DNA from: Candidatus Zymogenaceae bacterium
GTDB lineage: Bacteria > Desulfobacterota > Zymogenia > Zymogenales > Zymogenaceae
Direction: 5' to 3'
Assembly: GCA_016931225.1 (NCBI GenBank)
Contig: JAFGFE010000003.1
Span: 1-64,000 of the forward strand
Length of the DNA stretch: 64,000 nucleotides
The notes under the pieces were generated by a model, which worked only from the letters and a program-made list of their open reading frames with translations, was not told where the DNA came from and made no database searches. Shown one piece after another: positions 1 through 64,000 of this stretch. A program made the translations under genes and the position numbers. Positions within the stretch are counted from its first letter, which is position 1. Every line of letters starts with the position of its first letter.

Positions 1-375
1 GTCAATGAGTTCTATGAAATTCACATCGACCGAGCGAAGAATCGATGCTATATCACATTTAAGGGATACTGGAAGAGCATTGATGAGGTACCGGATATTG
101 TAAAAGATCTCACCACGTTTCCGAAATTGCTCATGCCAAATTTCACGACGCTGACCGATATACGCGAATTTAAAACCCCCGCCCCTACTGTCATGGAGGC
201 TTTTATCGAAGCCCAGAAGGAAAACTCGAAACATGCTTATAGGAAAGCGGCCCGGGTGGTGACCCAACCCTTGGAAAAGATGGCCGTCGAAAGGGTCTGG
301 AAGGGTGGGGGCTTTGAAGGGCAATCGGCTCTTTTCAACACCATAGAAGAGGCCGAGGCGTGGCTTGATGAATGA
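1..375 (+). CDS. STAS/SpoIIAA-like protein, copy A (5' end cut by window)
   Basis: The frame is open from the first base and ends at the TGA at 373-375, giving 124 residues. Its start lies outside the window. It matches the intact copy at 912-1304 with about 17 substitutions over those 124 residues and no indel. The pattern is a short beta-strand start (EIHIDRAKNR), an FKGYW motif, a DIREF segment after a beta strand, a long helix (VMEAFIEAQKEN) and a C-terminal EAEAWLDE helix. This resembles the stand-alone STAS/SEC14-like (SpoIIAA-fold) proteins of about 130 residues, whose ligands are generally unknown. I infer a small cytoplasmic protein and can assign no function. It is the first of three tandem paralogues. 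Confidence 0.75.
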   Translation, partial: VNEFYEIHIDRAKNRCYITFKGYWKSIDEVPDIVKDLTTFPKLLMPNFTTLTDIREFKTPAPTVMEAFIEAQKENSKHAYRKAARVVTQPLEKMAVERVWKGGGFEGQSALFNTIEEAEAWLDE

Positions 376-529
376 GGTCATAGGATAAAAAAGGCGACCC
401 GTGCGACCGCCTGTTTCATCCGTGTAAAATTTACGTTGTTTTGTACATTGTACTATTTAGCCGTCAAAGAGAAACAACATGCATATGCTATGAAATACTT
501 CAATTAAATTAAACACACAATGTAATCCA

Positions 530-562
530 CCGGAAGGCGAGAAATCGACTTCCGGTTTTTTT
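530..562 (+). terminator. Intrinsic terminator of copy A
   Basis: A 7-bp stem, CCGGAAG (530-536) with CTTCCGG (549-555), is followed by a run of eight T. The same structure sits at the same offset after copy B. Confidence 0.8.
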
Positions 563-817
563 TATATGTAAAAGCCGGATGTGTATCGAACAGGAGACCG
601 TCACGAAACCGTATATGACGGCATCCTCCACCGCCTCTTCTGCCGTATAAATCGACCCTTCCGATTGTCACTCCCTGCCTCCTTCTTCACCATGTTCAAC
701 ACCTCGCCACTTCACCTCCGGCAATACGTATACCCATGATGCAACGACACTCTGTGGTATGTACAGACATGCCGGAGTAATGACGGCATTACTCCCGCTA
801 CAGATACGGAATTGTGT

Positions 818-846
818 TTGACTTTAAAACATACTCATATTAGTAT
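818..846 (+). promoter_or_regulatory. Possible sigma70 promoter for copy B
   Basis: TTGACT (818-823) and TAGTAT (841-846) are separated by 17 bases in an AT-rich stretch about 65 bases ahead of the copy B start. The -10 match is imperfect. Confidence 0.4.
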
Positions 847-911
847 GGTAATATATTATAGTATATTCAGGTTGTAAGTACGATTGTTATAGTAGAAAAG
901 GGGACAAAGCG

Positions 912-1304
912 ATGAAAGAGCCGATTGTAGTCAATGAGTTCTATGAAATTCACATCGACCGAGAGAAGAATCGATGCTATATCGCATTTAAGGGATACTG
1001 GAAGAGCATTGATGATGTGCCGGATATTAAAGCGGACCTCACCAAGTTTCCGAAAATGCTCATGCCAAATTTCACGACGTTGACCGATATACGCGAATTT
1101 AAAACCCCCGCCCCTGAAGTCATGGAGGCTTTTATCGAAGCCCAGAAGGAAAACGCGAAATTTGCTTACAGGAAAGCGGCCCGGGTGGTAACCCAACCCT
1201 TGGAGAAAATGGCCGCCGAACGGGTCTGGAAGGGCTCTGGCATTGAAGGGGAAATGGCTCTTTTCAACAGCATAGAAGAGGCCGATGCATGGCTTGATGA
1301 ATGA
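912..1304 (+). CDS. STAS/SpoIIAA-like protein, copy B
   Basis: A 130-residue protein with an AGGGG ribosome-binding site about 10 bases before the ATG. It is nearly identical to copy A and clearly related to copy C (2052-2444), with shared NEYY/NEFY start, KNR turn, a GYW/GFW aromatic motif near residue 30, and a final AWLD/NWLD helix. The size and alternating strand-helix pattern fit the STAS/SEC14-like family. Members of this fold can act as anti-sigma-antagonists, but the phosphorylatable Ser/Thr motif of SpoIIAA is not obvious here, and no anti-sigma kinase is adjacent. I infer a small soluble protein of unknown role. It has its own putative promoter and terminator, so it is probably a single-gene transcript. 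Confidence 0.8.
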   Translation: MKEPIVVNEFYEIHIDREKNRCYIAFKGYWKSIDDVPDIKADLTKFPKMLMPNFTTLTDIREFKTPAPEVMEAFIEAQKENAKFAYRKAARVVTQPLEKMAAERVWKGSGIEGEMALFNSIEEADAWLDE

Positions 1305-1589
1305 GGTCATAGGATAAAAAAGGCAACCCGCGCAACTGCCTGTTTCATCCGCGTAAAATCCGCGTTGCCTTGTACATTGTATTACAAAGCCATCTAAGAG
1401 AAACAACATGCATATGCTATGAAATACTTCTATAAAATCAAACACACAATGTAATCCACCGGAAGTCGAGAAATCAACTTCCGGTTTTTTTAACATGTAA
1501 GAGCCGGATGTGTATCGAACAGAAGACCGTTACGAAACCGTATATGACGGCATCTCTCACCGCCTCCTCCACGGTGTGAAACGAACCGG
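930..1589 (+). repeat. Tandem duplication unit, copy B
   Basis: This is the second copy of the 1-660 unit, at an offset of 929. The similarity to the folC 3' end extends further here, to about 1746. Confidence 0.75.
1459..1491 (+). terminator. Intrinsic terminator of copy B
   Basis: CCGGAAG (1459-1465) pairs with CTTCCGG (1478-1484), followed by seven T. It is the counterpart of the terminator at 530-562. Confidence 0.8.
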
Positions 1590-1746
1590 TGACCGGAACT
1601 CGGCCGCAATTCCTTGCCCATTCCTTCGCCGCGTTGAGCGCCTCGGCCACGCATCCGTAGCGTGAGTATACGACACCCAATCCCTTCAACGCCGCCCTTT
1701 CCAGCGTGTCCGTCCCCGTCGCCCGCTCAATCCACAACCGGAAGAA
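1552..1746 (-). pseudogene. folC 3'-end remnant
   Basis: The minus-strand frame here encodes a piece that aligns with the C-terminus of the intact folC at 2620-3918. Shared landmarks are ERATGTDTL against ERAAGTDTL, LNAAKEWA against LNAAREWA, and VTGSFHTVEEAV, which is identical. There is one extra codon, and the frame runs past the point where folC stops. There is no start codon context and no upstream folC body, so this is a duplicated tail, not a gene. With the shorter remnant at about 573-660 it shows that the STAS-like gene and the end of folC were duplicated together. Confidence 0.8.
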
Positions 1747-1977
1747 GTTTGCACACAATACTCAGGTGGCCCCCGCCTCCCGGGGTTTCTACGTCTTATC
1801 CCGTATCGTCTCTGTCGCCGGGGTGATTCCCCGCTACGTTTTTCCACCCTGAAAACATCTCGATATACTCCGTCTCAAACACATCAAGAAACCACTCGAT
1901 CAGCACATCTCTTATATTATTACAAAACAACTATACTTTATCATCAATCAATAATAGTTATCAATTTGAAATTATTC

Positions 1978-2006
1978 TTGATTCCATCGAATAATAGCAA
2001 TATAAT
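1978..2006 (+). promoter_or_regulatory. sigma70 promoter for copy C
   Basis: TTGATT (1978-1983), a 17-base spacer, then a perfect TATAAT (2001-2006). Transcription would begin near 2013. This argues against an in-frame ATG at 2016 and for the start at 2052. Confidence 0.75.
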
Positions 2007-2051
2007 ATATTTGAAATGTATATTATTCATGGTGTTGTTGAGGGGGTGCCG

Positions 2052-2444
2052 ATGAAACAGGAAATTGTGAAAAACGAATACTATCAACTCATCGTTGATA
2101 TCGAAAAGAACAGGCTGTACTACAACCTTTTTGGATTCTGGCGAAGTTTGGACGTTGTTCCCGACAACTATAAAGACATGAAAACAGCCATGTCAAAACT
2201 AAAACCGGGATTCGATGTTGTAGGTGATCTCAGATTTGCGAAGCCTCCACCAGAACCGGTCGCAGAGCTTCACATAAAAACCCAGAAACTTGCAATGGAT
2301 ATGGGTCTTGCAAGAACAGCCGAAATATACAGCGAAGATGCAGTGAAATTTATGGCGGAGCGTTATTCTCGAGAATCGAAGATGGACACACAGGTGTTTT
2401 CGAATATATTGGATGCTGAAAACTGGCTCGATTCATTCAAGTAA
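2052..2444 (+). CDS. STAS/SpoIIAA-like protein, copy C (divergent)
   Basis: From the ATG at 2052 the protein has 130 residues, exactly the length of copy B. An AGGGGG ribosome-binding site lies about 6 bases ahead. An in-frame ATG at 2016 would add 12 residues but has no such site and sits almost on the predicted transcription start. The protein shares the KNR turn, GFW motif and closing NWLD helix with copies A and B but is otherwise well diverged, so it is the older duplicate. Function is unknown. It converges on folC, with the two genes separated by a strong hairpin. Confidence 0.78.
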   Translation: MKQEIVKNEYYQLIVDIEKNRLYYNLFGFWRSLDVVPDNYKDMKTAMSKLKPGFDVVGDLRFAKPPPEPVAELHIKTQKLAMDMGLARTAEIYSEDAVKFMAERYSRESKMDTQVFSNILDAENWLDSFK

Positions 2445-2536
2445 CAACATGACTTCCATAATAGCGCCGTTGGAAATAAAAGACATCAGCATGTGATAAA
2501 CGACACTCGCACAGTGACAAAACGAGCCGGACTTTG

Positions 2537-2569
2537 CCGGGAGGGGAGAAATCTCCTCCCGGTCTTTTT
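2537..2569. terminator. Terminator between copy C and folC
   Basis: An 8-bp stem, CCGGGAGG (2537-2544) with CCTCCCGG (2555-2562), is followed by TCTTTTT on the plus strand. It occupies the place of the copy A and B terminators and probably also limits the folC transcript on the minus strand. Confidence 0.75.
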
Positions 2570-2619
2570 ACTCACGTATAATTCCAGCATCTTTCCGACG
2601 AGACACCACATACGGATCT

Positions 2620-3918
2620 CTATAATGTGGTATCCCCCACCGCCTCCTCCACGGTGTGAAATGAGCCGGTGACCAGAACCCGGCCTCCCTCCCCCGCCCA
2701 TTCCCTCGCCGCGTTCAATGCATCTGCCACGCTTGCGTGGTGTGAGTACACGGCACCCAATCCCTTCGCCGCCTGCCCCAGCGTGTCCGTCCCCGCCGCC
2801 CGCTCGACATCCGGCCGGGCCAGGAAAAAGCGATCGGCGATTCCAACAAGCTCTTCCATTACACCCTCGATGTCCTTATCCGCCATCATCCCCAGGACCA
2901 GGGCCGTGGGCTTTTCCGGGAGCGTCCCCATATACGCAGCCAGTGCCTTCGCCGCGGCCCGATTGTGGGCCACATCCACGATCACCTCGGGCCGCTCCGA
3001 TATCACCTGGATGCGCCCCGGCAGCCGCGCCTCCCTTAACCCCGCACGTATCGCCTCATCCAATATCGTCACCCCCCGCTCTCCAAGGGATTCCTCCAGA
3101 TATTCCAGCGCCGCAATCGCCGTCGCGGCGTTCTCCCCCTGGTGGCGGCCGAAGAGCCCCGTCCGGATGCCGGTGACGGTCCTTTTCACGCCCCGGTAGG
3201 TCAGGACGCCGCCCGCTCCCTCCTCCATGAAAAAATCCTCTCCAAAAAACCGGGCCACGGCATTGTGCTCCTTCGCCCTTTTGATCAACACCGCCTTCGC
3301 CTCATCGGACACCCTCCCCGCCGCCAGACGGCCGCCGGGGGGGATGATCTCCGCCTTTTCCCCGGCGATGGCCGCCTCGGTCTCCCCCAGGTATTGGGTG
3401 TGGTCGAGGGAGACGGTGGTGATCACCGACACCATGGGATTTACGATGTTTGTGGCGTCGAACCGCCCGCCCATCCCCACCTCCATCACGGCGTAGTCGA
3501 CGTTTTTCCGGGAAAAATGGAGATACGCCAGCAGTGTCAGGAACTCGAAATAGGTGGGGGAAAGCCCCTCCGCACGGCTCGCCCGCAATTCCATGATGAG
3601 GGCGGCCGTCTCGGCCCGGGTGATCTCCCGACCGTTCACGGTCACCCGCTCCGTCACCGACGTGACGTGGGGGGAGTAATAGCACCCCGCCTTCATTCCC
3701 AGCGCCGTAAGCATCCCACCCAGATACGCCGCCGTGGACCCCTTCCCGTTGGTCCCTCCCACCAGTATCACCGGGATCGTGTCCTGGGGATCGCCAAGAA
3801 GCGCCGCCGCCCGGCGCATGACGGAGAGGTCGGTCCGCATCCCCCGGGCGGCAAGGCCCTCGAGGAATCGAAACGCCTCCGTGATCATTTCTTCGGTCGG
3901 GTGTTCTCTCGTCGTCAC
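2620..3918 (-). CDS. folC: FolC: dihydrofolate synthase/folylpolyglutamate synthase
   Basis: A 432-residue cytoplasmic Mur-ligase-family enzyme that adds glutamate to dihydropteroate and/or tetrahydrofolate using ATP. The P-loop GTNGKGST lies at about residues 54-61, followed by the YYSPHVTSVTERV and MEVGMGGRFDATN segments typical of FolC. The C-terminal domain has the DVAHN motif near residue 315. Length is normal for the family. The start is GTG, preceded by GGAG seven bases away. It lies 79 bases downstream of accD, the same order as in Escherichia coli, and a hairpin sits in that gap. Copies of its 3' end survive at about 573-660 and 1552-1746. Confidence 0.95.
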   Translation of the reverse strand: MTTREHPTEEMITEAFRFLEGLAARGMRTDLSVMRRAAALLGDPQDTIPVILVGGTNGKGSTAAYLGGMLTALGMKAGCYYSPHVTSVTERVTVNGREITRAETAALIMELRASRAEGLSPTYFEFLTLLAYLHFSRKNVDYAVMEVGMGGRFDATNIVNPMVSVITTVSLDHTQYLGETEAAIAGEKAEIIPPGGRLAAGRVSDEAKAVLIKRAKEHNAVARFFGEDFFMEEGAGGVLTYRGVKRTVTGIRTGLFGRHQGENAATAIAALEYLEESLGERGVTILDEAIRAGLREARLPGRIQVISERPEVIVDVAHNRAAAKALAAYMGTLPEKPTALVLGMMADKDIEGVMEELVGIADRFFLARPDVERAAGTDTLGQAAKGLGAVYSHHASVADALNAAREWAGEGGRVLVTGSFHTVEEAVGDTTL

Positions 3919-3933
3919 CTGTGCTCTCCATGT

Positions 3934-3970
3934 AAAACGACGCCGGAAACAGTCTCGTTTCCCGGCGTCG
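3934..3970 (-). terminator. Hairpin between accD and folC
   Basis: CGACGCCGG (3938-3946) pairs with CCGGCGTCG (3962-3970), with a further AAAC/GTTT inside. On the minus strand it ends in TTTT. It may partly terminate or punctuate the accD-folC message. Confidence 0.55.
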
Positions 3971-3997
3971 AGGCGTCCGGTTTGAAAGGATGTATCG

Positions 3998-4849
3998 TCA
4001 TGATAGGGGGGCGAGAAAGTCCAATAGCTTCCTGATGGTGGTTCGTATCTGCTTGCGCTCGACGATTTTATCGATCATCCCGTGTTTCAGGATTTCCTCC
4101 GCCTGCTGGAAGTTCTCCGGCGGCTTCTGGTTGATGGTGGACTCGATCACCCGCCGGCCGGTGAACCCGATGACGGCACCCGGCTCCGCGATGACGATAT
4201 CCCCCAGCATGGCGAAGCTGGCCGCGATGCCGCCGGTGGTCGGGTCCGTCAGAATGGAGATGTAAGGTATCCGGGTCTGCTTCAGGCGGGAGACGGCGGA
4301 GGTGGTCTTCGCCATCTGCAACAGCGAGATCAACCCCTCCTGCATGCGGGCGCCTCCGGACGCGGTGAAGGACACGAAGGGGAGCTCTTCTTTGATGGCC
4401 GTCTCGATGGCCCGGGTGATCTTTTCCCCCACGACGCTCCCCATGCTTCCCCCCATGAAGAAAAAGTCCATCACCGAGAGGATGACCTTTCGCTCCAGAA
4501 TGTCCGCCCGGCCCACGATCACCGCCTCGGTGGTGCCGCTTTTCTCCCTCGCTTTTTCGATGCGGTCAGGATAGGGGAGGCTGTCTGTAAAACCGATGGG
4601 ATCCGTCGTCTCGAGGTCGCCAAACAGCTCGACGAAGCTGTCCTGGTCTGCAACCAGGTCGATCCTGCGCCACGCCCCGATGCGGAAATGATGTCCGCAG
4701 GCGGTGCAGACGTCGTGATTGCGCCTCACCTCCTTGATGAATATAATCGAGTCACAGTCGGGACACTTGCGCCAGCTGTCTGTTTCGGTACCGGTTGCAT
4801 GTGCGCCGCCGTGCCGTTTCCTCTGTCCGTGTCCGGTTTTTGATCCCAT
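3998..4849 (-). CDS. accD: AccD: acetyl-CoA carboxylase carboxyltransferase beta subunit
   Basis: A 283-residue protein that, with AccA, transfers the carboxyl group from biotin to acetyl-CoA to make malonyl-CoA in fatty acid synthesis. The N-terminal zinc ribbon CPDC...CTAC has the spacing CX2C-X15-CX2C (residues 28-50). The crotonase-fold body contains FTASGGARMQEG and DPTTGGIAASFAMLGD, typical of AccD. No AccA is in the window. It is 9 bases downstream of the phosphodiesterase gene and most likely in the same operon, an unusual partner (see findings). Confidence 0.95.
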   Translation of the reverse strand: MGSKTGHGQRKRHGGAHATGTETDSWRKCPDCDSIIFIKEVRRNHDVCTACGHHFRIGAWRRIDLVADQDSFVELFGDLETTDPIGFTDSLPYPDRIEKAREKSGTTEAVIVGRADILERKVILSVMDFFFMGGSMGSVVGEKITRAIETAIKEELPFVSFTASGGARMQEGLISLLQMAKTTSAVSRLKQTRIPYISILTDPTTGGIAASFAMLGDIVIAEPGAVIGFTGRRVIESTINQKPPENFQQAEEILKHGMIDKIVERKQIRTTIRKLLDFLAPLS

Positions 4850-4858
4850 ATGTCTTAC

Positions 4859-5623
4859 TCACACGTTGAGCACCTGGCCGTGCCTGAGGATGATGATATT
4901 CGACCTTCCGATCGCCTCGATCTCTCTCTGTACCTGATCATAATGATTCGGTTTGAGGTGATGGACATAGATGATGACGTCATCCCTGGCAAGGCCCTGA
5001 AGGTCCCGGGCCAGTGTCTGGGGCGTATAATGCCCGCTGACGTCCGCGATATTTTGAAGCTCGTTCGGAAAGGACGTCTCGACGATAACCGCCTTTATAT
5101 CGCCGTGTTCGTTTACCGTTCTCCACAACAGCTCGCTGGGACCGGTATCGCCGGTGTAAATGAATCGTGAGCCGTCCTTACCGATGATATATCCCGCCGA
5201 CTCGATCACGTGCATGAGCGGAAACGTGCGGACCGAAAGGCCCTGCACGGTCATCTCATCCCCGATCCCGAACCCGATCAGCTCCACCACCGGAGATCCA
5301 TCGGAGATGATAGCGGTGAAATCCGGCCAGTTTATGTTGTTAAAAAAATATTTTTGAAAATACTCTATGGTCTTGTGAGACGCATACACGCGGATGGGGA
5401 GGTTTGGCCGTCCCAGAGCATTGTCCGATAAAAAGGCGATATCCTTGCAATGATCCAGGTGGAAATGCGTAATGAACACGTCACGTACCCGGTCCTGCTG
5501 ATCGATGGATAATTCCGTTACCACCTGACCGGCATCGAACAGGACAGAGCCATTTACAAGGTAGGCGGGTGATGAAAAGCCCGGGTGAAGCCCGCCATCA
5601 CACCCGAGTACCTTTATTCTCAT
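4859..5623 (-). CDS. Cyclic-nucleotide phosphodiesterase-like MBL-fold hydrolase
   Basis: A 254-residue metallo-beta-lactamase-fold protein. The metal motif THFHLDH places ligands at His53, His55, Asp57 and His58. YTGDTGPSELLW supplies the bridging Asp, and HHLKPNHY near the C-terminus the last His. The N-terminal pattern (IKVLGCDGG, LFDAG, DVFITH) resembles class II 3',5'-cyclic-nucleotide phosphodiesterases (PDEase_II). I infer cleavage of cAMP or cGMP, although other phosphodiester substrates are possible for this fold. It lies 18 bases downstream of a Crp-like regulator with an intact nucleotide pocket, which supports the cyclic-nucleotide reading, and 9 bases upstream of accD. No signal peptide is seen. 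Confidence 0.75.
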   Translation of the reverse strand: MRIKVLGCDGGLHPGFSSPAYLVNGSVLFDAGQVVTELSIDQQDRVRDVFITHFHLDHCKDIAFLSDNALGRPNLPIRVYASHKTIEYFQKYFFNNINWPDFTAIISDGSPVVELIGFGIGDEMTVQGLSVRTFPLMHVIESAGYIIGKDGSRFIYTGDTGPSELLWRTVNEHGDIKAVIVETSFPNELQNIADVSGHYTPQTLARDLQGLARDDVIIYVHHLKPNHYDQVQREIEAIGRSNIIILRHGQVLNV

Positions 5624-5641
5624 ACCTGTTCTCGGGTTATC

Positions 5642-6298
5642 CTATCCCAAGTCTCCGAACTCCTCTTTGAGTATGAGGAATTCGAAGTATTGCTTGAGCC
5701 TTTCGGTGTTGAGAACGGTAAACGTATCCGGAGATACGCTGACAATTTTCGCCCTTTCAAGTTTTCCGACGATATCCTGTACCATTTGCATCCGCACACC
5801 GGCCTTGGATGAGAGTCCCTCTATCGTCAAAGGAATGCTGATCTCTCCATTCTGTTTCCGCCCATCGGATTCGCACAGCCTTTCAAGGGTATGAATAACC
5901 CGGCTGTTACCGTCCTTTATCATCAACAGTTCTATTTTTTTATCCGTCTCGTCAAGACGATCGGCCAGCTTCTTGATCATTCGAAACGATACATCGGAAT
6001 TGCTCTTGACCATGTCCTCGAACGTTTTTGGATCGATTACCAGAAGCGTGCTGTCTTCAACAACCTCCGCCGTGGCAGATCTGGGCTTGTTGTTCAGGAT
6101 CGCCATCTCCCCGAAAAACTCGCCCTTGCCGAAATGGGCGAGTATCGTTTCCTGATCACCCAGCTTCTTTGAGATTTTCACCTTACCCGCATGAATGACA
6201 TACATCTCCTTGCTTGAGGAATCCCCTTCTTCAAACAGAATCGTGCCCTTGGTAAAATCACGACCATATTTTTTCAACAAAATGTCTTCTGCGGACAT
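5642..6298 (-). CDS. Crp/Fnr-family transcription regulator
   Basis: A 218-residue protein. The N-terminal cyclic-nucleotide-binding domain (about residues 14-130) contains FFGEMAIL and KPRSATAEV. The phosphate-binding set Gly63, Glu64, Arg73, Ser74 and Ala75 is complete, so binding of a real cyclic nucleotide is likely. A long dimer helix follows. The C-terminal winged helix (about 150-200) has LTIEGLSSKAGVRMQMVQDIVGKLERAKIV, with a recognition helix less canonical than E. coli Crp. No Fnr-type Cys cluster is present. A strong GGGAGG site precedes the ATG. It heads the run phosphodiesterase-accD-folC and could regulate that operon. Confidence 0.85.
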   Translation of the reverse strand: MSAEDILLKKYGRDFTKGTILFEEGDSSSKEMYVIHAGKVKISKKLGDQETILAHFGKGEFFGEMAILNNKPRSATAEVVEDSTLLVIDPKTFEDMVKSNSDVSFRMIKKLADRLDETDKKIELLMIKDGNSRVIHTLERLCESDGRKQNGEISIPLTIEGLSSKAGVRMQMVQDIVGKLERAKIVSVSPDTFTVLNTERLKQYFEFLILKEEFGDLG

Positions 6299-6370
6299 GG
6301 GATAAAACCTCCCAAAAAGATATTTTTATACTCTACATAAAAAAGCGGGTAAAGTCAAACCATTATTCCA

Positions 6371-7957
6371 TCACCTGACGAGACCTTTATTATAGGCGGA
6401 TATAAATGCGTCGACGATATGAGCATCGAACTGGGTGCCGGAAAATCGCCGCAGCTCTTCGATGGCATCCCGGTCATCCATGGCCTTGCGGTAGGGACGA
6501 TCGGTGGTCATGGCGTCAAACGTATCCACCACCGCAATAATGCGGGCGATCAGCGGTATGTCCCCCCCCGTCAATCCCAAGGGATACCCCGTCCCATCCA
6601 TGCGTTCATGGTGGTGCATAATGCCCGGAATGGCGTCCTTGAGCATCTTGATATGTCCCAGAATCGTCGCACCCGTCTCTGGATGTTCCTTGATGATATC
6701 AAATTCCGAATCCGACAGCATGGTGTCTTTTCTGAGTATTGAATCTTCAATGCCTATTTTCCCCACATCGTGAAGAATCGAGGCGAGGCGCAGGTTTTCC
6801 TCATCGTTTTGATTGATGGAAAGCTGTGTGATAACCGCCATGCTGTACTGCATGACGCGCTTGGTATGATCGCCGGTATATGGATCCCGTTTTTCTATGG
6901 CATCCGCCAGGGCCTCGACCGTTTGAAAAAACGTTTCCCTCAATTCTTCATACAGACGGGCATTGTCTACGGCGATGGCCACCTGATGAGAGAGAGATAC
7001 CAAAAGCGACAGGTCATCCTCGGTAAAGTTTCTTTCATAGGTCTTGTTGATCGCCTGCAGTACGCCGATAATCTCGTCTTTCACCACCAGGGGAACGCAC
7101 ACCATGTTCCTGGTGCGAAATTGTGAGGTGTCGTCCGCCCGCTGTGAATGACGTGAATCCTGCTTGACCTCGTTTATCAGAAGCGGCTCGTTGTGTTCAG
7201 CCACCCACCCCGCGATACCCTCCCCCGGCTTGAGCCTGATTGTTTTGACCGCATCCCCTTTTTCACCCAGCGCCACTTCAAAATAGAGCTCTTGAGTCTG
7301 TTCATCTAAAAGCAACAAAGAACCGACCTCACACTCCATAAGGTGATCGACGGCCTCGATCGCCCGCTCCTTGACCGTTTGTGCATCCAGCGACGAATTC
7401 AATATGACCGCAAAGTGCGCCAACTCCGAAAACCGCATGGCATTGCGATCACGAATTTTCATCAGGCGAATATTGTCTATAAGAACAGAAAGAAGGGATG
7501 CCGCCTCAAAATAGATGGTGACAACGTCATCATTTACCGGAACATTTTTCTCCCGGGCGGGAATCTTCATGACGGCGATGCCGTTTCCCCCGAGAAGCAC
7601 CGGGATGTACACCTCATACACGCCGTTTTCATCGGGGCCGAACCGTCTGACTATACCCTGACCGGCTGTTTCGTACAGCCGATGCGCCACAACAGAATTC
7701 CCAAAAGAATCCGAAAACGATGTATCAAAATCTCCACGTCCTATTGGAAGGATACCGCCGGCATCGTCATCCACGATAAACAGCCGACATGCCTGTATCT
7801 GATACGATCGAATGATCTTCGCCAGCATCAGCCTGACCAACTCCTCGGGATTATCTATCTCCGTCGACATTCGGGTCAGATCGTCAAGGATACTTTTTCT
7901 TACTTCATCTCTGTCGACCGAAGTCACTCCAGTTCTCCAGCAGCGAAACTCGTACAT
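6371..7957 (-). CDS. GAF-domain HD-GYP phosphodiesterase
   Basis: A 528-residue soluble signalling protein. The N-terminal third looks like a degenerate sensor or GAF region. A clear GAF domain spans about residues 175-325 (LNSSLDAQ, GEGIAGWVAE, VPLVVKDEIIGVLQAINK). The C-terminal HD-GYP domain (about 335-520) has HDVGKIG, HPETG, HHHERMDGTGYP and DTFDAMTTDRPYR, with all metal and GYP motifs intact. I infer hydrolysis of cyclic di-GMP, gated by a small ligand. The ribosome-binding site is weak at this ATG; an internal GTG at about residue 11 is an alternative. It lies 72 bases upstream of the Crp-like gene on the same strand, so both may be co-transcribed. Confidence 0.88.
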   Translation of the reverse strand: MYEFRCWRTGVTSVDRDEVRKSILDDLTRMSTEIDNPEELVRLMLAKIIRSYQIQACRLFIVDDDAGGILPIGRGDFDTSFSDSFGNSVVAHRLYETAGQGIVRRFGPDENGVYEVYIPVLLGGNGIAVMKIPAREKNVPVNDDVVTIYFEAASLLSVLIDNIRLMKIRDRNAMRFSELAHFAVILNSSLDAQTVKERAIEAVDHLMECEVGSLLLLDEQTQELYFEVALGEKGDAVKTIRLKPGEGIAGWVAEHNEPLLINEVKQDSRHSQRADDTSQFRTRNMVCVPLVVKDEIIGVLQAINKTYERNFTEDDLSLLVSLSHQVAIAVDNARLYEELRETFFQTVEALADAIEKRDPYTGDHTKRVMQYSMAVITQLSINQNDEENLRLASILHDVGKIGIEDSILRKDTMLSDSEFDIIKEHPETGATILGHIKMLKDAIPGIMHHHERMDGTGYPLGLTGGDIPLIARIIAVVDTFDAMTTDRPYRKAMDDRDAIEELRRFSGTQFDAHIVDAFISAYNKGLVR

Positions 7958-8099
7958 CCGTTTTCTCTCATTACCATGATGTCTCGGGGGGGATAGGATA
8001 CATAATTTTACTTATAATATCATATAATTTTAGCACATTGTTGTATATACTTCATTTCCAGCTTGAAAAAATGAAAAATTTCACATTCCTCCCACACAC

Positions 8100-8132
8100 G
8101 ACAGGGGCCGGATGTTGTATCCGGCCCCTGTC
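8100..8132 (-). terminator. Strong hairpin downstream of trpB2
   Basis: A perfect 14-bp stem, GACAGGGGCCGGAT (8100-8113) with its complement (8119-8132) around a 5-base loop, lies just past the trpB2 stop. There is no long T run on either side, so it may stabilise the 3' end as much as terminate. Confidence 0.6.
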
Positions 8133-8169
8133 GTCACGCAATTGTCGGGATTATTTTCCGGAAGATCGC

Positions 8170-9531
8170 TTACAAGTCCACCTTCGGTAAATCTTTGAGC
8201 GCCGCTTCTATCTTTTCGGAGGGATATTCGTAATCTTCCAGGTCCTTTTCGAAGTACTTATCGTACGCGGCCATGTCGAAGTGTCCGTGGCCGGAGAAGT
8301 TAAACAGGATTACCCGCTCTTCCTTCTTCTTTTTTGCATCCAGCGCCTCATCGATTGCCCCGCGAATGGCATGTGACGTTTCCGGCGCCGGAATGATGCC
8401 CTCGGTGCGTGCGAAGGTCACCGCCGCCTCAAAACACTCGTTCTGATGATAGGCCACGGCTTCAATGATCTTCTGGTCGTACAGGGTGCAGAGCGTCGGC
8501 GCCATACCGTGATATCTCAGACCCCCGGCGTGAATTCCCGGAGGCTCGAACGTATGGCCCAGGGTATGCATGAAGATCACCGGCGCCACCATGGCGGTAT
8601 CGCCGTAATCGTAGGCATACGGCCCCTTGGTGAGGGTCGGACATGAGTACGGCTCGGTCGCCAGGATTCTGGTCTTTTTCTTGTCCCTGAGTACTTCCCT
8701 GATGAACGGATAGGCGAGCCCCGCAAAGTTGCTGCCGCCTCCGACGCAACCGATGACCACATCCGGATAATCGCCGGTTTTACTCATCTGACGAAGGGCT
8801 TCTTCCCCCACCACCGTCTGATGCAGGCACACGTGATTCAGGACACTTCCGATAGAGTAATTCGTATCCCCATGGGTAGCGGCGTCTTCCACCGCCTCGG
8901 AGATGGCCATTCCCAGGGTCCCGTTGGTATTCGGATTTTTTTCCCGGATCATTCTCCCGATCTGGGTCTCTTCGCTGGGGCTTGAGAAGATCGTGCCGCC
9001 CCAGGTCTGGATCATCGACTTTCGGTACGGTTTCTGTTCAAACGATATCCGCACCATGTACACCGTCACGTCGATATCGAACAGACTGCCGGCAAAAGAC
9101 AGCGCGCTCCCCCACTGGCCGGCGCCGGTCTCCGTCGAGATACGCTTCATCCCGGCCTGCTTGTTGTAAAACGCCTGTGCCACAGCGGTGTTGGGTTTGT
9201 GCGAGCCGGCGGGCGATACGCTCTCGTTTTTATAGTAAATACGGGCGGGCGTGTTGAGATATTTCTCCAGCCGAGTCGCTCGAACCAGGGGCGTGGGCCT
9301 CCACAGGGAAAGGGCTTCCATCACCTCATCGGGGATGTCTATGAAGTCCTTCTCACTCACTTCCTGTTCTACCACGGCCATCGGAAAAATGGGCGCAAAG
9401 TCGTCCGGTGTTGCCGGCTTCAGGGTTTGAGGATTGAGCGTCGGTTTCATCGGAACCGGTAAATCGGCCACAACATTGTACCATTTGTTCGGCATCTCCG
9501 ATTTATCGAGGATGATCCTTTTTTTCGTCAT
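8170..9531 (-). CDS. trpB: TrpB2: tryptophan synthase beta chain (TrpB2 type)
   Basis: A 453-residue PLP enzyme that condenses indole with serine to form tryptophan. The PLP lysine is Lys112 in GSHKPNTA. ETGAGQWGSAL, GCVGGGSNFAGLAYPF and HAGGLRYHG are also present. The length, the N-terminal extension (DLP.PM.P.LNP) and the sequence place it in the TrpB2 group rather than the trpAB-operon TrpB1 group. No trpA or other trp gene is in the window, so it may act alone on free indole or in salvage. An AAGGAG site lies 7 bases before the ATG. Its upstream region carries a promoter, a Trp-rich leader peptide and two terminators, so tryptophan-dependent attenuation is likely. Confidence 0.93.
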   Translation of the reverse strand: MTKKRIILDKSEMPNKWYNVVADLPVPMKPTLNPQTLKPATPDDFAPIFPMAVVEQEVSEKDFIDIPDEVMEALSLWRPTPLVRATRLEKYLNTPARIYYKNESVSPAGSHKPNTAVAQAFYNKQAGMKRISTETGAGQWGSALSFAGSLFDIDVTVYMVRISFEQKPYRKSMIQTWGGTIFSSPSEETQIGRMIREKNPNTNGTLGMAISEAVEDAATHGDTNYSIGSVLNHVCLHQTVVGEEALRQMSKTGDYPDVVIGCVGGGSNFAGLAYPFIREVLRDKKKTRILATEPYSCPTLTKGPYAYDYGDTAMVAPVIFMHTLGHTFEPPGIHAGGLRYHGMAPTLCTLYDQKIIEAVAYHQNECFEAAVTFARTEGIIPAPETSHAIRGAIDEALDAKKKKEERVILFNFSGHGHFDMAAYDKYFEKDLEDYEYPSEKIEAALKDLPKVDL

Positions 9532-9614
9532 TGTACTTCTCCTTTTTTATCGAAAACAAAAAAGCGTTGACATAAAATTCCTCTGTGTATCCACATAAAT
9601 ACTATACGAAATGT

Positions 9615-9635
9615 CTATTTCCACCGTCGCCCCAT
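9615..9635 (-). other. Six-codon mini-ORF with strong Shine-Dalgarno and palindromic start
   Basis: ATG GGG CGA CGG TGG AAA TAG encodes MGRRWK. A near-perfect Shine-Dalgarno, GGAGGTGAT, ends six bases before the ATG. The start codon is the centre of a 16-base palindrome, TCGCCCCATGGGGCGA (9627-9642). It lies between the second terminator and trpB2. It may be a second leader peptide or a translational control element; the sequence alone does not decide. Confidence 0.45.
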
Positions 9636-9662
9636 GGGGCGATCACCTCCCTCCATTTCAAT

Positions 9663-9694
9663 AAAAAAACCGCTCAGCGTACTAACGCTCGCGG
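9663..9694 (-). terminator. Second terminator in the trpB2 leader
   Basis: On the minus strand CCGC-AGCGT pairs with ACGCT-GCGG (9670-9694) with small internal mismatches, followed by seven T. It lies 18 bases downstream of the first leader terminator. Confidence 0.7.
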
Positions 9695-9711
9695 TCTTTT
9701 CTTGGTTTCCC

Positions 9712-9746
9712 AAAAAAAACCGCGGGCAACCTGTGGCTGCCCGCGG
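9712..9746 (-). terminator. trpB2 attenuator terminator
   Basis: A perfect 9-bp stem, CCGCGGGCA with TGCCCGCGG (9720-9746), is followed on the minus strand by eight T. Its 5' arm can alternatively pair with GCCCGGGTA at 9797-9805, directly over the end of the Trp codons. The adjoining CCATACC (9745-9751) can pair with GGTGATGG (9761-9768). These are candidate antiterminators. Confidence 0.8.
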
Positions 9747-9771
9747 TATGGATTATCGTACCATCACCTTC

Positions 9772-9837
9772 CTATGGGCGAACCAAGGCACCTATGTACC
9801 CGGGCCACACCCACATCCATCTTTCATATTGAAGCAT
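9772..9837 (-). CDS. Tryptophan-rich leader peptide of trpB2
   Basis: A 21-codon ORF starting at the ATG at 9837 and ending in TAG at 9772-9774. Trp codons are at positions 7, 9 and 11 (RWMWVW), at 9805-9819. Three Trp in five codons is far above chance for such a short ORF. It begins about 60 bases after the predicted transcription start and is followed 26 bases later by the terminator stem. This is the layout of a trpL-type attenuator: ribosome stalling at low Trp-tRNA would change the RNA fold and allow transcription into trpB2. The ribosome-binding site is weak (GACGGA next to the ATG). A T-box riboswitch was considered and judged less likely. Confidence 0.75.
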   Translation of the reverse strand: MLQYERWMWVWPGYIGALVRP

Positions 9838-9904
9838 TCCGTCTACTGTCGTATCAATTAAATTCACTTCTTGCTTTTACCATTCAATCCCTACTATTTA
9901 GCGA

Positions 9905-9933
9905 ATCATAGCGGGAAATAGAGGGCCTGTCAA
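9905..9933 (-). promoter_or_regulatory. sigma70 promoter of the trpB2 leader transcript
   Basis: On the minus strand, perfect TTGACA (9928-9933), a 17-base spacer and TATGAT (9905-9910). The predicted start near 9898 leaves a leader of about 365 bases before trpB2. Confidence 0.8.
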
Positions 9934-9949
9934 GTTTTTTTTCAAGGCG

Positions 9950-10420
9950 CTGGAAACATGAATTGACATCCCGATTGTCCCATTTCGTACACATCCGCAC
10001 CGCTGATATACCTTTACATTCGAAAAATGCGTTCAAAGGGCGTAACGTCTCAACACAACACACATATGACATGTAATTATTCGGTATTGCCCATCTTCCA
10101 CATTGTGTTCCCTGTAGATTGCCGGATTAGATACGAACATGAAAAAGAACGACACCCTCCGATGAAGTCTCTGATAACACCGTCAGATGCTGTACTATCT
10201 TTATTAATGAGACAAACTCATCGGATAGACGGAAGGACATACATAAAAATACAGCGGTCGTCACAGAGAACATGAGGGACGGCTTCTCGCATTTTTCGGG
10301 ATGCAACATATTTCTGCATTTTCATATATTTTTGTTTGTTTTCCTCCAGCATGTGTTATACTAAACCACCAATATTTGAATTTAAAGGATACAGTGTAAT
10401 ATTCTTATTGACGGAGCAGA
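9950..10420. other. Intergenic region without a recognised gene
   Basis: This stretch lies between the trpB2 promoter and the prepilin gene. Short frames here lack ribosome-binding sites and coding character. A TATACT at 10357 could be a -10 element for the prepilin gene, but no matching -35 is clear. Confidence 0.4.
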
Positions 10421-10422
10421 AA

Positions 10423-10851
10423 ATGGTTGGCAGATCTCACACAAATCGCCTCGGTTTTACACTGATAGAGCTGATGATTACCGTCGCTATCATCGCCATT
10501 CTCGCGGCGATTGCTATTCCGAGTTTCATGTTACTTCAGGCAAAATCCAAGCAATCAGAGGCGCGAATACTCATGAGCGGTGTTTTCAATGCTGAAATCG
10601 CCTATTATGCGGAAAACAGCGAATTTACCGGCGATTTTTCGGTGCTTAATTTTCAGCCGGCATCCGATCCCAAGTACTATAAAAATTGGTATCTCAATAT
10701 CAACGGAGAGCCCGATCATTTCACCGCCACGTGCTCGGCAAATATCGATAGGGACACCGATTGGGATGTCTGGATAATTACGGAGCGCAATAGAGAACCG
10801 TGGAACCAGTTTAATGATTTACGTAACACGATAAATCCATATCCGTATTGA
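10423..10851 (+). CDS. Type IV prepilin-like protein
   Basis: A 142-residue protein from the ATG at 10423, which has a GGAG site eight bases ahead. A longer in-frame start at 10336 would put a 29-residue extension before an otherwise textbook class III leader. The leader MVGRSHTNRLG is followed by FTLIELMITVAIIAILAAIAIPSF. Prepilin peptidase should cut after Gly11, leaving N-terminal Phe and the conserved Glu at mature position 5. The globular part is short and has only one Cys, so there is no disulfide D-loop as in classical PilA. It resembles small pilins or pseudopilins. No pilus assembly genes are nearby, so this is an orphan pilin gene. Confidence 0.88.
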   Translation: MVGRSHTNRLGFTLIELMITVAIIAILAAIAIPSFMLLQAKSKQSEARILMSGVFNAEIAYYAENSEFTGDFSVLNFQPASDPKYYKNWYLNINGEPDHFTATCSANIDRDTDWDVWIITERNREPWNQFNDLRNTINPYPY

Positions 10852-10968
10852 CGAGCTTTCGGATACACAACACCCGGAAAAGGGCATGACAGAGCTCAGA
10901 TCATCGGCGTGCGAACCATTATAGTATGTCGGTATCAACTCCGACGCATCAGTTCGACAAAAAAAGAA

Positions 10969-11001
10969 ACGGCCCGCCCTCAGTTACCGAAGGCGGGCCG
11001 T
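10969..11001. terminator. Bidirectional terminator between prepilin and Skp-like gene
   Basis: A 10-bp perfect stem, ACGGCCCGCC (10969-10978) with GGCGGGCCGT (10992-11001). A T-rich tail follows on the minus strand (TTTCTTTTTTTG) and a weaker one on the plus strand, so it mainly serves the minus-strand Skp-like operon. Confidence 0.8.
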
Positions 11002-11025
11002 ACTTTTGATACTCCATGAAAGAGT

Positions 11026-11541
11026 TTACTGGTTGTTGAGGGCCTTGATTACTTCGTCGGTGATATCTATGCTCTCATCGGCATACAACACACCGGAAAC
11101 CCTGCTTTCAAGGACCATCGTATATCCCTCTTTCTGGCTCATTTCAGTTATGAGTTCTACAACGTCATTCATGACCACATCGATCAATTCCGATTCCATC
11201 ATGTAGAGTTCGTACTCGTAATCTTCATACTTACGCTGAAATTCGAGGTATTCATTCTCGTAGGTGCGTACTTTATCCGCATAGGCCTCTGCGGAGAGTA
11301 GAGCGGCCTCATTCTCCAGCTCTTCTCTCATTCTTATCAGGGCCTCTCCATCCTTCTCGACGTCTGCCCCCGCCGCGTTTATTCTTGTGTCCATCTCCTT
11401 TTGCGCCTTTATGCCGGCATCCGACAATTCGAGCACCTTCTGGAGATTGACGACCGCAAATTTCGTCTCTGCGGCGAATGCACCGGCAGAGATAATCATG
11501 ACGGCGCATATAATTGCCAAAACGCATGCCGCTTTTTTCAT
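11026..11541 (-). CDS. Skp/OmpH-family periplasmic chaperone, copy 1
   Basis: A 171-residue protein from the ATG at 11541, which has an AAAGGGA site and starts a normal signal peptide (MKKAACVLAIICAVMIISAGAFA). A longer in-frame start at 11604 would bury the signal peptide. The mature part follows the OmpH/Skp pattern: FAVVNLQKVLELSDAG strand-turn, two long charged helices forming a coiled coil, and a C-terminal VLESRVSGVLYADESIDITDEVIKALN module. It would act in the periplasm on unfolded outer-membrane proteins. It is a tandem paralogue of the next gene upstream, 115 bases away on the same strand, sharing the SVDITDEVIK ending. Confidence 0.85.
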   Translation of the reverse strand: MKKAACVLAIICAVMIISAGAFAAETKFAVVNLQKVLELSDAGIKAQKEMDTRINAAGADVEKDGEALIRMREELENEAALLSAEAYADKVRTYENEYLEFQRKYEDYEYELYMMESELIDVVMNDVVELITEMSQKEGYTMVLESRVSGVLYADESIDITDEVIKALNNQ

Positions 11542-11656
11542 AACAATCCCTTTTTCTCGATTCTCATCGTTACATACCATGCCGAAGACAGCCCACCGTT
11601 TCACTTATTCCGTGGCTTTCGGTATTTCGGCGAACGTCTTTTGCCACAGGGAGAGG

Positions 11657-12169
11657 CTACTTATTGTTGAGCTCCTTGATAACCTCATCGGTGATATCTA
11701 CACTCTCTGGAAAGTAGATAACACTGGCACCGTTTTTTTCAAGAATCAAGGTATATCCGCCGCTTTTGCCGAGATCTTCGATAACTTCGCTTAACTGTGT
11801 GAAAATGATGGCGGTCAATTCATAATACTGATTCTGAAGCTGGTAGTCATAATCCTCCGCCATCCGCTGCAGTTCGAGAAGCTCATCCTCATACTGACGC
11901 TTTTTTTCGGCCAAGGCGGTTGCGGAAAGCATGGGAGCCTGTTTCTCGATATCCTCCTTCATCTTGAGGATTTCTTCCTGTTTTTTCTTTACGGCCGTTT
12001 CGGCGGTGGTAAGCTTCGACTCCAGCTCGGTTTTCGCCTTTTTCCCCGGTTCGGACAGATCGATCACCTTGATAAGATCGATTACTCCCACTTTCACGTC
12101 TGCGGCAAAAGCGGGTATGCTCATGGCGACAATAACACATATCGCAACAAACAGAGCTAATCGTTTCAT
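11657..12169 (-). CDS. Skp/OmpH-family periplasmic chaperone, copy 2
   Basis: A 170-residue protein from the ATG at 12169, with a strong AAGGAGG site. The signal peptide is MKRLALFVAICVIVAMSIPAFA, followed by VKVGVIDLIKVIDLSEPGKKAKTEL and a long coiled coil (about residues 50-120). The end, YTLILEKNGASVIYFPESVDITDEVIKELNNK, is the usual OmpH C-terminal strand-helix element. It is the upstream member of a tandem pair and probably forms a similar trimer in the periplasm; mixed trimers with copy 1 are possible but unproven. No bamA or lpxD neighbour is present, unlike the common skp locus. Confidence 0.87.
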   Translation of the reverse strand: MKRLALFVAICVIVAMSIPAFAADVKVGVIDLIKVIDLSEPGKKAKTELESKLTTAETAVKKKQEEILKMKEDIEKQAPMLSATALAEKKRQYEDELLELQRMAEDYDYQLQNQYYELTAIIFTQLSEVIEDLGKSGGYTLILEKNGASVIYFPESVDITDEVIKELNNK

Positions 12170-12318
12170 AAACTGCATTCCTCCTTGTTTTGTCTCATTT
12201 CGTTTCTCAGGGGCATGTAAAAATAATACCCCATTGAAATATTCGTACACTTGTAACACACTCAATCAGGAAGGGCAAGAAAATAATAATTAGAAAATTA
12301 TAACGAATCATTATCAGA

Positions 12319-13041
12319 TCAACGTCCGACGTCTATCCACCGACCGACCTTGTATCTGATCTTTCGACCGGTATACTCACCCTTCGGGTCGACAACCAGC
12401 TCCAGGTAGCTTTCGCCCTCATCAGCGGTCCAGTAGGTTGTGACTTCCACTGCATCGCGGGGGGGGATATCTTCAACGAATCGCTCAAAGGCATGACCGT
12501 CCTCATAGAAATACATGGTTACCGCATCCGCCCGTTCATCTCCCCTGTTTTCTACAATCACCGAGAGCTCCACATCCTCCCCCTCCTCGGGAAACGGCGG
12601 AGAAACGCCCAGCCTGCCGCTGATTGTCAGATACACACCGGTGAGGGGAGCCTCGTCAACATGCATCTCCCCCTCCCAGAGGGTGCGTCGCTCGGATCCG
12701 TCCGGAGACAACACATCATAAGTAAGAAGATACGCACCCTCGGTGGGGATGATGATGTAAAACAGTGTTGATGTCTCCCACTGTGCCGAAAGGGACAGTT
12801 CTCTTCGCTCGATCTCTTCGCCGTTTACACTGATACTCTCCATGCATGTGACCGGGAAGTTCCCTTTATTTTCGACTATCAGTTTTACCTCCACCTCTTC
12901 ATGAGGGACGATCCGTTCGGGACGGATAAATGAATCTCCAACCGACAGGTCTTCCAGAGCGGTATCGTCCGCAACGGCCGCGGTCGATACAAGAAACAAA
13001 GCGACGGCAATCTTCAGCGCCTGTGATATCCTCACGCTCAT
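12319..13041 (-). CDS. Secreted protein with two CARDB-like domains
   Basis: A 240-residue protein with a cleavable signal peptide (about residues 1-24, ending AVADD). Two Ig-like repeats follow, each with the CARDB signature of a hydrophobic strand, VENKG or VENRG, and a closing aromatic strand: about residues 30-125 (PHEEVEVKLIVENKGNFP) and 130-235 (EEGEDVELSVIVENRGDE). Such domains are usually adhesive or structural. There is no catalytic motif and no lipobox. It lies downstream of the outer-membrane barrel gene on the same strand, but a terminator separates them. It is probably periplasmic or cell-surface; partner unknown. Confidence 0.7.
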   Translation of the reverse strand: MSVRISQALKIAVALFLVSTAAVADDTALEDLSVGDSFIRPERIVPHEEVEVKLIVENKGNFPVTCMESISVNGEEIERRELSLSAQWETSTLFYIIIPTEGAYLLTYDVLSPDGSERRTLWEGEMHVDEAPLTGVYLTISGRLGVSPPFPEEGEDVELSVIVENRGDERADAVTMYFYEDGHAFERFVEDIPPRDAVEVTTYWTADEGESYLELVVDPKGEYTGRKIRYKVGRWIDVGR

Positions 13042-13130
13042 TTTGGTCTCACCTCAGTCATAGTTGTCACACATATTCTCCAGGTGCGGTATCAGTTCTC
13101 CTGTCTCAATCATCACGAGTTTTGATGCAA

Positions 13131-13156
13131 AAAAACGCCGGCATCCATCCGGCGTT
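13131..13156 (-). terminator. Terminator downstream of the outer-membrane barrel gene
   Basis: AACGCCGG (13134-13141) pairs with CCGGCGTT (13149-13156), followed on the minus strand by a run of T. It lies about 70 bases after the barrel gene stop. Confidence 0.75.
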
Positions 13157-13226
13157 CTCGCATTTTTTTATAGATACCCCGCCTTACCGTCCACCCGAAC
13201 CTGAAAGGAGGATTTTCGCAGAAGAG

Positions 13227-14930
13227 TTAGAAGCGGAGATTCAGTGTGGCCTTATAGATGTTTTCTCCGTAACTGTTTCCGGTATCATCGGTATGATAAT
13301 CCATATTCTCAAAACTCAGAACCAGTGTTGAGGTAATGGTATCGTTTTCGTATAACACCTGCTCCAGTGCCGCCTTGGTGCTGTTTCTTCTGGTATCGTA
13401 GCGATCATCCTCCTCCAGGTATGAGATGACCCCGAGATACGACAGACGCAATGTGGTTTTTGTCGGCTCGTAGGTGACGCCCAGACCCGCATCCAGAATC
13501 TGAATGTTATCCTCATACAATTTATACGGGCCGTATTCCATTGTCGTCTTGTACTCAAATTTATAGCCGCAGTATATATCCCAGCTGAGGTACAGTGCGT
13601 CGAAGGTATATCCCCACTTTACGGCGAACGAGTTACTCATTCTGTCCGTACCGTCGGTGGTATGATCATTGGTATAGCGCAGTCGATACTCCAGCGAGTA
13701 GTACATGGTATTGTATCGATTCGAGACGACGAAGCTCAGATCATAGGTGTCCTTGTCGACACTGCGGGGTGAATCATTTGAATAACTGGAGTACAATTTG
13801 CCCTGAAACTTCAGCTTCAGCCTCTGGAAATACCCCTCGGTTTCGTGAAAGGGTTGATATTCGGCGCCGGTCTCATAATATGAGCGATACGTGCGATATT
13901 CGGCGTCTGAATCAAGGTCAAGAAGGTTTCGTGTATATTTGTATTCCGCCCAGAGCTTCAAATTGCTGGTGGGGGTATATCGAACCTCACCCTTGAATGT
14001 CTCCCTGTCCCGGGCGGCCGTGCCCATGACGGTGACAAAATCAGGTTCCACGTACTCATAATCAAAGGAGAGCTTTAGGGATCGAATAGGACGATAATCG
14101 GCCTCCACATACATTGCCAAGCCGTCGTAGGCGTCGGCCAGGTAGTCACGCCTGTTCTCGTGATAATAACTCCAGGCGCCCTCCCCTCTCACCAGGAGGG
14201 TTCTCTCCAGAAGTTTCACCCTGAAATCGGCGGAGATGATGTCATTCGAGTAATCCTTGACGTTTGAATTGTATTCCGGATTCTCGCGCACCCGCCAATA
14301 GAGCCAGGTCACCTCATCGTGAAGGTAGGTCATGCCGAAAAGATATTCGGACTTGGGTGTATATTCGATTCGCCCGCCGGCGAACGTATGTCGATATTCA
14401 TCATCCCAGGGCTCCCTGTTCTGACCGACGAGGGCCAGAAACTTGAAGGAGGGAGAGGGTTTATACCATGCCTTTACGCCCAGAAACGTGTTATTGAATG
14501 AATATTTCGTATAGTATTCGCTTATATCTCCGACGGCAAGTTCGAAATCATCTCCGTACAGGCGCAGATATATCTGCAGGAGATACCAACGATGATCCAT
14601 GATTTGCTTATCGGTGGTATTTCGGATATACGCAAAAAACTCAAGGGCCATTTTTTCCGAGAGTTTTTGGTCCAGCCTGAATCGAAGACTTTCGTTGTAG
14701 TGCCAGTTGTCGTGATGTTTGTGGGGAAAATTTTCGTTATCGATATCCAGGTTGGAGCGGTCAACGTTTCCGTATACTTCCTCGTAATATACTTCCATGG
14801 AATAATCGATGGTCGCCCGACCGTCTTCCCAGGTGACTCCGGTAGCGGAAATGGGGGAAAAGAAAAGGAGAAAAGTGAGAACGGCAAAACCACCGAATAC
14901 GGTTATCTTTTTGTATATCTGTATCTTCAT
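13227..14930 (-). CDS. Outer-membrane beta-barrel protein
   Basis: A 567-residue protein from the ATG at 14930, which opens a signal peptide (KKITVFGGFAVLTFLLFFSPISA). A further in-frame ATG at 14987 lies near or ahead of the predicted transcription start and is not used here. The mature part is a series of amphipathic strands rich in Tyr, Asp and Arg with alternating polarity (for example YSLEYRLRY, LKLWAEYKY, LRLSYLGV). It ends in ATLNLRF, a terminal Phe of the kind recognised by the Bam complex. I infer a porin-like or channel-forming barrel of over 20 strands but cannot name the family or substrate. Confidence 0.8.
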   Translation of the reverse strand: MKIQIYKKITVFGGFAVLTFLLFFSPISATGVTWEDGRATIDYSMEVYYEEVYGNVDRSNLDIDNENFPHKHHDNWHYNESLRFRLDQKLSEKMALEFFAYIRNTTDKQIMDHRWYLLQIYLRLYGDDFELAVGDISEYYTKYSFNNTFLGVKAWYKPSPSFKFLALVGQNREPWDDEYRHTFAGGRIEYTPKSEYLFGMTYLHDEVTWLYWRVRENPEYNSNVKDYSNDIISADFRVKLLERTLLVRGEGAWSYYHENRRDYLADAYDGLAMYVEADYRPIRSLKLSFDYEYVEPDFVTVMGTAARDRETFKGEVRYTPTSNLKLWAEYKYTRNLLDLDSDAEYRTYRSYYETGAEYQPFHETEGYFQRLKLKFQGKLYSSYSNDSPRSVDKDTYDLSFVVSNRYNTMYYSLEYRLRYTNDHTTDGTDRMSNSFAVKWGYTFDALYLSWDIYCGYKFEYKTTMEYGPYKLYEDNIQILDAGLGVTYEPTKTTLRLSYLGVISYLEEDDRYDTRRNSTKAALEQVLYENDTITSTLVLSFENMDYHTDDTGNSYGENIYKATLNLRF

Positions 14931-14985
14931 ACCAACTCTGTCCGAAAAACGTGGACGTTCGATGCGCAACATAATATGTTTACAC

Positions 14986-15015
14986 AATAGAAACAGATAT
15001 GTACCTTACTGTCAA
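14986..15015 (-). promoter_or_regulatory. Possible promoter for the outer-membrane barrel gene
   Basis: On the minus strand, perfect TTGACA (15010-15015), an 18-base spacer and TCTATT (14986-14991). The -10 is a partial match. Confidence 0.45.
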
Positions 15016-15156
15016 GTAAAAAAACCATCTACAGTATACGCCTTTTTCTCCAACATCTATTTTATGAAAAGCTAGTGACCTGCGGCCGTGTATGTCAATA
15101 CACGTATCCCTCGGACTATCGCCTATTCCAAACCCGGCCATCATCAACAGAGATCT

Positions 15157-15184
15157 TAAAAAAAAACGGGGACGATTCGCCCCC
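15157..15184 (-). terminator. Second terminator after fmdB-like gene
   Basis: On the minus strand GGGGGCG-AATCG-TCCCCG is followed by nine T. It backs up the terminator at 15243-15278. Confidence 0.65.
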
Positions 15185-15242
15185 ATTCATAAAAAAGATT
15201 TTTACCCTTGCACTCCGTCCGATTTTTATGAGTAACACGCCG

Positions 15243-15278
15243 AAAAAAACGTCGGACCCGGCATACGCCGGAGTCCGA
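15243..15278 (-). terminator. Terminator of the sigma-trxB-fmdB operon
   Basis: TCGGACCCGGC (15252-15262) pairs with GCCGGAGTCCGA (15267-15278) with a single bulge; on the minus strand a run of seven T follows. It lies about 110 bases past the fmdB-like stop. Confidence 0.8.
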
Positions 15279-15388
15279 TTGCCGGGGAAATCCTCCTTAT
15301 TCAAACAGTCCCGTCGGAATTACATTTGTGTCTGTGCGTGGGACATGTCATGTCGTCTCCAATCCCGGGAGAACGTTCCTCACCTCGC

Positions 15389-15601
15389 TCAGGTGAATCC
15401 TCCACCGCCGGGTCCGCACGATCCGCCGGATACGGTACCGGATGTGCCTGTGCCGGTTACCGACGATACGGCGCTCATCTGCTTGACCGGGTCCTTCGTG
15501 CCGCATACGGGACATGGAACATCCCGGGCGTCTTCGGATATCTTGTGAATCACATCAAAGACGTGACCGCACTTCCTACATTTATATTCGTAGAGAGGCA
15601 T
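15389..15601 (-). CDS. FmdB-family zinc ribbon protein
   Basis: A 70-residue protein starting MPLYEYKCRKCGHVFD, the hallmark of the FmdB/putative regulatory protein family. Cys8, Cys11, Cys30 and Cys33 form a CX2C-X18-CX2C zinc ribbon. The remaining part is Gly/Ser/Thr rich and disordered, ending GPGGGGFT. The family is widespread; its name comes from a proposed regulator of formamidase, and the true role is mostly unknown. It lies 26 bases downstream of trxB on the same strand and is likely the last gene of that operon, which fits a redox-related function. Confidence 0.85.
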   Translation of the reverse strand: MPLYEYKCRKCGHVFDVIHKISEDARDVPCPVCGTKDPVKQMSAVSSVTGTGTSGTVSGGSCGPGGGGFT

Positions 15602-15627
15602 TCTCTTTACTCCCTTGTGAACGCCCG

Positions 15628-16587
15628 TCAGGGGGCGCTGAATTCTCCATATTCACGATTTTCAAGCTTTTCAATATGTTTTTCCGCAGAAAAAGCGGCG
15701 ATCGACCCGTCCCCCGCAGCGGTGACAACCTGGCGAAGCTTCTTTGACCGTACATCGCCGCACGCGAAGATCCCAGGGTTTGATGTGGCCATGTCCGGTG
15801 TGGTGATAATAAATCCGTTATCGTCATAATCGACCAGATCGCCAAGATATGACGTATTCGATTGAAAGCCGACATAGATAAACACGCCCTCCACCATTAA
15901 CGCGCTTACGGCATTATTTTTGACATTCCGGATGGCAAGCTCCGACACCCCGCCCTCGCCCTTGATTTCATCCACCACCGTATCCCACACGATCTCGATT
16001 TTCTCATCGCGAAAGGCCCGTTCGGCAAGCACCCGGTCGGCCCTGAGGCGGTCCCGGCGGTGAATCAGGTATATCTTTTTTCCATATCGCGTCAGGTATA
16101 AGGCCTCCTCCACCGCCGCGTTTCCTCCGCCTACAACGGCGATGTCCGTATCCCTGAAAAACGCCCCATCGCACACCGCACAATAACTCACCCCCCTGCC
16201 GGTGAATTTCCCCTCCCCCGGAATACCCAGACGTTTCGGCTCGGCGCCGGAGGCAACGATAACGCTCTTTGCGGTATAGGCGTCTCCCGACGTTTCAACG
16301 GTAAAAAAGTCGTTTTCCGGTATTATTCGGGTTACCTCGGTAATCGTGACGATTTCCGCACCGAATCTGCGGGCCTGGTTTTCCATGGACTCCATGAGGG
16401 CGGGACCGGATACTCCCTCCGGGTAGCCGGGATAGTTTTCGATAACGTCGGTCGTGGCGGCCTGGCCCCCGGGGGCCATCTTCTCGAGCAGGATGGTTTT
16501 CATGCCTCCCCGGGATGCGTACAACCCCGCGGTCAAACCCGCCGGGCCCGCCCCGATTATCAGGATATCGTATTGAGATGTCGTCAT
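15628..16587 (-). CDS. trxB: TrxB: thioredoxin-disulfide reductase
   Basis: A 319-residue FAD/NADPH flavoprotein that reduces thioredoxin in the cytoplasm. The N-terminal FAD motif GAGPAGLTAGLYASRGG (residues 12-28), the redox-active CAVC (Cys136, Cys139), the NADPH motif GGGNAAVEEA and the closing ACGDVRSKKLRQVVTAAGDGSIAA segment are all present. Length is normal. No thioredoxin gene is adjacent. It sits downstream of an ECF sigma factor and its anti-sigma factor on the same strand, as in redox-stress regulons of the SigR/RsrA type. Confidence 0.93.
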   Translation of the reverse strand: MTTSQYDILIIGAGPAGLTAGLYASRGGMKTILLEKMAPGGQAATTDVIENYPGYPEGVSGPALMESMENQARRFGAEIVTITEVTRIIPENDFFTVETSGDAYTAKSVIVASGAEPKRLGIPGEGKFTGRGVSYCAVCDGAFFRDTDIAVVGGGNAAVEEALYLTRYGKKIYLIHRRDRLRADRVLAERAFRDEKIEIVWDTVVDEIKGEGGVSELAIRNVKNNAVSALMVEGVFIYVGFQSNTSYLGDLVDYDDNGFIITTPDMATSNPGIFACGDVRSKKLRQVVTAAGDGSIAAFSAEKHIEKLENREYGEFSAP

Positions 16588-16625
16588 GGTATGATCACCA
16601 TTCCTTTGTCAACAGGTGAGATGTG

Positions 16626-16814
16626 TCATTCGGCGGTATCCTGTGGTCCGTCCCAGACCACGAGCAGTCCCAGCATCCCGCCGACGGCGCCGGCAATCCA
16701 GGGACTGCAGAGCATCGTTCAGGTAACGCCCATTCGTCCCGTCAAAACGCTTGCCCCGACCCCAAGGCCGAAACCGACAGCGATGCCTGTGATGCGAATG
16801 ATGTTTCGTTTCAT
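16626..16814 (-). pseudogene. Small membrane-protein ORF interrupted by an in-frame TGA
   Basis: From the ATG at 16814 the frame reads 31 residues (MKRNIIRITG, then IAVGFGLGVGASVLTGRMGVT), meets TGA at 16719-16721, and continues in the same frame for 30 residues (TMLCSPWIAGAVGGMLGLLV...) to TGA at 16626-16628. Both halves are hydrophobic and Gly-rich, each enough for one membrane helix, so the whole looks like a 62-residue double-spanning protein. It fills the gap between the anti-sigma gene and trxB. Options are a recent nonsense mutation, a sequence error, two separate small peptides, or recoding of TGA. No clear ribosome-binding site was seen before 16814. Confidence 0.5.
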
Positions 16815-16924
16815 GATACATACGGCCGATCAGGCCACACACGCCCCCTCACACATGAAGGCATCGGCCCAGAGCGGCAAAGGTATTAAAAAGATCGAAT
16901 ACAGACGAGAACACAGAAACGGCG

Positions 16925-17206
16925 TCAGCATTCCTTGCATCTTGTGCGCAGAATTTCACGAAGCCGCCGTCCCACCTCTTCGGGCATCTTGTATTCCTCA
17001 CACCCGCCGATCTTGTGAGACAGCTCTATAGTCAACTCGAAAGACTCGAAAAAACCCCGACAGATGTCACACTCCTTCATGTGCCGTTCAAGCTCTCTGC
17101 ATTTGTCCGATGACAACTCATTGTCAAGATAACATGACAGCAGTTCACAGAACCTATCGCATTCCGTCGGGTTTCCCTCACCCTTTTTTCGATTTGAATT
17201 CCCCAT
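16925..17206 (-). CDS. Zinc-finger anti-sigma factor (zf-HC2)
   Basis: A 93-residue soluble protein. The motif HMKECDIC (HX3CX2C, about residues 42-49) with the upstream CELLSCYLDNELS helix is the ZAS/zf-HC2 anti-sigma fold, whose metal ligands include an earlier His or Cys. There is no transmembrane helix, so this is a cytoplasmic type like RsrA. Extra Cys residues (FCELLSC, GGCEEY, RTRCKEC at the end) suggest sensing of thiol oxidation. Its start overlaps the sigma gene by 29 bases, so the two are translationally coupled. It probably binds and silences the adjacent sigma factor until oxidised. Confidence 0.85.
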   Translation of the reverse strand: MGNSNRKKGEGNPTECDRFCELLSCYLDNELSSDKCRELERHMKECDICRGFFESFELTIELSHKIGGCEEYKMPEEVGRRLREILRTRCKEC

Positions 17207-17798
17207 CCAATGTCTTTTCCAGATATTCCCGTAGATACATTCGAGCTCGGTGAAGTCGGGATTTCGCCGCCGATTCCGATATCCCCAGAACCTCGGACGC
17301 CCGCTGGGTTGAAAATCCCTCCACGTCTCGCAACAGAAAAATGGCCCGATATTTTTCCGGCAGCTCGTTGACCGCCTTATTCAGTATGTCAACCAGCTCC
17401 TTTTCAAGAAAGGCCTCCCGGGGATTCCGCTCAAACCAACTGTACGGCCGATCCCGCATCATTTCCGGCGGAGGAATCTCATCCTCAAATTCCGTATATC
17501 CCCGCCCCGACTTTCTTATTTTCATCAGGGCGTTATTTGTGGCGATACGATAGATCCAGGTGGAAAAACTTGACTCTCCCCGGAACGACTCGAGGGCCCG
17601 AAACGCGTTGAGAAACGTCTCCTGAAGAACATCCTCGGCGTCTTCCGGGTTTCCCAGCATGCGAACGGCATGACCGTAGATTTTCTTTTCATACCGCCTG
17701 ACCAGCTCCTCGAAGGATTCGTAATCGTTCTCCTGGGCCCGTTTTACAAGCTCATCATCGGTGAGCGCATTAAAGTCGTTTTTATTTGTTTCATTCAT
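17178..17798 (-). CDS. ECF-type RNA polymerase sigma factor (RpoE-like)
   Basis: A 206-residue sigma70-family protein. Region 2 spans about residues 20-95 (FEELVRRYEKKIYGHAVRMLGNPEDAEDVLQETFLNAFRALESFRGESSFSTWIYRIATN). Region 4 spans about 135-190 (LPEKYRAIFLLRDVEGFSTQRASEVLGISESAAKSRLHRARMYLREYL). It would direct RNA polymerase to a stress regulon. It is followed by its anti-sigma gene, a small interrupted ORF, trxB and an fmdB-like gene, all on the minus strand. A sigma70-type promoter lies upstream; I did not find a repeat of an ECF-type promoter, so autoregulation is not shown. Confidence 0.92.
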   Translation of the reverse strand: MNETNKNDFNALTDDELVKRAQENDYESFEELVRRYEKKIYGHAVRMLGNPEDAEDVLQETFLNAFRALESFRGESSFSTWIYRIATNNALMKIRKSGRGYTEFEDEIPPPEMMRDRPYSWFERNPREAFLEKELVDILNKAVNELPEKYRAIFLLRDVEGFSTQRASEVLGISESAAKSRLHRARMYLREYLEKTLDGEFKSKKG

Positions 17799-17849
17799 TT
17801 AGATGATGTAATACTTCATTCGTTTCATGGAAAAGCAACACGTGGGCAC

Positions 17850-17878
17850 ATACTACCCGAGGATTCACCGCTTGTCAA
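17850..17878 (-). promoter_or_regulatory. sigma70 promoter of the sigma/anti-sigma operon
   Basis: On the minus strand, perfect TTGACA (17873-17878), a 17-base spacer and TAGTAT (17850-17855), about 50 bases before the sigma gene start. Confidence 0.7.
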
Positions 17879-17897
17879 TGCTCTGAAATACTTCTGC

Positions 17898-17926
17898 TTG
17901 ATGCATGAAGCGCTCCGCTGTATAAT
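17898..17926 (+). promoter_or_regulatory. sigma70 promoter of the CpoB-like gene
   Basis: TTGATG (17898-17903), a 17-base spacer and perfect TATAAT (17921-17926). Its -35 lies 19 bases from the -35 of the divergent sigma-operon promoter. Confidence 0.72.
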
Positions 17927-18037
17927 GGAACGAATCGTCCGTAAGGGATGTCCCAATCGATAATTGCTTTCGTTTGTGTCACGGATAAATCGGTCGCACA
18001 TATTACATGATTCGTGACCGTATAAAGGAGACTGATA

Positions 18038-18913
18038 ATGACAAAACATGGAATTTCTATAGGTCTGAAGCGGGCCGTAACGGCTCTGCTTCTCGTATTC
18101 GCGGCGATCGGTCTGGCCTCCTGTGTCACGCTTTCGGGGCAGTCAGATCTGGAACGGGAGGTAAGTTACCTGAGGAGAGACGTGGACGACCTGATGAGTG
18201 CGCGATACGATGAGAAAGCCGCGTCCGGGGCGAACTACGATATCCTCTCGGAAGAGGTGAGGGAGCTTCGCGGCTCGTATGAACTTCTCCAGCACGAGTC
18301 GGACAGCCAGGCCGATGAGCTTTCCATCCTGTCGGATGTGGTAAACAGGACCATCGTCGACCTGGAAAACCGCCTGTACGCCATCGAAACCAGGCTTGCG
18401 GCCATCGAGGCGGAGCTGGGGATCACACCATCATCGGCGCCCGTGACAACACCCCCGACGACGCCGGATACCGCCCCGGCGCCGCCATCACCCGCAACGA
18501 CCCCTCCTGCGGATACCACTCCCACACCTTCCCCCATCGGCAAAGAGGGAGACAAAATCTACTACGCCGCGTATGAACGGTATCAGGACGGCGACTACAC
18601 CGATGCAATCAACGATTTTTCCACCTTTATCGCCACCTATCCCGAATCCTCCCTGGCCGACAACGCACAATTTTGGATCGGTGAATGCTATTACTCTCAG
18701 GGAGAGTATGAAATGGCCATCCTGGAATATGACAAGGTCATCAACAGCTACCCCGGCGCGGACAAGGTGCCCAGTGCATATCTTAAAATCGGGTATGCCT
18801 TTGCCGAGCTGGGAGACGAAGGGAGCGCTCGAGCCTTTTTGATGGAACTCATCGATAAGTATCCGGATGAGCCCCAGTCCGACCTGGCGAAGAAGAAACT
18901 GGAAAGCCTCTGA
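18038..18913 (+). CDS. CpoB/YbgF-like lipoprotein with coiled coil and TPR domain
   Basis: A 291-residue envelope protein. The signal peptide ends in the lipobox LASC (Cys28), so it is a predicted lipoprotein, unlike soluble E. coli CpoB. A coiled coil (about residues 35-125) is followed by a Pro/Thr/Ala linker (about 128-165). A C-terminal TPR domain (about 168-290) has YYAAYERYQDGDYTDAINDFSTFIATYPES, NAQFWIGECYYSQGEYEMAILEYDKVINSYP and AYLKIGYAFAELGDEGSA, the tol-pal CpoB pattern. No tol or pal genes are nearby. The AAAGGAG site is 6 bases before the ATG. It may help coordinate envelope constriction or peptidoglycan synthesis. Confidence 0.85.
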   Translation: MTKHGISIGLKRAVTALLLVFAAIGLASCVTLSGQSDLEREVSYLRRDVDDLMSARYDEKAASGANYDILSEEVRELRGSYELLQHESDSQADELSILSDVVNRTIVDLENRLYAIETRLAAIEAELGITPSSAPVTTPPTTPDTAPAPPSPATTPPADTTPTPSPIGKEGDKIYYAAYERYQDGDYTDAINDFSTFIATYPESSLADNAQFWIGECYYSQGEYEMAILEYDKVINSYPGADKVPSAYLKIGYAFAELGDEGSARAFLMELIDKYPDEPQSDLAKKKLESL

Positions 18914-18971
18914 TTTAAGACGCCGCTGTCGATATCGTTTCAGAAGACGGCGACACATCTTTAAAAACCGA

Positions 18972-18997
18972 GCCGTCTCCGTATCATCGGAGGCGGC
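18972..18997 (+). terminator. Terminator-like hairpin after the CpoB-like gene
   Basis: GCCGTCTCCG (18972-18981) pairs with CGGAGGCGGC (18988-18997) including one G-T pair. The following TTGTTTGT is only moderately T-rich. Confidence 0.55.
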
Positions 18998-19167
18998 CTT
19001 GTTTGTGCAGACATGACTGTCTCGACACAGACGGTCTGTATCTGTCTCAAGCACACCACCTGTTAATACAATGTTTTTGCATACAATTGACATATTTTTT
19101 AACCGAATGCGTCCATAATGTAGTGAGAATCCGAGAGTAAGTGATTGAATCGTCATTCATATTTTAC

Positions 19168-19196
19168 TTGACATTTCAGCATTTTTTTTCTATAGT
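19168..19196 (+). promoter_or_regulatory. sigma70 promoter of the OFA transporter gene
   Basis: Perfect TTGACA (19168-19173), a 17-base spacer and TATAGT (19191-19196). It leaves an untranslated leader of about 120 bases in which I see no known riboswitch. Confidence 0.75.
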
Positions 19197-19324
19197 TCGT
19201 TGAATATGCTTGGTTGAAATTTTGTTTTTCGACGCATTTTCATTGATTCAGTGTCGATAAAGGGAATTTTGTTTCCGTTTATATATTGATCAACTTATTG
19301 TTTATGACCAAGGGGGTAACTTTC

Positions 19325-20605
19325 ATGTCTGAAGGAAAAACCATGAACAGATGGTGGGTGGTTTTCGGAGCCATCCTCATCCAGCTCGTACTGGGTGCGA
19401 TCTATGCCTGGTCCGTGTTCACACCGTATCTGACCGGGAAGGAATCCGACGGATTTACCGAATTCGGTTTCACCGCAACGCAATCCCAGTTCGTGTTCGC
19501 CGTGGGGCTCTTGTCGTTCGCCATCATGATGATCCTTGCGGGTCGCTGGCAGGATAAGGCCGGCCCGCAGAAAGTCGCCATTACCGGCGGTATCATTCTC
19601 GGTATTGGATATGTGCTGGCAAGCTTCTTTGGCGGGACCTTTCTCGGGCAGCTCATCTGCATCGGCATCATCGGCGGCGCAGGCATCGGTTTGGCCTACG
19701 TCTGTCCCATCGCCGCCGGGGTCAAATGGTTCCCGGATAAAAAAGGTATGATTACGGGACTGGCCGTGGCCGGTTTCGGTTTCGGCGCCCTGATCTGGAT
19801 CAAGCTGGCCGGAAGCTGGTTTCATCTGATCGCCACTATGGGCGTTCTCAAGGTTTTCCTGCTGTACGGCATTATCTTCGCCGCGGCGGTGCTGATTGGA
19901 TCCATCTTCGTCAAAAATCCCCCTGAAGGTTATAAACCCGCCGGTTGGGAGCCCCCGGCTCCGGCATCCGCCGGAGGAGCTGGCTCCGACGATTTTTCTT
20001 CCGGAGAAATGCTGAAGACCTACCAGTTTTACTTCCTGTGGATCATGTTCGTCTTCTCCGCTCTGGCCGGTCTGATGGTCATCGGTAACATCAAGCTTTT
20101 CGGCATCGACGCGCTGGAAACCTATGCGACCGCAGACGTGGCCGCCCGGGCTTCGGCCATCGCGGGAACCGCCATGGCGATCTTCTACTCCCTGCTTAAC
20201 GGTATCGGCCGCATTACCTGGGGTTCGGTATCAGACAAGCTGACCCGCCCCAAATCGATCTTCGCCATGACGTTATTCCAGGCGGTTATGATGGCCATCC
20301 TTTTCTGGCTCGGCCGCAGCGAATGGGGTTTTTATATCGCCGCAGCCCTGATCGGGTTTAATTTCGGCGGCAACTTCGCTCTGTTCCCCACCGCCACCGC
20401 GGACTTCTTCGGCGCCAAGAACCTGGGCGCCAACTACGGCCTGGTCTTCACCGCCTACGGCATCGCCGGAATCATCGGCCCGACGCTGGGCGGAAAGGTG
20501 TTCGACGCCACCGGCTCCTATCTCGGAGCGTTCATCCCGGCCGCCGTGCTGTGCCTGATCGCATCGGTCCTGGCACTGATCATCAAGAAGCCCGTAAAGG
20601 CGTAA
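19325..20605 (+). CDS. OFA-family MFS transporter (organic anion)
   Basis: A 426-residue integral membrane protein from the ATG at 19325, preceded by AAGGGGGT. Longer in-frame starts at 19286 and 19304 lack a good site. It begins NRWWVVFGAILIQLVLGAIYAWSVFTPYL, the typical start of the oxalate/formate antiporter (OFA) subfamily, and has about 12 hydrophobic helices with GGIILGIGYVLASFF and GAGIGLAYVCPIAAGVKWFPDKKG. The latter matches the family loop between helices 4 and 5. Substrates in this family include oxalate, formate, lactate and pyruvate. It lies just upstream of acetyl-CoA synthetase, so acetate or another small carboxylate is a reasonable guess, but unproven. Confidence 0.85.
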   Translation: MSEGKTMNRWWVVFGAILIQLVLGAIYAWSVFTPYLTGKESDGFTEFGFTATQSQFVFAVGLLSFAIMMILAGRWQDKAGPQKVAITGGIILGIGYVLASFFGGTFLGQLICIGIIGGAGIGLAYVCPIAAGVKWFPDKKGMITGLAVAGFGFGALIWIKLAGSWFHLIATMGVLKVFLLYGIIFAAAVLIGSIFVKNPPEGYKPAGWEPPAPASAGGAGSDDFSSGEMLKTYQFYFLWIMFVFSALAGLMVIGNIKLFGIDALETYATADVAARASAIAGTAMAIFYSLLNGIGRITWGSVSDKLTRPKSIFAMTLFQAVMMAILFWLGRSEWGFYIAAALIGFNFGGNFALFPTATADFFGAKNLGANYGLVFTAYGIAGIIGPTLGGKVFDATGSYLGAFIPAAVLCLIASVLALIIKKPVKA

Positions 20606-20620
20606 CACAATCAACAACCG

Positions 20621-20657
20621 GGGAGGCGGGAGATACCCTCCCGCCCTCTCTGTTTTT
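20621..20657 (+). terminator. Terminator after the OFA transporter gene
   Basis: GGCGGGAG pairs with CTCCCGCC around a short loop (20625-20645), followed by CTCTCTGTTTTT. The downstream acs therefore probably also has its own promoter. Confidence 0.72.
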
Positions 20658-20727
20658 GCAACCGAACCTGTTTCTGTAAATCGCGTTATATAAAAAAACG
20701 CACCAAGGCTGTAAGGAGGTTATTAAC

Positions 20728-22695
<1,968 letters not shown>

Positions 22696-22720
22696 GACTT
22701 CACGTATCACCGAACGAATA

Positions 22721-22748
22721 AGGGAGGGCTTTTCGCCCTCCCTTTTTT
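22721..22748 (+). terminator. acs terminator
   Basis: AGGGAGGGC (22721-22729) pairs with GCCCTCCCT (22735-22743), followed by six T. Confidence 0.88.
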
Positions 22749-22774
22749 ATGGAAAAAACTGGAGTCATTCTGAA

Positions 22775-22800
22775 GAAGGAGGGGGATTGTCCCCTCCTTC
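22775..22800. terminator. Hairpin between acs and the V4R gene
   Basis: A perfect 10-bp stem, GAAGGAGGGG with CCCCTCCTTC, lies just beyond the stop of the minus-strand V4R gene. It lacks a T run, so termination is uncertain. Confidence 0.5.
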
Positions 22801-22828
22801 TTGGATTCTTCGGATGATTTTCCTCCCG

Positions 22829-23467
22829 TTACCGCTCCTCGAAGATGATCCGAAACCGACACTCATCGCTTCCCAAGACGCGACACGTCTCCTCGGTGCT
22901 GGTTACTTTGAGGGTGGCGTCCAAGACCTGCATGACTCCGTGCACCAGTCCCCTCACAAAAGCACACGCCGGTTTGTCAAATCCGGATATCTTCTCTTCA
23001 TCCTTAATCATCTCGTTGCACTCATTGCAATGGGGAAAATGCATAATCACCGTGTTCTCGTCCAGGTGAAATTCAACGGTCTCATCGGGATCGTCCCCTG
23101 TGCTGGCAATGTACCCCATATAGGCCAGCTGTACCTTGTCCCGGATATCTATATCCATCGCTACCAGGTCTTGAAACGGCTTGTGTTGCATGACAACGGT
23201 CTTGATGGTTCCCACGCCGGCCCGGAACATGAGCAGGTTATACCCCTTGTCCCCCATGATCACCCGCACCGCCTCGAAAAAGTTCGTCACCTTTTCATTC
23301 GGCTGAACGTGGGTTTCCATGTCATAATCCGGCGGCGAATCGATGAGATCCGCCAATCCCGCATACTGGAGCACTGAATTTTTTCCATGGGTTCCGAGAA
23401 TATCCTCGATGGAATCGATGGTGCTTCGAAACGCCATGCTGGTGATGCCTATTATCTCTCCTGTCAT
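22829..23467 (-). CDS. V4R-domain protein
   Basis: A 212-residue soluble protein. The C-terminal half (about residues 110-210) fits the V4R (4-vinyl reductase, hydrocarbon-binding) fold, ending KVTSTEETCRVLGSDECRFRIIFEE, where the paired Cys and F-I ending are typical. A FPHCNECNEM stretch adds two Cys spaced CX2C. The N-terminal half begins GITSMAFRSTIDSIEDILGTHGKNSVLQYAGL, also common in this family. V4R domains bind small hydrophobic ligands or act as redox or ligand sensors; the role here is unknown. A GGAG site precedes the ATG. The adjacent acyl-CoA ligase may or may not be related. Confidence 0.7.
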   Translation of the reverse strand: MTGEIIGITSMAFRSTIDSIEDILGTHGKNSVLQYAGLADLIDSPPDYDMETHVQPNEKVTNFFEAVRVIMGDKGYNLLMFRAGVGTIKTVVMQHKPFQDLVAMDIDIRDKVQLAYMGYIASTGDDPDETVEFHLDENTVIMHFPHCNECNEMIKDEEKISGFDKPACAFVRGLVHGVMQVLDATLKVTSTEETCRVLGSDECRFRIIFEER

Positions 23468-23683
23468 AACTCACTCCATGTGTTGTTGAATCGTCCCTTG
23501 AAGCATATCCACATGTATCATCGCTCGACCGATGATGTAACACACGGCTTTAATATACAAAATTTCAGCATTTTTCGGCAACCCTTTTCTTTCAGACGAT
23601 GCCGCTCCATATTTTCCCCATGCCGTCCTTTTACGGATCGTATAAGAACATGTATTCATACAGCTCCGACACAACAACGTCAA

Positions 23684-23721
23684 AAGCCCCGGTACGAAAC
23701 TGTTTTTTCGTCCCAGGGCTT
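23684..23721 (-). terminator. Terminator-like hairpin after the acyl-CoA ligase
   Basis: AAGCCC (23684-23689) pairs with GGGCTT (23716-23721), and an inner ACGAAA/TTTCGT extends it. On the minus strand it ends in CTTTTG. Nothing else is recognised in the 292-base gap. Confidence 0.5.
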
Positions 23722-23759
23722 GATGCAGCGTCGGTGATCGATGACCCGACGAACCCGTA

Positions 23760-25430
23760 TTACTTTTTCATCTTTTCAATTTCCATATCCCGGAGTTTTC
23801 TCCTGAGTATCTTGCCCACCGCCGATTTCGGGAGCTCATCGATAAACTCATATATTTTCGGCACCTTATATGCCGCAAGCTTCTCCCTGCAGTAGGCGTC
23901 CATTTCCTTCTCTGTTATCGTTTCACCCGGCTTTAACACGATAAACGCCTTGACCGTTTCACCCCGATACTGATCCGGCACTCCCACCGCGCAGGCCTCC
24001 ATGACCTTCGGATGTTCAAAAAGGATTTCATCGATATCCCGGGGGAAGATATTGTATCCGCCGGCGATAATCATGTCTTTTTTCCGGTCGACAATGTACA
24101 GATACCCGTCCTCATCCAATTTCCCGATATCTCCGGTATAGAACCACCCGTCCCGAATGGAGTTTTCGGTCTCCTCGGGCATGTTGTAATACCCCTGAAG
24201 CATCTGGGGACCCTTGAAAATCACCTCCCCCTCCTCGCCGATGGGCATATCCTTTGTCCCCGTTTCCAAATCCACGATCCTCAAATCGGTGTTGCATATC
24301 GGAGGTCCCACACTCCCCGCCTTGAGCTTTCCCCGCCAGGGGGTCATGGTGATAATGGTGGTCGACTCGGTCATGCCGTATGCCTCCACGATATCGGCTC
24401 CCGTGGCTTCTCTGAGACCGGTGATCGTCTCCATCGCCAAGGGAGCGGCGCCGGAGAAAAATCCCCTGACGTACGGATACGAATGCTTCTTGAATTCCTC
24501 CAACTCCAAAAGCCCCACGTATATGGTGGGGACGGCCGGTATGATCGTCGGCTTGTACTTCAGAATCATATCCATCACCGCCTGTGGCTCCGGTCGCGGG
24601 ATGAGTATGTCCGTCCATCCGTTTATAACGCATATGTTCATAACGGCGGTGAATCCCGCCATGTGAAATAGCGGAAATACCGACAGTTCCCGTTCCGGCG
24701 AATCCTGCACGTCAAAATACCACGCCCGGGTAATCTGGGTAACGGCCGTGGCGTTTCTATGATTGATGATCACCCCCTTTGATCGTCCGGTGGTTCCACC
24801 GGTGTAGGGGATGACGGCAAGATCATCCATTCCGGGGCCGGGGCCTGTGTACTCCGATGACGCGTTCTTTATAATGTCTGTGAATTGACAATAATCTGGA
24901 GCCGGCTCATAGGGATAATACATCCCCTTTTTCAGCCTGGGGAAGAGCTGTTTCTTCGGAAAGGGAAGATAATCGTTTATGTGAGCGGTGATGATGGTCT
25001 TGATGTTCGTCTTCGGTTTGAGGGCCAGCATCCGGGGCGCCAGCAAGTCCAGGGTGACCAATACCGTTGATCCGGAGTCGTTGAACTGGTGCTCCAGCTC
25101 CCGGTCGGTGTAGAGCGGATTACACGGCACCGGTACCGCACCCATCCGCCACGAGCCGTAATAAGCGATGACGATCTGGGGAATACTCGGCAACAGCAGT
25201 GCAATCCGGTCTCCCTTTTTCACACCGAGATCGAGCAGCGCATTGGCAAAGCGGCTGACGAGTTTATCAAACTCTGCATAGGAAATTTCCTTGCCCATAA
25301 AGAACAGGGCGGTCCGTTTGGGATATTTTTGTGCGGTTCGGGTGAGAATATCCGGAAGAGTAATTTCTTCGATCTCGATTTCCGGCGGTACTTCGGGCAC
25401 ATATGACTTGTGCCAGATGCGTTCCTGCAT
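23760..25430 (-). CDS. Acyl-CoA synthetase (FadD-like AMP-forming ligase)
   Basis: A 556-residue ANL-superfamily enzyme that activates a carboxylic acid, probably a fatty acid, to its CoA thioester. Motifs are YTGGTTGRSKGV (P-loop), the EAYGMTES acyl-adenylate motif, GWFYTGDIGKLDEDGYLYIVDRKKDMIIAGGYNIFPRDIDE and the C-terminal PKSAVGKILRRKLR with its catalytic Lys. The tail is close to long-chain fatty acid ligases, but chain length cannot be told from sequence. No membrane segment is obvious. It lies alone between two terminators; nearby plsC could share acyl substrates, but it is separated by over 2 kb. Confidence 0.9.
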   Translation of the reverse strand: MQERIWHKSYVPEVPPEIEIEEITLPDILTRTAQKYPKRTALFFMGKEISYAEFDKLVSRFANALLDLGVKKGDRIALLLPSIPQIVIAYYGSWRMGAVPVPCNPLYTDRELEHQFNDSGSTVLVTLDLLAPRMLALKPKTNIKTIITAHINDYLPFPKKQLFPRLKKGMYYPYEPAPDYCQFTDIIKNASSEYTGPGPGMDDLAVIPYTGGTTGRSKGVIINHRNATAVTQITRAWYFDVQDSPERELSVFPLFHMAGFTAVMNICVINGWTDILIPRPEPQAVMDMILKYKPTIIPAVPTIYVGLLELEEFKKHSYPYVRGFFSGAAPLAMETITGLREATGADIVEAYGMTESTTIITMTPWRGKLKAGSVGPPICNTDLRIVDLETGTKDMPIGEEGEVIFKGPQMLQGYYNMPEETENSIRDGWFYTGDIGKLDEDGYLYIVDRKKDMIIAGGYNIFPRDIDEILFEHPKVMEACAVGVPDQYRGETVKAFIVLKPGETITEKEMDAYCREKLAAYKVPKIYEFIDELPKSAVGKILRRKLRDMEIEKMKK

Positions 25431-25820
25431 GTTTCATCCCTCCTCGTTCGATATGATGCCGTCGTCGATGGATAAAACGACACGGCGACGAAAAACCGTC
25501 CCGAAAAACCATTCGGGCACATTTTTGGGATGAATCGGTCGGAACCGGCTGATGGAAAGAATGATGACGTTCTGGATGATTGGTCGTATACGTATCAAAC
25601 AGTGCCGGCATATTCGCTAAAGTAAAGCCCGGTGTTCACCCCTCCGATCGGCCTCAATTATAGGTATGATGAGTGGAGAAATCAAGGAGATTTTATACCG
25701 GCGGTCAGTTTTTATATGGTATGTTGTATATACTTCGCCTCGAGCGTCCCTTGTATTCTTTGGGGCCGCCCACGATCATCGATGACGATCCCCCGTGCAT
25801 CGCCGATACTGGCCCGGAGG
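25431..25820. other. Intergenic region without a recognised gene
   Basis: This 390-base gap lies upstream of the acyl-CoA ligase and downstream of the TPR gene, both minus strand. It must hold the ligase promoter, but I find no convincing -35/-10 pair or hairpin. Plus-strand frames overlapping it have no coding character. Confidence 0.4.
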
Positions 25821-27881
25821 CTACACGCCGCCGAGGTCTACCATGTATGTTTCATAAAACGTCGGGGCCTTCTTTTTCGCCTCATCCACCACATGTAACA
25901 CCTCTCCCTGGGACTTGAGGATTATGATGGTGAATGTGTCCTGGTTGTCTCCACCCCGGCCGGCGTCTTCTGTAAGCTTCTTTTCATAATACCGCACCAC
26001 ACCCACGGCTTCGACGTATTTCTCGGCATACGTCATGTCGCCGCCGATAGCATCTGTTCCGGTAAAGAGGGAAAGCCGTGTGTGTATATCATTCCCGATC
26101 TTCCTGACCGTTTCAGCCCTATCGAACAATCCGTTCGCCTCATGTGCCAGAGCCAGGTGCTCAATCAGGCCATCAAGAGTGATAATCCGGGCGCCCAACA
26201 GATCCTCACCGATACCTGGGAGGCTCGAAGAGCGAAACAGGGCGTCCTCATACCGGGCCAGGGCGATGTCTTTGTCTCCCTCTGCGTCGGCAAGCAGCCC
26301 CTGGGCGTATACCGCCCGCCACCCCAGTGCGGTTATGGAGAGCTCATCCGCGATGCGCTGGGCCTCCTCAAAATATCCGGCGGCCAAATCCGTACGGTCC
26401 TGGGCCAAAAGCGACATCCCCATCCCGATCAGCGCATCGGCCTCGTATACACTCGCGCCCTCGTCACGAAACAGCGTCAACGACTCGTTGAAATCGCCGA
26501 CCGCGTCTGTATATTCCCCGTCCATATACTTGAGAAATCCGAGATATGAAAGGGATCTTGCCACGTAGCGCTCGGTGCCCGTGGGCATCTCGTTTAATAG
26601 CGAAAGCGCATCCTCCACGGCATCAGCGGCATCGTCGAATCCGCCTGTGGCAATCAGCACTTCTCCTATATTCAGCAGGTTCACCGCCACCAGGCGCTGT
26701 TGCCTGTAGGAGATGAACATCTCGTTGGATTCGGTAAAATAGTCCAGGGCCTCTTCGGTATCGTTCATCTCCAGGGCGAGTTTTCCGAGGTTTGTCACCA
26801 CCTTCGCCTCGCTGAGGCCGTCGCCCAGCACTTGATACATGAGCCGGGCCTCGGAAAACGAATCTTTCGCATCATCGAATCTGAGCAGCTGTCCGTAGAT
26901 GATGCCGAGGTTCGTCAGGATTTTTCCCGCCTCACCCGGATATTCATTTTCCTTTGCAAGCATAAGCGCCTTCTCGTAAACCTTGATGGAGCCGGCATAA
27001 TCCCCGGATTTGTCCATAATATCCGCCTGGGTCGTCATTACCAGAAGGGTGGAATCGATCTCGTCTATATTTTTCACGAGCCTTTCCCCCTCCTCCAGAC
27101 GCTCCAGGGCGTCGTCGTATCTCCCGATACTCCCCAGGGCGACGGCCGTTCGGGTGATAACCCACACCATGGATACGGTATCGTTCGCCTTCTTTCCGGC
27201 CTCGAAGGCGGTGTTATAGGCGTCCAGGGCCTTGTCGATCCTCCCGACATCGACCATGATGTCTCCCACACCGACCATATCCTGCATGAAGGCAGGCCCG
27301 TCACCGAGCCTTCCATGCAGCTCCGCGGCGGTTACATACATGGCGATAGCGGTCTCATAATCATCCAGTACATAGTAGGCCCGCGCCAGGTTATAGATCG
27401 CCTTCGCCTGTTCCTCACTCATACCCAGATCGTTGTAGTTCTGAGCCGCCTCCAGAAAGGCCGCTCCCGCCTCATAGTACATGCCGACACGATAGGCGGC
27501 CATACCCAGATTCATCAGATCATTGGCTATGTCCGAATATATTCCCCGCTCCCGGTCGATCTCCAGCGCACGATAAAAATATTCCACCGCAAGGGCATAG
27601 TCCTGTGTGTAGTAGTACATCAGCCCGATATTGTTGAGCACCATCGCCTGGTGTTCCAGGTCATTGTTCGCCCTGTATATCGGCAGCGCCTCCTCCCAAT
27701 AACCGATGGCGCCTTCTAAGTCGCCCGCGTTGAATGCGTCCACACCGAGGTCAAACAGTACGTTCGGGTCATCCTCCGCACCCGCGGTAATCGGCACAAT
27801 CAGTACCACGGCAAGAAGGAAAAGGGCCAACACGCCCGATAATTTCGTCTGTAATATAATCTTCATATATTTCTTTCCCAA
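25821..27881 (-). CDS. Secreted TPR-repeat protein
   Basis: A 686-residue protein. A signal peptide or N-terminal anchor (about residues 8-35, LSGVLALFLLAVVLIVPITAGAEDD) is followed by about a dozen tetratricopeptide repeats from residue 40 to about 560, for example FDLGVDAFNAGDLEGAIGYWEEALPIYRA, NNIGLMYYYTQDYALAVEYFYRALEID and KILTNLGIIYGQLLRFDDAKDSFSEARLMY. The last 120 residues are less regular and resemble the start of a CHAT-like region, but the protein ends too early for a full CHAT protease. The Met at residue 6 is an alternative start. It probably acts as a periplasmic scaffold. It ends just ahead of plsC on the same strand. Confidence 0.8.
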   Translation of the reverse strand: MGKKYMKIILQTKLSGVLALFLLAVVLIVPITAGAEDDPNVLFDLGVDAFNAGDLEGAIGYWEEALPIYRANNDLEHQAMVLNNIGLMYYYTQDYALAVEYFYRALEIDRERGIYSDIANDLMNLGMAAYRVGMYYEAGAAFLEAAQNYNDLGMSEEQAKAIYNLARAYYVLDDYETAIAMYVTAAELHGRLGDGPAFMQDMVGVGDIMVDVGRIDKALDAYNTAFEAGKKANDTVSMVWVITRTAVALGSIGRYDDALERLEEGERLVKNIDEIDSTLLVMTTQADIMDKSGDYAGSIKVYEKALMLAKENEYPGEAGKILTNLGIIYGQLLRFDDAKDSFSEARLMYQVLGDGLSEAKVVTNLGKLALEMNDTEEALDYFTESNEMFISYRQQRLVAVNLLNIGEVLIATGGFDDAADAVEDALSLLNEMPTGTERYVARSLSYLGFLKYMDGEYTDAVGDFNESLTLFRDEGASVYEADALIGMGMSLLAQDRTDLAAGYFEEAQRIADELSITALGWRAVYAQGLLADAEGDKDIALARYEDALFRSSSLPGIGEDLLGARIITLDGLIEHLALAHEANGLFDRAETVRKIGNDIHTRLSLFTGTDAIGGDMTYAEKYVEAVGVVRYYEKKLTEDAGRGGDNQDTFTIIILKSQGEVLHVVDEAKKKAPTFYETYMVDLGGV

Positions 27882-27913
27882 TATTTTTCCCGAAATCGTT
27901 ACTTTTCCCTATT

Positions 27914-28678
27914 TCAATATTGCTTTCCGTACTCCATATCCATCTTCGATGAAATAGTCTCCCTGATCTTCGCCATCAGTTTGTTTCTGTCCTCATAGGT
28001 CATGCCCGAAACCTCCACCGGATCGTGCACGATCAGCTCAATCCTCCCCGGCTTCATCGCAAACGGCCTTCCCTTCGGAAGGGCGTACCTGCCGCCGTTG
28101 ACCGTCACCGGGAGGATGGGGGTGTTCGTCGCCAGGGACATCACGAAACCGCCCTTCTTGAATTCCATGAGTTCCCCATCGGAACTCCTGGTGCCTTCGG
28201 GGAAAAACACCACAGAGACGCCGCTTTTCGCAATCTTCTCTTTCGCCGCATCCAAGCTTTCCCTGGCCTTCTCCGAATCTCCCCGGTCGATGTAGATCAT
28301 CCCCAGCTGGCTGCAGCCGTACCCGAAAAGCGGTATACGCCTGAGCTCCATCTTCATCACCCATCGAAGCTGCAGCGGCATATAGGCGATCAGCGCCCAG
28401 ACGTCGAAGTGGCTCTGGTGGTTCGACATGACGATATATGATCTGTTCCTGTCAATCTTCTCCTTGCCGATTATATCGACCCGGGTCATGGCCACCTTCA
28501 GGTTCAGCCAGGACCAGAGCCGTCCGATGAGGTTCCCAAAGTTCGCATCACGATCAATCCAGGGTATCAGGCCGACGATGATGACGATGATACCGAAAAA
28601 CGTGGTGCTGACGCCTATGAAGACGATCACCACCGGATACCAGAGCTTAAAGACGATCTCATAGAGAAACCGCTTCAT
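27914..28678 (-). CDS. plsC: PlsC: 1-acyl-sn-glycerol-3-phosphate acyltransferase
   Basis: A 254-residue membrane-associated enzyme that acylates lysophosphatidate to phosphatidate. The catalytic NHQSHFD (NHX4D) is at about residues 81-87 and the substrate motif [11 protein letters not shown] at about 160-170. An N-terminal hydrophobic segment ([28 protein letters not shown]) anchors it. Its ATG overlaps the EF-G stop by 4 bases (28675-28678), so the two genes are translationally coupled. Confidence 0.92.
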
Positions 28679-30729
28679 GGTGCATCCTCCATACGATCAT
28701 ACCGGGAAAACTGCATGGTGAATGTAGCCCGGCCCTGGCTCTGGGAGCGCAGCGCCGTTGAATACCCGAACATTTTGGACAGCGATACATCAGCATGTAT
28801 CTGGTTGATATTTCCCTTCACATTCACACCCTTCAGATGCCCTTTCCTGGTGTTAATATCTCCGATGATTTCACCCATGAACTCTTCCGGGGTGATGATT
28901 TCCACATCCATGATTGGTTCCAAAAGCACCGGTTTCCCCCTCTGAGCGCATTCCCTGAGGGCTATGCCCGATGCAATGGCGAATGCCATTTCATCGGTGA
29001 GTCCCTCTTTTATATTCGCGGAGACAATCCTGATCTCCACGTCGACCAGCGGATAGCCCATCAGTGGACCGGTGGTCGATGTGTCCCGAATGGACCTGAT
29101 CGCCGACTCCACCCATTCGGGACTCACGGCACCTTCACCGTCTGTGGGAAGTTCGCTGACGATAGAAAGCCCCGATCCCCGTTTCACGGGTGAAAGGGTC
29201 AGCGTTACGCCGGCGAATTTGGCATCCCCCGCGATCTCCCGATCGATCACGCCCTCGGCCGTGACGCTCTCTGTAATCGTTTCCCGGTACACCACCTGGG
29301 GTTTCCCCACGTTGGCACCCACGTTGAATTCCCGCCGCAGACGATCCACCATGATCTCCAGATGCAGCTCCCCCATGCCAGAGATAATCGTCTGCCCGGT
29401 GTCATCGTTCTGTCTGACCGTCAACGTCGGGTCTTCCTCCACGAGCTTCTGAAGCGACTGCTCCAGTTTTTCCTGGTCCGCCACGGTCTTCGGCTCAATG
29501 GCCAGGGATATGACCGGGTCATTGAAGAATATCGACTCGTAGAGTATCTGGTTGTTCCTGTCGCACAGGGTATCGCCGGTTGTGGTTTCCTTGAGCCCCA
29601 TCGCCGCCACGATGTCCCCCACTGCGGATGTTTCTATGCGTTCCCGCTTGTTGGCATGCATTTTGAGGAGCCGGGCGATCTTTTCGGGCTTTTGCAGCCT
29701 CGGATTATAGACCGTATCACCGACCTTGATCTTTCCTGAATATATTCTGAGATAGGTCAGCTTTCTGCCCTGATCCATCTGTACCTTGAACGCCAGGGCC
29801 GAAAGCGGGGCCTCCTCGCTCGTGTCCCGCTGAAGCTCCTCCCCGCTCTTCGGGTCAAAACCCAGTATATTCGGCACATCCTCGGGCGATGGGAGCAGAT
29901 CGACCACCGCGTCCATGAGGGGCTGAATTCCCTTGTTTTTCAGACCCGAGCCCATGAACACCGGTACGAACTTCCGTGCGATAACGCCCTTTCTCAGGCA
30001 CGATATCAGCTCATCTTTCGTTATTTCCCGACCGTCAAGAAACTTCTCCGCCAGTTCGTCGTCCATATCCGCGGCGGCCTCAATGACCGCCTCCCGCATC
30101 GACTGCACCTCACTTATAAGATCATCCGGGATATCTTCGGACAGCACCGTCGCCCCCTGATCCTCATCGGAAAAGAGGATGCTTCTTTCACTCAAAAGGT
30201 CAACGACGCCGGCAAAGGTGTCTTCCGCACCGATGGGAAGCTGAAATGGGATTGGAGTGACCGCCAGCTTTTCCCGCATCATCTCCAGCACCATCCTCCA
30301 GTCCGCGCCAATGCGATCCATCTTGTTGATAAAGGCTATCCGGGGAACGCGATATCGATCCGCCTGGTGCCAGACCGTCTCCGACTGGGGCTCCACGCCG
30401 TCTACCGCGGAGAATATCGCCACAGCCCCGTCCAGTACCCTCAGAGAACGCTCCACCTCCATGGTAAAATCAACGTGACCGGGGGTGTCGATGATATGTA
30501 TCTCGTGATCCCGCCAGAGACAGGTGGTAACGGCGCTGGTGATGGTAATCCCCCGCTCCTGCTCCTGGGGCATCCAGTCCATGATCGCCTCTCCGTCGTG
30601 GACCTCGCCGATTTTATAGGACACGCCGGTATAGTAGAGTATCCGCTCGGTAACGGTCGTCTTCCCGGCGTCTATGTGAGAGATGATGCCGATATTGCGG
30701 ATTTTCTTGAGTCGTCCTGGCTTGGCCAT
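28675..30729 (-). CDS. fusA: Elongation factor G (possibly a paralogue)
   Basis: A 684-residue translational GTPase that drives ribosomal translocation. G1 is [13 protein letters not shown] (about residues 13-25), and [20 protein letters not shown] and NKMD follow. Domains II to V are complete, with [18 protein letters not shown] and the domain [11 protein letters not shown] region. The lack of neighbouring rpsL, rpsG and tuf and the [14 protein letters not shown] variant suggest a second EF-G type rather than the str-operon gene, but that needs the rest of the genome. It is coupled to plsC. Confidence 0.9.
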
Positions 30730-30801
30730 TGATGATTTCCTTGTATATACATCCCGCCGGCGGTTCGGCTGAAACAGAGTGGTTTCGAGGTGTCTCCGTC
30801 G

Positions 30802-31641
30802 TTATGCGGTAATATCCACGTGCGTCACTTCCGTAATCGGGATTCCCAAAAACGGCCCCCCCACCCGCGCAAAGGTGTCCGGGTCGTCGGTCACATAAAA
30901 AGAGACCTTTCTTTTTCGTCCATCGCCGTTTTCCATCCCTTGTCCGGCGAGCATATCCTTTACCTCCTGGGCCACCGGGGTCGCCGAGTCTACGATCTTC
31001 ACCTCATACCCCACGGTTTGAGCTATCACCGTCTTTAAAAGCGGGTAGTGTGTGCATCCCAGCACCAGGGTATCGATGTCCCTGGCGGCCATCTCCGCGA
31101 GATATCTCTGGGCCACAAGCGCCGTCACGTCGTCATCGGTCCACCCCTCCTCGGCCAGGGGCACAAACAGCGGACACGGCGTGCTGAACACCTGCATGTC
31201 TCTATTTATTGCCTGAATTTCACGCTCATATGCGCCGCTCTGTATGGTCGCCCTTGTCCCGATGACGCCGACCCTGCCGTTTTTCGAAACTTTGCAGGCC
31301 CTGGCCGCCCCGGGGCGGATCACCCCGATGGTCGGGACGCCCGCGTGCTCGCGGATGGCGTCCATTCCCGCCGATGCCGCGGTGTTGCACGCCACGATCA
31401 GGAACTTGATGCCCAATGAAACCAAAAAATCCGCGTTCTTTCTGGCGAACCTGACCACCGTCTCCGGGGACTTGTTTCCGTAGGGAATCCGGGCGGTGTC
31501 TCCCAGATATATACAGTCCTCACTTGGGAGAGCCCGGAGTACTTCCCGGAGCACCGTCAGCCCTCCCACACCGGAGTCGAACACCCCGATGGCGCCGTCT
31601 GACGGGTGATTCGGCGATACGATATCCCCGGAATGCGTCAC
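30802..31641 (-). CDS. murI: MurI: glutamate racemase
   Basis: A 279-residue cytoplasmic enzyme that makes D-glutamate for peptidoglycan. The catalytic Cys pair lies in VACNTAASAG (about residue 84) and LGCTHYPLLK (about 195). GVFDSGVGGLTVLREV near the N-terminus and YLGDTARIPYGNKS are family signatures. The start is GTG with a GAGGAC site. It lies upstream of EF-G on the same strand with a 72-base gap. Confidence 0.94.
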   Translation of the reverse strand: MTHSGDIVSPNHPSDGAIGVFDSGVGGLTVLREVLRALPSEDCIYLGDTARIPYGNKSPETVVRFARKNADFLVSLGIKFLIVACNTAASAGMDAIREHAGVPTIGVIRPGAARACKVSKNGRVGVIGTRATIQSGAYEREIQAINRDMQVFSTPCPLFVPLAEEGWTDDDVTALVAQRYLAEMAARDIDTLVLGCTHYPLLKTVIAQTVGYEVKIVDSATPVAQEVKDMLAGQGMENGDGRKRKVSFYVTDDPDTFARVGGPFLGIPITEVTHVDITA

Positions 31642-31842
31642 GTTATGTCCTCTTTCGTGATGTGATCACTTTCTTTGCAGACCGAGAGCGAATCATGCGG
31701 TATCACCGCTACTCAAACAGCCGTCGAAATAAGCTTGTAGAGTATGCCATTTTTTCTCTTCTGTCAAGTGATGTCCGGTATAATTACATCCGTTTCCGTG
31801 GTGCCTGAGTGCCTCTTTCACCTCGAAAACGTCCCCTGCTTC

Positions 31843-32274
31843 TTATGGGGCGAGAAACGCACATGGGTAGGTCTGGATGTTCCGCACAACGGCGAAGATA
31901 ATGATAACGGCGAGAATTGCCCATATCCAGATCGGCTGAAGCGGCTTTTTGCGCAGTCGTTTTTTCGTGACGAACCAATAGACCCGCTCCAGATATGCCC
32001 CCAAAAGAATCGGAACGGCGATGACCGCCAGGGCGTTGCTGGAAATGGCAGAGATGATCCTCCCGGAAAGCAGTTCATGGACGGCCCACAGGGCACCGCA
32101 CCCGGGACAATACCAGCCGGTCAGAACCCTGAAGGGACAGGGGGGGTAGATAATCGACGTGACGGGGTCGAAAAAAAGGACCATCGCACAGAACAGTACG
32201 ACGGCCGCGGGCACCAGGAGAATCTGCCACATGCCGGGGCCGGCTTGCGATGTGTCTGTTTCTCCGGGCGACAT
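31843..32274 (-). CDS. DUF2752 membrane protein
   Basis: A 143-residue protein with about three membrane helices (WQILLVPAAVVLFCAMVLFF, ISAISSNALAVIAVPILLGAY, PIWIWAILAVIIIFAVVRNI). The conserved core CPFRVLTGWYCPGCGALWAVHELLSG matches the DUF2752 family, which is usually small and of unknown function. It lies 8 bases downstream of a CD225-like gene, a pairing seen elsewhere for these small membrane proteins. Confidence 0.82.
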   Translation of the reverse strand: MSPGETDTSQAGPGMWQILLVPAAVVLFCAMVLFFDPVTSIIYPPCPFRVLTGWYCPGCGALWAVHELLSGRIISAISSNALAVIAVPILLGAYLERVYWFVTKKRLRKKPLQPIWIWAILAVIIIFAVVRNIQTYPCAFLAP

Positions 32275-32281
32275 GTCAGGA

Positions 32282-32632
32282 TTACAAAGAGTCCGCGAGG
32301 ACTAAAAACCCGATGATGACCATGTAGAGAACTACATACATGGACCAAAAGACGATACCCACCGCAAAGGTAATCCAGCACCACATCCGGGCGTTTCGTG
32401 ACGCCGTGCGCGCGTTGTCATATTCCTTTGCAATCAGCAATCCGTTGACCCGGGTGGAATATATCAGACCGACGATTCCGAGGGGAAAACAGCAGAATAT
32501 CATCACGATAATAGCGGGGGCCAGGTAGTTGGGCATGTACCCCTCAACCTGTGCGTTATCGCCCGTGGGAAGGCGGGGCTCTTTTTCCTCGGCCGGTGTG
32601 TTCTGTGCAGGTTCTATCTCCGTCGTGCCCAT
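32282..32632 (-). CDS. CD225/dispanin-like membrane protein
   Basis: A 116-residue protein from the ATG at 32632, which has an AGGAG site five bases away; an in-frame ATG 13 codons earlier is less likely. A disordered acidic N-terminus is followed by PNYLAPAIIVMIFCCFPLGIVGLIYSTRVNGLLIAKEYDNARTASRNARMWCWITFAVGIVFW. The CCFPLGIVGLIYS motif with a second helix is the CD225/dispanin pattern. Function in bacteria is unknown. It is probably co-transcribed with the DUF2752 gene. Confidence 0.82.
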   Translation of the reverse strand: MGTTEIEPAQNTPAEEKEPRLPTGDNAQVEGYMPNYLAPAIIVMIFCCFPLGIVGLIYSTRVNGLLIAKEYDNARTASRNARMWCWITFAVGIVFWSMYVVLYMVIIGFLVLADSL

Positions 32633-32725
32633 CTGTGCTCCTCTCCTTTCAGAACGTAACTCTTTACCCATCTATACACGATACGGAGGGGATACACAAG
32701 TTATTTCTTTATTTCACACACTCGT

Positions 32726-32759
32726 AAAAAAACGCGGTGAGGAGTTCCCTCGCCGCGTT
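32726..32759 (-). terminator. Terminator of the V/A-ATPase operon
   Basis: AACGCGG-GAGG (32731-32742) pairs with CCCTC-CCGCGTT (32747-32759) with one mismatch. On the minus strand a run of seven T follows. It lies about 115 bases after the atpD stop. Confidence 0.78.
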
Positions 32760-32875
32760 CGTTTTCCATGTTTTCTTCTTCCCCGTGTGTCGGCTCACGC
32801 CCCCGATTGGTACCTTCCCCATTCCCTTTTGTCGTCCCTTCCCGTCATCTCCCTTCCCCCAACAATTGCCTCCCC

Positions 32876-33496
32876 TTACTTCGCCCGCACGATGTCCTTG
32901 ACCTTCATCAACCGCGACAGGTTCGAACGCTCCATTTCATCGAGTTTAAAGGTGATGAACCTCACCGTTTCCTCGATATTCGGAATCAGGACGTATTCCA
33001 GGGCGTTGACCCGCCGGCGGGTCTTTACCAGCTCGTCGGCCAAAAGCTCCGCGCGCTTTTCGTTCTGGGCCAGGACGATCATCTCGGAAAAAAGCTTTCT
33101 CAGCTCCATGATGTAGAGGTCCAGCTCACCGGAGGTGCCGGCGTACCCGTAACAGCGCAGCGCTCCCTCCTCCTCGAAGGTGATCTCGGGGACCTTGACG
33201 TTCATGATGGAGATCACCGAGACATCCATCTTGATCTTCACGGCGGGGAGGGCCAGAGCCTCCTCCACCCGTGCGGGACCCATGAAGGCGTTTATATGAA
33301 TAAACCGCTTGAGGATATTCGACAGGTCTCGTTCCACCCTGGCTCGGATTTTTCTGGTCTCCTCAATGATCTCCATGAACTGACGCATCAGCTCGTCCTG
33401 TTTGTCCTTGAGGAGCTTGTGACCTCTTTCCGCCACAACAAGCCGACGCTTGAGCCGCATCAGCTCCATTCTGGTGCTGTTTACGTTGAGTTTCAT
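32876..33496 (-). CDS. atpD: V/A-type ATPase subunit D
   Basis: A 206-residue, highly helical protein, the central rotor stalk of the V1/A1 part. It begins KLNVNSTRMELMRLKRRLVVAERGHKLLKDKQDELM, the family signature, and ends in the paired coiled-coil helix LADELVKTRRRVNALEYVLIPNIEETVRFI. It is the last gene of the ATPase operon, and a 126-base gap with two direct repeats separates it from subunit B. Confidence 0.92.
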   Translation of the reverse strand: MKLNVNSTRMELMRLKRRLVVAERGHKLLKDKQDELMRQFMEIIEETRKIRARVERDLSNILKRFIHINAFMGPARVEEALALPAVKIKMDVSVISIMNVKVPEITFEEEGALRCYGYAGTSGELDLYIMELRKLFSEMIVLAQNEKRAELLADELVKTRRRVNALEYVLIPNIEETVRFITFKLDEMERSNLSRLMKVKDIVRAK

Positions 33497-33514
33497 CCGG
33501 TTATCCGTCTTGTC

Positions 33515-33548
33515 GGGGTATCACCCCTATTCAAGGGGTATCACCCCT
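33515..33548 (-). repeat. Pair of 14-base direct repeats between atpB and atpD
   Basis: GGGGTATCACCCCT occurs at 33515-33528 and 33535-33548, exactly 20 bases apart. Each copy is nearly its own inverted repeat (GGGGT/ACCCC). It lies just before the atpD start. Confidence 0.75.
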
Positions 33549-33622
33549 TTTAACCTTTCAACCATGCCCCGTCATCACCTAATCGCCCTACTCCGTTTCA
33601 CGCCCCCCTCTTGGCCCCTCGC

Positions 33623-35020
<1,398 letters not shown>

Positions 35021-35043
35021 TTACTGTTCCCCGTTTTCGCTCC

Positions 35044-36828
35044 TTAAAATCCGAGCACGATGTCCTCTTCGGTGGATACCTTCACCTGGGTCTCCACCTC
35101 GCCCTCGATGCTGTTTGAGATTCTTTCAAGTTCCTTGATATTCGTCTCCGGTATGTATTTCATCTGGGCGATCTCTTCCTTGACCTTGAGCTTTTCAAGG
35201 CTTTCAAAGGGAACCCCCTTGTTGAGGGCCTCGGTGGATACATTGTGCAGTTTCAGGATAAGCTTTATCATCTGATTCATCTTCTTCGATGAACAGTAAC
35301 TGTCCACATCGTGAAAGGCGTTCTGATGGAGGAAGTCCTCCCGAAGGGACCGGGCCGTTTCCAGGGTCAGCCGGTCCTGGGTGGACAGAGAATCGACGCC
35401 CACGAGCTTGACTATCTCGGCCAGCTCCGCCTCTTCCTGGAGTATTCTCATGGCCTCCTGCCTGTTTTCCACGATGTCCTGGGCCACCTCTTTTCTGAGG
35501 CTTTCCTCCAGGTTGTCATGGTACAGGGAATAGCTGTTGAGCCAGGATATGGCCGGGAAATGCCTCTGGAAGGCCAGCTTGTCCTCCAGGCTCCAGAATA
35601 CCTTGACCACCCGCAGCGTCGCCTGTACCACCGGGTCCGACAGGTCGCCGCCGGGAGGTGACACCGCGCCGATGATGGAGACGCTTCCCTCCCGGTTATC
35701 GCCGCCGAGGGTGATCACCCGGCCGGAGCGCTCATAGAACTCTGCGATGCGGGTTCCGAGATACGCCGGATAGCCCTCCTCGCCGGGCATTTCCTCAAGC
35801 CGTCCGGATATCTCCCGCATGGCCTCGGCCCATCGGGACGTAGAGTCCGCCATGACCGCCACGGAATATCCCATATCCCTGAAATACTCTGCGATGGTGA
35901 TGCCGGTATACACCGAAGCCTCACGGGCCGCCACCGGCATGTTGGAGGTATTTGCCACAAGCACCGTCCGGTTGATGAGGGTTTCACCGGTCTTGGGGTC
36001 TTTTAAATGGGGGAACTCCTGGAGCACGTCGGTCATCTCGTTTCCCCGCTCCCCGCAGCCGATATAGACGATGACTTCGGCGTCGGCCCACTTCGCCAGC
36101 TGATGCTGGATGACGGTCTTTCCGCTTCCGAAGGGACCCGGCACGCACGCCGTTCCCCCCTTTGCCAGGGGGAAGAAGGCGTCCACGACCCTCTGGCCCG
36201 TAATGAGAAGCTCCGTGGGAGTCTTTTTTCTCTTGTATGGGCGGGAGAGGCGGACCGGCCATCTTTGGATCATGTTCATCTTTTTGGTGCCGTCCGCGGT
36301 ATCGATCTCGCAGACCGTATCCTCGATCTTGAACTGGCCCGACTCGATCTTCTTTATCTTACCGGAGATGCCGATCGGGACGATGATCTTGTGGACGACG
36401 GCCACCGTCTCCTTGACCTCGCCGATGATATCCCCCTCCTCCACCTCATCACCCTTGGACTTCAACGCGACGAAATCCCAGACCTTGTCACGATCCAGCG
36501 CCAGGGCCTCCACGCCCCGGGTGATGTAATCCCCCGCCTTTTCCTTGATGACGTCCAGTGGGCGCTGAATCCCGTCGTAGATGGAGGTTACCAGGCCGGG
36601 GCCCAGTTCCACCGATAGCGGCATATTGGTTGGATACACCGGGTCGCCGGGGCCGATGCCGCCGGTTTCTTCATAGACCTGAATAAACGCGCTGTCGCCG
36701 TGGAGCTCGATGATTTCTCCGATGAGACCTTCCTCGCTGACCTTCACCACATCGAACATCTTCGAGCCGGACATCTTGTCGGCCACCACGAGCGGTCCCG
36801 ACACCTTCGTTATGACTCCCTGTTTCAT
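35044..36828 (-). CDS. atpA: V/A-type ATPase subunit A (catalytic)
   Basis: A 594-residue catalytic subunit. The P-loop GPFGSGKT is near residue 235, the V-type insertion covers about 110-190, and SRWAEAMREISGRLEEMPGEEGYPAYLGTRIAEFYERSG marks the Walker B region. It forms the ATP-hydrolysing or ATP-forming site with subunit B. It lies in the middle of a nine-gene operon. Confidence 0.96.
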   Translation of the reverse strand: MKQGVITKVSGPLVVADKMSGSKMFDVVKVSEEGLIGEIIELHGDSAFIQVYEETGGIGPGDPVYPTNMPLSVELGPGLVTSIYDGIQRPLDVIKEKAGDYITRGVEALALDRDKVWDFVALKSKGDEVEEGDIIGEVKETVAVVHKIIVPIGISGKIKKIESGQFKIEDTVCEIDTADGTKKMNMIQRWPVRLSRPYKRKKTPTELLITGQRVVDAFFPLAKGGTACVPGPFGSGKTVIQHQLAKWADAEVIVYIGCGERGNEMTDVLQEFPHLKDPKTGETLINRTVLVANTSNMPVAAREASVYTGITIAEYFRDMGYSVAVMADSTSRWAEAMREISGRLEEMPGEEGYPAYLGTRIAEFYERSGRVITLGGDNREGSVSIIGAVSPPGGDLSDPVVQATLRVVKVFWSLEDKLAFQRHFPAISWLNSYSLYHDNLEESLRKEVAQDIVENRQEAMRILQEEAELAEIVKLVGVDSLSTQDRLTLETARSLREDFLHQNAFHDVDSYCSSKKMNQMIKLILKLHNVSTEALNKGVPFESLEKLKVKEEIAQMKYIPETNIKELERISNSIEGEVETQVKVSTEEDIVLGF

Positions 36829-36922
36829 AAACCCACCGTATACCGTATATTCGCCTTATTTTCCGTTCAGGTCGTTTTCCGCTTCGTCCCGTTGTCTGTC
36901 AATCGATGTGCGGAACACGCCG

Positions 36923-37252
36923 CTATTCTTCCTCGTTATCCATGGCAAGCCGGGATCCGACCGCCGTTACGATGATGTCATCCAGTTTCTTCAACCCCAT
37001 GCCCCGGCTGCCGCCGGCGTCGGGGATGGTCACCACCGACGGGATGGGTCGATGGGCCACATCTTCGATCAGGTCGGGCACCTCTTCGGCAAAACGCTCC
37101 GTGATGAAAATCACCACCGCCTCGTCCTTGACGGCCCTGTTGAAAGACTCCCGCACTCGGCCGGGCCCGGGGGTCATGACCGTCACGCCCAGGGCTTTAA
37201 ATCCCAAAACCGAATCGCGATCTCCGATGACCGTCACCTTATTTTGAGACAT
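36923..37252 (-). CDS. atpF: V/A-type ATPase subunit F
   Basis: A 109-residue Rossmann-like regulatory subunit on the central stalk. It starts NKVTVIGDRDSVLGFKALGV, the family signature, with EAVVIFITERFAEEVPDLIED after it. It overlaps the end of subunit C by 14 bases. Confidence 0.93.
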   Translation of the reverse strand: MSQNKVTVIGDRDSVLGFKALGVTVMTPGPGRVRESFNRAVKDEAVVIFITERFAEEVPDLIEDVAHRPIPSVVTIPDAGGSRGMGLKKLDDIIVTAVGSRLAMDNEEE

Positions 37253-38435
37253 ATCCCAACCTCATCTTTATATCGTCAGCCGCAAGGCCGTTTTCCTTCC
37301 CCAAAACGACGGTCCTGAGTTTCTTTATTTCGATGTTCTTTCGATAAAAATAATCTATGAGCACTTCAACACCGAAATTGATGAGCCGCACCCTGTCCAG
37401 CAACCTGAGGATCTCGTTGTCCATCAGCGCCTCCAGGCGGGAGAAGGTGGTGGAGTTTTTCAGGTAGGGTATTCCGTCACCGGTCAGATCGGTGTATTCC
37501 GTTTGAGCGAAGAAATCGGTCTCCACCTCCTCAATTTCCCTGGGGTATTCTTCGAGAAATCGAGCACGGTCTATGCCGCCGCCTTCGATAAAACCCTCCT
37601 GAAACGCAGCCTGGGGCTCTTCAAGCCATTTAAGCCGTAAAAACGTCAGGATGTTGGTGATATCAACCTCCATAACCAGAAGCTTATAGAGCAACAGCTC
37701 CCGCAGGGACTTGGCCCGACCGATGAGATATTCATACATAATGCGATCCACCGCCAAATCTATATCCACGGGACGCTTCTCGGCGTCATATGCATCACGT
37801 GCGGCGATCGCTGCTTCTTTCAGATGCCCGGGGAGGTCTCCCGATTTCTCCGGTTCTCGAACCTCTTGGAGTATCGTCAAGGGAGAGATGGTGCCCAGAT
37901 CGCTGAAGGATTCCTTTGCGTCCATCCCTCTATGGACAGACTTCACGGCCAGCTTCAGGTTGAAGTAATCATAGGGGATGAAAAGGAGGTCCGTTACCTC
38001 TGTATCCTGGCTCAGGGAATCAACGAGCGTTCTCACCCGTTTTTCCTCGTTAGAAAGGATACTGTTGATATCGTATACCGCCTCTGTTGCGCCTATGTCG
38101 TCCTGGTAGGCTTGCGCGTAGTCGGTATCACCCAGCATGGAGAATACATCCTCGGTCCGCCGCGCCTCCGCTAATCGAAGAAATCGATCATGGGCGACCA
38201 TGCGGTGCTCGATGGTTCTAATGTATCCCGCGGCATAGGTATATCGCCGGTCGCTGCCCCATCTCCACTGACCTGACAGGAGATACAGGTCGAAATCCAC
38301 CGGATAGACGCTCCCCATACCAACGGACCCGAAAAACGCCACATCCAGGTTCCTGTCTTTTTTCAACGCGGGGTGTACCGGTATTTGATTCATCGGTTTA
38401 TTTCTCGTTGTGTCACGGCGCGATGCATCCATCAT
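37239..38435 (-). CDS. atpC: V/A-type ATPase subunit C
   Basis: A 398-residue funnel subunit linking the K ring to the central stalk. The C-subunit pattern (YAAGYIRTIEHRMVAHDRFLRLAEA, ...DVFSMLGDTDYAQ) starts near residue 66, so the protein has an N-terminal extension of about 60 residues over typical members. Internal starts (38393) would shorten it, and none has a good ribosome-binding site, so the start is unsure. Helical repeats around YDINSILSNEEKRV and FNLKLAVKSVHRG are normal for the family. Confidence 0.85.
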   Translation of the reverse strand: MMDASRRDTTRNKPMNQIPVHPALKKDRNLDVAFFGSVGMGSVYPVDFDLYLLSGQWRWGSDRRYTYAAGYIRTIEHRMVAHDRFLRLAEARRTEDVFSMLGDTDYAQAYQDDIGATEAVYDINSILSNEEKRVRTLVDSLSQDTEVTDLLFIPYDYFNLKLAVKSVHRGMDAKESFSDLGTISPLTILQEVREPEKSGDLPGHLKEAAIAARDAYDAEKRPVDIDLAVDRIMYEYLIGRAKSLRELLLYKLLVMEVDITNILTFLRLKWLEEPQAAFQEGFIEGGGIDRARFLEEYPREIEEVETDFFAQTEYTDLTGDGIPYLKNSTTFSRLEALMDNEILRLLDRVRLINFGVEVLIDYFYRKNIEIKKLRTVVLGKENGLAADDIKMRLGYVSK

Positions 38436-38589
38436 GCCGTCGGGTGTTTCAGTTAAATCCCGTCAAATTCCTTCATCCGCCGATCTTCGACGTATGGTAT
38501 TCTCACTCTTTCCCTCGCCACAGGACCCACCGTTCTCCATACCCGACTTCTCCACTCACCCTCGCCGAAACGGCGGGCGCCGCACATTT

Positions 38590-39201
38590 TTATGATTCCG
38601 GAAAGAGTATCTCAGTCAACCGCCCCTCCAGCTCGTAGCGCAGCTCTCCCAAAAGCACATCGAGGCTCAGGTTTATCTCCGTCCTCCCCTTTGAAAGGAC
38701 GATGCCTCCCTCGATGTTCCTTGTCTCATTGGATACGTCGACCTTGCCGGGAAGTTTTTTCTCCTTGAGCGCGGCGTTGATCGATGAAGTCCACGTCTTC
38801 AGCTTCTTTGAGAGGCGCTTGTTGTCCGACGGAGACAGCATGATTATCTCATCGCCGGAGGCACAATGGTTGACGGCAAGGCCGGACAGGAGCTTCAGGT
38901 ATTCGTCGTCGGGTAGGCCATGCAGCTTCGCTTTCGCCTCGGCGAATACCTCGTTTATTATGCTCTCCTTGGCGGCGAGCACGCGCTTTCTCCCCTCGAG
39001 CCGGGCCGAAGAGGTCTGGCGGCGGACGATTTCTTCTGCCTCGTCCTCCGACCTTTTTTTAGCGTCCTCGTCCAACTCCCGCTGGTCGGCGTCGAGCCGT
39101 GTCCTGAGCCTTTCGACATCCTCCTCGGCCTTTCCATCGATCACCTTTACGGTGGATGCAGCTTCGGACAGTATTTTTTCAACGATGTTCTCTAAGGACA
39201 T
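38590..39201 (-). CDS. atpE: V/A-type ATPase subunit E
   Basis: A 203-residue peripheral stalk subunit. A long charged N-terminal helix (about residues 1-95, rich in Glu, Asp, Arg and Ala) is followed by a globular C-terminal domain with IEGGIVLSKGRTEINLSLDVLLGELRYELEGRLTEILF, the family ending. It pairs with subunit G/H. A 154-base gap separates it from subunit C. Confidence 0.9.
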   Translation of the reverse strand: MSLENIVEKILSEAASTVKVIDGKAEEDVERLRTRLDADQRELDEDAKKRSEDEAEEIVRRQTSSARLEGRKRVLAAKESIINEVFAEAKAKLHGLPDDEYLKLLSGLAVNHCASGDEIIMLSPSDNKRLSKKLKTWTSSINAALKEKKLPGKVDVSNETRNIEGGIVLSKGRTEINLSLDVLLGELRYELEGRLTEILFPES

Positions 39202-39255
39202 ACGATCACCTTATCTTTTTCTCAAGACGGTGTTTCCCGTTCTGTTCCCCTGCGT

Positions 39256-39277
39256 TGCGGCCGCTGTGAGCGCCGCA
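39256..39277 (-). other. Hairpin immediately downstream of the K-subunit gene
   Basis: TGCGGC-GCT (39256-39265) pairs with AGC-GCCGCA (39269-39277) with one bulged C and a 3-base loop. It lies 6 bases past the atpK stop codon. No T run follows, so it may stabilise the K message rather than terminate it. Confidence 0.6.
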
Positions 39278-39283
39278 CCGCTG

Positions 39284-39793
39284 TTAGACGACGATACCCT
39301 GGAGCATCAGGATGGTGATCAACAGGCCCAGAATCGCATAGGTCTCGACCATGGCGCCGTAAATAACCGCCCGCATCATGGCGTCCGGTCGCTTGGCTGC
39401 CATGCTGACGCCGGTTGCGCACACTTTACCCTGGTTGATACCGGAAATCCATCCGGAGAGCCCCGTGGGTATCCCCGCAAAACAGAGCATCCAGGCCTGG
39501 GCCATTCCCGGAATGGTCGGGTCGCCGGTGAGCAGGTTTATCTGGTTCAGAATCAGAAACGCGCCCAGGAAGCCGTATATACCCTGGGTTCCCGGAAGGG
39601 CAACCAGGATGAGGAGGTTTCCGAATTTATCCGGGTCTTCGGCCAGCACGCCGTTGGCCACCTGGGCCGCCGTGCCGATACCGATGGCGGAGCCGAAACC
39701 GCCGAATACCACGGCGATGGCGGCGCCCAGGATGGGCAGCGCCAGCTCGGGCACCGTGAGCATAAAAATGTTTTCCTGCAAGATCTCTAACAT
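39284..39793 (-). CDS. atpK: V/A-type ATPase subunit K (proteolipid ring), predicted Na+-binding
   Basis: A 169-residue proteolipid with four membrane helices (two fused hairpins), forming the rotor ring. The first hairpin has Gln70 where a carboxylate would be in other types, in ALPGTQGIYGF. The second has the single ion-binding carboxylate, Glu150 in MVETYAILG. Leu66, Thr69, Gln70, Tyr73, Gln121 and Glu150 match, in order and with consistent spacing, Leu61, Thr64, Gln65, Tyr68, Gln110 and Glu139 of the Na+ site of Enterococcus hirae NtpK. I infer Na+ coupling. It follows subunit I by 100 bases. Confidence 0.93.
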   Translation of the reverse strand: MLEILQENIFMLTVPELALPILGAAIAVVFGGFGSAIGIGTAAQVANGVLAEDPDKFGNLLILVALPGTQGIYGFLGAFLILNQINLLTGDPTIPGMAQAWMLCFAGIPTGLSGWISGINQGKVCATGVSMAAKRPDAMMRAVIYGAMVETYAILGLLITILMLQGIVV

Positions 39794-39893
39794 GTCAACT
39801 CTCCGAAAAAGGCTTTGTCGCGCAGGGTGTCATCATCCCGTCCCCGCCGCTTAGTTGGCGGATTTTTCACGGTGATGTATACATCCCGTCACA

Positions 39894-41939
39894 TTATTTC
39901 TCCATTTCGTCATCTATAAGAACGTATTTCGTCTCTATTCCGAAGGGACGGAAGGGTCTCCCCCCGCCCTCGAAAAACTTCGTATAGAACTCCACATATT
40001 GGAGCCTCGTGGTATGCACGAACGCACCCAGGGCGTTGATGGCGATGTTGAACGCGTGCCCCGCCAACAGGATGAGAATTGCGGCGATAATCCCAACCAC
40101 CGGGATACTGGCAACCATACCGGCGACGATATTGACCACCGCCGCGATGATACCGGTGGCAAGCCCCAGGGCCAGAAGCCTGAGATAGCTGAGCACGTCT
40201 CCCATATACGAGGTGCTGCCGTATATGGCGTACACGCCCCAGAGGATGCGCACCAGGATGTTGCCTTCCTGATGAGAAAAGAGGATGATGGCCGCCACCG
40301 CCGTGAGAATGGCGATGGTTGCAGTCTTGACCCCCCACGCCGGTATGAGTCCGGGGGCCATGAACTGGGTCAGGAGCACCGCGGCGCTGTCGAGAAAGAT
40401 GATCCACCCGAGCTGCACGAACAGGGCCTGGGTGAAGTTCTTCCGCTTGAGATTCATGACCATTTTTATGAGCAATCCAAAGTTTATCTGGACCACCCCC
40501 AGCACGATGCAGATGAGCATGAAGGTAATGGTATCCTGCACCGGGTCGAACAGCTTGAGCTGATAGAGGAAGTTGTTCAGCGGTGAGGTAACCGCAACAG
40601 TCGCATCGGGATTTGCGGCCAGGGCCGCCGTGACGTCCTCGGCATGGACCGGCTCAACGATGGAGATGCCGAACCAGCCGCCGGTGGCGGCTCCCGCCAC
40701 GATGGTGGAGATCGCGCCGATGGTCAACAGTCCCACGAGCTTTGTCTTCCCCAGGGTGTGGCGGAACTTGATCATGGCGAAAATCATCAGGGCCAGCATA
40801 ATCAGCCCGTATCCCGCATCGGTCAGGCACAGCCCGAAGAATATGACGAAAAACGGGAACAGAAGTGGCGTGGGGTCCACGCCATCCGGAGCGGGCATGC
40901 CGTAGAGCTCCGTGATGAGCTCGTAGGGGCGCACGATCCGTCGGTTCTTCAGAAGAATCGGCGGCTTGTCGTCCTCGGACGGCGGAAACGGCATCATTTC
41001 AACCAGGTCGAACCTTCCCGTCACATCCTCCCTCATCGAATCCACGACACTCGTTGGCATCCATCCCTCGATGAACGACACATCCCGGGAGGAGCGGACC
41101 TCTTCGGCCACCTCTTCCCGCTCCTTTTCGATGGTATAGTGATCATAGAGGGCTTCAAGGTCACCGGTCTTTTCGGCGAGACTCCGGGCCTCTCCCTCCT
41201 GTTCCTCTCCCCTCGCGGTGAGCTCGGTTATTTCCCGCTCCAGTTCCTTGACAAGGTTCTCAAACGTGCCGTCTGCATCCGGCAGGGACTCCTTTTCGGC
41301 CTCTATCTTCGCCAGCGCCTCATCGTACGCGGTGCGATCTTCCTGGTGACAGGCGAAGTGAAAATAGGTATAGTCGCCGATGGCACAGATCCTAGTCAGC
41401 ACGTGGGTATTACCCGTCTCCTCCATGACCCGCTCCACCTCACTTGCGGGGGTCTTGTAGATCATGAACAGGGTCTGATAGACGTGTTTCGTCTCCCTGA
41501 GACTGCTGATGGGCGTATCGATGCAGAGCCAGGGGCGATAGACATCCGCCGTGGACTCAAGCTTCGTAATCTGGTTTTTGTTCTCGTTGATTTCCCGGTT
41601 GAGTCTTCCCGCCCGTTCAATGACGTCACGAGTCGGAAAGCGTTCCGCCAACAGAGACAGGTCTTCCACGCCCTTTTGCTCTTTCGGCGCCATGAAAGAC
41701 TTTTTATTGCCGTACGGCTTGAGGAATTGGAGGGTGAAGTCTATCTGGGAGGTGAGCGCCACCAGGTCGTTGAGGCGATCGGAATCGGCTCGAAAGAGAT
41801 CGCCGAAGGCTTCCTTCACCTCGGGTTGGGAGAGTTCCGATATTTCCACAACTCCCCGCTTTTGAATGAACTTCAGAAACGGCTCGCGCTCATGGTTGTG
41901 GATGACAAAAAGAACTTTTGATAGATCCGAGATACTCAC
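39894..41939 (-). CDS. atpI: V/A-type ATPase subunit I (a-type stator)
   Basis: A 681-residue membrane subunit forming the ion half-channels against the K ring. The N-terminal cytoplasmic half (about residues 1-330) is coiled coil. The C-terminal half has about eight membrane helices, with FFVIFFGLCLTDAGYGLIML, IWGVYAIYGSTSYMGDVLSYLRLLALGLATG, and the essential Arg in LSYLRLLALG. The end HTTRLQYVEFYTKFFEGGGRPFRPF is typical. Its ATG overlaps the stop of the G/H gene by 4 bases. Confidence 0.95.
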   Translation of the reverse strand: MSISDLSKVLFVIHNHEREPFLKFIQKRGVVEISELSQPEVKEAFGDLFRADSDRLNDLVALTSQIDFTLQFLKPYGNKKSFMAPKEQKGVEDLSLLAERFPTRDVIERAGRLNREINENKNQITKLESTADVYRPWLCIDTPISSLRETKHVYQTLFMIYKTPASEVERVMEETGNTHVLTRICAIGDYTYFHFACHQEDRTAYDEALAKIEAEKESLPDADGTFENLVKELEREITELTARGEEQEGEARSLAEKTGDLEALYDHYTIEKEREEVAEEVRSSRDVSFIEGWMPTSVVDSMREDVTGRFDLVEMMPFPPSEDDKPPILLKNRRIVRPYELITELYGMPAPDGVDPTPLLFPFFVIFFGLCLTDAGYGLIMLALMIFAMIKFRHTLGKTKLVGLLTIGAISTIVAGAATGGWFGISIVEPVHAEDVTAALAANPDATVAVTSPLNNFLYQLKLFDPVQDTITFMLICIVLGVVQINFGLLIKMVMNLKRKNFTQALFVQLGWIIFLDSAAVLLTQFMAPGLIPAWGVKTATIAILTAVAAIILFSHQEGNILVRILWGVYAIYGSTSYMGDVLSYLRLLALGLATGIIAAVVNIVAGMVASIPVVGIIAAILILLAGHAFNIAINALGAFVHTTRLQYVEFYTKFFEGGGRPFRPFGIETKYVLIDDEMEK

Positions 41940-42259
41940 TGGTCAAACATCTTTTCTGTAATAAGGTTCACTGCCGCATCTCTGGACTTGTCCGCCCTGG
42001 CTCTGATCCTGTTGATTTCCTGCTGGGCTTCCTCCAGGATATTGGATTCGGCCGCCGCCGCATCCTTCTTCGCCTGCTCCATCAACTCCGCCCGCTTCGC
42101 TTCATTTTTTTTTCGGGATTTTTCCAGGATATCCTCCCGCTTCTTTTCAAAATCGGTCTGTGACGCCCTGGCACGGGCCTCGGCCTCTTTTATCAGCTGC
42201 TCGCTGGAGGCTTCGGCTTTCTTGATGGAACCGATGATGTTATTAAGCATGATATCCAT
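41936..42259 (-). CDS. V/A-type ATPase subunit G/H (peripheral stalk)
   Basis: A 107-residue single long helix, rich in Glu, Ala, Lys and Arg (SIKKAEASSEQLIKEAEARARASQTDFEKKREDILEKSRKKNEAKRAEL). This is the G/H peripheral-stalk pattern, and it pairs with subunit E. It is the first gene of the operon, starting about 30 bases after the predicted transcription start. Confidence 0.85.
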   Translation of the reverse strand: MDIMLNNIIGSIKKAEASSEQLIKEAEARARASQTDFEKKREDILEKSRKKNEAKRAELMEQAKKDAAAAESNILEEAQQEINRIRARADKSRDAAVNLITEKMFDQ

Positions 42260-42292
42260 CCCCGCATAAGGTTGATAAAATCAAACTCTACT

Positions 42293-42321
42293 TTATATAG
42301 CATCACAAAATAAAATGCAAG
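42293..42321 (-). promoter_or_regulatory. Predicted promoter of the V/A-ATPase operon
   Basis: On the minus strand, TTGCAT (42316-42321), a 17-base spacer and TATAAA (42293-42298). The start would be near 42286, about 27 bases before the G/H start codon. The rest of the 300-base gap to the divergent symporter gene holds no recognised gene. Confidence 0.6.
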
Positions 42322-42562
42322 AAAAATCAAAAAAATTTTTCTTAAATAATTCACTTTTTTTATCCCGTCGTCGTGAACACACCATGCTTTCCCCCCGGCC
42401 CTTCTTTCTTCTTTTCGATATACTCCTATTTACACCTTTACCTCCTGTGTGTTATGATGCACTGCCGGATGAGATTAACATGTCAATCCGCACTCGATGC
42501 GCGTTGCTTCACGCGCTGTGTTTTTCATGCCATAAAATCACGATGTCAAGGAGACGATCGCT

Positions 42563-43924
42563 ATGTCCGCAGAATCACAGCGTTCAGAATCGCCCGTCCC
42601 TCTGAAAACGAAGCTCTCATACGGCGTCGCCGACCTGGGTATCTGTCTGCCCCTGTCGACGGTCACCTTCTTTCTGCTCTATTTCTATACCGACATAATC
42701 GGGCTCTCGCCGGCGCTGGCCGGCCTGGCCATGTTTCTGCCCAAAATGTGGGACGCCGTCTCCGATCCCATGATGGGCCAGATCAGCGACCATACGAGAA
42801 GCCGCTGGGGACGGAGGCGCCCGTATCTCCTGTTCGGCTCCTTTCCCTATGTCATCGCTTTTATCCTACTGTGGACCCCGTTTTCATCACTGGGATCCAC
42901 CGGAACGTTTATATATTTAATAATAACTTATATCCTGTTTTTCACCGGGTCGACGGTGGTGGGCGTCCCCTTCAACGCCCTGCTTCCCGAAATATCCCTG
43001 GATCCCCACGAGCGGACGAAGCTCCAGGCGTTTCGCCAGCCCTTCGCGATTATCGGCTGGATCTGCGGCAGCGCCCTGGTGCTGCCGCTGGTGGGCATGC
43101 TCTCCGGGGGGCAGCCCGGGTTCGTTCGGGTGGCGGTGATCTTCGGATTCTTCACCGTGCTCGCGTTTGTCGTCACCTTCCTGGGCGTCAGGGAGCGGCC
43201 CGATTTTATACGGAGCAAGACCCTGTCGGTCTTCTCGTCTCTCAGGGAGACCTTTAAGAACAGGCTCTTCTTGATTTTCGCCGCCGTGTATGTGTTATCA
43301 TCCATGGGATATACGCTCCTTTCCACATCGATAATCTACTACGCGAAGTACTGGCTGGGAAACGAGCCTTTCTTCACCACCATGATGGGCCTCGTACTCG
43401 GATTCGTCCTTGTTTCGATTCCGATCTGGGTGTTTCTCAGCGGAAAGATCGGGAAGAAGGAGACCTTCATCGCCGGACTTCTGGTCTTCATCATTGCCAT
43501 GGCCCTGCTCCCACTGCACCCGCCCCGGATAACCCCGTTCATTTACGTCATCATGATAATCGCCGGTTTCGGCAGCGGCGCCTACTTCATCTTTCCCTAT
43601 GCCATCATGCCCGAAATCATCGATGTTGACGAGCTTTCCACCGGCACCCGACGGGAGGGGATGTATTTCGGGATATATTTTCTGATGCTGAAGCTGGCCA
43701 TCGCCCTGGCCCCGGCGATCGTGGGATTCTCCCTCGGCTTCTTCGGATTCGAGGCGAACCAGGAACAGACCGAGACGGCCCTGAACGGCATCCGTATGAT
43801 ATCCGGGTTCGCGCCCCTGGGATTTCTCGCCCTGGCTCTCGTCACCCTGCTTTTCTTCCCCCTGGGGAAAGCAAAAGCCGACGAAGTGAGCCGGGCGATG
43901 GCAAAAATGCGAAACTCCTCATAA
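42563..43924 (+). CDS. GPH-family sugar:cation symporter (MFS_2)
   Basis: A 453-residue integral membrane protein with about 12 helices. The start LSYGVADLGICLPLSTVTFFLLYFYTDIIGLSP and the loop MWDAVSDPMMGQISDHTRSRWGRRRPYLLFG are the signatures of the glycoside-pentoside-hexuronide (MelB) family, including the DPxxG and WGRRRP parts. It probably carries a sugar or glycoside with Na+ or H+. A strong AAGGAG site precedes the ATG. The glycoside hydrolase 2 kb downstream on the same strand could process the imported sugar. It is divergent from the Na+-type ATPase operon. Confidence 0.9.
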   Translation: MSAESQRSESPVPLKTKLSYGVADLGICLPLSTVTFFLLYFYTDIIGLSPALAGLAMFLPKMWDAVSDPMMGQISDHTRSRWGRRRPYLLFGSFPYVIAFILLWTPFSSLGSTGTFIYLIITYILFFTGSTVVGVPFNALLPEISLDPHERTKLQAFRQPFAIIGWICGSALVLPLVGMLSGGQPGFVRVAVIFGFFTVLAFVVTFLGVRERPDFIRSKTLSVFSSLRETFKNRLFLIFAAVYVLSSMGYTLLSTSIIYYAKYWLGNEPFFTTMMGLVLGFVLVSIPIWVFLSGKIGKKETFIAGLLVFIIAMALLPLHPPRITPFIYVIMIIAGFGSGAYFIFPYAIMPEIIDVDELSTGTRREGMYFGIYFLMLKLAIALAPAIVGFSLGFFGFEANQEQTETALNGIRMISGFAPLGFLALALVTLLFFPLGKAKADEVSRAMAKMRNSS

Positions 43925-44035
43925 GAGATGCTCCCGTGAAATATAAGGACGAAAAGCCTGTGCCTTTTTTTATATAAGAGAGAAACGATAGAAATGTGAT
44001 TTTTTATATCACGATTACATAAAGGACGTTTCGGT

Positions 44036-45937
44036 ATGTCAAGGATTTCATTCGGTGATCGATTGCGCTACCGGTTCGACAACATCATGGCCCGGGGCGC
44101 CGTCGCCACCATCACATGGCTCCTGATCATTTCCATTCTCCTTATCCTCTTTTTTACGATCCTGGTGTTTTTCACCAGTATCGATCCGGAAGGGAGGGGG
44201 TTTTTGGAAATGGGCTGGGCCACGATGATGCGCGCCATCGACCCGGGAACCATGGCCGGCGACACCGGCAACTGGGCATTCTTGATCCTGATGCTGTTGG
44301 TCACCCTCAGCGGCATCTTCACCGTCAGCATACTCATCGGCATCCTGACTGCGGGCATCGAGGATAAGCTCACCGACCTCAGAAAGGGACGATCTTTCGT
44401 GGCGGAAACCGGACACACGGTCATCCTGGGATGGTCGCACCACGTGTTCACCATACTCTCGGAGCTGATCATCGCGGGCGAAAACCAAAAGCGGACGTGC
44501 ATCGTGATCCTGGCGGATGTGGACAAAATCGAGATGGACGACGAAATCTCGGACAATGTCAGACGAGGGAAAAACACGGTCATCGTCACCCGCAGCGGCA
44601 GTCCCCTGGATCGAAACGACTTGGAAATCGTCAACATCGAACAGGCCCGATCCATCATTATTCTGGCCGGCGCCGACGAGACCGGAGATATCGAGGTCGT
44701 CAAGTCGATCCTCGCCCTGACGAATACCGCCGCCCGAAGGACCGAACCCTATCACATCGTCGCCCCCATCCGCAATCGGAGCAATCTCGAGGTGGCCCGG
44801 ATGGTGGGCGGGGACGAGGTGCAGCTCGTGCTCGCCGGCGAGGTCATCTCCCGCATTGCGGCGCAGACGTGCCGCCAGTCCGGGCTTTCGGCGGTCTACA
44901 CGGAGCTTCTCGATTTCAGCGGGGACGAGATATACTTCCAGGAGGAGCCGACCCTCTTCGGCAAAACCTTCGGAGAGGCGCTTTTCGCCTACGAGGACTC
45001 GGCCCTAATGGGGATACGCCTCAGCGACGGGCGCATCCTCTTAAATCCCCCCATGGATACCGTCCTCAAGCCCGGGGACATGGTCATCGCCATCTCCGAG
45101 GACGACGACACGGTCATCCCCTCAACCGGCGCCGATATTTCGATAGATGTTTCGGCCATCACGGAGGGCGTCCCGGAGACACCGGGGCCGGAGCGAACCC
45201 TGGTGCTGGGGTGGAACCGTCGGGCGCCCCTGATCGTCCGGGAGATGGACAACTATGTGGCGCAGGGCTCCGAGCTCATGGTCGTGGCGGAGCGGGAGGG
45301 CATCACCGACCGGGAATTCGCGGATCGATTCCGCGATTTCGACCTGAAAAACACCACCCTCTCATATCGGCGGGGCGATACCGCGGACCGCACGGTATTG
45401 GAGAGCCTGGACGTGGCCTCCTACGACCATATTGTGCTGCTCAGCTATACCGACCGTTTCCCCCCCCAAACCGCCGACGCCCAGGCCCTGGTGACACTGC
45501 TTCACCTCAGAGATATTCAGGAACGTTTCGGAATACACCTCTCCATCGTCAGCGAAATGCAGGACATTAAGAATCTCGAATTAGCGGAGACCGCCAAGGC
45601 GGACGACTTTATCGTCAGTGACAACCTGATAAGCCTGATGCTCTCTCAGATATCCGAGAACAGGGAGCTGAAGCGGGTGTTCGACGACCTGTTCGATCCG
45701 GACGGCTCGGAAATATATTTAAAGCCCGTGGCCGACTACGTAGAGACCGCTCACCCGGTCAATTTTTACACCGTCCTGGAAGCCGCCAGGAGAAAAAACG
45801 AAGTGGCCATCGGATACCGCCTGGCCGATCTGGCATTCGATGCGGAATACGCCTACGGCGTCTTCGTCAATCCGAAGAAAACGGAGACCCTCACCTTCTG
45901 TGCCGATGATCGGATTATCGTTCTTGCCGAAGACTGA
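44036..45937 (+). CDS. CASTOR/POLLUX-like ion channel with paired RCK-type domains
   Basis: A 633-residue protein. The N-terminus has one clear membrane helix (about 25-47), a pore-like loop with WATMMRAIDPGTMAGD (about 60-80) and a second helix (about 82-110). The rest is two Rossmann-type domains with TrkA-N-like starts (HTVILGWSHHVFTILSEL near 125 and RTLVLGWNRRAPLIVREM near 385) plus C-terminal parts. This is the architecture of the plant CASTOR/POLLUX/SYM8 nuclear channel family and its bacterial homologues. The filter differs from the K+ channel TVGYG. Ion and ligand are unknown; Ca2+ or monovalent cations are possible. The AAAGGACG site is near the ATG. Confidence 0.8.
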   Translation: MSRISFGDRLRYRFDNIMARGAVATITWLLIISILLILFFTILVFFTSIDPEGRGFLEMGWATMMRAIDPGTMAGDTGNWAFLILMLLVTLSGIFTVSILIGILTAGIEDKLTDLRKGRSFVAETGHTVILGWSHHVFTILSELIIAGENQKRTCIVILADVDKIEMDDEISDNVRRGKNTVIVTRSGSPLDRNDLEIVNIEQARSIIILAGADETGDIEVVKSILALTNTAARRTEPYHIVAPIRNRSNLEVARMVGGDEVQLVLAGEVISRIAAQTCRQSGLSAVYTELLDFSGDEIYFQEEPTLFGKTFGEALFAYEDSALMGIRLSDGRILLNPPMDTVLKPGDMVIAISEDDDTVIPSTGADISIDVSAITEGVPETPGPERTLVLGWNRRAPLIVREMDNYVAQGSELMVVAEREGITDREFADRFRDFDLKNTTLSYRRGDTADRTVLESLDVASYDHIVLLSYTDRFPPQTADAQALVTLLHLRDIQERFGIHLSIVSEMQDIKNLELAETAKADDFIVSDNLISLMLSQISENRELKRVFDDLFDPDGSEIYLKPVADYVETAHPVNFYTVLEAARRKNEVAIGYRLADLAFDAEYAYGVFVNPKKTETLTFCADDRIIVLAED

Positions 45938-46002
45938 TGAGAGACAAAATACATCAACAAAGATCCCATACACTACCCCGGATAACCAACGACTAAGCGC
46001 CC

Positions 46003-49000
46003 ATGAAACAGAAAAACCTCATAGAAGACCTTTTTTCCCACTTCGTTACCCCTCCCAGGGAATACTCACCGGCCCCCTTCGTTTTTCTCAACCATGATAT
46101 GTCGCCCGAGATCACCGGCGACGTCCTCAGGGAGCTCTCCAGAAACGGGATATACTCGGTGGTCATGCATCCCCGTACGGGGCTGCGGGTTCAGTTCGGC
46201 GACGCGACCTTCTGGGAGCGGCTCTCATCTTTGATCTGGAGGGCGGGGGAGCTGGGCATGCAGGTGTGGTTGTATGACGATTACAACTGGCCCAGCGGCA
46301 CCGCGGCGGGCCGAGTCGTCCGGGATCATCCTGAATACATCGCATCCGGACTGGTGTTCAAGAAATATCGAAACGTCCACTCCACCGAAGACGTCCTGTG
46401 CGTATACGGCCGGGATCGCTCGGGGCTTCTCCGGCCGACATCACATCCCACAGGGAAAAGCATGGCCGTGGTCGCCCGGCGCATGACAGACACCACCTTC
46501 GCCCTGAACGCCGCGCCGTGGTTCTCGGAAATCGGGAGGGGGGCCCTTGACATACTCAACCCCGACGCCGTGGCATATTTCATGAATATCGTGTATCGTG
46601 AATTCGAGGAAAACCTCTGTGAGTTTTTCGGAAATCCGATCATCGGCGTGTTTACCGACGAGCCCCAGAACTATCGACCGTTTCCCTGGACCGCGGACCT
46701 TCCCCGACGGTTCGAGGAAGAATACGGCTATGATCTGATCCCGCACCTGGGATCTCTGATCGAGGACTCCGGCGATTTCGCCGACATCCGCCATGACTAT
46801 TATCGTCTCGTCACGCTCATGGGCCGGGAGGCGTATTACGACAAACTGAGGGCCTGGACGCGCACGCACGATCTTCACCTGACGGGGCACCTGGGAGAGG
46901 AGGATTTTCTTGAGAAACTCCCTCACACCAACGGAGACCTCTACGCCCCCCTTTCCCGCCTATCCATGCCCGGCACCGACTACCTGGGATCGGGCCACGG
47001 CCTGAAGGAAAACGAGGTGCTCTCGGGCGCTCCCAACGTGAATCCGAAGATGGCCGCATCGGTGGCCCGGACGATGGGGCGGTCGCGGACTACCTGCGAA
47101 ATCTGGGGAGGGGCCGGCTGGGGTGTGGGTCCGAGAACCCTCAAGGAATCTCTCGACTGGGCCGCGGCCCTGGGAATAAACCTCTTCTTCCCGCACGCGG
47201 TACACGTCTCCCTCATGGGACTCAGAAAGCGGGATTTTCCCCCGTCACATTTCTACCAGCAGCCCTACTGGGACGAGTTTCATGTTTTTTCGGACTACAT
47301 CTCCCGGGTCAGCCTCATCACCTCCACGGGATCGCGGCGGGGCGGGATCCTGGTCCTGTTCCCCACCCGCGCCCTCTGGGCGAGCACCACGTATATCGGC
47401 AGACTCTCCCCTGAAGGCAAAGAGTTGTGTCGGGGGATCAGAGACATTACGGATATCCTCGTCTCGCATCAGTACGGATTCGATTACCTCTTCGATGAGG
47501 CGATCTTTGAAGGAAAGGTGACCCTGTCGGACGGAATGGCGCACCTGGGAGACGGGAGATACAGCGTCCTGATCATTCCTCCCACCCCGTATCTTTCGGA
47601 TTTTGTCGAAGTATTCATTAATCGAGCGAAAATGCACGGCGTGCGGGTTATCCTGTTGGGAGTGGTCCCGGAAATACTGAAGTCCCACCCCAAACGCTCG
47701 CTGATCCCCAGGCGCATCATTCGAGCAAAGGATGTCCGGGCGCTTTTGCCGATTCTGAAAAAAACCGTGCGTCCGGATATCTCCATCATCGGCGAGAATT
47801 CCGACAAATTCGTCGTACAGTGCCGCCTATACGATAAAGCCCGGATTTATTTCATGACGTATCTGGGCGACACTCCGTTTTTCGGAGAACTGGTGCTCAG
47901 GGGGGAGGGAAACCTTGAAATCTGGGATCCCGAGCGGGGTGAGCGGTTCGGCGTGAATCGTTTCGAGGTTGTTGAACGGGGCGTCAGGCTGAATGCGGCG
48001 TTTTCTCCCGGCGAATCCCGGATTTACGTCATACACAACAGCATGACGAGCGCACAGGTCGGCTGGCCGTCACGGCTGAAGAATCCCGTCGGGCGGATAT
48101 TTCTCAGCAGGAGGTGGGAAATCACGCCGCTTCAGGACAACATGTTCCGCATCGAAAACTGGCGCATTATAAAAACATCACGGCCCGTCCGATTCCCAAA
48201 CATCAAAACCCTGTGGAAGGACACCATCATTCCCCTTCCGTCGAAAATCATCATCACCGCAATCAGGATTGCGGTGGAGGCTATAAGCCCGTTTTTTGGC
48301 CTCAGGAGGAAGATTCGGTATCGACCCTTTGAATCGATGGAGAAAGACTTCGTCATGGCGGATCTTGCGGAACGCCTTCTCTTCCTCAACCTGTCGAAGA
48401 TGAGCATATACCAGAGATTCGACGTTATCAAGGAAGCGGTGAGGTACATGGGCCTCCCGCTGGTGGATTCCATGCCCCCCGAGGGCGCCGAATACGAGAT
48501 AGAGGCGAATTTCTTCGTGGGGATCATACCCCCCAAAACGCACCTGATATGGGAAGACCAGAAGGAGTTGATGGAGATCTATGTCAACGGCACCCTCATC
48601 AGCGATAAATCCCAGGAATTTTTCCTCTGGGATCGGTCCAACCGCCGCTCCGACATCTCCCGCTTCCTCAGACACGGGAAAAACCGCATCGGGATCAAGT
48701 CCAAACAGGTATCGTTTCCCACCCTCCCCCCCACCGTGCACTGGATTGAACCGGTGGTCATCACCGGAGATTTCATCGTATCGGGAGATGTCATCACCTC
48801 CCAGGACGAACGCCCCTCCGGGCTGACCTGGGGGGAGGAGAAGAGCGGCAATTACAGCGGCACCGTCAATTTTCACACCACGTTCATCGTTTCGAAGCAC
48901 TACGCCGGCAAGCGGGCCGTCCTCCACATGGAAGACGTGCGGGAGACCGTCGAAATAACCGTCAACGGCGAATCCGCCGGCGTCCGCCTCTGGCCGCCGT

Positions 49001-49143
49001 ACAGTATGGATGTGACGAAATTCCTGAAAACGGGCGAAAACAGCATCACCCTCAGCGTTTCCAACACCGCCGAAAACCTCCTGGGCACCCCGCTGATATC
49101 CGGAATCCTGGGACATCCGAGGATAGACTTTCACGACATGTAG
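46003..49143 (+). CDS. Large glycoside hydrolase, GH106-like
   Basis: A 1046-residue protein without a recognisable signal peptide. The N-terminal catalytic barrel region has QVWLYDDYNWPSGTAAGRVV and FFGNPIIGVFTDEPQNY, both typical of alpha-L-rhamnosidase-type (GH106-like) enzymes. The acidic residue in FTDEP is a plausible catalytic Glu, and TGHLGEED follows. The middle is a less defined region, and the C-terminus (about 880-1040) is a jelly-roll with LHMEDVRETVEITVNGESAGVRLWPPYSMDVTKFLKTGENSITL, as in GH2/GH106 sugar-binding modules. I infer hydrolysis of a plant- or polysaccharide-derived glycoside inside the cell, with the nearby GPH symporter as importer. Confidence 0.78.
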   Translation: MKQKNLIEDLFSHFVTPPREYSPAPFVFLNHDMSPEITGDVLRELSRNGIYSVVMHPRTGLRVQFGDATFWERLSSLIWRAGELGMQVWLYDDYNWPSGTAAGRVVRDHPEYIASGLVFKKYRNVHSTEDVLCVYGRDRSGLLRPTSHPTGKSMAVVARRMTDTTFALNAAPWFSEIGRGALDILNPDAVAYFMNIVYREFEENLCEFFGNPIIGVFTDEPQNYRPFPWTADLPRRFEEEYGYDLIPHLGSLIEDSGDFADIRHDYYRLVTLMGREAYYDKLRAWTRTHDLHLTGHLGEEDFLEKLPHTNGDLYAPLSRLSMPGTDYLGSGHGLKENEVLSGAPNVNPKMAASVARTMGRSRTTCEIWGGAGWGVGPRTLKESLDWAAALGINLFFPHAVHVSLMGLRKRDFPPSHFYQQPYWDEFHVFSDYISRVSLITSTGSRRGGILVLFPTRALWASTTYIGRLSPEGKELCRGIRDITDILVSHQYGFDYLFDEAIFEGKVTLSDGMAHLGDGRYSVLIIPPTPYLSDFVEVFINRAKMHGVRVILLGVVPEILKSHPKRSLIPRRIIRAKDVRALLPILKKTVRPDISIIGENSDKFVVQCRLYDKARIYFMTYLGDTPFFGELVLRGEGNLEIWDPERGERFGVNRFEVVERGVRLNAAFSPGESRIYVIHNSMTSAQVGWPSRLKNPVGRIFLSRRWEITPLQDNMFRIENWRIIKTSRPVRFPNIKTLWKDTIIPLPSKIIITAIRIAVEAISPFFGLRRKIRYRPFESMEKDFVMADLAERLLFLNLSKMSIYQRFDVIKEAVRYMGLPLVDSMPPEGAEYEIEANFFVGIIPPKTHLIWEDQKELMEIYVNGTLISDKSQEFFLWDRSNRRSDISRFLRHGKNRIGIKSKQVSFPTLPPTVHWIEPVVITGDFIVSGDVITSQDERPSGLTWGEEKSGNYSGTVNFHTTFIVSKHYAGKRAVLHMEDVRETVEITVNGESAGVRLWPPYSMDVTKFLKTGENSITLSVSNTAENLLGTPLISGILGHPRIDFHDM

Positions 49144-49252
49144 CATGTCGCGGCGATCCGGACACCCCCCTGTGCGCCCGACGGGTCGGCGTCGAAAAGA
49201 CACCGGCGCCGCACGCGGCACCCCCGGGCGACATCCCTGCTCTTTGTCGCCG

Positions 49253-50452
49253 TCAAAAGGTCGTCTCTATGGTATCGGATCGAAATCGCCGTCGACTGAG
49301 AAGCATGGGCATTTGGTTTCGCATGATGCCGAAAAACATGGTGCGGGCGCGCTTTTTGTTTCTGCGAAGCGGTTCTTCGCCCAATGCCATCTGCACCAGC
49401 TCCATGATGTGATAGGTGGGAACCCGAAACAGCGGGAAGCCGAGCCGCCCGGTGCCGTAGGTCTGCATGCATCCGGCGCAGTAGGTGGCCACGATGTCTG
49501 TGCGAGCGCGACGGGCGGTCATGATCGCGGTAATCGTCGATTTCAGGACGTCAAAGGGATGATACGCCGATGGATGGGAAAATCCCCCGCCGATGCCACA
49601 GCACAGCGCCCGGTCTTTTGATTTTTCCATCTCCACCACCTCGACCCCGATTTCACTCAGGAGCTTCCTGGGAATGTCCATGAACTCCTCCCCCAGGAAC
49701 TTGGCATGACACGACTCCTGAATCGTCGCCGTGATGCCCAGCGGTCTTTCCACAGTCAGCTCACCGGACACGATGCGCTCGTACAGTATCGGCAGAAAGT
49801 GTTTCACCTCAAACGAGAAGCGGGCGCCGAATTTGGGGAGGATATTGGTAAAGAGGTTGTACCCCGCCGTGCAGGGGATGATCATGCGTTTTATACCCAT
49901 TTTTTCGTAATGGGCGGTCAGCCGGGCGGCAACCTGGCGGAGCTCGTCGAAATGTCCCATGCGAAAATACATCTCCCCGCAGCAAACGTCCAGGGACCCG
50001 CGAATTTCCATCCCCGAAAGCAGTTTCGTTCTGCTCAGGTACGGCACGGTAATCCAGTTGCACCCGGGATAGAATATCTCGTCCGTCGGCGTTTCGTCCT
50101 TCCAGGATTCCACCAATGCCTTTTCATCCTCGGGCAGTCGGTCCAGCACATAGGTGCGGAAATTCTTTCGACTCAGGGGAAGGTAGTATTCGGCCCGAAG
50201 GGGCAGTCCCTCGTCGGAATACATCTCGTACCACCTGTTCATGATGAGGTGCGCCGGATTCACCCCCTCGGGACAGATTTGGTTGCAATACATGCAGCTT
50301 TCGCAGCGTCGCAGCACGGTTTTTGCGTCTTTTCCGTCCAAAAGTTTCTTCATCTCCGATATGGAACGATCAAGCGGCAGTTCCATGACCGGACACCGGT
50401 GAAAACACTCACCGCAGAGCGTGCACTTATCGGGGTGGAAATCCATCGTCAT
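49253..50452 (-). CDS. Fe-S oxidoreductase with two [4Fe-4S] sites and two CCG domains
   Basis: A 399-residue cytoplasmic protein. The N-terminal ferredoxin-like part has CTLCGECFHRCP and CESCMYCNQICP, binding two [4Fe-4S] clusters. Two CCG domains follow: YPGCNWITVPYLSR...CCGEMYFRMGH and ESCHAKFLGEEF...CCGIGGGFSH. This matches the HdrD/GlpC/LutA-type family, which passes electrons between flavoproteins and quinones or thiols. Partner and substrate are unknown; no flavoprotein dehydrogenase is adjacent. Two in-frame ATGs are possible at the start, with a GGGGAGTG site. It converges on the glycoside hydrolase gene. Confidence 0.85.
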   Translation of the reverse strand: MTMDFHPDKCTLCGECFHRCPVMELPLDRSISEMKKLLDGKDAKTVLRRCESCMYCNQICPEGVNPAHLIMNRWYEMYSDEGLPLRAEYYLPLSRKNFRTYVLDRLPEDEKALVESWKDETPTDEIFYPGCNWITVPYLSRTKLLSGMEIRGSLDVCCGEMYFRMGHFDELRQVAARLTAHYEKMGIKRMIIPCTAGYNLFTNILPKFGARFSFEVKHFLPILYERIVSGELTVERPLGITATIQESCHAKFLGEEFMDIPRKLLSEIGVEVVEMEKSKDRALCCGIGGGFSHPSAYHPFDVLKSTITAIMTARRARTDIVATYCAGCMQTYGTGRLGFPLFRVPTYHIMELVQMALGEEPLRRNKKRARTMFFGIMRNQMPMLLSRRRFRSDTIETTF

Positions 50453-50806
50453 GCGTCACTCCCCTTTCCTTTTGCCGTGAAAAATATCGGCTCCCTGTGG
50501 CCTCGCCGTCCTCCTTCACAGGGCCGGATCCCTGATGCAGCATACGGCGCCCGGACATCCGGATGCATCAAGAATAGCCGTTATTCTCTCCGATGTCAAT
50601 CATCCAGAGTTTTCACATCAATATGTCCACCGCCTACCGGAGAACGGTGTCATTTGCCCGTCGCCCGAGTGGTCGACTGCATCGTGCATATGTTATAAAA
50701 ACCGTATGATTGCCTTACGGCTTTTTTTATGTTATAGGTAGACTTTATCACGGCTGTATAATATATAAGACCTTCTTCCCTGTACATATCACACGATCGG
50801 GAAAAC
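50453..50806. other. Divergent intergenic region
   Basis: This 354-base gap separates the minus-strand Fe-S gene from the plus-strand kinase gene. It holds a bidirectional terminator-like hairpin (50698-50728) and a TATAAT at 50757-50762 without a good -35. No protein frame is convincing. Confidence 0.5.
50698..50728. terminator. Orphan bidirectional terminator
   Basis: CCGTA (50702-50706) pairs with TACGG (50716-50720), flanked by AAAAA on one side and CTTTTTTT on the other. No known gene ends here on either strand. Confidence 0.6.
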
Positions 50807-52288
50807 ATGCCCCAATCACCGATATACGTATTGCTCATCGAGGACAGCACGTTTCACCAGCTTGAAATCGCCGACATGCTGAGCGAATCCATCCGAGAAT
50901 CATTCGAATTCCTGTGCGCATCATCTCTTTCCGAGGGTCTTTCCATACTGGATGATCGGCATGTGGACGTGGTGATCCTTGACCTGAACCTCCCAGACAG
51001 CGCCGGCATAGAAACCCTCGAAAAAGTCAGGGAGAACAGATTGTTCCTGCCGGTGGTGATCTATTCCGGCATCGAAGACGAGGAGCTCGCCCTCTCTGCG
51101 GTGACCAAGGGCGCCCAGGACTACCTCTTTAAGGGGCAGATTGAACGGATGCTCTTGATTCGCTCGCTGCGATATGCCATAGAACGCATGCGGACGGCCC
51201 GGAGTCTCGCCGAGAATGAGGATCGATACCGGGCGCTGGTGGAGACAACCGAGGACGGCATCGCCGTCATCCAGGGTCCCCGGCTGGTCTTCTGCAACCA
51301 CCAGCTTGCCGGACTTCTGGGCTACACGACGGATGAAATCATCACCCGGCACTATCTCGACTTCATCCATTCCGACGATCGAAACCGATTCAGCCGCATG
51401 GTGGACCTGACCACCCAGGGTTCAACCAGCCCCGTGGTCATGGAATTTAGGGCCGTCACCAGAAGCGGAGAGATTTTCGAGGTGGAGGCGGGTGCGTCGT
51501 CCTTTATGTGGGAAAACACGAATGCGGTGCTCTGCTCCTTTCGAGACATCACCGAACGGCGACGCCTTGAATTCAAGCTCTTTCAGGCCGACAAGCTGGA
51601 GAGCCTGAGCATCATGGTGTCCGGCGTCGCCCACGAGCTGAAAAACCCCCTGGCGGCCATCATCGGCGCCGCGGATATACTCCTCGAGGAGGAGCGGACC
51701 GACGACCTCGTCGATCGCTGCTGCAAGATATTCAAGCGGGAATCGGACCGATGCGCACGGATCATCAGGGAGATGCAGACGTTCGCCACGGGAGAGACAC
51801 AGACCGGTTTCATCATCGACGTCAACGACGCCATCGACCGCACCCTCGTCATGTGGGAAGACACCCTGGAAACCAAAAACATTCGTCTCGACCTCGATTT
51901 GTCCCGGAATATTCCGGGCGCAAGCGTGGATCCATTCCGGTTTCACCAGGTTCTGTTCGTCTTCATCAAAAACGCCGTGGAGGCCCTTGAAAAAAGGAAA
52001 GAGGGCACACTCACCATCAGGACATCCATGTCCGACAACGCCATCATCATGGAATTCGAGGACGACGGTCCGGGCATTCCAAAGGACCACATCTCAAAAT
52101 TGTTCGATCCCTTTTTCACCACAAAATCCCCGGGCAAGGGGACCGGCATGGGCCTGTCGATCGCCCATACCATCGTGTATGAACACGGCGGCGGCATCGA
52201 CGTTAAAAGCAAAGAGGGTAAGGGCACGACCTTTACCGTGACGCTGCCGGCGGTCCGGCGGTTCCCCGACATCGTTGAGAAGGTATGA
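50807..52288 (+). CDS. Response regulator-PAS-histidine kinase hybrid
   Basis: A 493-residue cytoplasmic protein. The receiver domain (about residues 5-125) has the acidic pocket at Glu12-Asp13, phospho-acceptor Asp59 in VVILDLNLP and Lys109. A PAS domain spans about 135-255. The HisKA phosphorylation His276 in VSGVAHELKNPLAAIIG is followed by the HATPase motifs N (FHQVLFVFIKNAVEAL), G1 (DDGPGI), F (DPFFTTK) and G2 (GTGMGLSIAHTIV). The receiver at the N-terminus suggests it is controlled by another kinase, or autoregulated. No output regulator or HPt protein is adjacent. The gene is single on its strand. Confidence 0.92.
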   Translation: MPQSPIYVLLIEDSTFHQLEIADMLSESIRESFEFLCASSLSEGLSILDDRHVDVVILDLNLPDSAGIETLEKVRENRLFLPVVIYSGIEDEELALSAVTKGAQDYLFKGQIERMLLIRSLRYAIERMRTARSLAENEDRYRALVETTEDGIAVIQGPRLVFCNHQLAGLLGYTTDEIITRHYLDFIHSDDRNRFSRMVDLTTQGSTSPVVMEFRAVTRSGEIFEVEAGASSFMWENTNAVLCSFRDITERRRLEFKLFQADKLESLSIMVSGVAHELKNPLAAIIGAADILLEEERTDDLVDRCCKIFKRESDRCARIIREMQTFATGETQTGFIIDVNDAIDRTLVMWEDTLETKNIRLDLDLSRNIPGASVDPFRFHQVLFVFIKNAVEALEKRKEGTLTIRTSMSDNAIIMEFEDDGPGIPKDHISKLFDPFFTTKSPGKGTGMGLSIAHTIVYEHGGGIDVKSKEGKGTTFTVTLPAVRRFPDIVEKV

Positions 52289-52500
52289 TGAGCAAGAAAA
52301 AACGACCTGATCGTAAGCAGTTCCCTGTGCACATTCGATCGCACACCACACCGACCGATGATACATCATTACACAACACGTTGCATGACCCATTTTTTAT
52401 GGGTACGTTATTGAACGGCGCCGAACCGACCGTGAATACTGATGGATAGTATGATGTGTGATTCCATAGTGAGTATTTATTTTTTATTTAGAGGACAGAC

Positions 52501-54693
52501 ATGAAAATCAAGAACGCACCGGTAACGTTGCCCGGAATCGTGGACAATGTCACCATCACCCGTATGGAGGGGGGATACCCCAAAATCGAGGCGAAGAACA
52601 GCCGGGATGCATACTACGCCCTGGGCTACATGCACGGGTATGACCGACAGGTGCAGCTCTGGCTGACCAAGCTCATCGGAACGGGACGCGCCAGCGAATG
52701 TCTGGAGGGCTCCGACGAGCTGGTTGCCGTCGACCGGTATTTCCGGTGGGTCGACCTCGTGGGAGACGCCGACAGTGAGATCGAAAAGCTCACCCCCGAG
52801 GTCCTCCAAACCCTGCACGACTACTGCCGGGGGGTCAACAACGCCGTGGAACGGACGCCCCGACCCCTGGGTTTTCGTATGGTCGGCTTTCGGCCCGATC
52901 CCTGGACGGTGCGGGATATCATCCTGATCGGCCGGATCATCGGATTCGTGGGACTGACCCAGAGTCAGGGCACCACGGAAAAGCTCATCATACAGATGCT
53001 GCAAAATGGGATCGATTATAAAAAGCTCCAGGAGTTGTTCCCCTATATGACGGACACCCTCACACCCGAACGCCTGGAGTTGATAAAAAAGGTGAAGCTC
53101 GACGGCCCCTACATCCCGGACGGAATCGAATGGCTGAGGGCCGCAACATCCTTTCACGCCAGCAACAACTGGGCCGTCAGCCCGAGCAAGACAGCCGATG
53201 GAGCCGCCATACTCTGCGGGGATCCGCACCTGGAGTCCAACCGCCTCCCCTCGGTCTGGTACGAGGCCATGCTGGATTCACCGGAGGTCTTCGGCGTCGG
53301 GGTGACGCTCCCCGGGGCGCCGTTTATCTCCATGGGCCGGTGTCGGCATATCGCCTGGACGGGCACCTATTCCTTCGTGGACGTCATCGACTACTTCATC
53401 GAGGAGGTCAAGGACGGAAAATACCGCCGGGGGGACGAATGGGTGGATTTCACGGTGAGAAAGGAGACCATCATCCCGAAGAAGAAGGACCCGATAACGA
53501 TCTCATACTACGAAACCGACCTGGGACTCTTGGAGGGCGAACCCACCGAAGACGGCTTTTATCTGACCTTCGCCTGGTCGGCCCGCAAGGGCTGCATCGC
53601 CGAGTCGTTGAACCGGCTTTTGGAACTGCCGGCGGTGCGAACCGTCTCCGAGGCGATGGATATTTACAGGGACCTGACGTTTTCCGCCTTCAACTGGGCG
53701 GTGGCGGACACCGAGGGAAACATCGGCTACCAGATGTGCGGCGCGTTCCCCAAAAAGGCGAAGGGCGCCTCGGGCCTGCTCCCCCTGGAGGCCTGGGATA
53801 AAAAGAATCACTGGCAGGGTATCATAAGCGCCAAAGAGTACCCCCAGCTGTACAACCCGAAAAAGGGGTATGTCCACAACGCCAACGAGGACGTCAACCA
53901 CCTGGGAAAGGTCAAACCCCAGAATCTGCCCATGGGCTCCTACCGTGCCGATCGTATCGCGGCGATCTTGGCCGCCAATGATTCCCTCACCGTAGACGAC
54001 ATGAAGCGGATGCACTACGACACCTACTCCGTTCAGGCTGAGCGGTTCATGAAGGTCATCCGGCCCCTGCTTCCCGAGACGGAGAACGGGCGCATCCTCA
54101 AAAACTGGGATCTGAAATACGACCCGGATTCCCTCGGCGCTGTGCTGTTCGAGCGTGTCTACGAGGAGCTGATCCGTCTGGTATTCGGCGAGATGAACCT
54201 GGGGGCGGGGGTGATTGATTTCGCCCTGACCGAGACCGGCCTCTTCAACGATTTTTACGGCTTTTTCGACGACGTCCTCATGAAAGAGCGCTCCCTCTGG
54301 TTCGGAGAAAAGAGCCGCGAGGAGATTTTTCGGGAGGCGGTGACCCGCGGATTGTCGAAAAAGGCGGTGCCGTACCGAAAGGTTCATTCCATCGTCATGA
54401 CAAACCTCTTCTTCGGCGGCAAGCTTCCGAAATTTCTCGGGTTCGACTACGGCCCGGTTCCCCTCATCGGCAGCCGCGCCACCATCCCCCAGGGGCAGAT
54501 ATTCACCGAAGCGGGACGCAAGACCACCTTCATGCCGTCCTATCGGGTCATCTGCAACATGGGCGAAAACGCCATCCACAGCAACATCCCCGGCGGACCG
54601 TCGGACAGGCGATTTTCGGGATTTTACACCACCGGCGTCCGGGAATACTACAACGGCACATACACCGTCCATCGATTTGAGAACGGGGACTGA
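52501..54693 (+). CDS. Penicillin acylase-family Ntn hydrolase, no signal peptide
   Basis: A 730-residue protein of the S45 family. The nucleophile is most likely Ser221 in HASNNWAV; autocleavage before it would give chains of about 220 and 510 residues. The alpha-like part has GYMHGYDRQVQLWLTKLIGTGRASECLG-type features and the beta-like part has GCIAESLNRLLELPAVRTVSEAMDIYRDLTFSAFNWAVADTEGNIGYQMCG and YVHNANEDVNH. Unlike typical penicillin, AHL or cephalosporin acylases, it starts MKIKNAPVTLPGIVDNVTITR with no signal peptide, so cytosolic location is likely. Substrate (an amide, for example an acyl-homoserine lactone or peptide) is unknown. Confidence 0.88.
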   Translation: MKIKNAPVTLPGIVDNVTITRMEGGYPKIEAKNSRDAYYALGYMHGYDRQVQLWLTKLIGTGRASECLEGSDELVAVDRYFRWVDLVGDADSEIEKLTPEVLQTLHDYCRGVNNAVERTPRPLGFRMVGFRPDPWTVRDIILIGRIIGFVGLTQSQGTTEKLIIQMLQNGIDYKKLQELFPYMTDTLTPERLELIKKVKLDGPYIPDGIEWLRAATSFHASNNWAVSPSKTADGAAILCGDPHLESNRLPSVWYEAMLDSPEVFGVGVTLPGAPFISMGRCRHIAWTGTYSFVDVIDYFIEEVKDGKYRRGDEWVDFTVRKETIIPKKKDPITISYYETDLGLLEGEPTEDGFYLTFAWSARKGCIAESLNRLLELPAVRTVSEAMDIYRDLTFSAFNWAVADTEGNIGYQMCGAFPKKAKGASGLLPLEAWDKKNHWQGIISAKEYPQLYNPKKGYVHNANEDVNHLGKVKPQNLPMGSYRADRIAAILAANDSLTVDDMKRMHYDTYSVQAERFMKVIRPLLPETENGRILKNWDLKYDPDSLGAVLFERVYEELIRLVFGEMNLGAGVIDFALTETGLFNDFYGFFDDVLMKERSLWFGEKSREEIFREAVTRGLSKKAVPYRKVHSIVMTNLFFGGKLPKFLGFDYGPVPLIGSRATIPQGQIFTEAGRKTTFMPSYRVICNMGENAIHSNIPGGPSDRRFSGFYTTGVREYYNGTYTVHRFENGD

Positions 54694-54776
54694 GGCCCTT
54701 TGACCTTGTCAGCGATATGGGTGTGGTATATACTGAATAGGTCGGATTCGATCACCCAAAAAACGAGGAAACCGAG

Positions 54777-55181
54777 ATGAAACATACACAGAGAATCATG
54801 AGATACGCCGCACTCTTCGGCGCCGTGCTCTTTCTTCTCACGGCCTTTGGATGCGCCAGCGCCCCGCCCCCAGCGGCGCCCTCCTGCTCGGATTTCACCG
54901 GGACCTGGAACACCACCCAGGGCCCCCTGACCATCGAGCAAAACGGCTGCGCCGCCGACGGCTATTTCCCCTCACCCACCCGGTTCAGCAGCTTCAGGGG
55001 TGTGGTCATCGGCAATCGCCTTGAGTTCTCCTGGGAGGGCCCCACGGGAAGCGGCATGGGAGTCATCTATATCAATGAGACCCTTGATGCCTTCACCGGC
55101 ACCTTCGGCGCCGGCACGCGACCGGATGACGCCGCCTGGGAGGGCGTCAGGGGGGTCTGGCCCGAGGGAAGTCCACGATAG
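54777..55181 (+). CDS. Small lipoprotein of unknown function
   Basis: A 134-residue protein with a signal peptide ending in the lipobox LTAFGC (Cys26). The mature part has FTGTWNTTQGPLTIEQNG, then GYFPSPTRFSSFRGVVIGNRLEFSWEGP, and ENG-type beta strands, similar to small lipocalin-like or GTW-type domains that bind lipids or small molecules. A GAGGAAACCGAG site precedes the ATG. It lies about 80 bases after the acylase gene. Function is unknown. Confidence 0.72.
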   Translation: MKHTQRIMRYAALFGAVLFLLTAFGCASAPPPAAPSCSDFTGTWNTTQGPLTIEQNGCAADGYFPSPTRFSSFRGVVIGNRLEFSWEGPTGSGMGVIYINETLDAFTGTFGAGTRPDDAAWEGVRGVWPEGSPR

Positions 55182-55247
55182 TTTCAGATTCGCCTGAAAG
55201 CGACCTGCGGTCATCCATTATGTATCGGCACAAACAGCGGGGATCGT

Positions 55248-55490
55248 ATGTTCAACAGAAAAACCATCACCGTCACCGTCAAGCCCTACGGCATCGTGGC
55301 ACAGAGCGTGACCGGGGGCGAATATCGGGTCCCCGAAGGGACGAAGCTCAGAAAGGTCTTAAGGAAATCCGGCGCCCTGGGCGCCGGTGTTCCGATCATA
55401 CCCATGATCGAGGGTGAAAAGGTGCCGCCCGGCCGCAGGCTTTCCGACGGAGACGAGATAAAGCTGCTCCACGTGGTGGGCGGCGGTTAG
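55248..55490 (+). CDS. ThiS/MoaD-like sulfur-carrier protein
   Basis: An 80-residue beta-grasp protein. It ends in the GG dipeptide (HVVGGG) that is thiocarboxylated in ThiS and MoaD. The strands VTVKPYGI, EYRVPEGTKLRKVLRK, and the GDEIKLLHVVGGG end are typical. No thiF/moeB-type adenylase or thiG is nearby, so the pathway is unknown: thiamine, molybdopterin, tungsten cofactor or cysteine sulfur transfer. The GGGGAT site is close to the ATG. It is a stand-alone gene between a lipoprotein and a cytochrome. Confidence 0.78.
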   Translation: MFNRKTITVTVKPYGIVAQSVTGGEYRVPEGTKLRKVLRKSGALGAGVPIIPMIEGEKVPPGRRLSDGDEIKLLHVVGGG

Positions 55491-55659
55491 GGATATCCCC
55501 TGCCGATGGATGACGGGCGCCCGTTCCCCGGCACGGCGTGAACGGGCGCTCAAGCATGAAGCGTGAAGTGATGCTTCATTCTTTTTCGTTGCATTCGGCG
55601 AAAAAAACAGGTAGCATACGCATCGCATCACATCATGTTTTTACGAGGAGGAATTTCTG

Positions 55660-56376
55660 ATGTTTGACAAACCGCTTTCCAAGCTTGAACTCCCCGCCAA
55701 GATTCTGTTGACTCTGTTTATTCTGACACTGGGGCTGGGCTATCTGGCGGCGGTATTCACCGTATATATCGGCCACAAGGACGCCGACGGGAAGCCGGCC
55801 TTCACGATGAAGGATGTCGTCGTCACCTACTACGGCGACCGGGAAAGCACCGTACTGGAGACCATCAGCATGGGCTCCATGAAGCCCTATTACGCGAGTG
55901 AAGATGAGATCGAGACGGTGATCGGTTGGATAGACGACGGCGCCGACCGGATCGGGTACGAAAAGGACGTGGCGCCGATCTTCAAGAGGAGCTGCATATC
56001 GTGCCATTCCTCGGGAGGCAGCGAGTCGTCATCCCCCCTGACCAGCTTTGAGGAGGTGACGGCCTACACTACGGTCAACACGGGGCTCGACTTCATCACG
56101 CTTGGGGGTCTCTCCCACACCCACCTGATCACCCACGCCCTGATGTTCCTGGGGCTGTCTCTTATCTTTCTCATGACGACGGTGAAGGATAGATGGAAGA
56201 TCATATTGATTTTCGCCGCCTACGGCGCCATCGTTTTTGATGTCGCCTCGTGGTGGCTCGGCAAGCTGGCCCCGGGCTTCGCCGCCGTCAGCGTCGTCAC
56301 CGGCAGCATCATGGGCCTTGCGTTCGTGTTCTTCTTCTTCGTGCCCCTCTACCAGCTCTGGTTCAAGAAGAACTGA
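55660..56376 (+). CDS. Membrane-bound c-type cytochrome-like protein
   Basis: A 238-residue protein. One N-terminal helix (about 14-36) and a periplasmic part with a single c-heme motif CISCH (Cys112, Cys115, His116) lead into three C-terminal helices (about 148-172, 178-198, 205-232). The periplasmic part also contains TMKDVVVTYYGDRESTVLETISMGSM, a pattern seen in proteins that feed electrons into membrane complexes. It probably carries electrons between periplasmic donors and a quinone or reductase. A strong GAGGAGG site is 8 bases from the ATG. A terminator at 56407-56446 follows. Confidence 0.8.
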   Translation: MFDKPLSKLELPAKILLTLFILTLGLGYLAAVFTVYIGHKDADGKPAFTMKDVVVTYYGDRESTVLETISMGSMKPYYASEDEIETVIGWIDDGADRIGYEKDVAPIFKRSCISCHSSGGSESSSPLTSFEEVTAYTTVNTGLDFITLGGLSHTHLITHALMFLGLSLIFLMTTVKDRWKIILIFAAYGAIVFDVASWWLGKLAPGFAAVSVVTGSIMGLAFVFFFFVPLYQLWFKKN

Positions 56377-56406
56377 CGAACGCCGTCTGAAAAACGACAC
56401 CATCCG

Positions 56407-56446
56407 CGCCCTCCGATCCTGCATTCGATCGGAGGGCGTGTTTTTT
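56407..56446 (+). terminator. Terminator of the cytochrome gene
   Basis: CGCCCTCCGATC (56407-56418) pairs with GATCGGAGGGCG (56427-56438) with an 8-base loop, then TGTTTTTT. Confidence 0.88.
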
Positions 56447-56558
56447 CGCCCTTTGCAGGGCGAACCACCATTATCCTTCCATTCGGTCCCTCCTTATACA
56501 CGAAAGAATACACGGCACACCGTCTCCTATCCCGTCGTTTCACTGTGTCAATATTCAG

Positions 56559-56777
56559 AATAACAGTGGGACGATCGACGGCGCTGCAGTCCGATATATG
56601 TTGTACCTGGATGACGGCGCCGCCGGCAGTTACGTGGAATGGACCGGCAGTTCGTTCACGCCTCTCAACAGTGGAGCTTCCGATGTGTGGTCGGGGAATG
56701 CGCCCGGCGCCGCGTACGGCACCATGGAGAACTCGATCGATACGACCAATTATGGAGGCACAATCAATCCCAATTAA
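56559..56777 (+). pseudogene. Orphan C-terminal gene fragment
   Basis: The frame reads a coherent C-terminal piece of about 72 residues (NNSGTIDGAA, VRYMLYLDDG, AAGSYVEWTG, SSFTPLNSGA, SDVWSGNAPG ... TINPN) ending in TAA at 56775-56777. Its Asn, Gly, Ser, Thr and aromatic content is typical of an extracellular or surface-protein C-terminus. No start codon or ribosome-binding site exists for it, and the upstream frame has a different, unlikely composition. A good terminator follows at 56806-56846. I infer the rest was lost by deletion. Confidence 0.55.
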
Positions 56778-56805
56778 CCGCATTGGCGGACAGGGTGAAA
56801 ACAGT

Positions 56806-56846
56806 GGGGGCGCCGTCGCGTGATGCGACAGCGCCCCCCTTTTTTT
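56806..56846 (+). terminator. Terminator following the orphan fragment
   Basis: GGGGGCGC-GTCGC pairs with GCGAC-GCGCCCCC with two single mismatches, followed by seven T. Confidence 0.85.
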
Positions 56847-56959
56847 ATCTTCCGTATGTGTCTCCACTCATTGACACCGAGGCCGGGCCGCCCGGCGGTA
56901 TTGTTCTTCCATAGAAAAACACGATGACCCATTTTCCCCACGATCACCCGCTTCCAAAC

Positions 56960-56994
56960 AAGCCCCCCGGGTACCCCCCTTCGGGGGGCTTTTC
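56960..56994 (+). terminator. GC-rich hairpin upstream of the MFS gene
   Basis: AAGCCCCCC near 56960 pairs with GGGGGGCTT ending at about 56991, followed by TTTC. It lacks an assigned upstream gene and may back up the terminator at 56806-56846. Confidence 0.5.
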
Positions 56995-57102
56995 ATCGTT
57001 CCTTTAAAAACCCCTTGACCCCGCATCCCGCCCGTGATAACAAGAAACCAGCATACGGATATATAAAGAGATCATACAAAAATATACGGGGGAACCGAAG
57101 TC

Positions 57103-58287
57103 ATGGAAAATAAAGTGCCTCTGAGCCTGTTTTACGGACTGGTCTATACCCTGGAGGGTATCCTGACCACCTACTTCATCATCTTCAATATTCTCTACCT
57201 CAGGTCCTTTGAAAAATCTTTCACCGAGATCGGCCTGATCAACGCGGTGATCATCATCCCCTTCATCATAAAGATATTCGTGGGCATCTTCAGCGACGGG
57301 GTGAACCTCTTCGGCATGGGGCACCGCAAGCCGCTGGTGGTCATCGGCATCATCATGGAGGCGGCGGCCATCTTCGCCATCCCCTTTATCTCCCCGGTGA
57401 CGCACATGCCGGTGTTTATCGTCGTTCTTTTTCTGGCGGCCCTGGGCATGTCCATATTCGACACCGCCACCGACGGCTACTGCATCGATATTACCCCGGA
57501 GGATCACCGGGGCTACGTCCAGGGCCTGATGGTGGGGGGACGGGCCGTGGGCGCCGTGCTTGCGGGAATCGCCATCGGATACATCGCCCATCGCCTGGGG
57601 TGGCCCTGGGTCTTCTACGTCATCGGCATCTTTTCGGTTCTCCCCCTGATCTTCGTGTTCATCGTGCCGCCCGAGGTCGAGCGGACAACGGAAATCGAGT
57701 TCGATAAATCAGCCTTCAGGTCCTTTCTGAAGCTGCCGGTGATCCTGTTCATGATCCTTGGATTTGTCTATCCCCTGGTGGTGTACAGCGTCGAGAGCGT
57801 GGTGGGGGCGTTCGTAAATGAGGGGATCTCCATGAACCTCTGGAACGTCGGCACCATCACGTCGCTCATCGGCATCGGCATGGCGGCCGGTGCCCTCGCG
57901 GGGAGCGGCCTTATCGACCGGCTGGGGCATAGGAGGTCCGTCTACGTCGCACTGATTACCACCAGCGTCATCGTCGCCGCCCTGGCGGCCATCAACGCCC
58001 CGACGGCGGCGTACATCCTGACCGTGATCTTCGGATTCGCCTTCGGATATTACGAGGCGGTCTATTTCACGTTGGGGATGGACTTCGCCGACCCCCGCAT
58101 CGCGGCCACGATGTTCGCCATATTCATGGCCCTGGGCAACTTCGGCATCGGCCTGGGTCAGCCCATCGCCGGGGCGCTGATGGATACCGTGGGATTCCGC
58201 TGGACGTTCATCGTCTTCGCCCTTATCAACCTTATCGCTTTACCGCTGATACCGTTTATTTTCAAGAAGCGGCCGGCGGCGGCATGA
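57103..58287 (+). CDS. MFS transporter, possibly peptide or sugar
   Basis: A 394-residue membrane protein with about 12 helices. It begins VPLSLFYGLVYTLEGILTTYFIIFNILYLRSF. The first half has the MFS loop after helix 2 (GVNLFGMGHRKPLVVIG) and FDTATDGYCIDITPEDHRGYVQGLMVGGRAVGAVLAG. It is in the family that includes AmpG-like muropeptide and drug transporters, but the substrate is not readable. It lies 68 bases upstream of an enolase-superfamily dipeptide-epimerase-like gene on the same strand, so the substrate may be a peptide or related molecule. Confidence 0.82.
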   Translation: MENKVPLSLFYGLVYTLEGILTTYFIIFNILYLRSFEKSFTEIGLINAVIIIPFIIKIFVGIFSDGVNLFGMGHRKPLVVIGIIMEAAAIFAIPFISPVTHMPVFIVVLFLAALGMSIFDTATDGYCIDITPEDHRGYVQGLMVGGRAVGAVLAGIAIGYIAHRLGWPWVFYVIGIFSVLPLIFVFIVPPEVERTTEIEFDKSAFRSFLKLPVILFMILGFVYPLVVYSVESVVGAFVNEGISMNLWNVGTITSLIGIGMAAGALAGSGLIDRLGHRRSVYVALITTSVIVAALAAINAPTAAYILTVIFGFAFGYYEAVYFTLGMDFADPRIAATMFAIFMALGNFGIGLGQPIAGALMDTVGFRWTFIVFALINLIALPLIPFIFKKRPAAA

Positions 58288-58355
58288 TCGAAACCGGACC
58301 GCCCGTCGCATCAATGCGCCGTGTCTTGATTTTACATTGATGGGATTCACACGAC

Positions 58356-59432
58356 ATGAAAATTACATCCGTTGACATTGCACCCCTGAACCTGATACCG
58401 GTCATCCCCCTGACCATATCCTACGGCAGCTTCGACGTCCTGGAATACGTCCTGGTAACCATTCACGGCGAAGGCGGCGCCGTGGGATACGGCGAGGGGG
58501 CCGCCGATACCGAGGTGACCGGGGAAACCCAAGACTCGATTATCACCGGCCTCACTCCCCTGACTGACGAGATGGTTGGCCGGGACCCGATGGACATCGA
58601 AGCCATCATGGGGTTATTGACCGAGCGCCTCCCGTCATCGCCCACCGCCTGGGCGGCGGTGGACATGGCCCTCTATGACCTGATGGGAAAGTCTCTCGGT
58701 CTTCCGGTGTACAAGCTCCTGGGCGGCGCCGTCCGCCGGGAGATCGCCTTTTATCCCACCATCCCCATGGACACGCCGGATGTCATGGCCGGATACGCCG
58801 ACGGGATGTACAAGGGCGGTTTCCGAAAGGCAAAGATCAAGCTGGGCACCACCATCGACGAGGATGTGGAACGGGTTAAAAAAATCCTGGAGGCGGCGCC
58901 CGACATGGTTCTCGCCCCGGATATCAACCAGGGCTGGAGGGACGCGGATACCGCCATGTCCGCCCTGGAGCGCCTCAAGGACGCGCCCATCAGCTGGGTG
59001 GAGCAGCCGGTCAAGGCCGACGACCTGGAATCGCTCGTCGAGGTGACCCGTCACTCCCCCTTCCCCATCATGGTGGACGAGGGGTGCCACGGCCCCGAGG
59101 ACGCCCTTATCATTGCGGCCCGGAAGGCCGCCGATATCATCAACATCAAGCTGATGAAGGCGGGGGGGCTGTATCGGGGGACCAAGCTCGCCGCCGTTGC
59201 CGAGGCGGCGGGCATGCCGGTGTCCGTCGGCTCCATGTTCGAATCCTCCCTGGGAAGCGCCGCGGGCATGCACCTGACGGCGGCGAAAGCGGGGGTCATC
59301 GCCTGCGAATCCATCGGCCCGCCGTTTCTGAAAAACGACGTTGGAACGGGGCTTGTCATCGATTTTGAAAAGATGATCATCCGGGTGCCGGAAGGACCCG
59401 GCCTGGGCATCGAGGTGACCGATCTACCCTGA
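58356..59432 (+). CDS. Enolase-superfamily epimerase (dipeptide epimerase-like)
   Basis: A 358-residue enzyme of the mandelate racemase/muconate lactonising family. The catalytic KAKIKLG (Lys160, Lys162) and the Lys268 in INIKLMKAGG are the acid/base lysines. Metal ligands are Asp189 (DINQGW), Glu216 (WVEQPV) and Asp241 (VDEGCHG). The L-Ala-D/L-Glu and other dipeptide epimerases have this pattern with the same order. Substrate specificity is not readable. Paired with the MFS transporter, an uptake-and-epimerisation route for a dipeptide or muropeptide is possible. Confidence 0.85.
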   Translation: MKITSVDIAPLNLIPVIPLTISYGSFDVLEYVLVTIHGEGGAVGYGEGAADTEVTGETQDSIITGLTPLTDEMVGRDPMDIEAIMGLLTERLPSSPTAWAAVDMALYDLMGKSLGLPVYKLLGGAVRREIAFYPTIPMDTPDVMAGYADGMYKGGFRKAKIKLGTTIDEDVERVKKILEAAPDMVLAPDINQGWRDADTAMSALERLKDAPISWVEQPVKADDLESLVEVTRHSPFPIMVDEGCHGPEDALIIAARKAADIINIKLMKAGGLYRGTKLAAVAEAAGMPVSVGSMFESSLGSAAGMHLTAAKAGVIACESIGPPFLKNDVGTGLVIDFEKMIIRVPEGPGLGIEVTDLP

Positions 59433-59672
59433 TCGTTTCCCGGAGGAACAGGAGAGTCAGGATGAGGGAAGGAGGAAACGGGAGAGTAAAGGAAGAGGGG
59501 GAATCCTGTGAGCGGCTCCGGGTCAACGGGGGTCCGATAAACATGGGAGGGAAACAAGAAGTGAGGAGCACGGGGCGACCATGCAAATGCGCGGGACAAA
59601 CGACGCCCCCTCACCGCCGCCCGAGAGGGGGATCACACACCTGTATCGATGGATGAATCCGGTGCGGACGCC

Positions 59673-60437
59673 TCAGAGCTTTTCCATGAAGCGGCGCACA
59701 ACCCTGCGAAATTCCGTCGGCTCCTCGGCCATGACGAAATGCCCCGCCCCGGGAAAGATCTCGAGTTCGGAATCACCGACATGCTCATTGAGGTAGGTTG
59801 AAAACTTCATGGCCATGAGGTTGTCTTTGTCCCCGCTGATGATGAGCGTCGGCACACCTATCTCGTCCAACCTCCCCCGGGAATCAAAGGTGTTGCAGGC
59901 GGTGTAGTCACCGGAGGTCACCTGCGGCTCGACGGCGGCGAAGATCTTCCGGTATCTCTCAATCACCTCCCGATCGGTATCGGGGCCGTAGGCCACGGAG
60001 CCTGACATGTCGAGAAACGCATCGTAGTCCTTTTCGATACCGGCAAAGATGGCGGACGCCACGGGCATCTTCGCCCCGGTCCCCATGAGCACCAGGCCCG
60101 TCACCAGGTCCGGATGCGAAAGACTCAACGCCTGGGCCACCGCCCCCCCCATGGAAAGCCCGACAATCACCGCCGGGAAGAAATCCAGCTCCCGCATGGC
60201 CCGGGCCGCGAAATCGCCGTAGGCGAATGCGTCCGTTTCCCCCTCCCCGCCGGTGCCTCCCCGCCCGGGAAGATCCAGGGCCAGGGTATCGTACCAGGTA
60301 TTGAAGTACGCCACCTCATCCTCCCACAACCTGGACGTCGCCCCCGCGGAGTGTATAAACACCATGCGCTTTCGACCGTTTTGCCGCTCTCCCATCAATC
60401 GTCCGATCGTGCTCTGGGCCCCACCTCTCTTACTCAT
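59673..60437 (-). CDS. Alpha/beta-fold hydrolase
   Basis: A 254-residue hydrolase. The nucleophile is Ser95 in VGLSMGG, and SGDKDNL carries the acidic residue and GAGHFVM the catalytic His. The N-terminal HSAGATSRLWEDE oxyanion stretch and LDLPGRGGTGGEGETDA fit the 3-oxoadipate enol-lactonase/haloperoxidase group, but the substrate is unknown. Its start overlaps the end of the upstream MBL-fold gene by 8 bases, so they are translationally coupled. Confidence 0.85.
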   Translation of the reverse strand: MSKRGGAQSTIGRLMGERQNGRKRMVFIHSAGATSRLWEDEVAYFNTWYDTLALDLPGRGGTGGEGETDAFAYGDFAARAMRELDFFPAVIVGLSMGGAVAQALSLSHPDLVTGLVLMGTGAKMPVASAIFAGIEKDYDAFLDMSGSVAYGPDTDREVIERYRKIFAAVEPQVTSGDYTACNTFDSRGRLDEIGVPTLIISGDKDNLMAMKFSTYLNEHVGDSELEIFPGAGHFVMAEEPTEFRRVVRRFMEKL

Positions 60438-61413
60438 TGACCACTCCTTTGAAACTAACAGCCTCCTCGGTTTCCAGCGAAACGGCCCCTCCCTCCCTCT
60501 CGATCAGCGCCAGTGCGCTATAGACCTCGAAGACCGTAGAGGCGAACATATCCCGGGAAATGTCCGGGAAGAGTGCGGATGCGATTTCAGCGGGGGTGCC
60601 CGCGAATCCGGTATCCAAAAACTCACTGATACGATGTGACGTGTCTTCGTACCGGGACAGAAGCCCCCCGATGAATGTTCGGGGAGCCCCGATCATTTCT
60701 CCGTGGCCGGGACATATCACCGACGGCGACAGGTCCGCCAGTTTTCTCAGAGACGAAATGTATTGCCGAAGATCATTTGCAGGTCCCGTGCGCATGTCCA
60801 CCAGGGCGTGTGATTCGGCAACCGACGTGATATGATCTCCAGAGAAAACCGCCCCGGACTCCGGCTCCAAAAGCGAGATGCTCCCCGGCGTGTGCCCCGG
60901 CGTATGGATTATGGAGACCGACACACCGCCGCAGTCCAGGGCGTCTCCCTCCTCGAGATGAGATATATCCGTGAGAGGTTGGAAGAACCGCCGCATGACG
61001 CTGGTGAACAGGCGCACCATCCGCTCGACGTCCCTCTTCGGTATGCCCATGCGGCAAAAGAACGGGATGTTATCCCGGGCGGCCGCCACGTGTTCGTCGA
61101 TATCCGTCAAAAGATACCGGGCGTCATCCGTGTGCATATAGACCGATGCGCCCGACTCCTCTCGGATGCGCTCGACAAATCCGATATGGTCGATATGTCC
61201 GTGGGTCAGGATAATCCGTCCGATGTCCGAGACCTTTCGTCCCAGGCCGGAGAGTGTGTCTTGGAACGCCCGCCGGGCCGTATCCGTATCCAGCCCGGTG
61301 TCGATAAGGGTGGGGATATCCCCGTCGATAAGGTAGGCATTGACGGGGGAAAGGGGAAACAGCGCAGGGGTCGTGATGGTGTGGATGCCGGGCGTCGGGT
61401 CGTGTCGTGTCAT
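60430..61413 (-). CDS. MBL-fold metallohydrolase
   Basis: A 327-residue protein with the metal motif THGHIDHIGF (His71, His73, Asp75, His76). HTPGHTPGSISL and FSGDHI are the other ligand regions, and the C-terminal helical domain matches lactonase/glyoxalase-II-like groups. The substrate is unknown; thioesters or lactones are candidates. It follows glpC by 15 bases and overlaps the alpha/beta hydrolase gene, forming a run of genes with glpB and glpC. Confidence 0.85.
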   Translation of the reverse strand: MTRHDPTPGIHTITTPALFPLSPVNAYLIDGDIPTLIDTGLDTDTARRAFQDTLSGLGRKVSDIGRIILTHGHIDHIGFVERIREESGASVYMHTDDARYLLTDIDEHVAAARDNIPFFCRMGIPKRDVERMVRLFTSVMRRFFQPLTDISHLEEGDALDCGGVSVSIIHTPGHTPGSISLLEPESGAVFSGDHITSVAESHALVDMRTGPANDLRQYISSLRKLADLSPSVICPGHGEMIGAPRTFIGGLLSRYEDTSHRISEFLDTGFAGTPAEIASALFPDISRDMFASTVFEVYSALALIEREGGAVSLETEEAVSFKGVVNE

Positions 61414-61428
61414 GAAATCAGTCGTGTC

Positions 61429-62676
61429 CTATCGCTGTTCCGACGCCGTATCCGGTTCCTCTTCGGCCGCATCAAGGCCGTAGGCCCTCTGGAGGATGAA
61501 AATCGGGTGCAGTCCCTTCTTGCTCGAAAGATTTTCTATCTGCATGCGGCACGCCTCGCAGTCCGAAAGGGCGTAGGGGCCGTCAAACCGGCCAAGCTCC
61601 CGTTCCAGCTCCCGGCCGATGGCCAGGCTGATGTCGTATTTTTCGCTCTTGAACCCATAGGTGCCCGCCAGCCCGCAGCAGTAGGTCTCCAGCTCTTCCA
61701 CGTGAAGCTCCGGTATCAGGCCCAGGAGATCCAGGGCCGGCAGGCCGATCCCCAGGGACCTGAGATGACAGGGGACGTGATAGGGAATCGACAGATCCAC
61801 CGGCTCAAAATCGGTATCGAGCTCCCCGGCTTCGTACAACCCCCATAAAAACTCCGAGACCTCCTTCATCCGATCGAAGAGCGCCGCGGCCTCGGGAAGG
61901 TCCAGGTACGTCTCGTAGTCGTCCCGGATCATCATGCCGCAGGAGGTGGAGCTGTAAATGATGTCAAGGCCGTCGTCGGCGGCCCGAAGCAGCCCCTCGA
62001 GGTTTTTCTTGGCCAGCTTTCGAGCGCCCCGAACGTCCCCGTTGCCCAGAAGCGGCAGGCCGCAGCAGTCCTGCTTCGGGAACACCGCCTGGTAGCCGTT
62101 TCGCTCCAGGACCCGCACCACCGCCCTTCCCAGGCTCGGATCATTGTTGTTGGTAAAGCAGCCGAAGAAATAGGCCACCTTTTTGTCTGATTCGAAGTGA
62201 TAGGACTCACGAATCCATTTTTCGAAGGGCTGTTTTGAATAGGACGGGTATTTCACGTCCTTTTCCAGATGAAGGATCTTGTCAGACATCCAGCGAAAGG
62301 GCCTGAGCTTTAAAAACGCGTTGGCCGCCGGCGCCGCGAAGCTCGCCAGATCGCCGAACATATACGCGTGGGAGAGGAGCCTGTCCCTGACCGGAATGCC
62401 CCGGGCAGCTCGAAGGGCTATCTTGGCCCTGGTGTTCAGCTCCGATATGTTTACTCCCGACGGGCAGACGATATCACAGATACGACAGCCCGTGCAGTAT
62501 TCAACCGATGCGTCGTGCGGCTCGTCTCCCTCGGAGCGAAACCGCTGAAAATCGGGGCCGACCTGCTTGGGCCCCAGGAATTTCTCGGTCACCTTCACCA
62601 CCGGGCAATGCTCCACGCAGATCGTGCACTTGATGCATTGGTCGGTGGGATAGCGTATGTCTGTTTTCACCGTCAT
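61429..62676 (-). CDS. glpC: GlpC-like anaerobic glycerol-3-phosphate dehydrogenase subunit C
   Basis: A 415-residue Fe-S protein. CIKCTICVEHCPV and CTGCRICDIVCPSG bind two [4Fe-4S] clusters, and the two CCG domains have GCFTNNNDPSLG...CCGLPLLGNG and HVPCHLRSLG...YCCGLAGTYGFK. The MTVKTDIRYPTDQC start and the KPEEFL-type arrangement match GlpC, the membrane-tethered electron carrier to menaquinone. The upstream glpB agrees with this. It carries electrons from GlpAB to the quinone pool. Confidence 0.9.
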   Translation of the reverse strand: MTVKTDIRYPTDQCIKCTICVEHCPVVKVTEKFLGPKQVGPDFQRFRSEGDEPHDASVEYCTGCRICDIVCPSGVNISELNTRAKIALRAARGIPVRDRLLSHAYMFGDLASFAAPAANAFLKLRPFRWMSDKILHLEKDVKYPSYSKQPFEKWIRESYHFESDKKVAYFFGCFTNNNDPSLGRAVVRVLERNGYQAVFPKQDCCGLPLLGNGDVRGARKLAKKNLEGLLRAADDGLDIIYSSTSCGMMIRDDYETYLDLPEAAALFDRMKEVSEFLWGLYEAGELDTDFEPVDLSIPYHVPCHLRSLGIGLPALDLLGLIPELHVEELETYCCGLAGTYGFKSEKYDISLAIGRELERELGRFDGPYALSDCEACRMQIENLSSKKGLHPIFILQRAYGLDAAEEEPDTASEQR

Positions 62677-62846
62677 TCTATCGTACCTTCTCCGCGTTCA
62701 TCCCCCCGGCGTCCGGGCCGCAGGGGTTTCGGGAAACGCGTGTTTTTTCATTGAGTGTCCGTGTGTATCGGTTCTTCTTTTTCTTAACATGCGGCGCCGT
62801 CGCCGTCCGCCTTTCCCGTTCCTGCATGTTTCGATCCATCACCCGC

Positions 62847-64000
62847 CTACAGCTCCCCCGCCAGCCTTCCGGCCTTGAAACCGGACGCGATCGTCACGCC
62901 GCCGCCCGATTTTTCCCTCAAGGCGGCGTATCCGGCAAGCTCTGCGCCGCACGCGAAGAGATTCTCATATACGTGCTTTTTCCCGTCGCCCGTGGGCCTG
63001 AGCCGATCATCCACCTCAAGGCCGATCTTGTTTATCGGGTGTCCCGAGGGATCGAAGAACCGCTCCGCGAACCACTCGTTTCGACGGGACGGCCCCGAAA
63101 CCGGGAGGCCGAAAATCGGCTCCAGTGTGCTTTTCCGGTCCGTGATTATGCCTCGGCCCACCAGACCCCCGGTGGCCAACACGAAGGTGTCGCCCTCGAT
63201 CCGTTTCGTCTTTTTACCCATTGATATATTGACGGCAGCAACCCTGCCGCCCCGTATCTCGGGATCGTGAACATCATATCCGATGAGCAAGCGAATCCCC
63301 GACGCCCGCACGCGGCTCTCCAGCGCCCGGTAGAGCCGATACCCGGTCACCGACGGCGGGAGGGTGGGCGTTTCGAATATTCGGGTTCCCGCCATATCCT
63401 CCAGGCGGCGAAAAACCTCGTCGCCGCCTCGGATGCCCAACACCGCCGGCAGGGCGATCCGTTCCCCGTCCCGCACCTGGCAGAAGAGGGCGCGTCCGAT
63501 CGCCTGGATCATGGCGTCCTCCTCCATCTTCCGGGCCAGGGTCAGGGCGCTCATCCCGGAACCATCGGCCCCGATATCCACATCCAGCACGCGCCCGCGA
63601 AAATGGGGGATAGAAACACCCGGCACGGTGCTGGTGGAGATATTATGGGCCATATAGGCGGGATAGAAATCCTTCAGCCCCCGAAAGCCGGCGATCAATA
63701 CATCCGATTCTTCCCGGACGTCTCCCGCCTCCATACGCTTGGAGAGGAAGGCTGTGGGCTTGATGGTTCCCACCGCCGTGGGAACCAGGAAATTCCGATC
63801 CAGATTCCCCACGTATGTCACCCCCTCCCGAGCCACGGCTTCCTGGAAAAAAGACATCCCCTTCTCCAGCGCCTCCACGCCGACCCGGGCGTATGGGTGC
63901 TTCGGGTCCTCGGAGATAAGCCGCTCGACGCCCTCCCGAGGGGAGGACAGGGGCGCGGTGTCTTGGACCGGGTAATAGCCCAGGATGTCGATGGTGCCGG
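62847..64000 (-). CDS. glpB: GlpB-like anaerobic glycerol-3-phosphate dehydrogenase subunit B (5' end cut by window)
   Basis: The frame runs beyond 63878 to the window edge: upstream of the nearest ATG it continues as GTIDILGYYP and VQDTAPLSSP, the usual GlpB N-terminal region, so the protein is longer than the 343 residues from that ATG. The visible part has DVLIAGFRGLKDFYPAYMAHN, DTFVLATGGLVGRGI and the C-terminal NLFACGAELAGYAALREKSGGGVTIASGFKAGRLA FAD-type ending. GlpB is the flavin-containing middle subunit that, with GlpA and GlpC, oxidises glycerol-3-phosphate to dihydroxyacetone phosphate. A 170-base gap separates it from glpC. GlpA would lie outside the window. Confidence 0.88.
   Translation of the reverse strand, partial: GTIDILGYYPVQDTAPLSSPREGVERLISEDPKHPYARVGVEALEKGMSFFQEAVAREGVTYVGNLDRNFLVPTAVGTIKPTAFLSKRMEAGDVREESDVLIAGFRGLKDFYPAYMAHNISTSTVPGVSIPHFRGRVLDVDIGADGSGMSALTLARKMEEDAMIQAIGRALFCQVRDGERIALPAVLGIRGGDEVFRRLEDMAGTRIFETPTLPPSVTGYRLYRALESRVRASGIRLLIGYDVHDPEIRGGRVAAVNISMGKKTKRIEGDTFVLATGGLVGRGIITDRKSTLEPIFGLPVSGPSRRNEWFAERFFDPSGHPINKIGLEVDDRLRPTGDGKKHVYENLFACGAELAGYAALREKSGGGVTIASGFKAGRLAGEL

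Follow-up and report, generated by a model that had tools for sequence, protein, structure and literature searches.

A predicted class II-type phosphodiesterase and a CRP-like protein encoded beside accD and folC

Described systems and the layout of the locus

Direct cyclic-nucleotide control of the bacterial acetyl-CoA carboxylase is, to our knowledge, little known. The accessible part of PMC9995111 describes a Mycobacterium tuberculosis system in which the cyclase Rv3645 and the phosphodiesterase (PDE) Rv1339 set fatty acid metabolism via cAMP, and AccD appears in the accessible part of PMC6416229 solely as a target of (p)ppGpp. Rv1339 is grouped with YhfI and the CpdA of Corynebacterium as an atypical class-II PDE, a group for which [T/S]HxHxDH is the signature according to the accessible text of PMC9293780; yeast PDE1 and the CRP/FNR transcription factors provide two further points of comparison. 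Our literature search, with most subscription journals outside its reach, found no description of the cluster discussed below.

The window, by which we mean the whole 64,000-nucleotide stretch that was analysed, carries a run of five genes on the minus strand, separated by gaps of 72, 18, 9 and 79 bases and preceded by a sixth gene at a greater distance:

8170..9531, minus strand: TrpB-like PLP enzyme (TrpB2), 212 bases upstream of the HD-GYP gene
6371..7957, minus strand: GAF/HD-GYP protein, 528 aa; GAF and HD_5 (137 bits); 72 bases upstream of the CRP-like gene
5642..6298, minus strand: CRP-like protein, 218 aa; cNMP_binding 88 bits, HTH_Crp_2 33.4 bits (cut-off 27)
4859..5623, minus strand: MBL-fold protein, 254 aa, predicted class II-type cyclic-nucleotide PDE; Lactamase_B_2 62.5 bits, PDEase_II 49.6 bits (cut-off 23.7)
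3998..4849, minus strand: accD, acetyl-CoA carboxylase carboxyltransferase subunit beta, 283 aa; TIGR00515 354.2 bits (cut-off 317.45)
2620..3918, minus strand: folC, folylpolyglutamate/dihydrofolate synthase, 432 aa, GTG start; TIGR01499 353.5 bits (cut-off 162.65)

The last three gaps agree exactly with the original prediction, which had placed the CRP-like, MBL-fold, accD and folC genes on one strand with gaps of 18, 9 and 79 bases and a GAF/HD-GYP gene just upstream. The TrpB2 gene, which has a counterpart at the equivalent position in one relative of the same class (G002; 82% identical), is possibly the head of the run. No terminator-like site was found on the minus strand between 9100 and 2620, and promoter-like matches occurred at chance level (8 found against 6.1 expected). 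Co-transcription of the run is our inference. In the HD-GYP protein the HDxGK and HHExxDGxGYP motifs are both intact, and it is predicted to be a c-di-GMP-type phosphodiesterase. The window's own cluster holds no cyclase gene. As far as the accessible text on the M. tuberculosis system goes, the two cases have in common a class II-like PDE, which there acts with a cyclase on fatty acid metabolism through cAMP; they differ in that the effect there is on the uptake and metabolism of fatty acids, whereas here the putative link is an operon shared with the carboxylase.

The MBL-fold protein and cyclases near its homologues

The MBL-fold protein is best read, from its sequence and its predicted model, as a class II-type 3',5'-cyclic-nucleotide PDE, as the original prediction had supposed. 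PDEase_II (PF02112) matches all 26 MBL homologues scanned (E<=1e-3), and the window protein carries the metal motif THFHLDH. Of 145 distinct homologues, 144 have the form [T/S]HxHxDH and 112 the narrower form [T/S]HxHLDH. When the predicted model (pLDDT 93.5) was used for a structure search, the best VIA match was yeast PDE1 (4ojv; Z 28.4, 2.2 Å, 249 of 254 residues, 25% identity), followed by YhfI-type structures (Z 27.4 and 27.2) and RNase Z (Z 27.1), so that the lead of PDE1, of about 1 and 1.3 Z, is narrow. With PDE1 and the class II PDEs the protein shares the MBL fold and the HxHLDH, WPD[FL]TA, E[TC]S and GH[LY][TS]P segments, but it is about 110 residues shorter (254 against 363), is bacterial and lies in an accD-folC operon. 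With the atypical class-II PDEs, as they are described in the accessible part of PMC9293780, it shares [T/S]HxHxDH and the second rank of the YhfI-type structures, whereas its gene context is different and its score against NF041851, the model of the Rv1339-type enzymes, is 45.4 bits, far under the equivalog cut-off of 400. The anti-Pycsar PDE Apyc1 (PF23023) matches two of the 26 homologues (best E 1.4e-4) and leaves the window protein without a match, and the Apyc1 structures 7u2s and 7u2r reach Z 25.4 against the model in VIA.

The near tie in structure bears on a different reading, in which the MBL-fold protein would be a nuclease, RNase Z-like or otherwise, or a different kind of PDE, perhaps one completing the breakdown of HD-GYP products like pGpG. 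RNase Z models do score 42-74 bits among the MBL homologues, and RNase Z structures trail the PDE1 match by 1.3 Z; the equivalog cut-offs of those models (252-293 bits) are, however, far from reached, the window protein scoring 46.9 bits against 292.95 for TIGR02651. The uniform PDEase_II matches argue against this reading, as do the adenylate cyclase neighbours described below and, as a weak piece of evidence, the alignment of the ETSFP..GHYTP segment to ECSCP..GHLSP of PDE1. We consider this reading rather unlikely.

A new observation of this analysis is an excess, over what chance would give, of CHASE2 adenylate cyclases in the neighbourhood of the MBL gene. Of 73 MBL genes, 8 have a CHASE2-class III cyclase within 6 kb on either side, where 0.81 would be expected (P 1.4e-6), which rules out chance proximity, and in the 20 genomes with a single cyclase that cyclase is near the MBL gene in 4, against 0.084 expected (P 1.4e-6); in two Nitrospirota genomes (G396 and G398) the sole PF00211 match is the cyclase adjoining the MBL gene. 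The eight near-MBL cyclases come from four families (three each from f25 and f27, one each from f54 and f10), three of the eight run in the opposite direction, and one lies about 5 kb away. Cyclases occur in 0 of 40 control regions, which alone gives no decisive contrast, and in 94 of 104 MBL-strong against 213 of 291 other genomes, a comparison uncorrected for kinship and of little weight. All 16 clustered cyclases retain the catalytic metal Asp motifs and the adenine-type Lys/Thr residues, and guanylate cyclases or dead enzymes are thereby ruled out. In support of the original proposal, adenylate cyclases join the cluster in other lineages. All eight genomes of family f11 carry MBL-accD-folC and, of the two cyclase classes sought there (class III and CYTH), hold neither, so that the MBL substrate in that family may differ; this weakens a strict cAMP reading and counts in favour of the RNase Z-like or related reading.

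A CRP-like protein with an intact pocket

The CRP-like protein has, as originally proposed, a complete PRSAT nucleotide pocket: FGEMA..PRSATA is intact, with PRSAT at residues 72-76, and within the phosphate-binding cassette G63, E64, R73, A75 and T76 are invariant in 12 of 12 homologues and S74 is kept in at least 90%. It shares with the CRP/FNR transcription factors this CNB domain, the dimer helix and the winged-helix (wHTH) fold, and departs from them in the part that would read DNA. Equivalents of R180, E181 and R185, the Arg-Glu-Arg triad of DNA contacts in E. coli CRP, are all present in 0 of 14 operon homologues, compared with 19 of 30 canonical CRPs, and the recognition helix is degenerate and poorly conserved among the 14. 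Mean identity among the operon homologues is 61.5% in the CNB domain and 23% in the HTH, the corresponding values for canonical CRPs being 51% and 48%.

A classical arrangement, in which the CRP-like protein would be a cAMP-responsive transcription factor acting upstream of the operon and would form with the PDE a self-limiting loop over accD-folC and, as first proposed, over lipid supply, could draw on the HTH_Crp_2 match of the window protein, which is above the cut-off, on the matches of 10 of 12 homologues to the same model (E<=0.1), and on the wHTH fold that is still predicted at pLDDT of about 85 within an otherwise poor model (pLDDT 60). The loss of the triad in 14 of 14, the divergence of the HTH despite a well-kept CNB domain, and the one canonical CRP elsewhere in the same genome make this arrangement improbable in our judgement. 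Since the triad is lost and the recognition helix poorly conserved, CRP-type DNA binding upstream of 6298, through which control had originally been proposed, is unsupported; DNA binding of some other type may persist, as the predicted fold would permit. From its sequence the CRP-like protein is more likely a protein-level sensor.

Conservation of the gene order and a candidate second-messenger module

The full five-gene order, with the HD-GYP gene likewise placed, is found in one of three class relatives (G002), and runs of MBL-accD and/or MBL-folC recur in Desulfobacterota-type bacteria, Nitrospirota, Zetaproteobacteria and Bdellovibrionota, the putative PDE gene also accompanying accD and/or folC in Mariprofundus ferrooxydans PV-1. 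The check on gene order that had been called for thus bears the arrangement out: it is more than chance, because the five-gene order is repeated in G002 and pieces of it in several phyla, and a peculiarity of one genome is ruled out by G002 and many other genomes. What appears, from sequence, to be kept across several phyla is a set of cyclic-nucleotide-type genes in an operon with the first step of fatty acid synthesis. Genes for a putative receptor and a putative degrading enzyme adjoin here, but in control loci without the MBL gene an HD-GYP gene stands directly upstream of accD in 4 of 40 and a CRP-like gene in 2 of 40, so receptor and enzyme are separable.

The same control loci lend themselves to the view that the trpA-accD gap is a tolerant insertion site in a steadily expressed operon, where the signalling genes would be carried along for the sake of constant expression and have nothing to do functionally with making lipids or folate, and two further facts point the same way: a DEAD-box-helicase-like gene directly follows trpB in L222 and L233, and 42 of 145 distinct MBL genes have none of the partner genes in their same-strand run (a tally that leaves out L086, L087, L097 and L107, from high-GC Acidobacteria, and L165, where simple ORF choice missed the MBL gene). 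Against it, the recurring genes are members of a single signalling set, variously combined and present in several phyla, with MBL homologues about 33-49% identical to the window protein, and gene-context labels group together on the MBL tree. We regard mere insertion as unlikely.

The account that we favour, with modest confidence, is that of a cAMP-directed PDE within a second-messenger module, accompanied by a protein-level sensor. The MBL-fold protein would be a metal-dependent class II-type 3',5'-cyclic-nucleotide PDE with cAMP as its most likely substrate, and would belong to a loosely assembled module of CHASE2 adenylate cyclase, CNB-domain receptors, class II PDE and HD-GYP enzyme, part of which would have been built into an old (trpBA-)accD-folC operon in this lineage. 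As the PDE would be co-produced with AccD and FolC, its amount should track biosynthetic growth, and cAMP would therefore be reset while growth operons are on, a direction of control that we infer. The CRP-like protein would read the nucleotide, not DNA in the manner of CRP, and would most likely hand the signal on to another protein, with the HD-GYP enzyme or the carboxylase as first candidates. A bolder version, which we hold to be a long shot, is that a CRP-fold sensor without DNA reading, encoded with its own PDE, directly tunes acetyl-CoA carboxylase or the HD-GYP enzyme. In several phyla the committed step of fatty acid synthesis would then be controlled post-translationally by cAMP (and c-di-GMP).

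The significance of the locus is that the gene for a putative cyclic-nucleotide PDE keeps company with accD and/or folC in different phyla, and that this lineage adds an adjoining receptor whose pocket is intact and whose CRP-type DNA reading is lost; if the account is true, it offers testable proteins for the role of class II PDEs in bacteria and for how CRP-fold sensors act without DNA. On plasmids, the MBL relatives are distant ones only (5 records, <30% identity).

Gene run and its conservation

Family searches bore out the gene names of the original prediction, which had proposed a co-transcribed signalling and accD-folC module and whose coordinates and gaps for the CRP-like, MBL-fold (MBL), accD and folC genes were exact.

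Genes of the run and the gene upstream on the same strand (all five genes of the run identified by family search)
9531-8170, minus: TrpB-like PLP enzyme (TrpB2-type), upstream of the run
7957-6371, minus: GAF/HD-GYP protein
6298-5642, minus: CRP-like protein
5623-4859, minus: MBL-fold protein
4849-3998, minus: accD
3918-2620, minus: folC

The five genes from HD-GYP to folC are separated by 72, 18, 9 and 79 bases, and no terminator-like site was found on the minus strand from 9100 to 2620. All five recur in identical order in G002, one of the three relatives in the window's class (four genomes in the comparison), with identities of 68% for accD, 63% for the CRP-like protein, 62% for HD-GYP and 47% for MBL. 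Across 395 genomes drawn from the phylum, MBL has a match at E<=1e-3 in 219 and a strong one (E<=7.5e-19) in 104. Among the best 80 of 209 relatives in species genomes, Deltaproteobacteria-type bacteria show MBL-accD-folC, Nitrospirota show MBL-accD, and an Oligoflexia bin has HD-GYP-MBL-accD. Zetaproteobacteria of this set, Mariprofundus ferrooxydans PV-1 among them, show trpB-trpA-MBL-accD-folC, where trpA is named from place and reading, without family search. Gene order, whose conservation had been left to be checked, is thus retained as five genes in G002 and as MBL-accD/folC runs in several phyla.

The same-strand runs of 145 distinct MBL proteins (loci L035-L193, leaving aside L086, L087, L097, L107 and L165, where simple ORF choice missed the MBL gene) include folC in 73, accD in 64, trpB in 40, HD-GYP in 18, a CRP-like gene in 12, a class III cyclase in 12, and none of these in 42. 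A close AccD (E<=1e-40) is found in only 151/395 phylum genomes, a scarcity that fits the loci where MBL precedes folC alone. The gene next after folC is often lptD (a cluster of 57 loci, with Pfam run on its representative). In L056, L061, L068 and L069, a queD-like gene and folE2 follow MBL in place of accD-folC, which is a second tie to pterin/folate genes.

The TrpB2-type gene has a counterpart in G002, 82% identical and in the same place. Several further accD loci carry a TrpB2 homologue (56-65% identical) on the upstream side of trpB. A DEAD-box helicase-like gene, named from sequence without family search, directly follows trpB and precedes the trpA/accD genes in L222 (3555-4922) and L233 (3599-4960).

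The controls were 40 accD loci whose genomes had no strong MBL match. Here folC is present in 36, in agreement with the claim that accD-folC is a common pair. The gene immediately upstream is HD-GYP in 4 loci and CRP-like in 2, with one more, weak HD-GYP match elsewhere; accD-folC is therefore commonplace alone, and neither HD-GYP nor CRP-like genes need MBL to accompany it. The best alternative to a functional module is that the gap between trpA and accD is a tolerant site taking in useful signalling genes.

Predicted identity of the MBL-fold protein

The Pfam family PDEase_II matches the window's MBL at 49.6 bits (cut-off 23.7) and all 26 aligned homologues, while the equivalog cut-offs are reached neither for RNase Z (46.9 vs 292.95 bits) nor for the NCBIfam PDE (45.4 vs 400 bits). 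With phmmer, HxHLDH and a WPD[FL]TA segment align with yeast PDE1, as does, weakly, an ETSFP..GHYTP / ECSCP..GHLSP segment. The AlphaFold2 model, of good quality at pLDDT 93.5, comes closest in VIA to yeast PDE1 (Z 28.4, 2.2 A, 249 residues, 25% identity), which is only slightly ahead of the YhfI type (Z 27.4, 27.2) and RNase Z (27.1); Foldseek places YhfI and PDE1 in its top ranks. YhfI is named an atypical class-II PDE in PMC9293780. The best reading of sequence and model is a predicted class II-type PDE.

Neighbouring cyclases and the candidate messenger

Neighbour clustering, with Pfam run on four of the proteins, placed CHASE2-class III cyclases beside MBL.

Arrangements of cyclase and MBL genes, by locus
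L035, L037, L038: cyclase-MBL-accD (accD of L038 cut by contig end)
L040: HD-GYP-CRP-cyclase-MBL
L044, L059: cyclase-TPR/CNB-HD-GYP-CRP-MBL
L065: cyclase-HD-GYP-MBL-accD
L138: cyclase-MBL
L150, L178: cyclase upstream of MBL, two genes between
L180: MBL-cyclase
L080: cyclase downstream of MBL

A cyclase is present in 8/73 MBL regions vs 0.81 expected under random gene placement (P 1.4e-6; phylum draw), although these eight span four families (three in f25, three in f27, one each in f54 and f10) and so are not eight independent events, and three of the cyclases lie on the opposite strand and one about 5 kb off. The 73 regions come from those strong genomes, out of 104, for which 6 kb flanks were taken; loci beyond them had 1.5 kb flanks. 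In single-cyclase genomes the cyclase sits by MBL in 4/20 vs 0.084 expected (P 1.4e-6), and the Nitrospirota genomes G396 and G398 each have exactly one class III cyclase, which neighbours MBL. On a quick MBL tree, a cyclase nearby without accD/folC requires 11 changes; well-supported branches force 8 of these. The absence of a cyclase from all forty control accD regions is by itself not decisive. Adenine-type residues occur in 16/16 clustered cyclases, given the residue roles that we assume for this assignment.

Between the cyclase and HD-GYP genes of L044 (5196-6434) and L059 (4940-6226) lies a TPR protein with two cyclic-nucleotide-binding (CNB) domains, assigned by Pfam on the L044 protein; multi-CNB frames also occur in the window's genome (C5:134192-137539).

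Evidence against cAMP comes from family f11, in which all eight genomes (G013, G050, G085, G114, G142, G168, G193, G259) have MBL, accD and folC side by side and 1-4 CNB matches each, but none has a class III cyclase (PF00211) or CYTH match, which implies either a cyclase of another class or another substrate for the PDE there. PF00211 is also absent from two f27 genomes with the MBL gene (G153, G267).

CRP-like protein and proposed mechanism

The CNB domain of the CRP-like proteins is strongly conserved (G63, E64, R73, A75 and T76 invariant in 12/12), unlike their HTH. The Arg-Glu-Arg contact triad occurs in 0/14 operon-type proteins (12 from alignment A2, two from control loci) vs 19/30 canonical CRPs from loci of the same phylum, which were picked up with the canonical CRP of the window's genome and are hence biased to its likeness. 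For pairs at 45-70% CNB identity, the operon-type proteins share 23% of the HTH at a CNB mean of 61.5%, and the canonical CRPs 48% at a CNB mean of 51%. The window's genome encodes one further HTH_Crp_2 protein (67.6 bits against 35.7), whose SRETVSR helix is intact. The lost triad, the variable HTH and the separate canonical CRP tell against the proposed binding of the regulator upstream of 6298, making a DNA-binding role the weaker reading and a protein-level sensor the stronger. A wHTH fold remains predicted, and HTH_Crp_2 is matched by Pfam in 10/12 at E<=0.1, which leaves room for some DNA contact that the protein may make.

In the mechanism that we propose as most likely, a CHASE2 signal would lead the cyclases to produce cAMP. 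During growth the class II PDE, co-made with AccD and FolC, would hold cAMP low; its level would be sensed by the CRP-like protein, which would then act on a protein partner, and HD-GYP would contribute a cyclic-dinucleotide input. A parallel is Mycobacterium, where, according to PMC9995111, a cyclase and a class II-like PDE can set fatty acid metabolism. The families in the module are already known; the literature searched gave no account of the module, of its spread, or of a CRP-like sensor next to accD that lacks the DNA-contact residues.

Downstream of folC, the window carries a tandem duplication (1-2444), in which 1-300 recurs at 930-1229 (92%). Part of the folC 3' end is also repeated, at 1531-1693 (79% to 2611-2773). 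A folC remnant ORF produced by the repeat (1474-1758, minus) is flanked by two small genes of unknown family that resemble each other (912-1304 and 2016-2444).

Follow-up and report, generated by a model that had tools for sequence, protein, structure and literature searches.

Introduction

Attenuation of trp genes is a classic mechanism. In the trpL attenuator of E. coli and other proteobacteria (RF00513) a promoter is followed by a short ORF in which Trp codons are clustered, and then by mutually exclusive antiterminator and terminator structures, and the arrangement controls tryptophan synthesis. The locus described here is built from the same parts but differs from the E. coli type in that its leader controls a stand-alone trpB2 gene and contains two tandem, mutually complementary terminators. 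A predicted attenuator upstream of trpB2A of Corynebacterium diphtheriae (PMC1262725) is similar in heading a transcript whose first gene is a further copy of trpB; that gene, however, shares an operon with trpA, its name trpB2 does not necessarily denote a member of the TrpB2 family, and tandem terminators, such as those of our leader, are not described in the available text of that report. The rimP-leader of some Gammaproteobacteria, as far as the accessible part of its description goes (PMC2965389), has tandem terminators, marked by inverse CCCg...cGGG motifs, as well as a potential antiterminator. It thus resembles the present leader in having two terminators in series and a potential antiterminator, but it precedes another gene, and the same excerpt neither mentions an amino-acid leader peptide nor proposes a relay between the terminators.

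The genes themselves have also been described. The name TrpB2_o denotes a tryptophan synthase beta-2 whose gene stands outside trp operons, and for which the consulted portion of the original analysis identifies no selective function (Merkl 2007, PMC1854888), and TrpB2 is characterized as indole-scavenging in the available text of a study on Geobacter (PMC2700814). The gene analysed here is like TrpB2_o in belonging to the TrpB2 family by profile and in lying apart from an operon with trpB1, but it carries the trp operon's type of attenuator, and attenuation goes unmentioned for known TrpB2_o in the accessible parts of those two papers (PMC1854888, PMC2700814).

The recurrence of tandem terminators in trp leaders, with the 3' arm of the first terminator (T1) complementary to the 5' arm of the second (T2), is new here. 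In the open literature, to which the search was confined, neither stand-alone TrpB2_o genes under attenuation nor a leader peptide followed by interlocked tandem terminators turned up, and no paper was found to combine 'leader peptide', 'attenuation' and 'tandem terminators'. Some leaders in this phylum may already be predicted in a comparative genomic survey of bacterial attenuation, reportedly by Lopatovskaya in 2010. Taken as a whole, the reading that we favour, in which an attenuator controls a single-gene trpB2 transcript and one stalled ribosome would open both terminators, is to be given a probability of roughly 85 %.

The trpB2 gene, its promoter and its leader peptide

Within the window, by which we mean the whole 64 000 nt stretch of DNA that was analysed, trpB2 occupies positions 8170–9531 on the minus strand, as do all of the leader features given below. 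Its product is TrpB-like and of the TrpB2_o type, with profile scores above cut-off (NF009057, 719.6 bits against 366; TIGR01415, 635.6 bits against 518.85), and the gene sits outside the trp operon, while the operon of this genome carries trpB1. The transcript probably holds trpB2 alone, because some 210 bases separate it from the next gene start and a hairpin is located in that gap at 8128–8104. This hairpin (GGGGCCGGATACAACATCCGGCCCC, minus strand), just past trpB2, is perfect and has no U-run; it is a possible terminator or RNA stabilizer. On the other side, a type IV pilin-like protein (GFTLIELMITVAIIAILAAIAIP) is encoded on the plus strand at 10336–10851, starting upstream of trpB2, and two similar, adjoining Skp/OmpH-like proteins (11026–11604 and 11657–12265, minus strand) are apparently a tandem duplication.

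An initial annotation of this DNA had described a TTGACA-17-TATGAT promoter on the trpB2 strand and an ORF of 21 codons, of which the 7th, 9th and 11th specify Trp, and both are present. The promoter, of the sigma-70 type, is located at 9933–9905 (TTGACA at 9933–9928 and TATGAT at 9910–9905, separated by 17 nt), matches the consensus at 11 of 12 positions, and outscores all others across the 5 kb scanned. The leader ORF (MLQYERWMWVWPGYIGALVRP, then a stop codon) occupies 9837–9772. Its Trp codons, at 9819–9817, 9813–9811 and 9807–9805, constitute region 1 (9819–9805). The ATG at 9837 lacks a good Shine–Dalgarno sequence, and translation might instead start at a GTG in the same frame, at 9867.

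Terminators, antiterminator and folding

Pairing analysis places region 2 (CCTTGGTTCGCCC, 9788–9776), which supplies the 5' strand of the antiterminator, within the final codons of the leader ORF, the textbook attenuator geometry, and region 3 (GGGCAGCCACAGG, 9742–9730), its pairing partner, within the 5' half of T1. T1 itself (regions 3:4; 9747–9719, −26.3 kcal/mol) is followed by eight T residues (9718–9711). The run of eight had been noted correctly, but the stem, first described as 9 bp and GC, is larger, with 13 pairs of which 10 are GC. The second terminator annotated before trpB2 is found at 9695–9669 with its T-run (T2, regions 5:6; −18.9 kcal/mol for 37 nt with flanks).

The antiterminator 2:3 and the terminator 3:4 are mutually exclusive, and region 2 would be hidden beneath a ribosome that has reached the stop codon but exposed by one stalled at the Trp codons. 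With ample Trp-tRNA the ribosome would run to the stop codon and cover region 2, T1 would form, and T2 would catch read-through from T1; when Trp-tRNA is short the ribosome would stall on codons 7–11 and region 2 would capture region 3. Folding the RNA with a ribosome mask had been suggested as a check. The exclusive 2:3 and 3:4 pairings exist, but the minimum-energy fold, otherwise unconstrained, stays T1 plus T2 with the mask included, and the switch must therefore be kinetic. Region 1 pairs with region 2 in the minimum-energy fold predicted for the window's leader, as a putative 1:2 hairpin, and the 2:3 pairing of the window is not stronger than in a control with region 2 shuffled (p 0.215).

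It is very improbable that a T-box, TRAP or riboswitch controls trpB2 instead of the leader peptide. The leader does match the Rfam 'trpB motif' RF04312, whose reported occurrences are in Firmicutes and Fusobacteria (PMC11109978), but weakly, its 22.1 bits falling short of the gathering threshold of 59 bits; Rfam scans of the window leader returned no family at gathering score, T-box and Trp_leader RF00513 included, and a T-box, TRAP or riboswitch reading would leave the conserved Trp-codon frame to be explained.

Conservation of the leader and the tryptophan regulon

The nearest relative with trpB2 (G002) belongs to another genus, and no further genome of the family was found to carry the gene. 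In G002 the promoter, the leader ORF (MDCYTRIFFEMKGWAWRSYIGGLLRPPL, then a stop codon), T1, T2 and trpB2 follow one another in the same order as in the window, and a like promoter can be recognized by eye both at this trpB2 and at three trpE leaders of family f1. The initial annotation had held that attenuation would be refuted by close relatives with both hairpins but without the Trp codons or the leader frame; G002 retains all of these, as well as the promoter, and so passes this check. The frame and the pattern W-x-W...YIGxLxRP are kept in its trpB2 leader and, partly, in trpE leaders. Although the stem sequences of the window and G002 have diverged, 2:3 and 3:4 remain possible in both; in G002 the 2:3 pairing joins GTTTGTTGCGTCCAC to GTGGACGGGCAGAAC, and 3:4 is kept too. 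Region 2 lies in or beside the last codons of the leader ORF in families f1 and f39, and the antiterminator pairing survives sequence change across the leaders compared.

A complete trpEGDCFB1A operon is present on a different contig of the same genome, and its leader (TGGGCGTGGCGTATCTACATAGGAGATTCGTCC, NWAWRIYIG...), also with two terminators, is a paralogue of the trpB2 leader. The proposal that trpB2 alone is under such control thus stands for this transcript but not for the genome. A like leader, again with two terminators, precedes trpE in G001 and G002, and in G000 and G002 the motif TGGGNGTGGCNNNNNNACATA, with no mismatch allowed, is confined to trpB2 and trpE. In family f39 trpE is directly downstream of an attenuated trpB2, with the leader before trpB2; in three of its genomes (G041, G077 and G106) trpB2 lies immediately 5' of trpE on the same strand, and it therefore probably heads the trp operon there. 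The paralogy with the trpE leader, the confinement of the motif to trpB2 and trpE, and the f39 arrangement place trpB2 in the tryptophan attenuation regulon. Elsewhere in the phylum, the trpE leaders of G054, G266 and G185 (L148, L150 and L151) are of a different type, with a W-x-x-W-W ORF and a single strong terminator. The gene dsrA was found in 17 of 39 relatives, which suggests that the phylum is Desulfobacterota.

Survey of trpB2 upstream regions

The survey covered 118 oriented regions upstream of trpB2, of which nearly all belong to the same phylum. We looked in each for a terminator preceded by a short Trp-cluster ORF, with the reverse strand and five shuffles of all 118 as controls. 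This combination was found in 19 regions on the forward strand, in none on the reverse strand and in none of the 590 shuffles. When no terminator was required, ORFs with at least three Trp in six codons numbered 22/118 forward versus 0/118 reverse; two of these 22 (L006 and L028) resemble parts of upstream genes, and a third (L132) may be a chance match. The leader peptides of the survey include WWWW, WWRW and WVWWW, and the named relatives L031–L038 have no Trp leader. In five members of family f15 (L005, L055, L056, L060 and L008) a palindrome like CTGGTATACCGTATACAG, possibly a repressor operator, overlaps or follows the −10 element of the trpB2 promoter.

These counts bear on whether the leader could be a random Trp-codon ORF that happens to lie beside ordinary intergenic terminators. 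Three other minus-strand ORFs in the window do reach three Trp in six codons, but the shuffles and the reverse strand gave zero matches, the frame and peptide are conserved in another genus, and a paralogue is found on the trp operon, so that a chance origin is scarcely credible and is refuted by the comparison. The trpL-type attenuation of trpB2 that was first suggested is supported by the anatomy of the leader, by its conservation in G002, and by the 19 matches among 118 upstream regions as against none in the controls. The promoter, the Trp-rich leader ORF, the exclusive 2:3 and 3:4 pairings and the paralogous leader of the trp operon can all be demonstrated in the sequence and by comparison, and a ribosome-mediated tryptophan attenuator before trpB2 is, on that footing, very probable.

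On this reading trpB2 would be switched on by tryptophan shortage, alongside the trp operon, which would suit an emergency or indole-capturing synthase. The placement of about one-sixth of the surveyed trpB2 genes under a starvation switch of the trp-operon type ties TrpB2 to tryptophan supply, and tryptophan limitation is a condition under which to seek the function of TrpB2 outside trp operons.

Tandem terminators and a proposed relay

T1 and T2 occur in series in 19 leaders (12 of trpB2 and 7 of trpE) from seven families, and every one of them allows 8–15 pairs to form between the 3' arm of T1 and the 5' arm of T2. As a control we permuted the pairs of T2 while keeping the composition of its stem; permuted T2 gives weaker pairing in nearly all leaders, with p < 0.05 in 15 of the 19 and a combined value over family medians of 4e-8. 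In the window the resulting hairpin 4:5 (CGCGGTTTTTTTTGGGAAACCAAGAAAAGACCGCG, 9724–9690) joins the T1 3' arm and U-run to the A-tract and T2 5' arm around a GAAA loop and, at −23.3 kcal/mol, is more stable than T2 (−18.9 kcal/mol). When 2:3 is forced in a constrained fold, the best structure of the window has 4:5 and no T2, and T2 is likewise absent from the genome's own trpE leader; in the trpB2 leader of G002 and in L117 T2 still forms at equilibrium under the same constraint, and a relay there would therefore have to be kinetic.

The relay that we propose continues the starvation pathway. Once 2:3 has formed, the 3' arm of T1 would be freed and, with the U-run, would capture the 5' arm of T2; with 4:5 in place T2 could not form and trpB2 would be transcribed. 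Such a relay would explain how trpB2 is expressed past T2. We lean slightly towards this step, in which one stalled ribosome may open both terminators. Whether a relay, or domino, attenuator with the exclusive hairpins 1:2/2:3/3:4/4:5/5:6 is used phylum-wide for trp operons and trpB2 is, in our estimate, an even question.

The main competitor is a classic attenuator in which T1 alone is regulated and T2, as a duplicate of T1, merely serves as a back-up, the arms shared by the two being without a separate function; we regard this as a real though less probable alternative. T1 and T2 share the base of the stem in most leaders, so the complementarity between them could be a relic of terminator duplication. 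T2 is also more stable than 4:5 in over half of the tandem leaders, and T2 arms taken from other families often pair nearly as well with the T1 3' arm. An always-active T2, however, would block trpB2 and trpE under starvation too, and the mutually complementary bases have been retained while loops and upper stems diverged. Differences between the 5' arms of T1 and T2 lean towards those that preserve the 4:5 pairing (22 of 29 transitions keep it versus an expected fraction of 0.536, p = 0.012, the differences not being independent), and the 4:5 hairpin of the window extends to pairing between the T1 U-run and the A-tract of T2.

That the shared stem sequences are instead a protein-binding motif, with no RNA relay, is improbable. 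NusA, for example, might bind the 5' arm of the terminators; in the available text of one report its contacts in the attenuation of trp, his and S10 are with the upstream arm of the terminator hairpin (PMC2965389), and GCCGTGG is frequent. The arm sequence nevertheless varies among leaders (ACCGCG, GCCGTGGA, GCCGCGGG, GCCGTTTAAG and GGCCACGG), while T1 and T2 of each leader are alike or complementary.

Should the interlocked terminators act as we propose, they would be a new wiring of a textbook mechanism, giving very tight repression together with full opening, whose leakiness and dynamic range could be set against those of attenuators with one terminator.

A second conserved mini-ORF

Two features go beyond the initial annotation: the paralogous leader on the genome's trp operon, and a conserved mini-ORF between T2 and trpB2. 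The latter (9650–9615 with its ribosome-binding sequence) consists of a Shine–Dalgarno sequence that spans ten bases (GGAGGTGATC, 9650–9641) and the reading frame ATGGGGCGACGGTGGAAATAG (9635–9615), whose start codon lies within a hairpin loop, and it is conserved in G002. The stretch common to both genera, GGTGATCGCCCYATGGGGCG, is found at almost equal distance in the two, with diverged surroundings; over 20 nt there is one difference from G002, and the longest run in 200 shuffles was 16. The frame reads ATG GGG CGN ... TGG ... stop, encoding MGRRWK in the window and MGRVWC in G002. In 59 relatives the motif is exact only at these two trpB2 genes, all other matches having 2–3 mismatches, and a search of f39 and other families for a comparable second ORF gave strong Shine–Dalgarno-like stretches only, with no conserved Trp ORF. 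The mini-ORF may be a further site for ribosome loading, another sensor of Trp, or a site bound at the RNA or DNA level.
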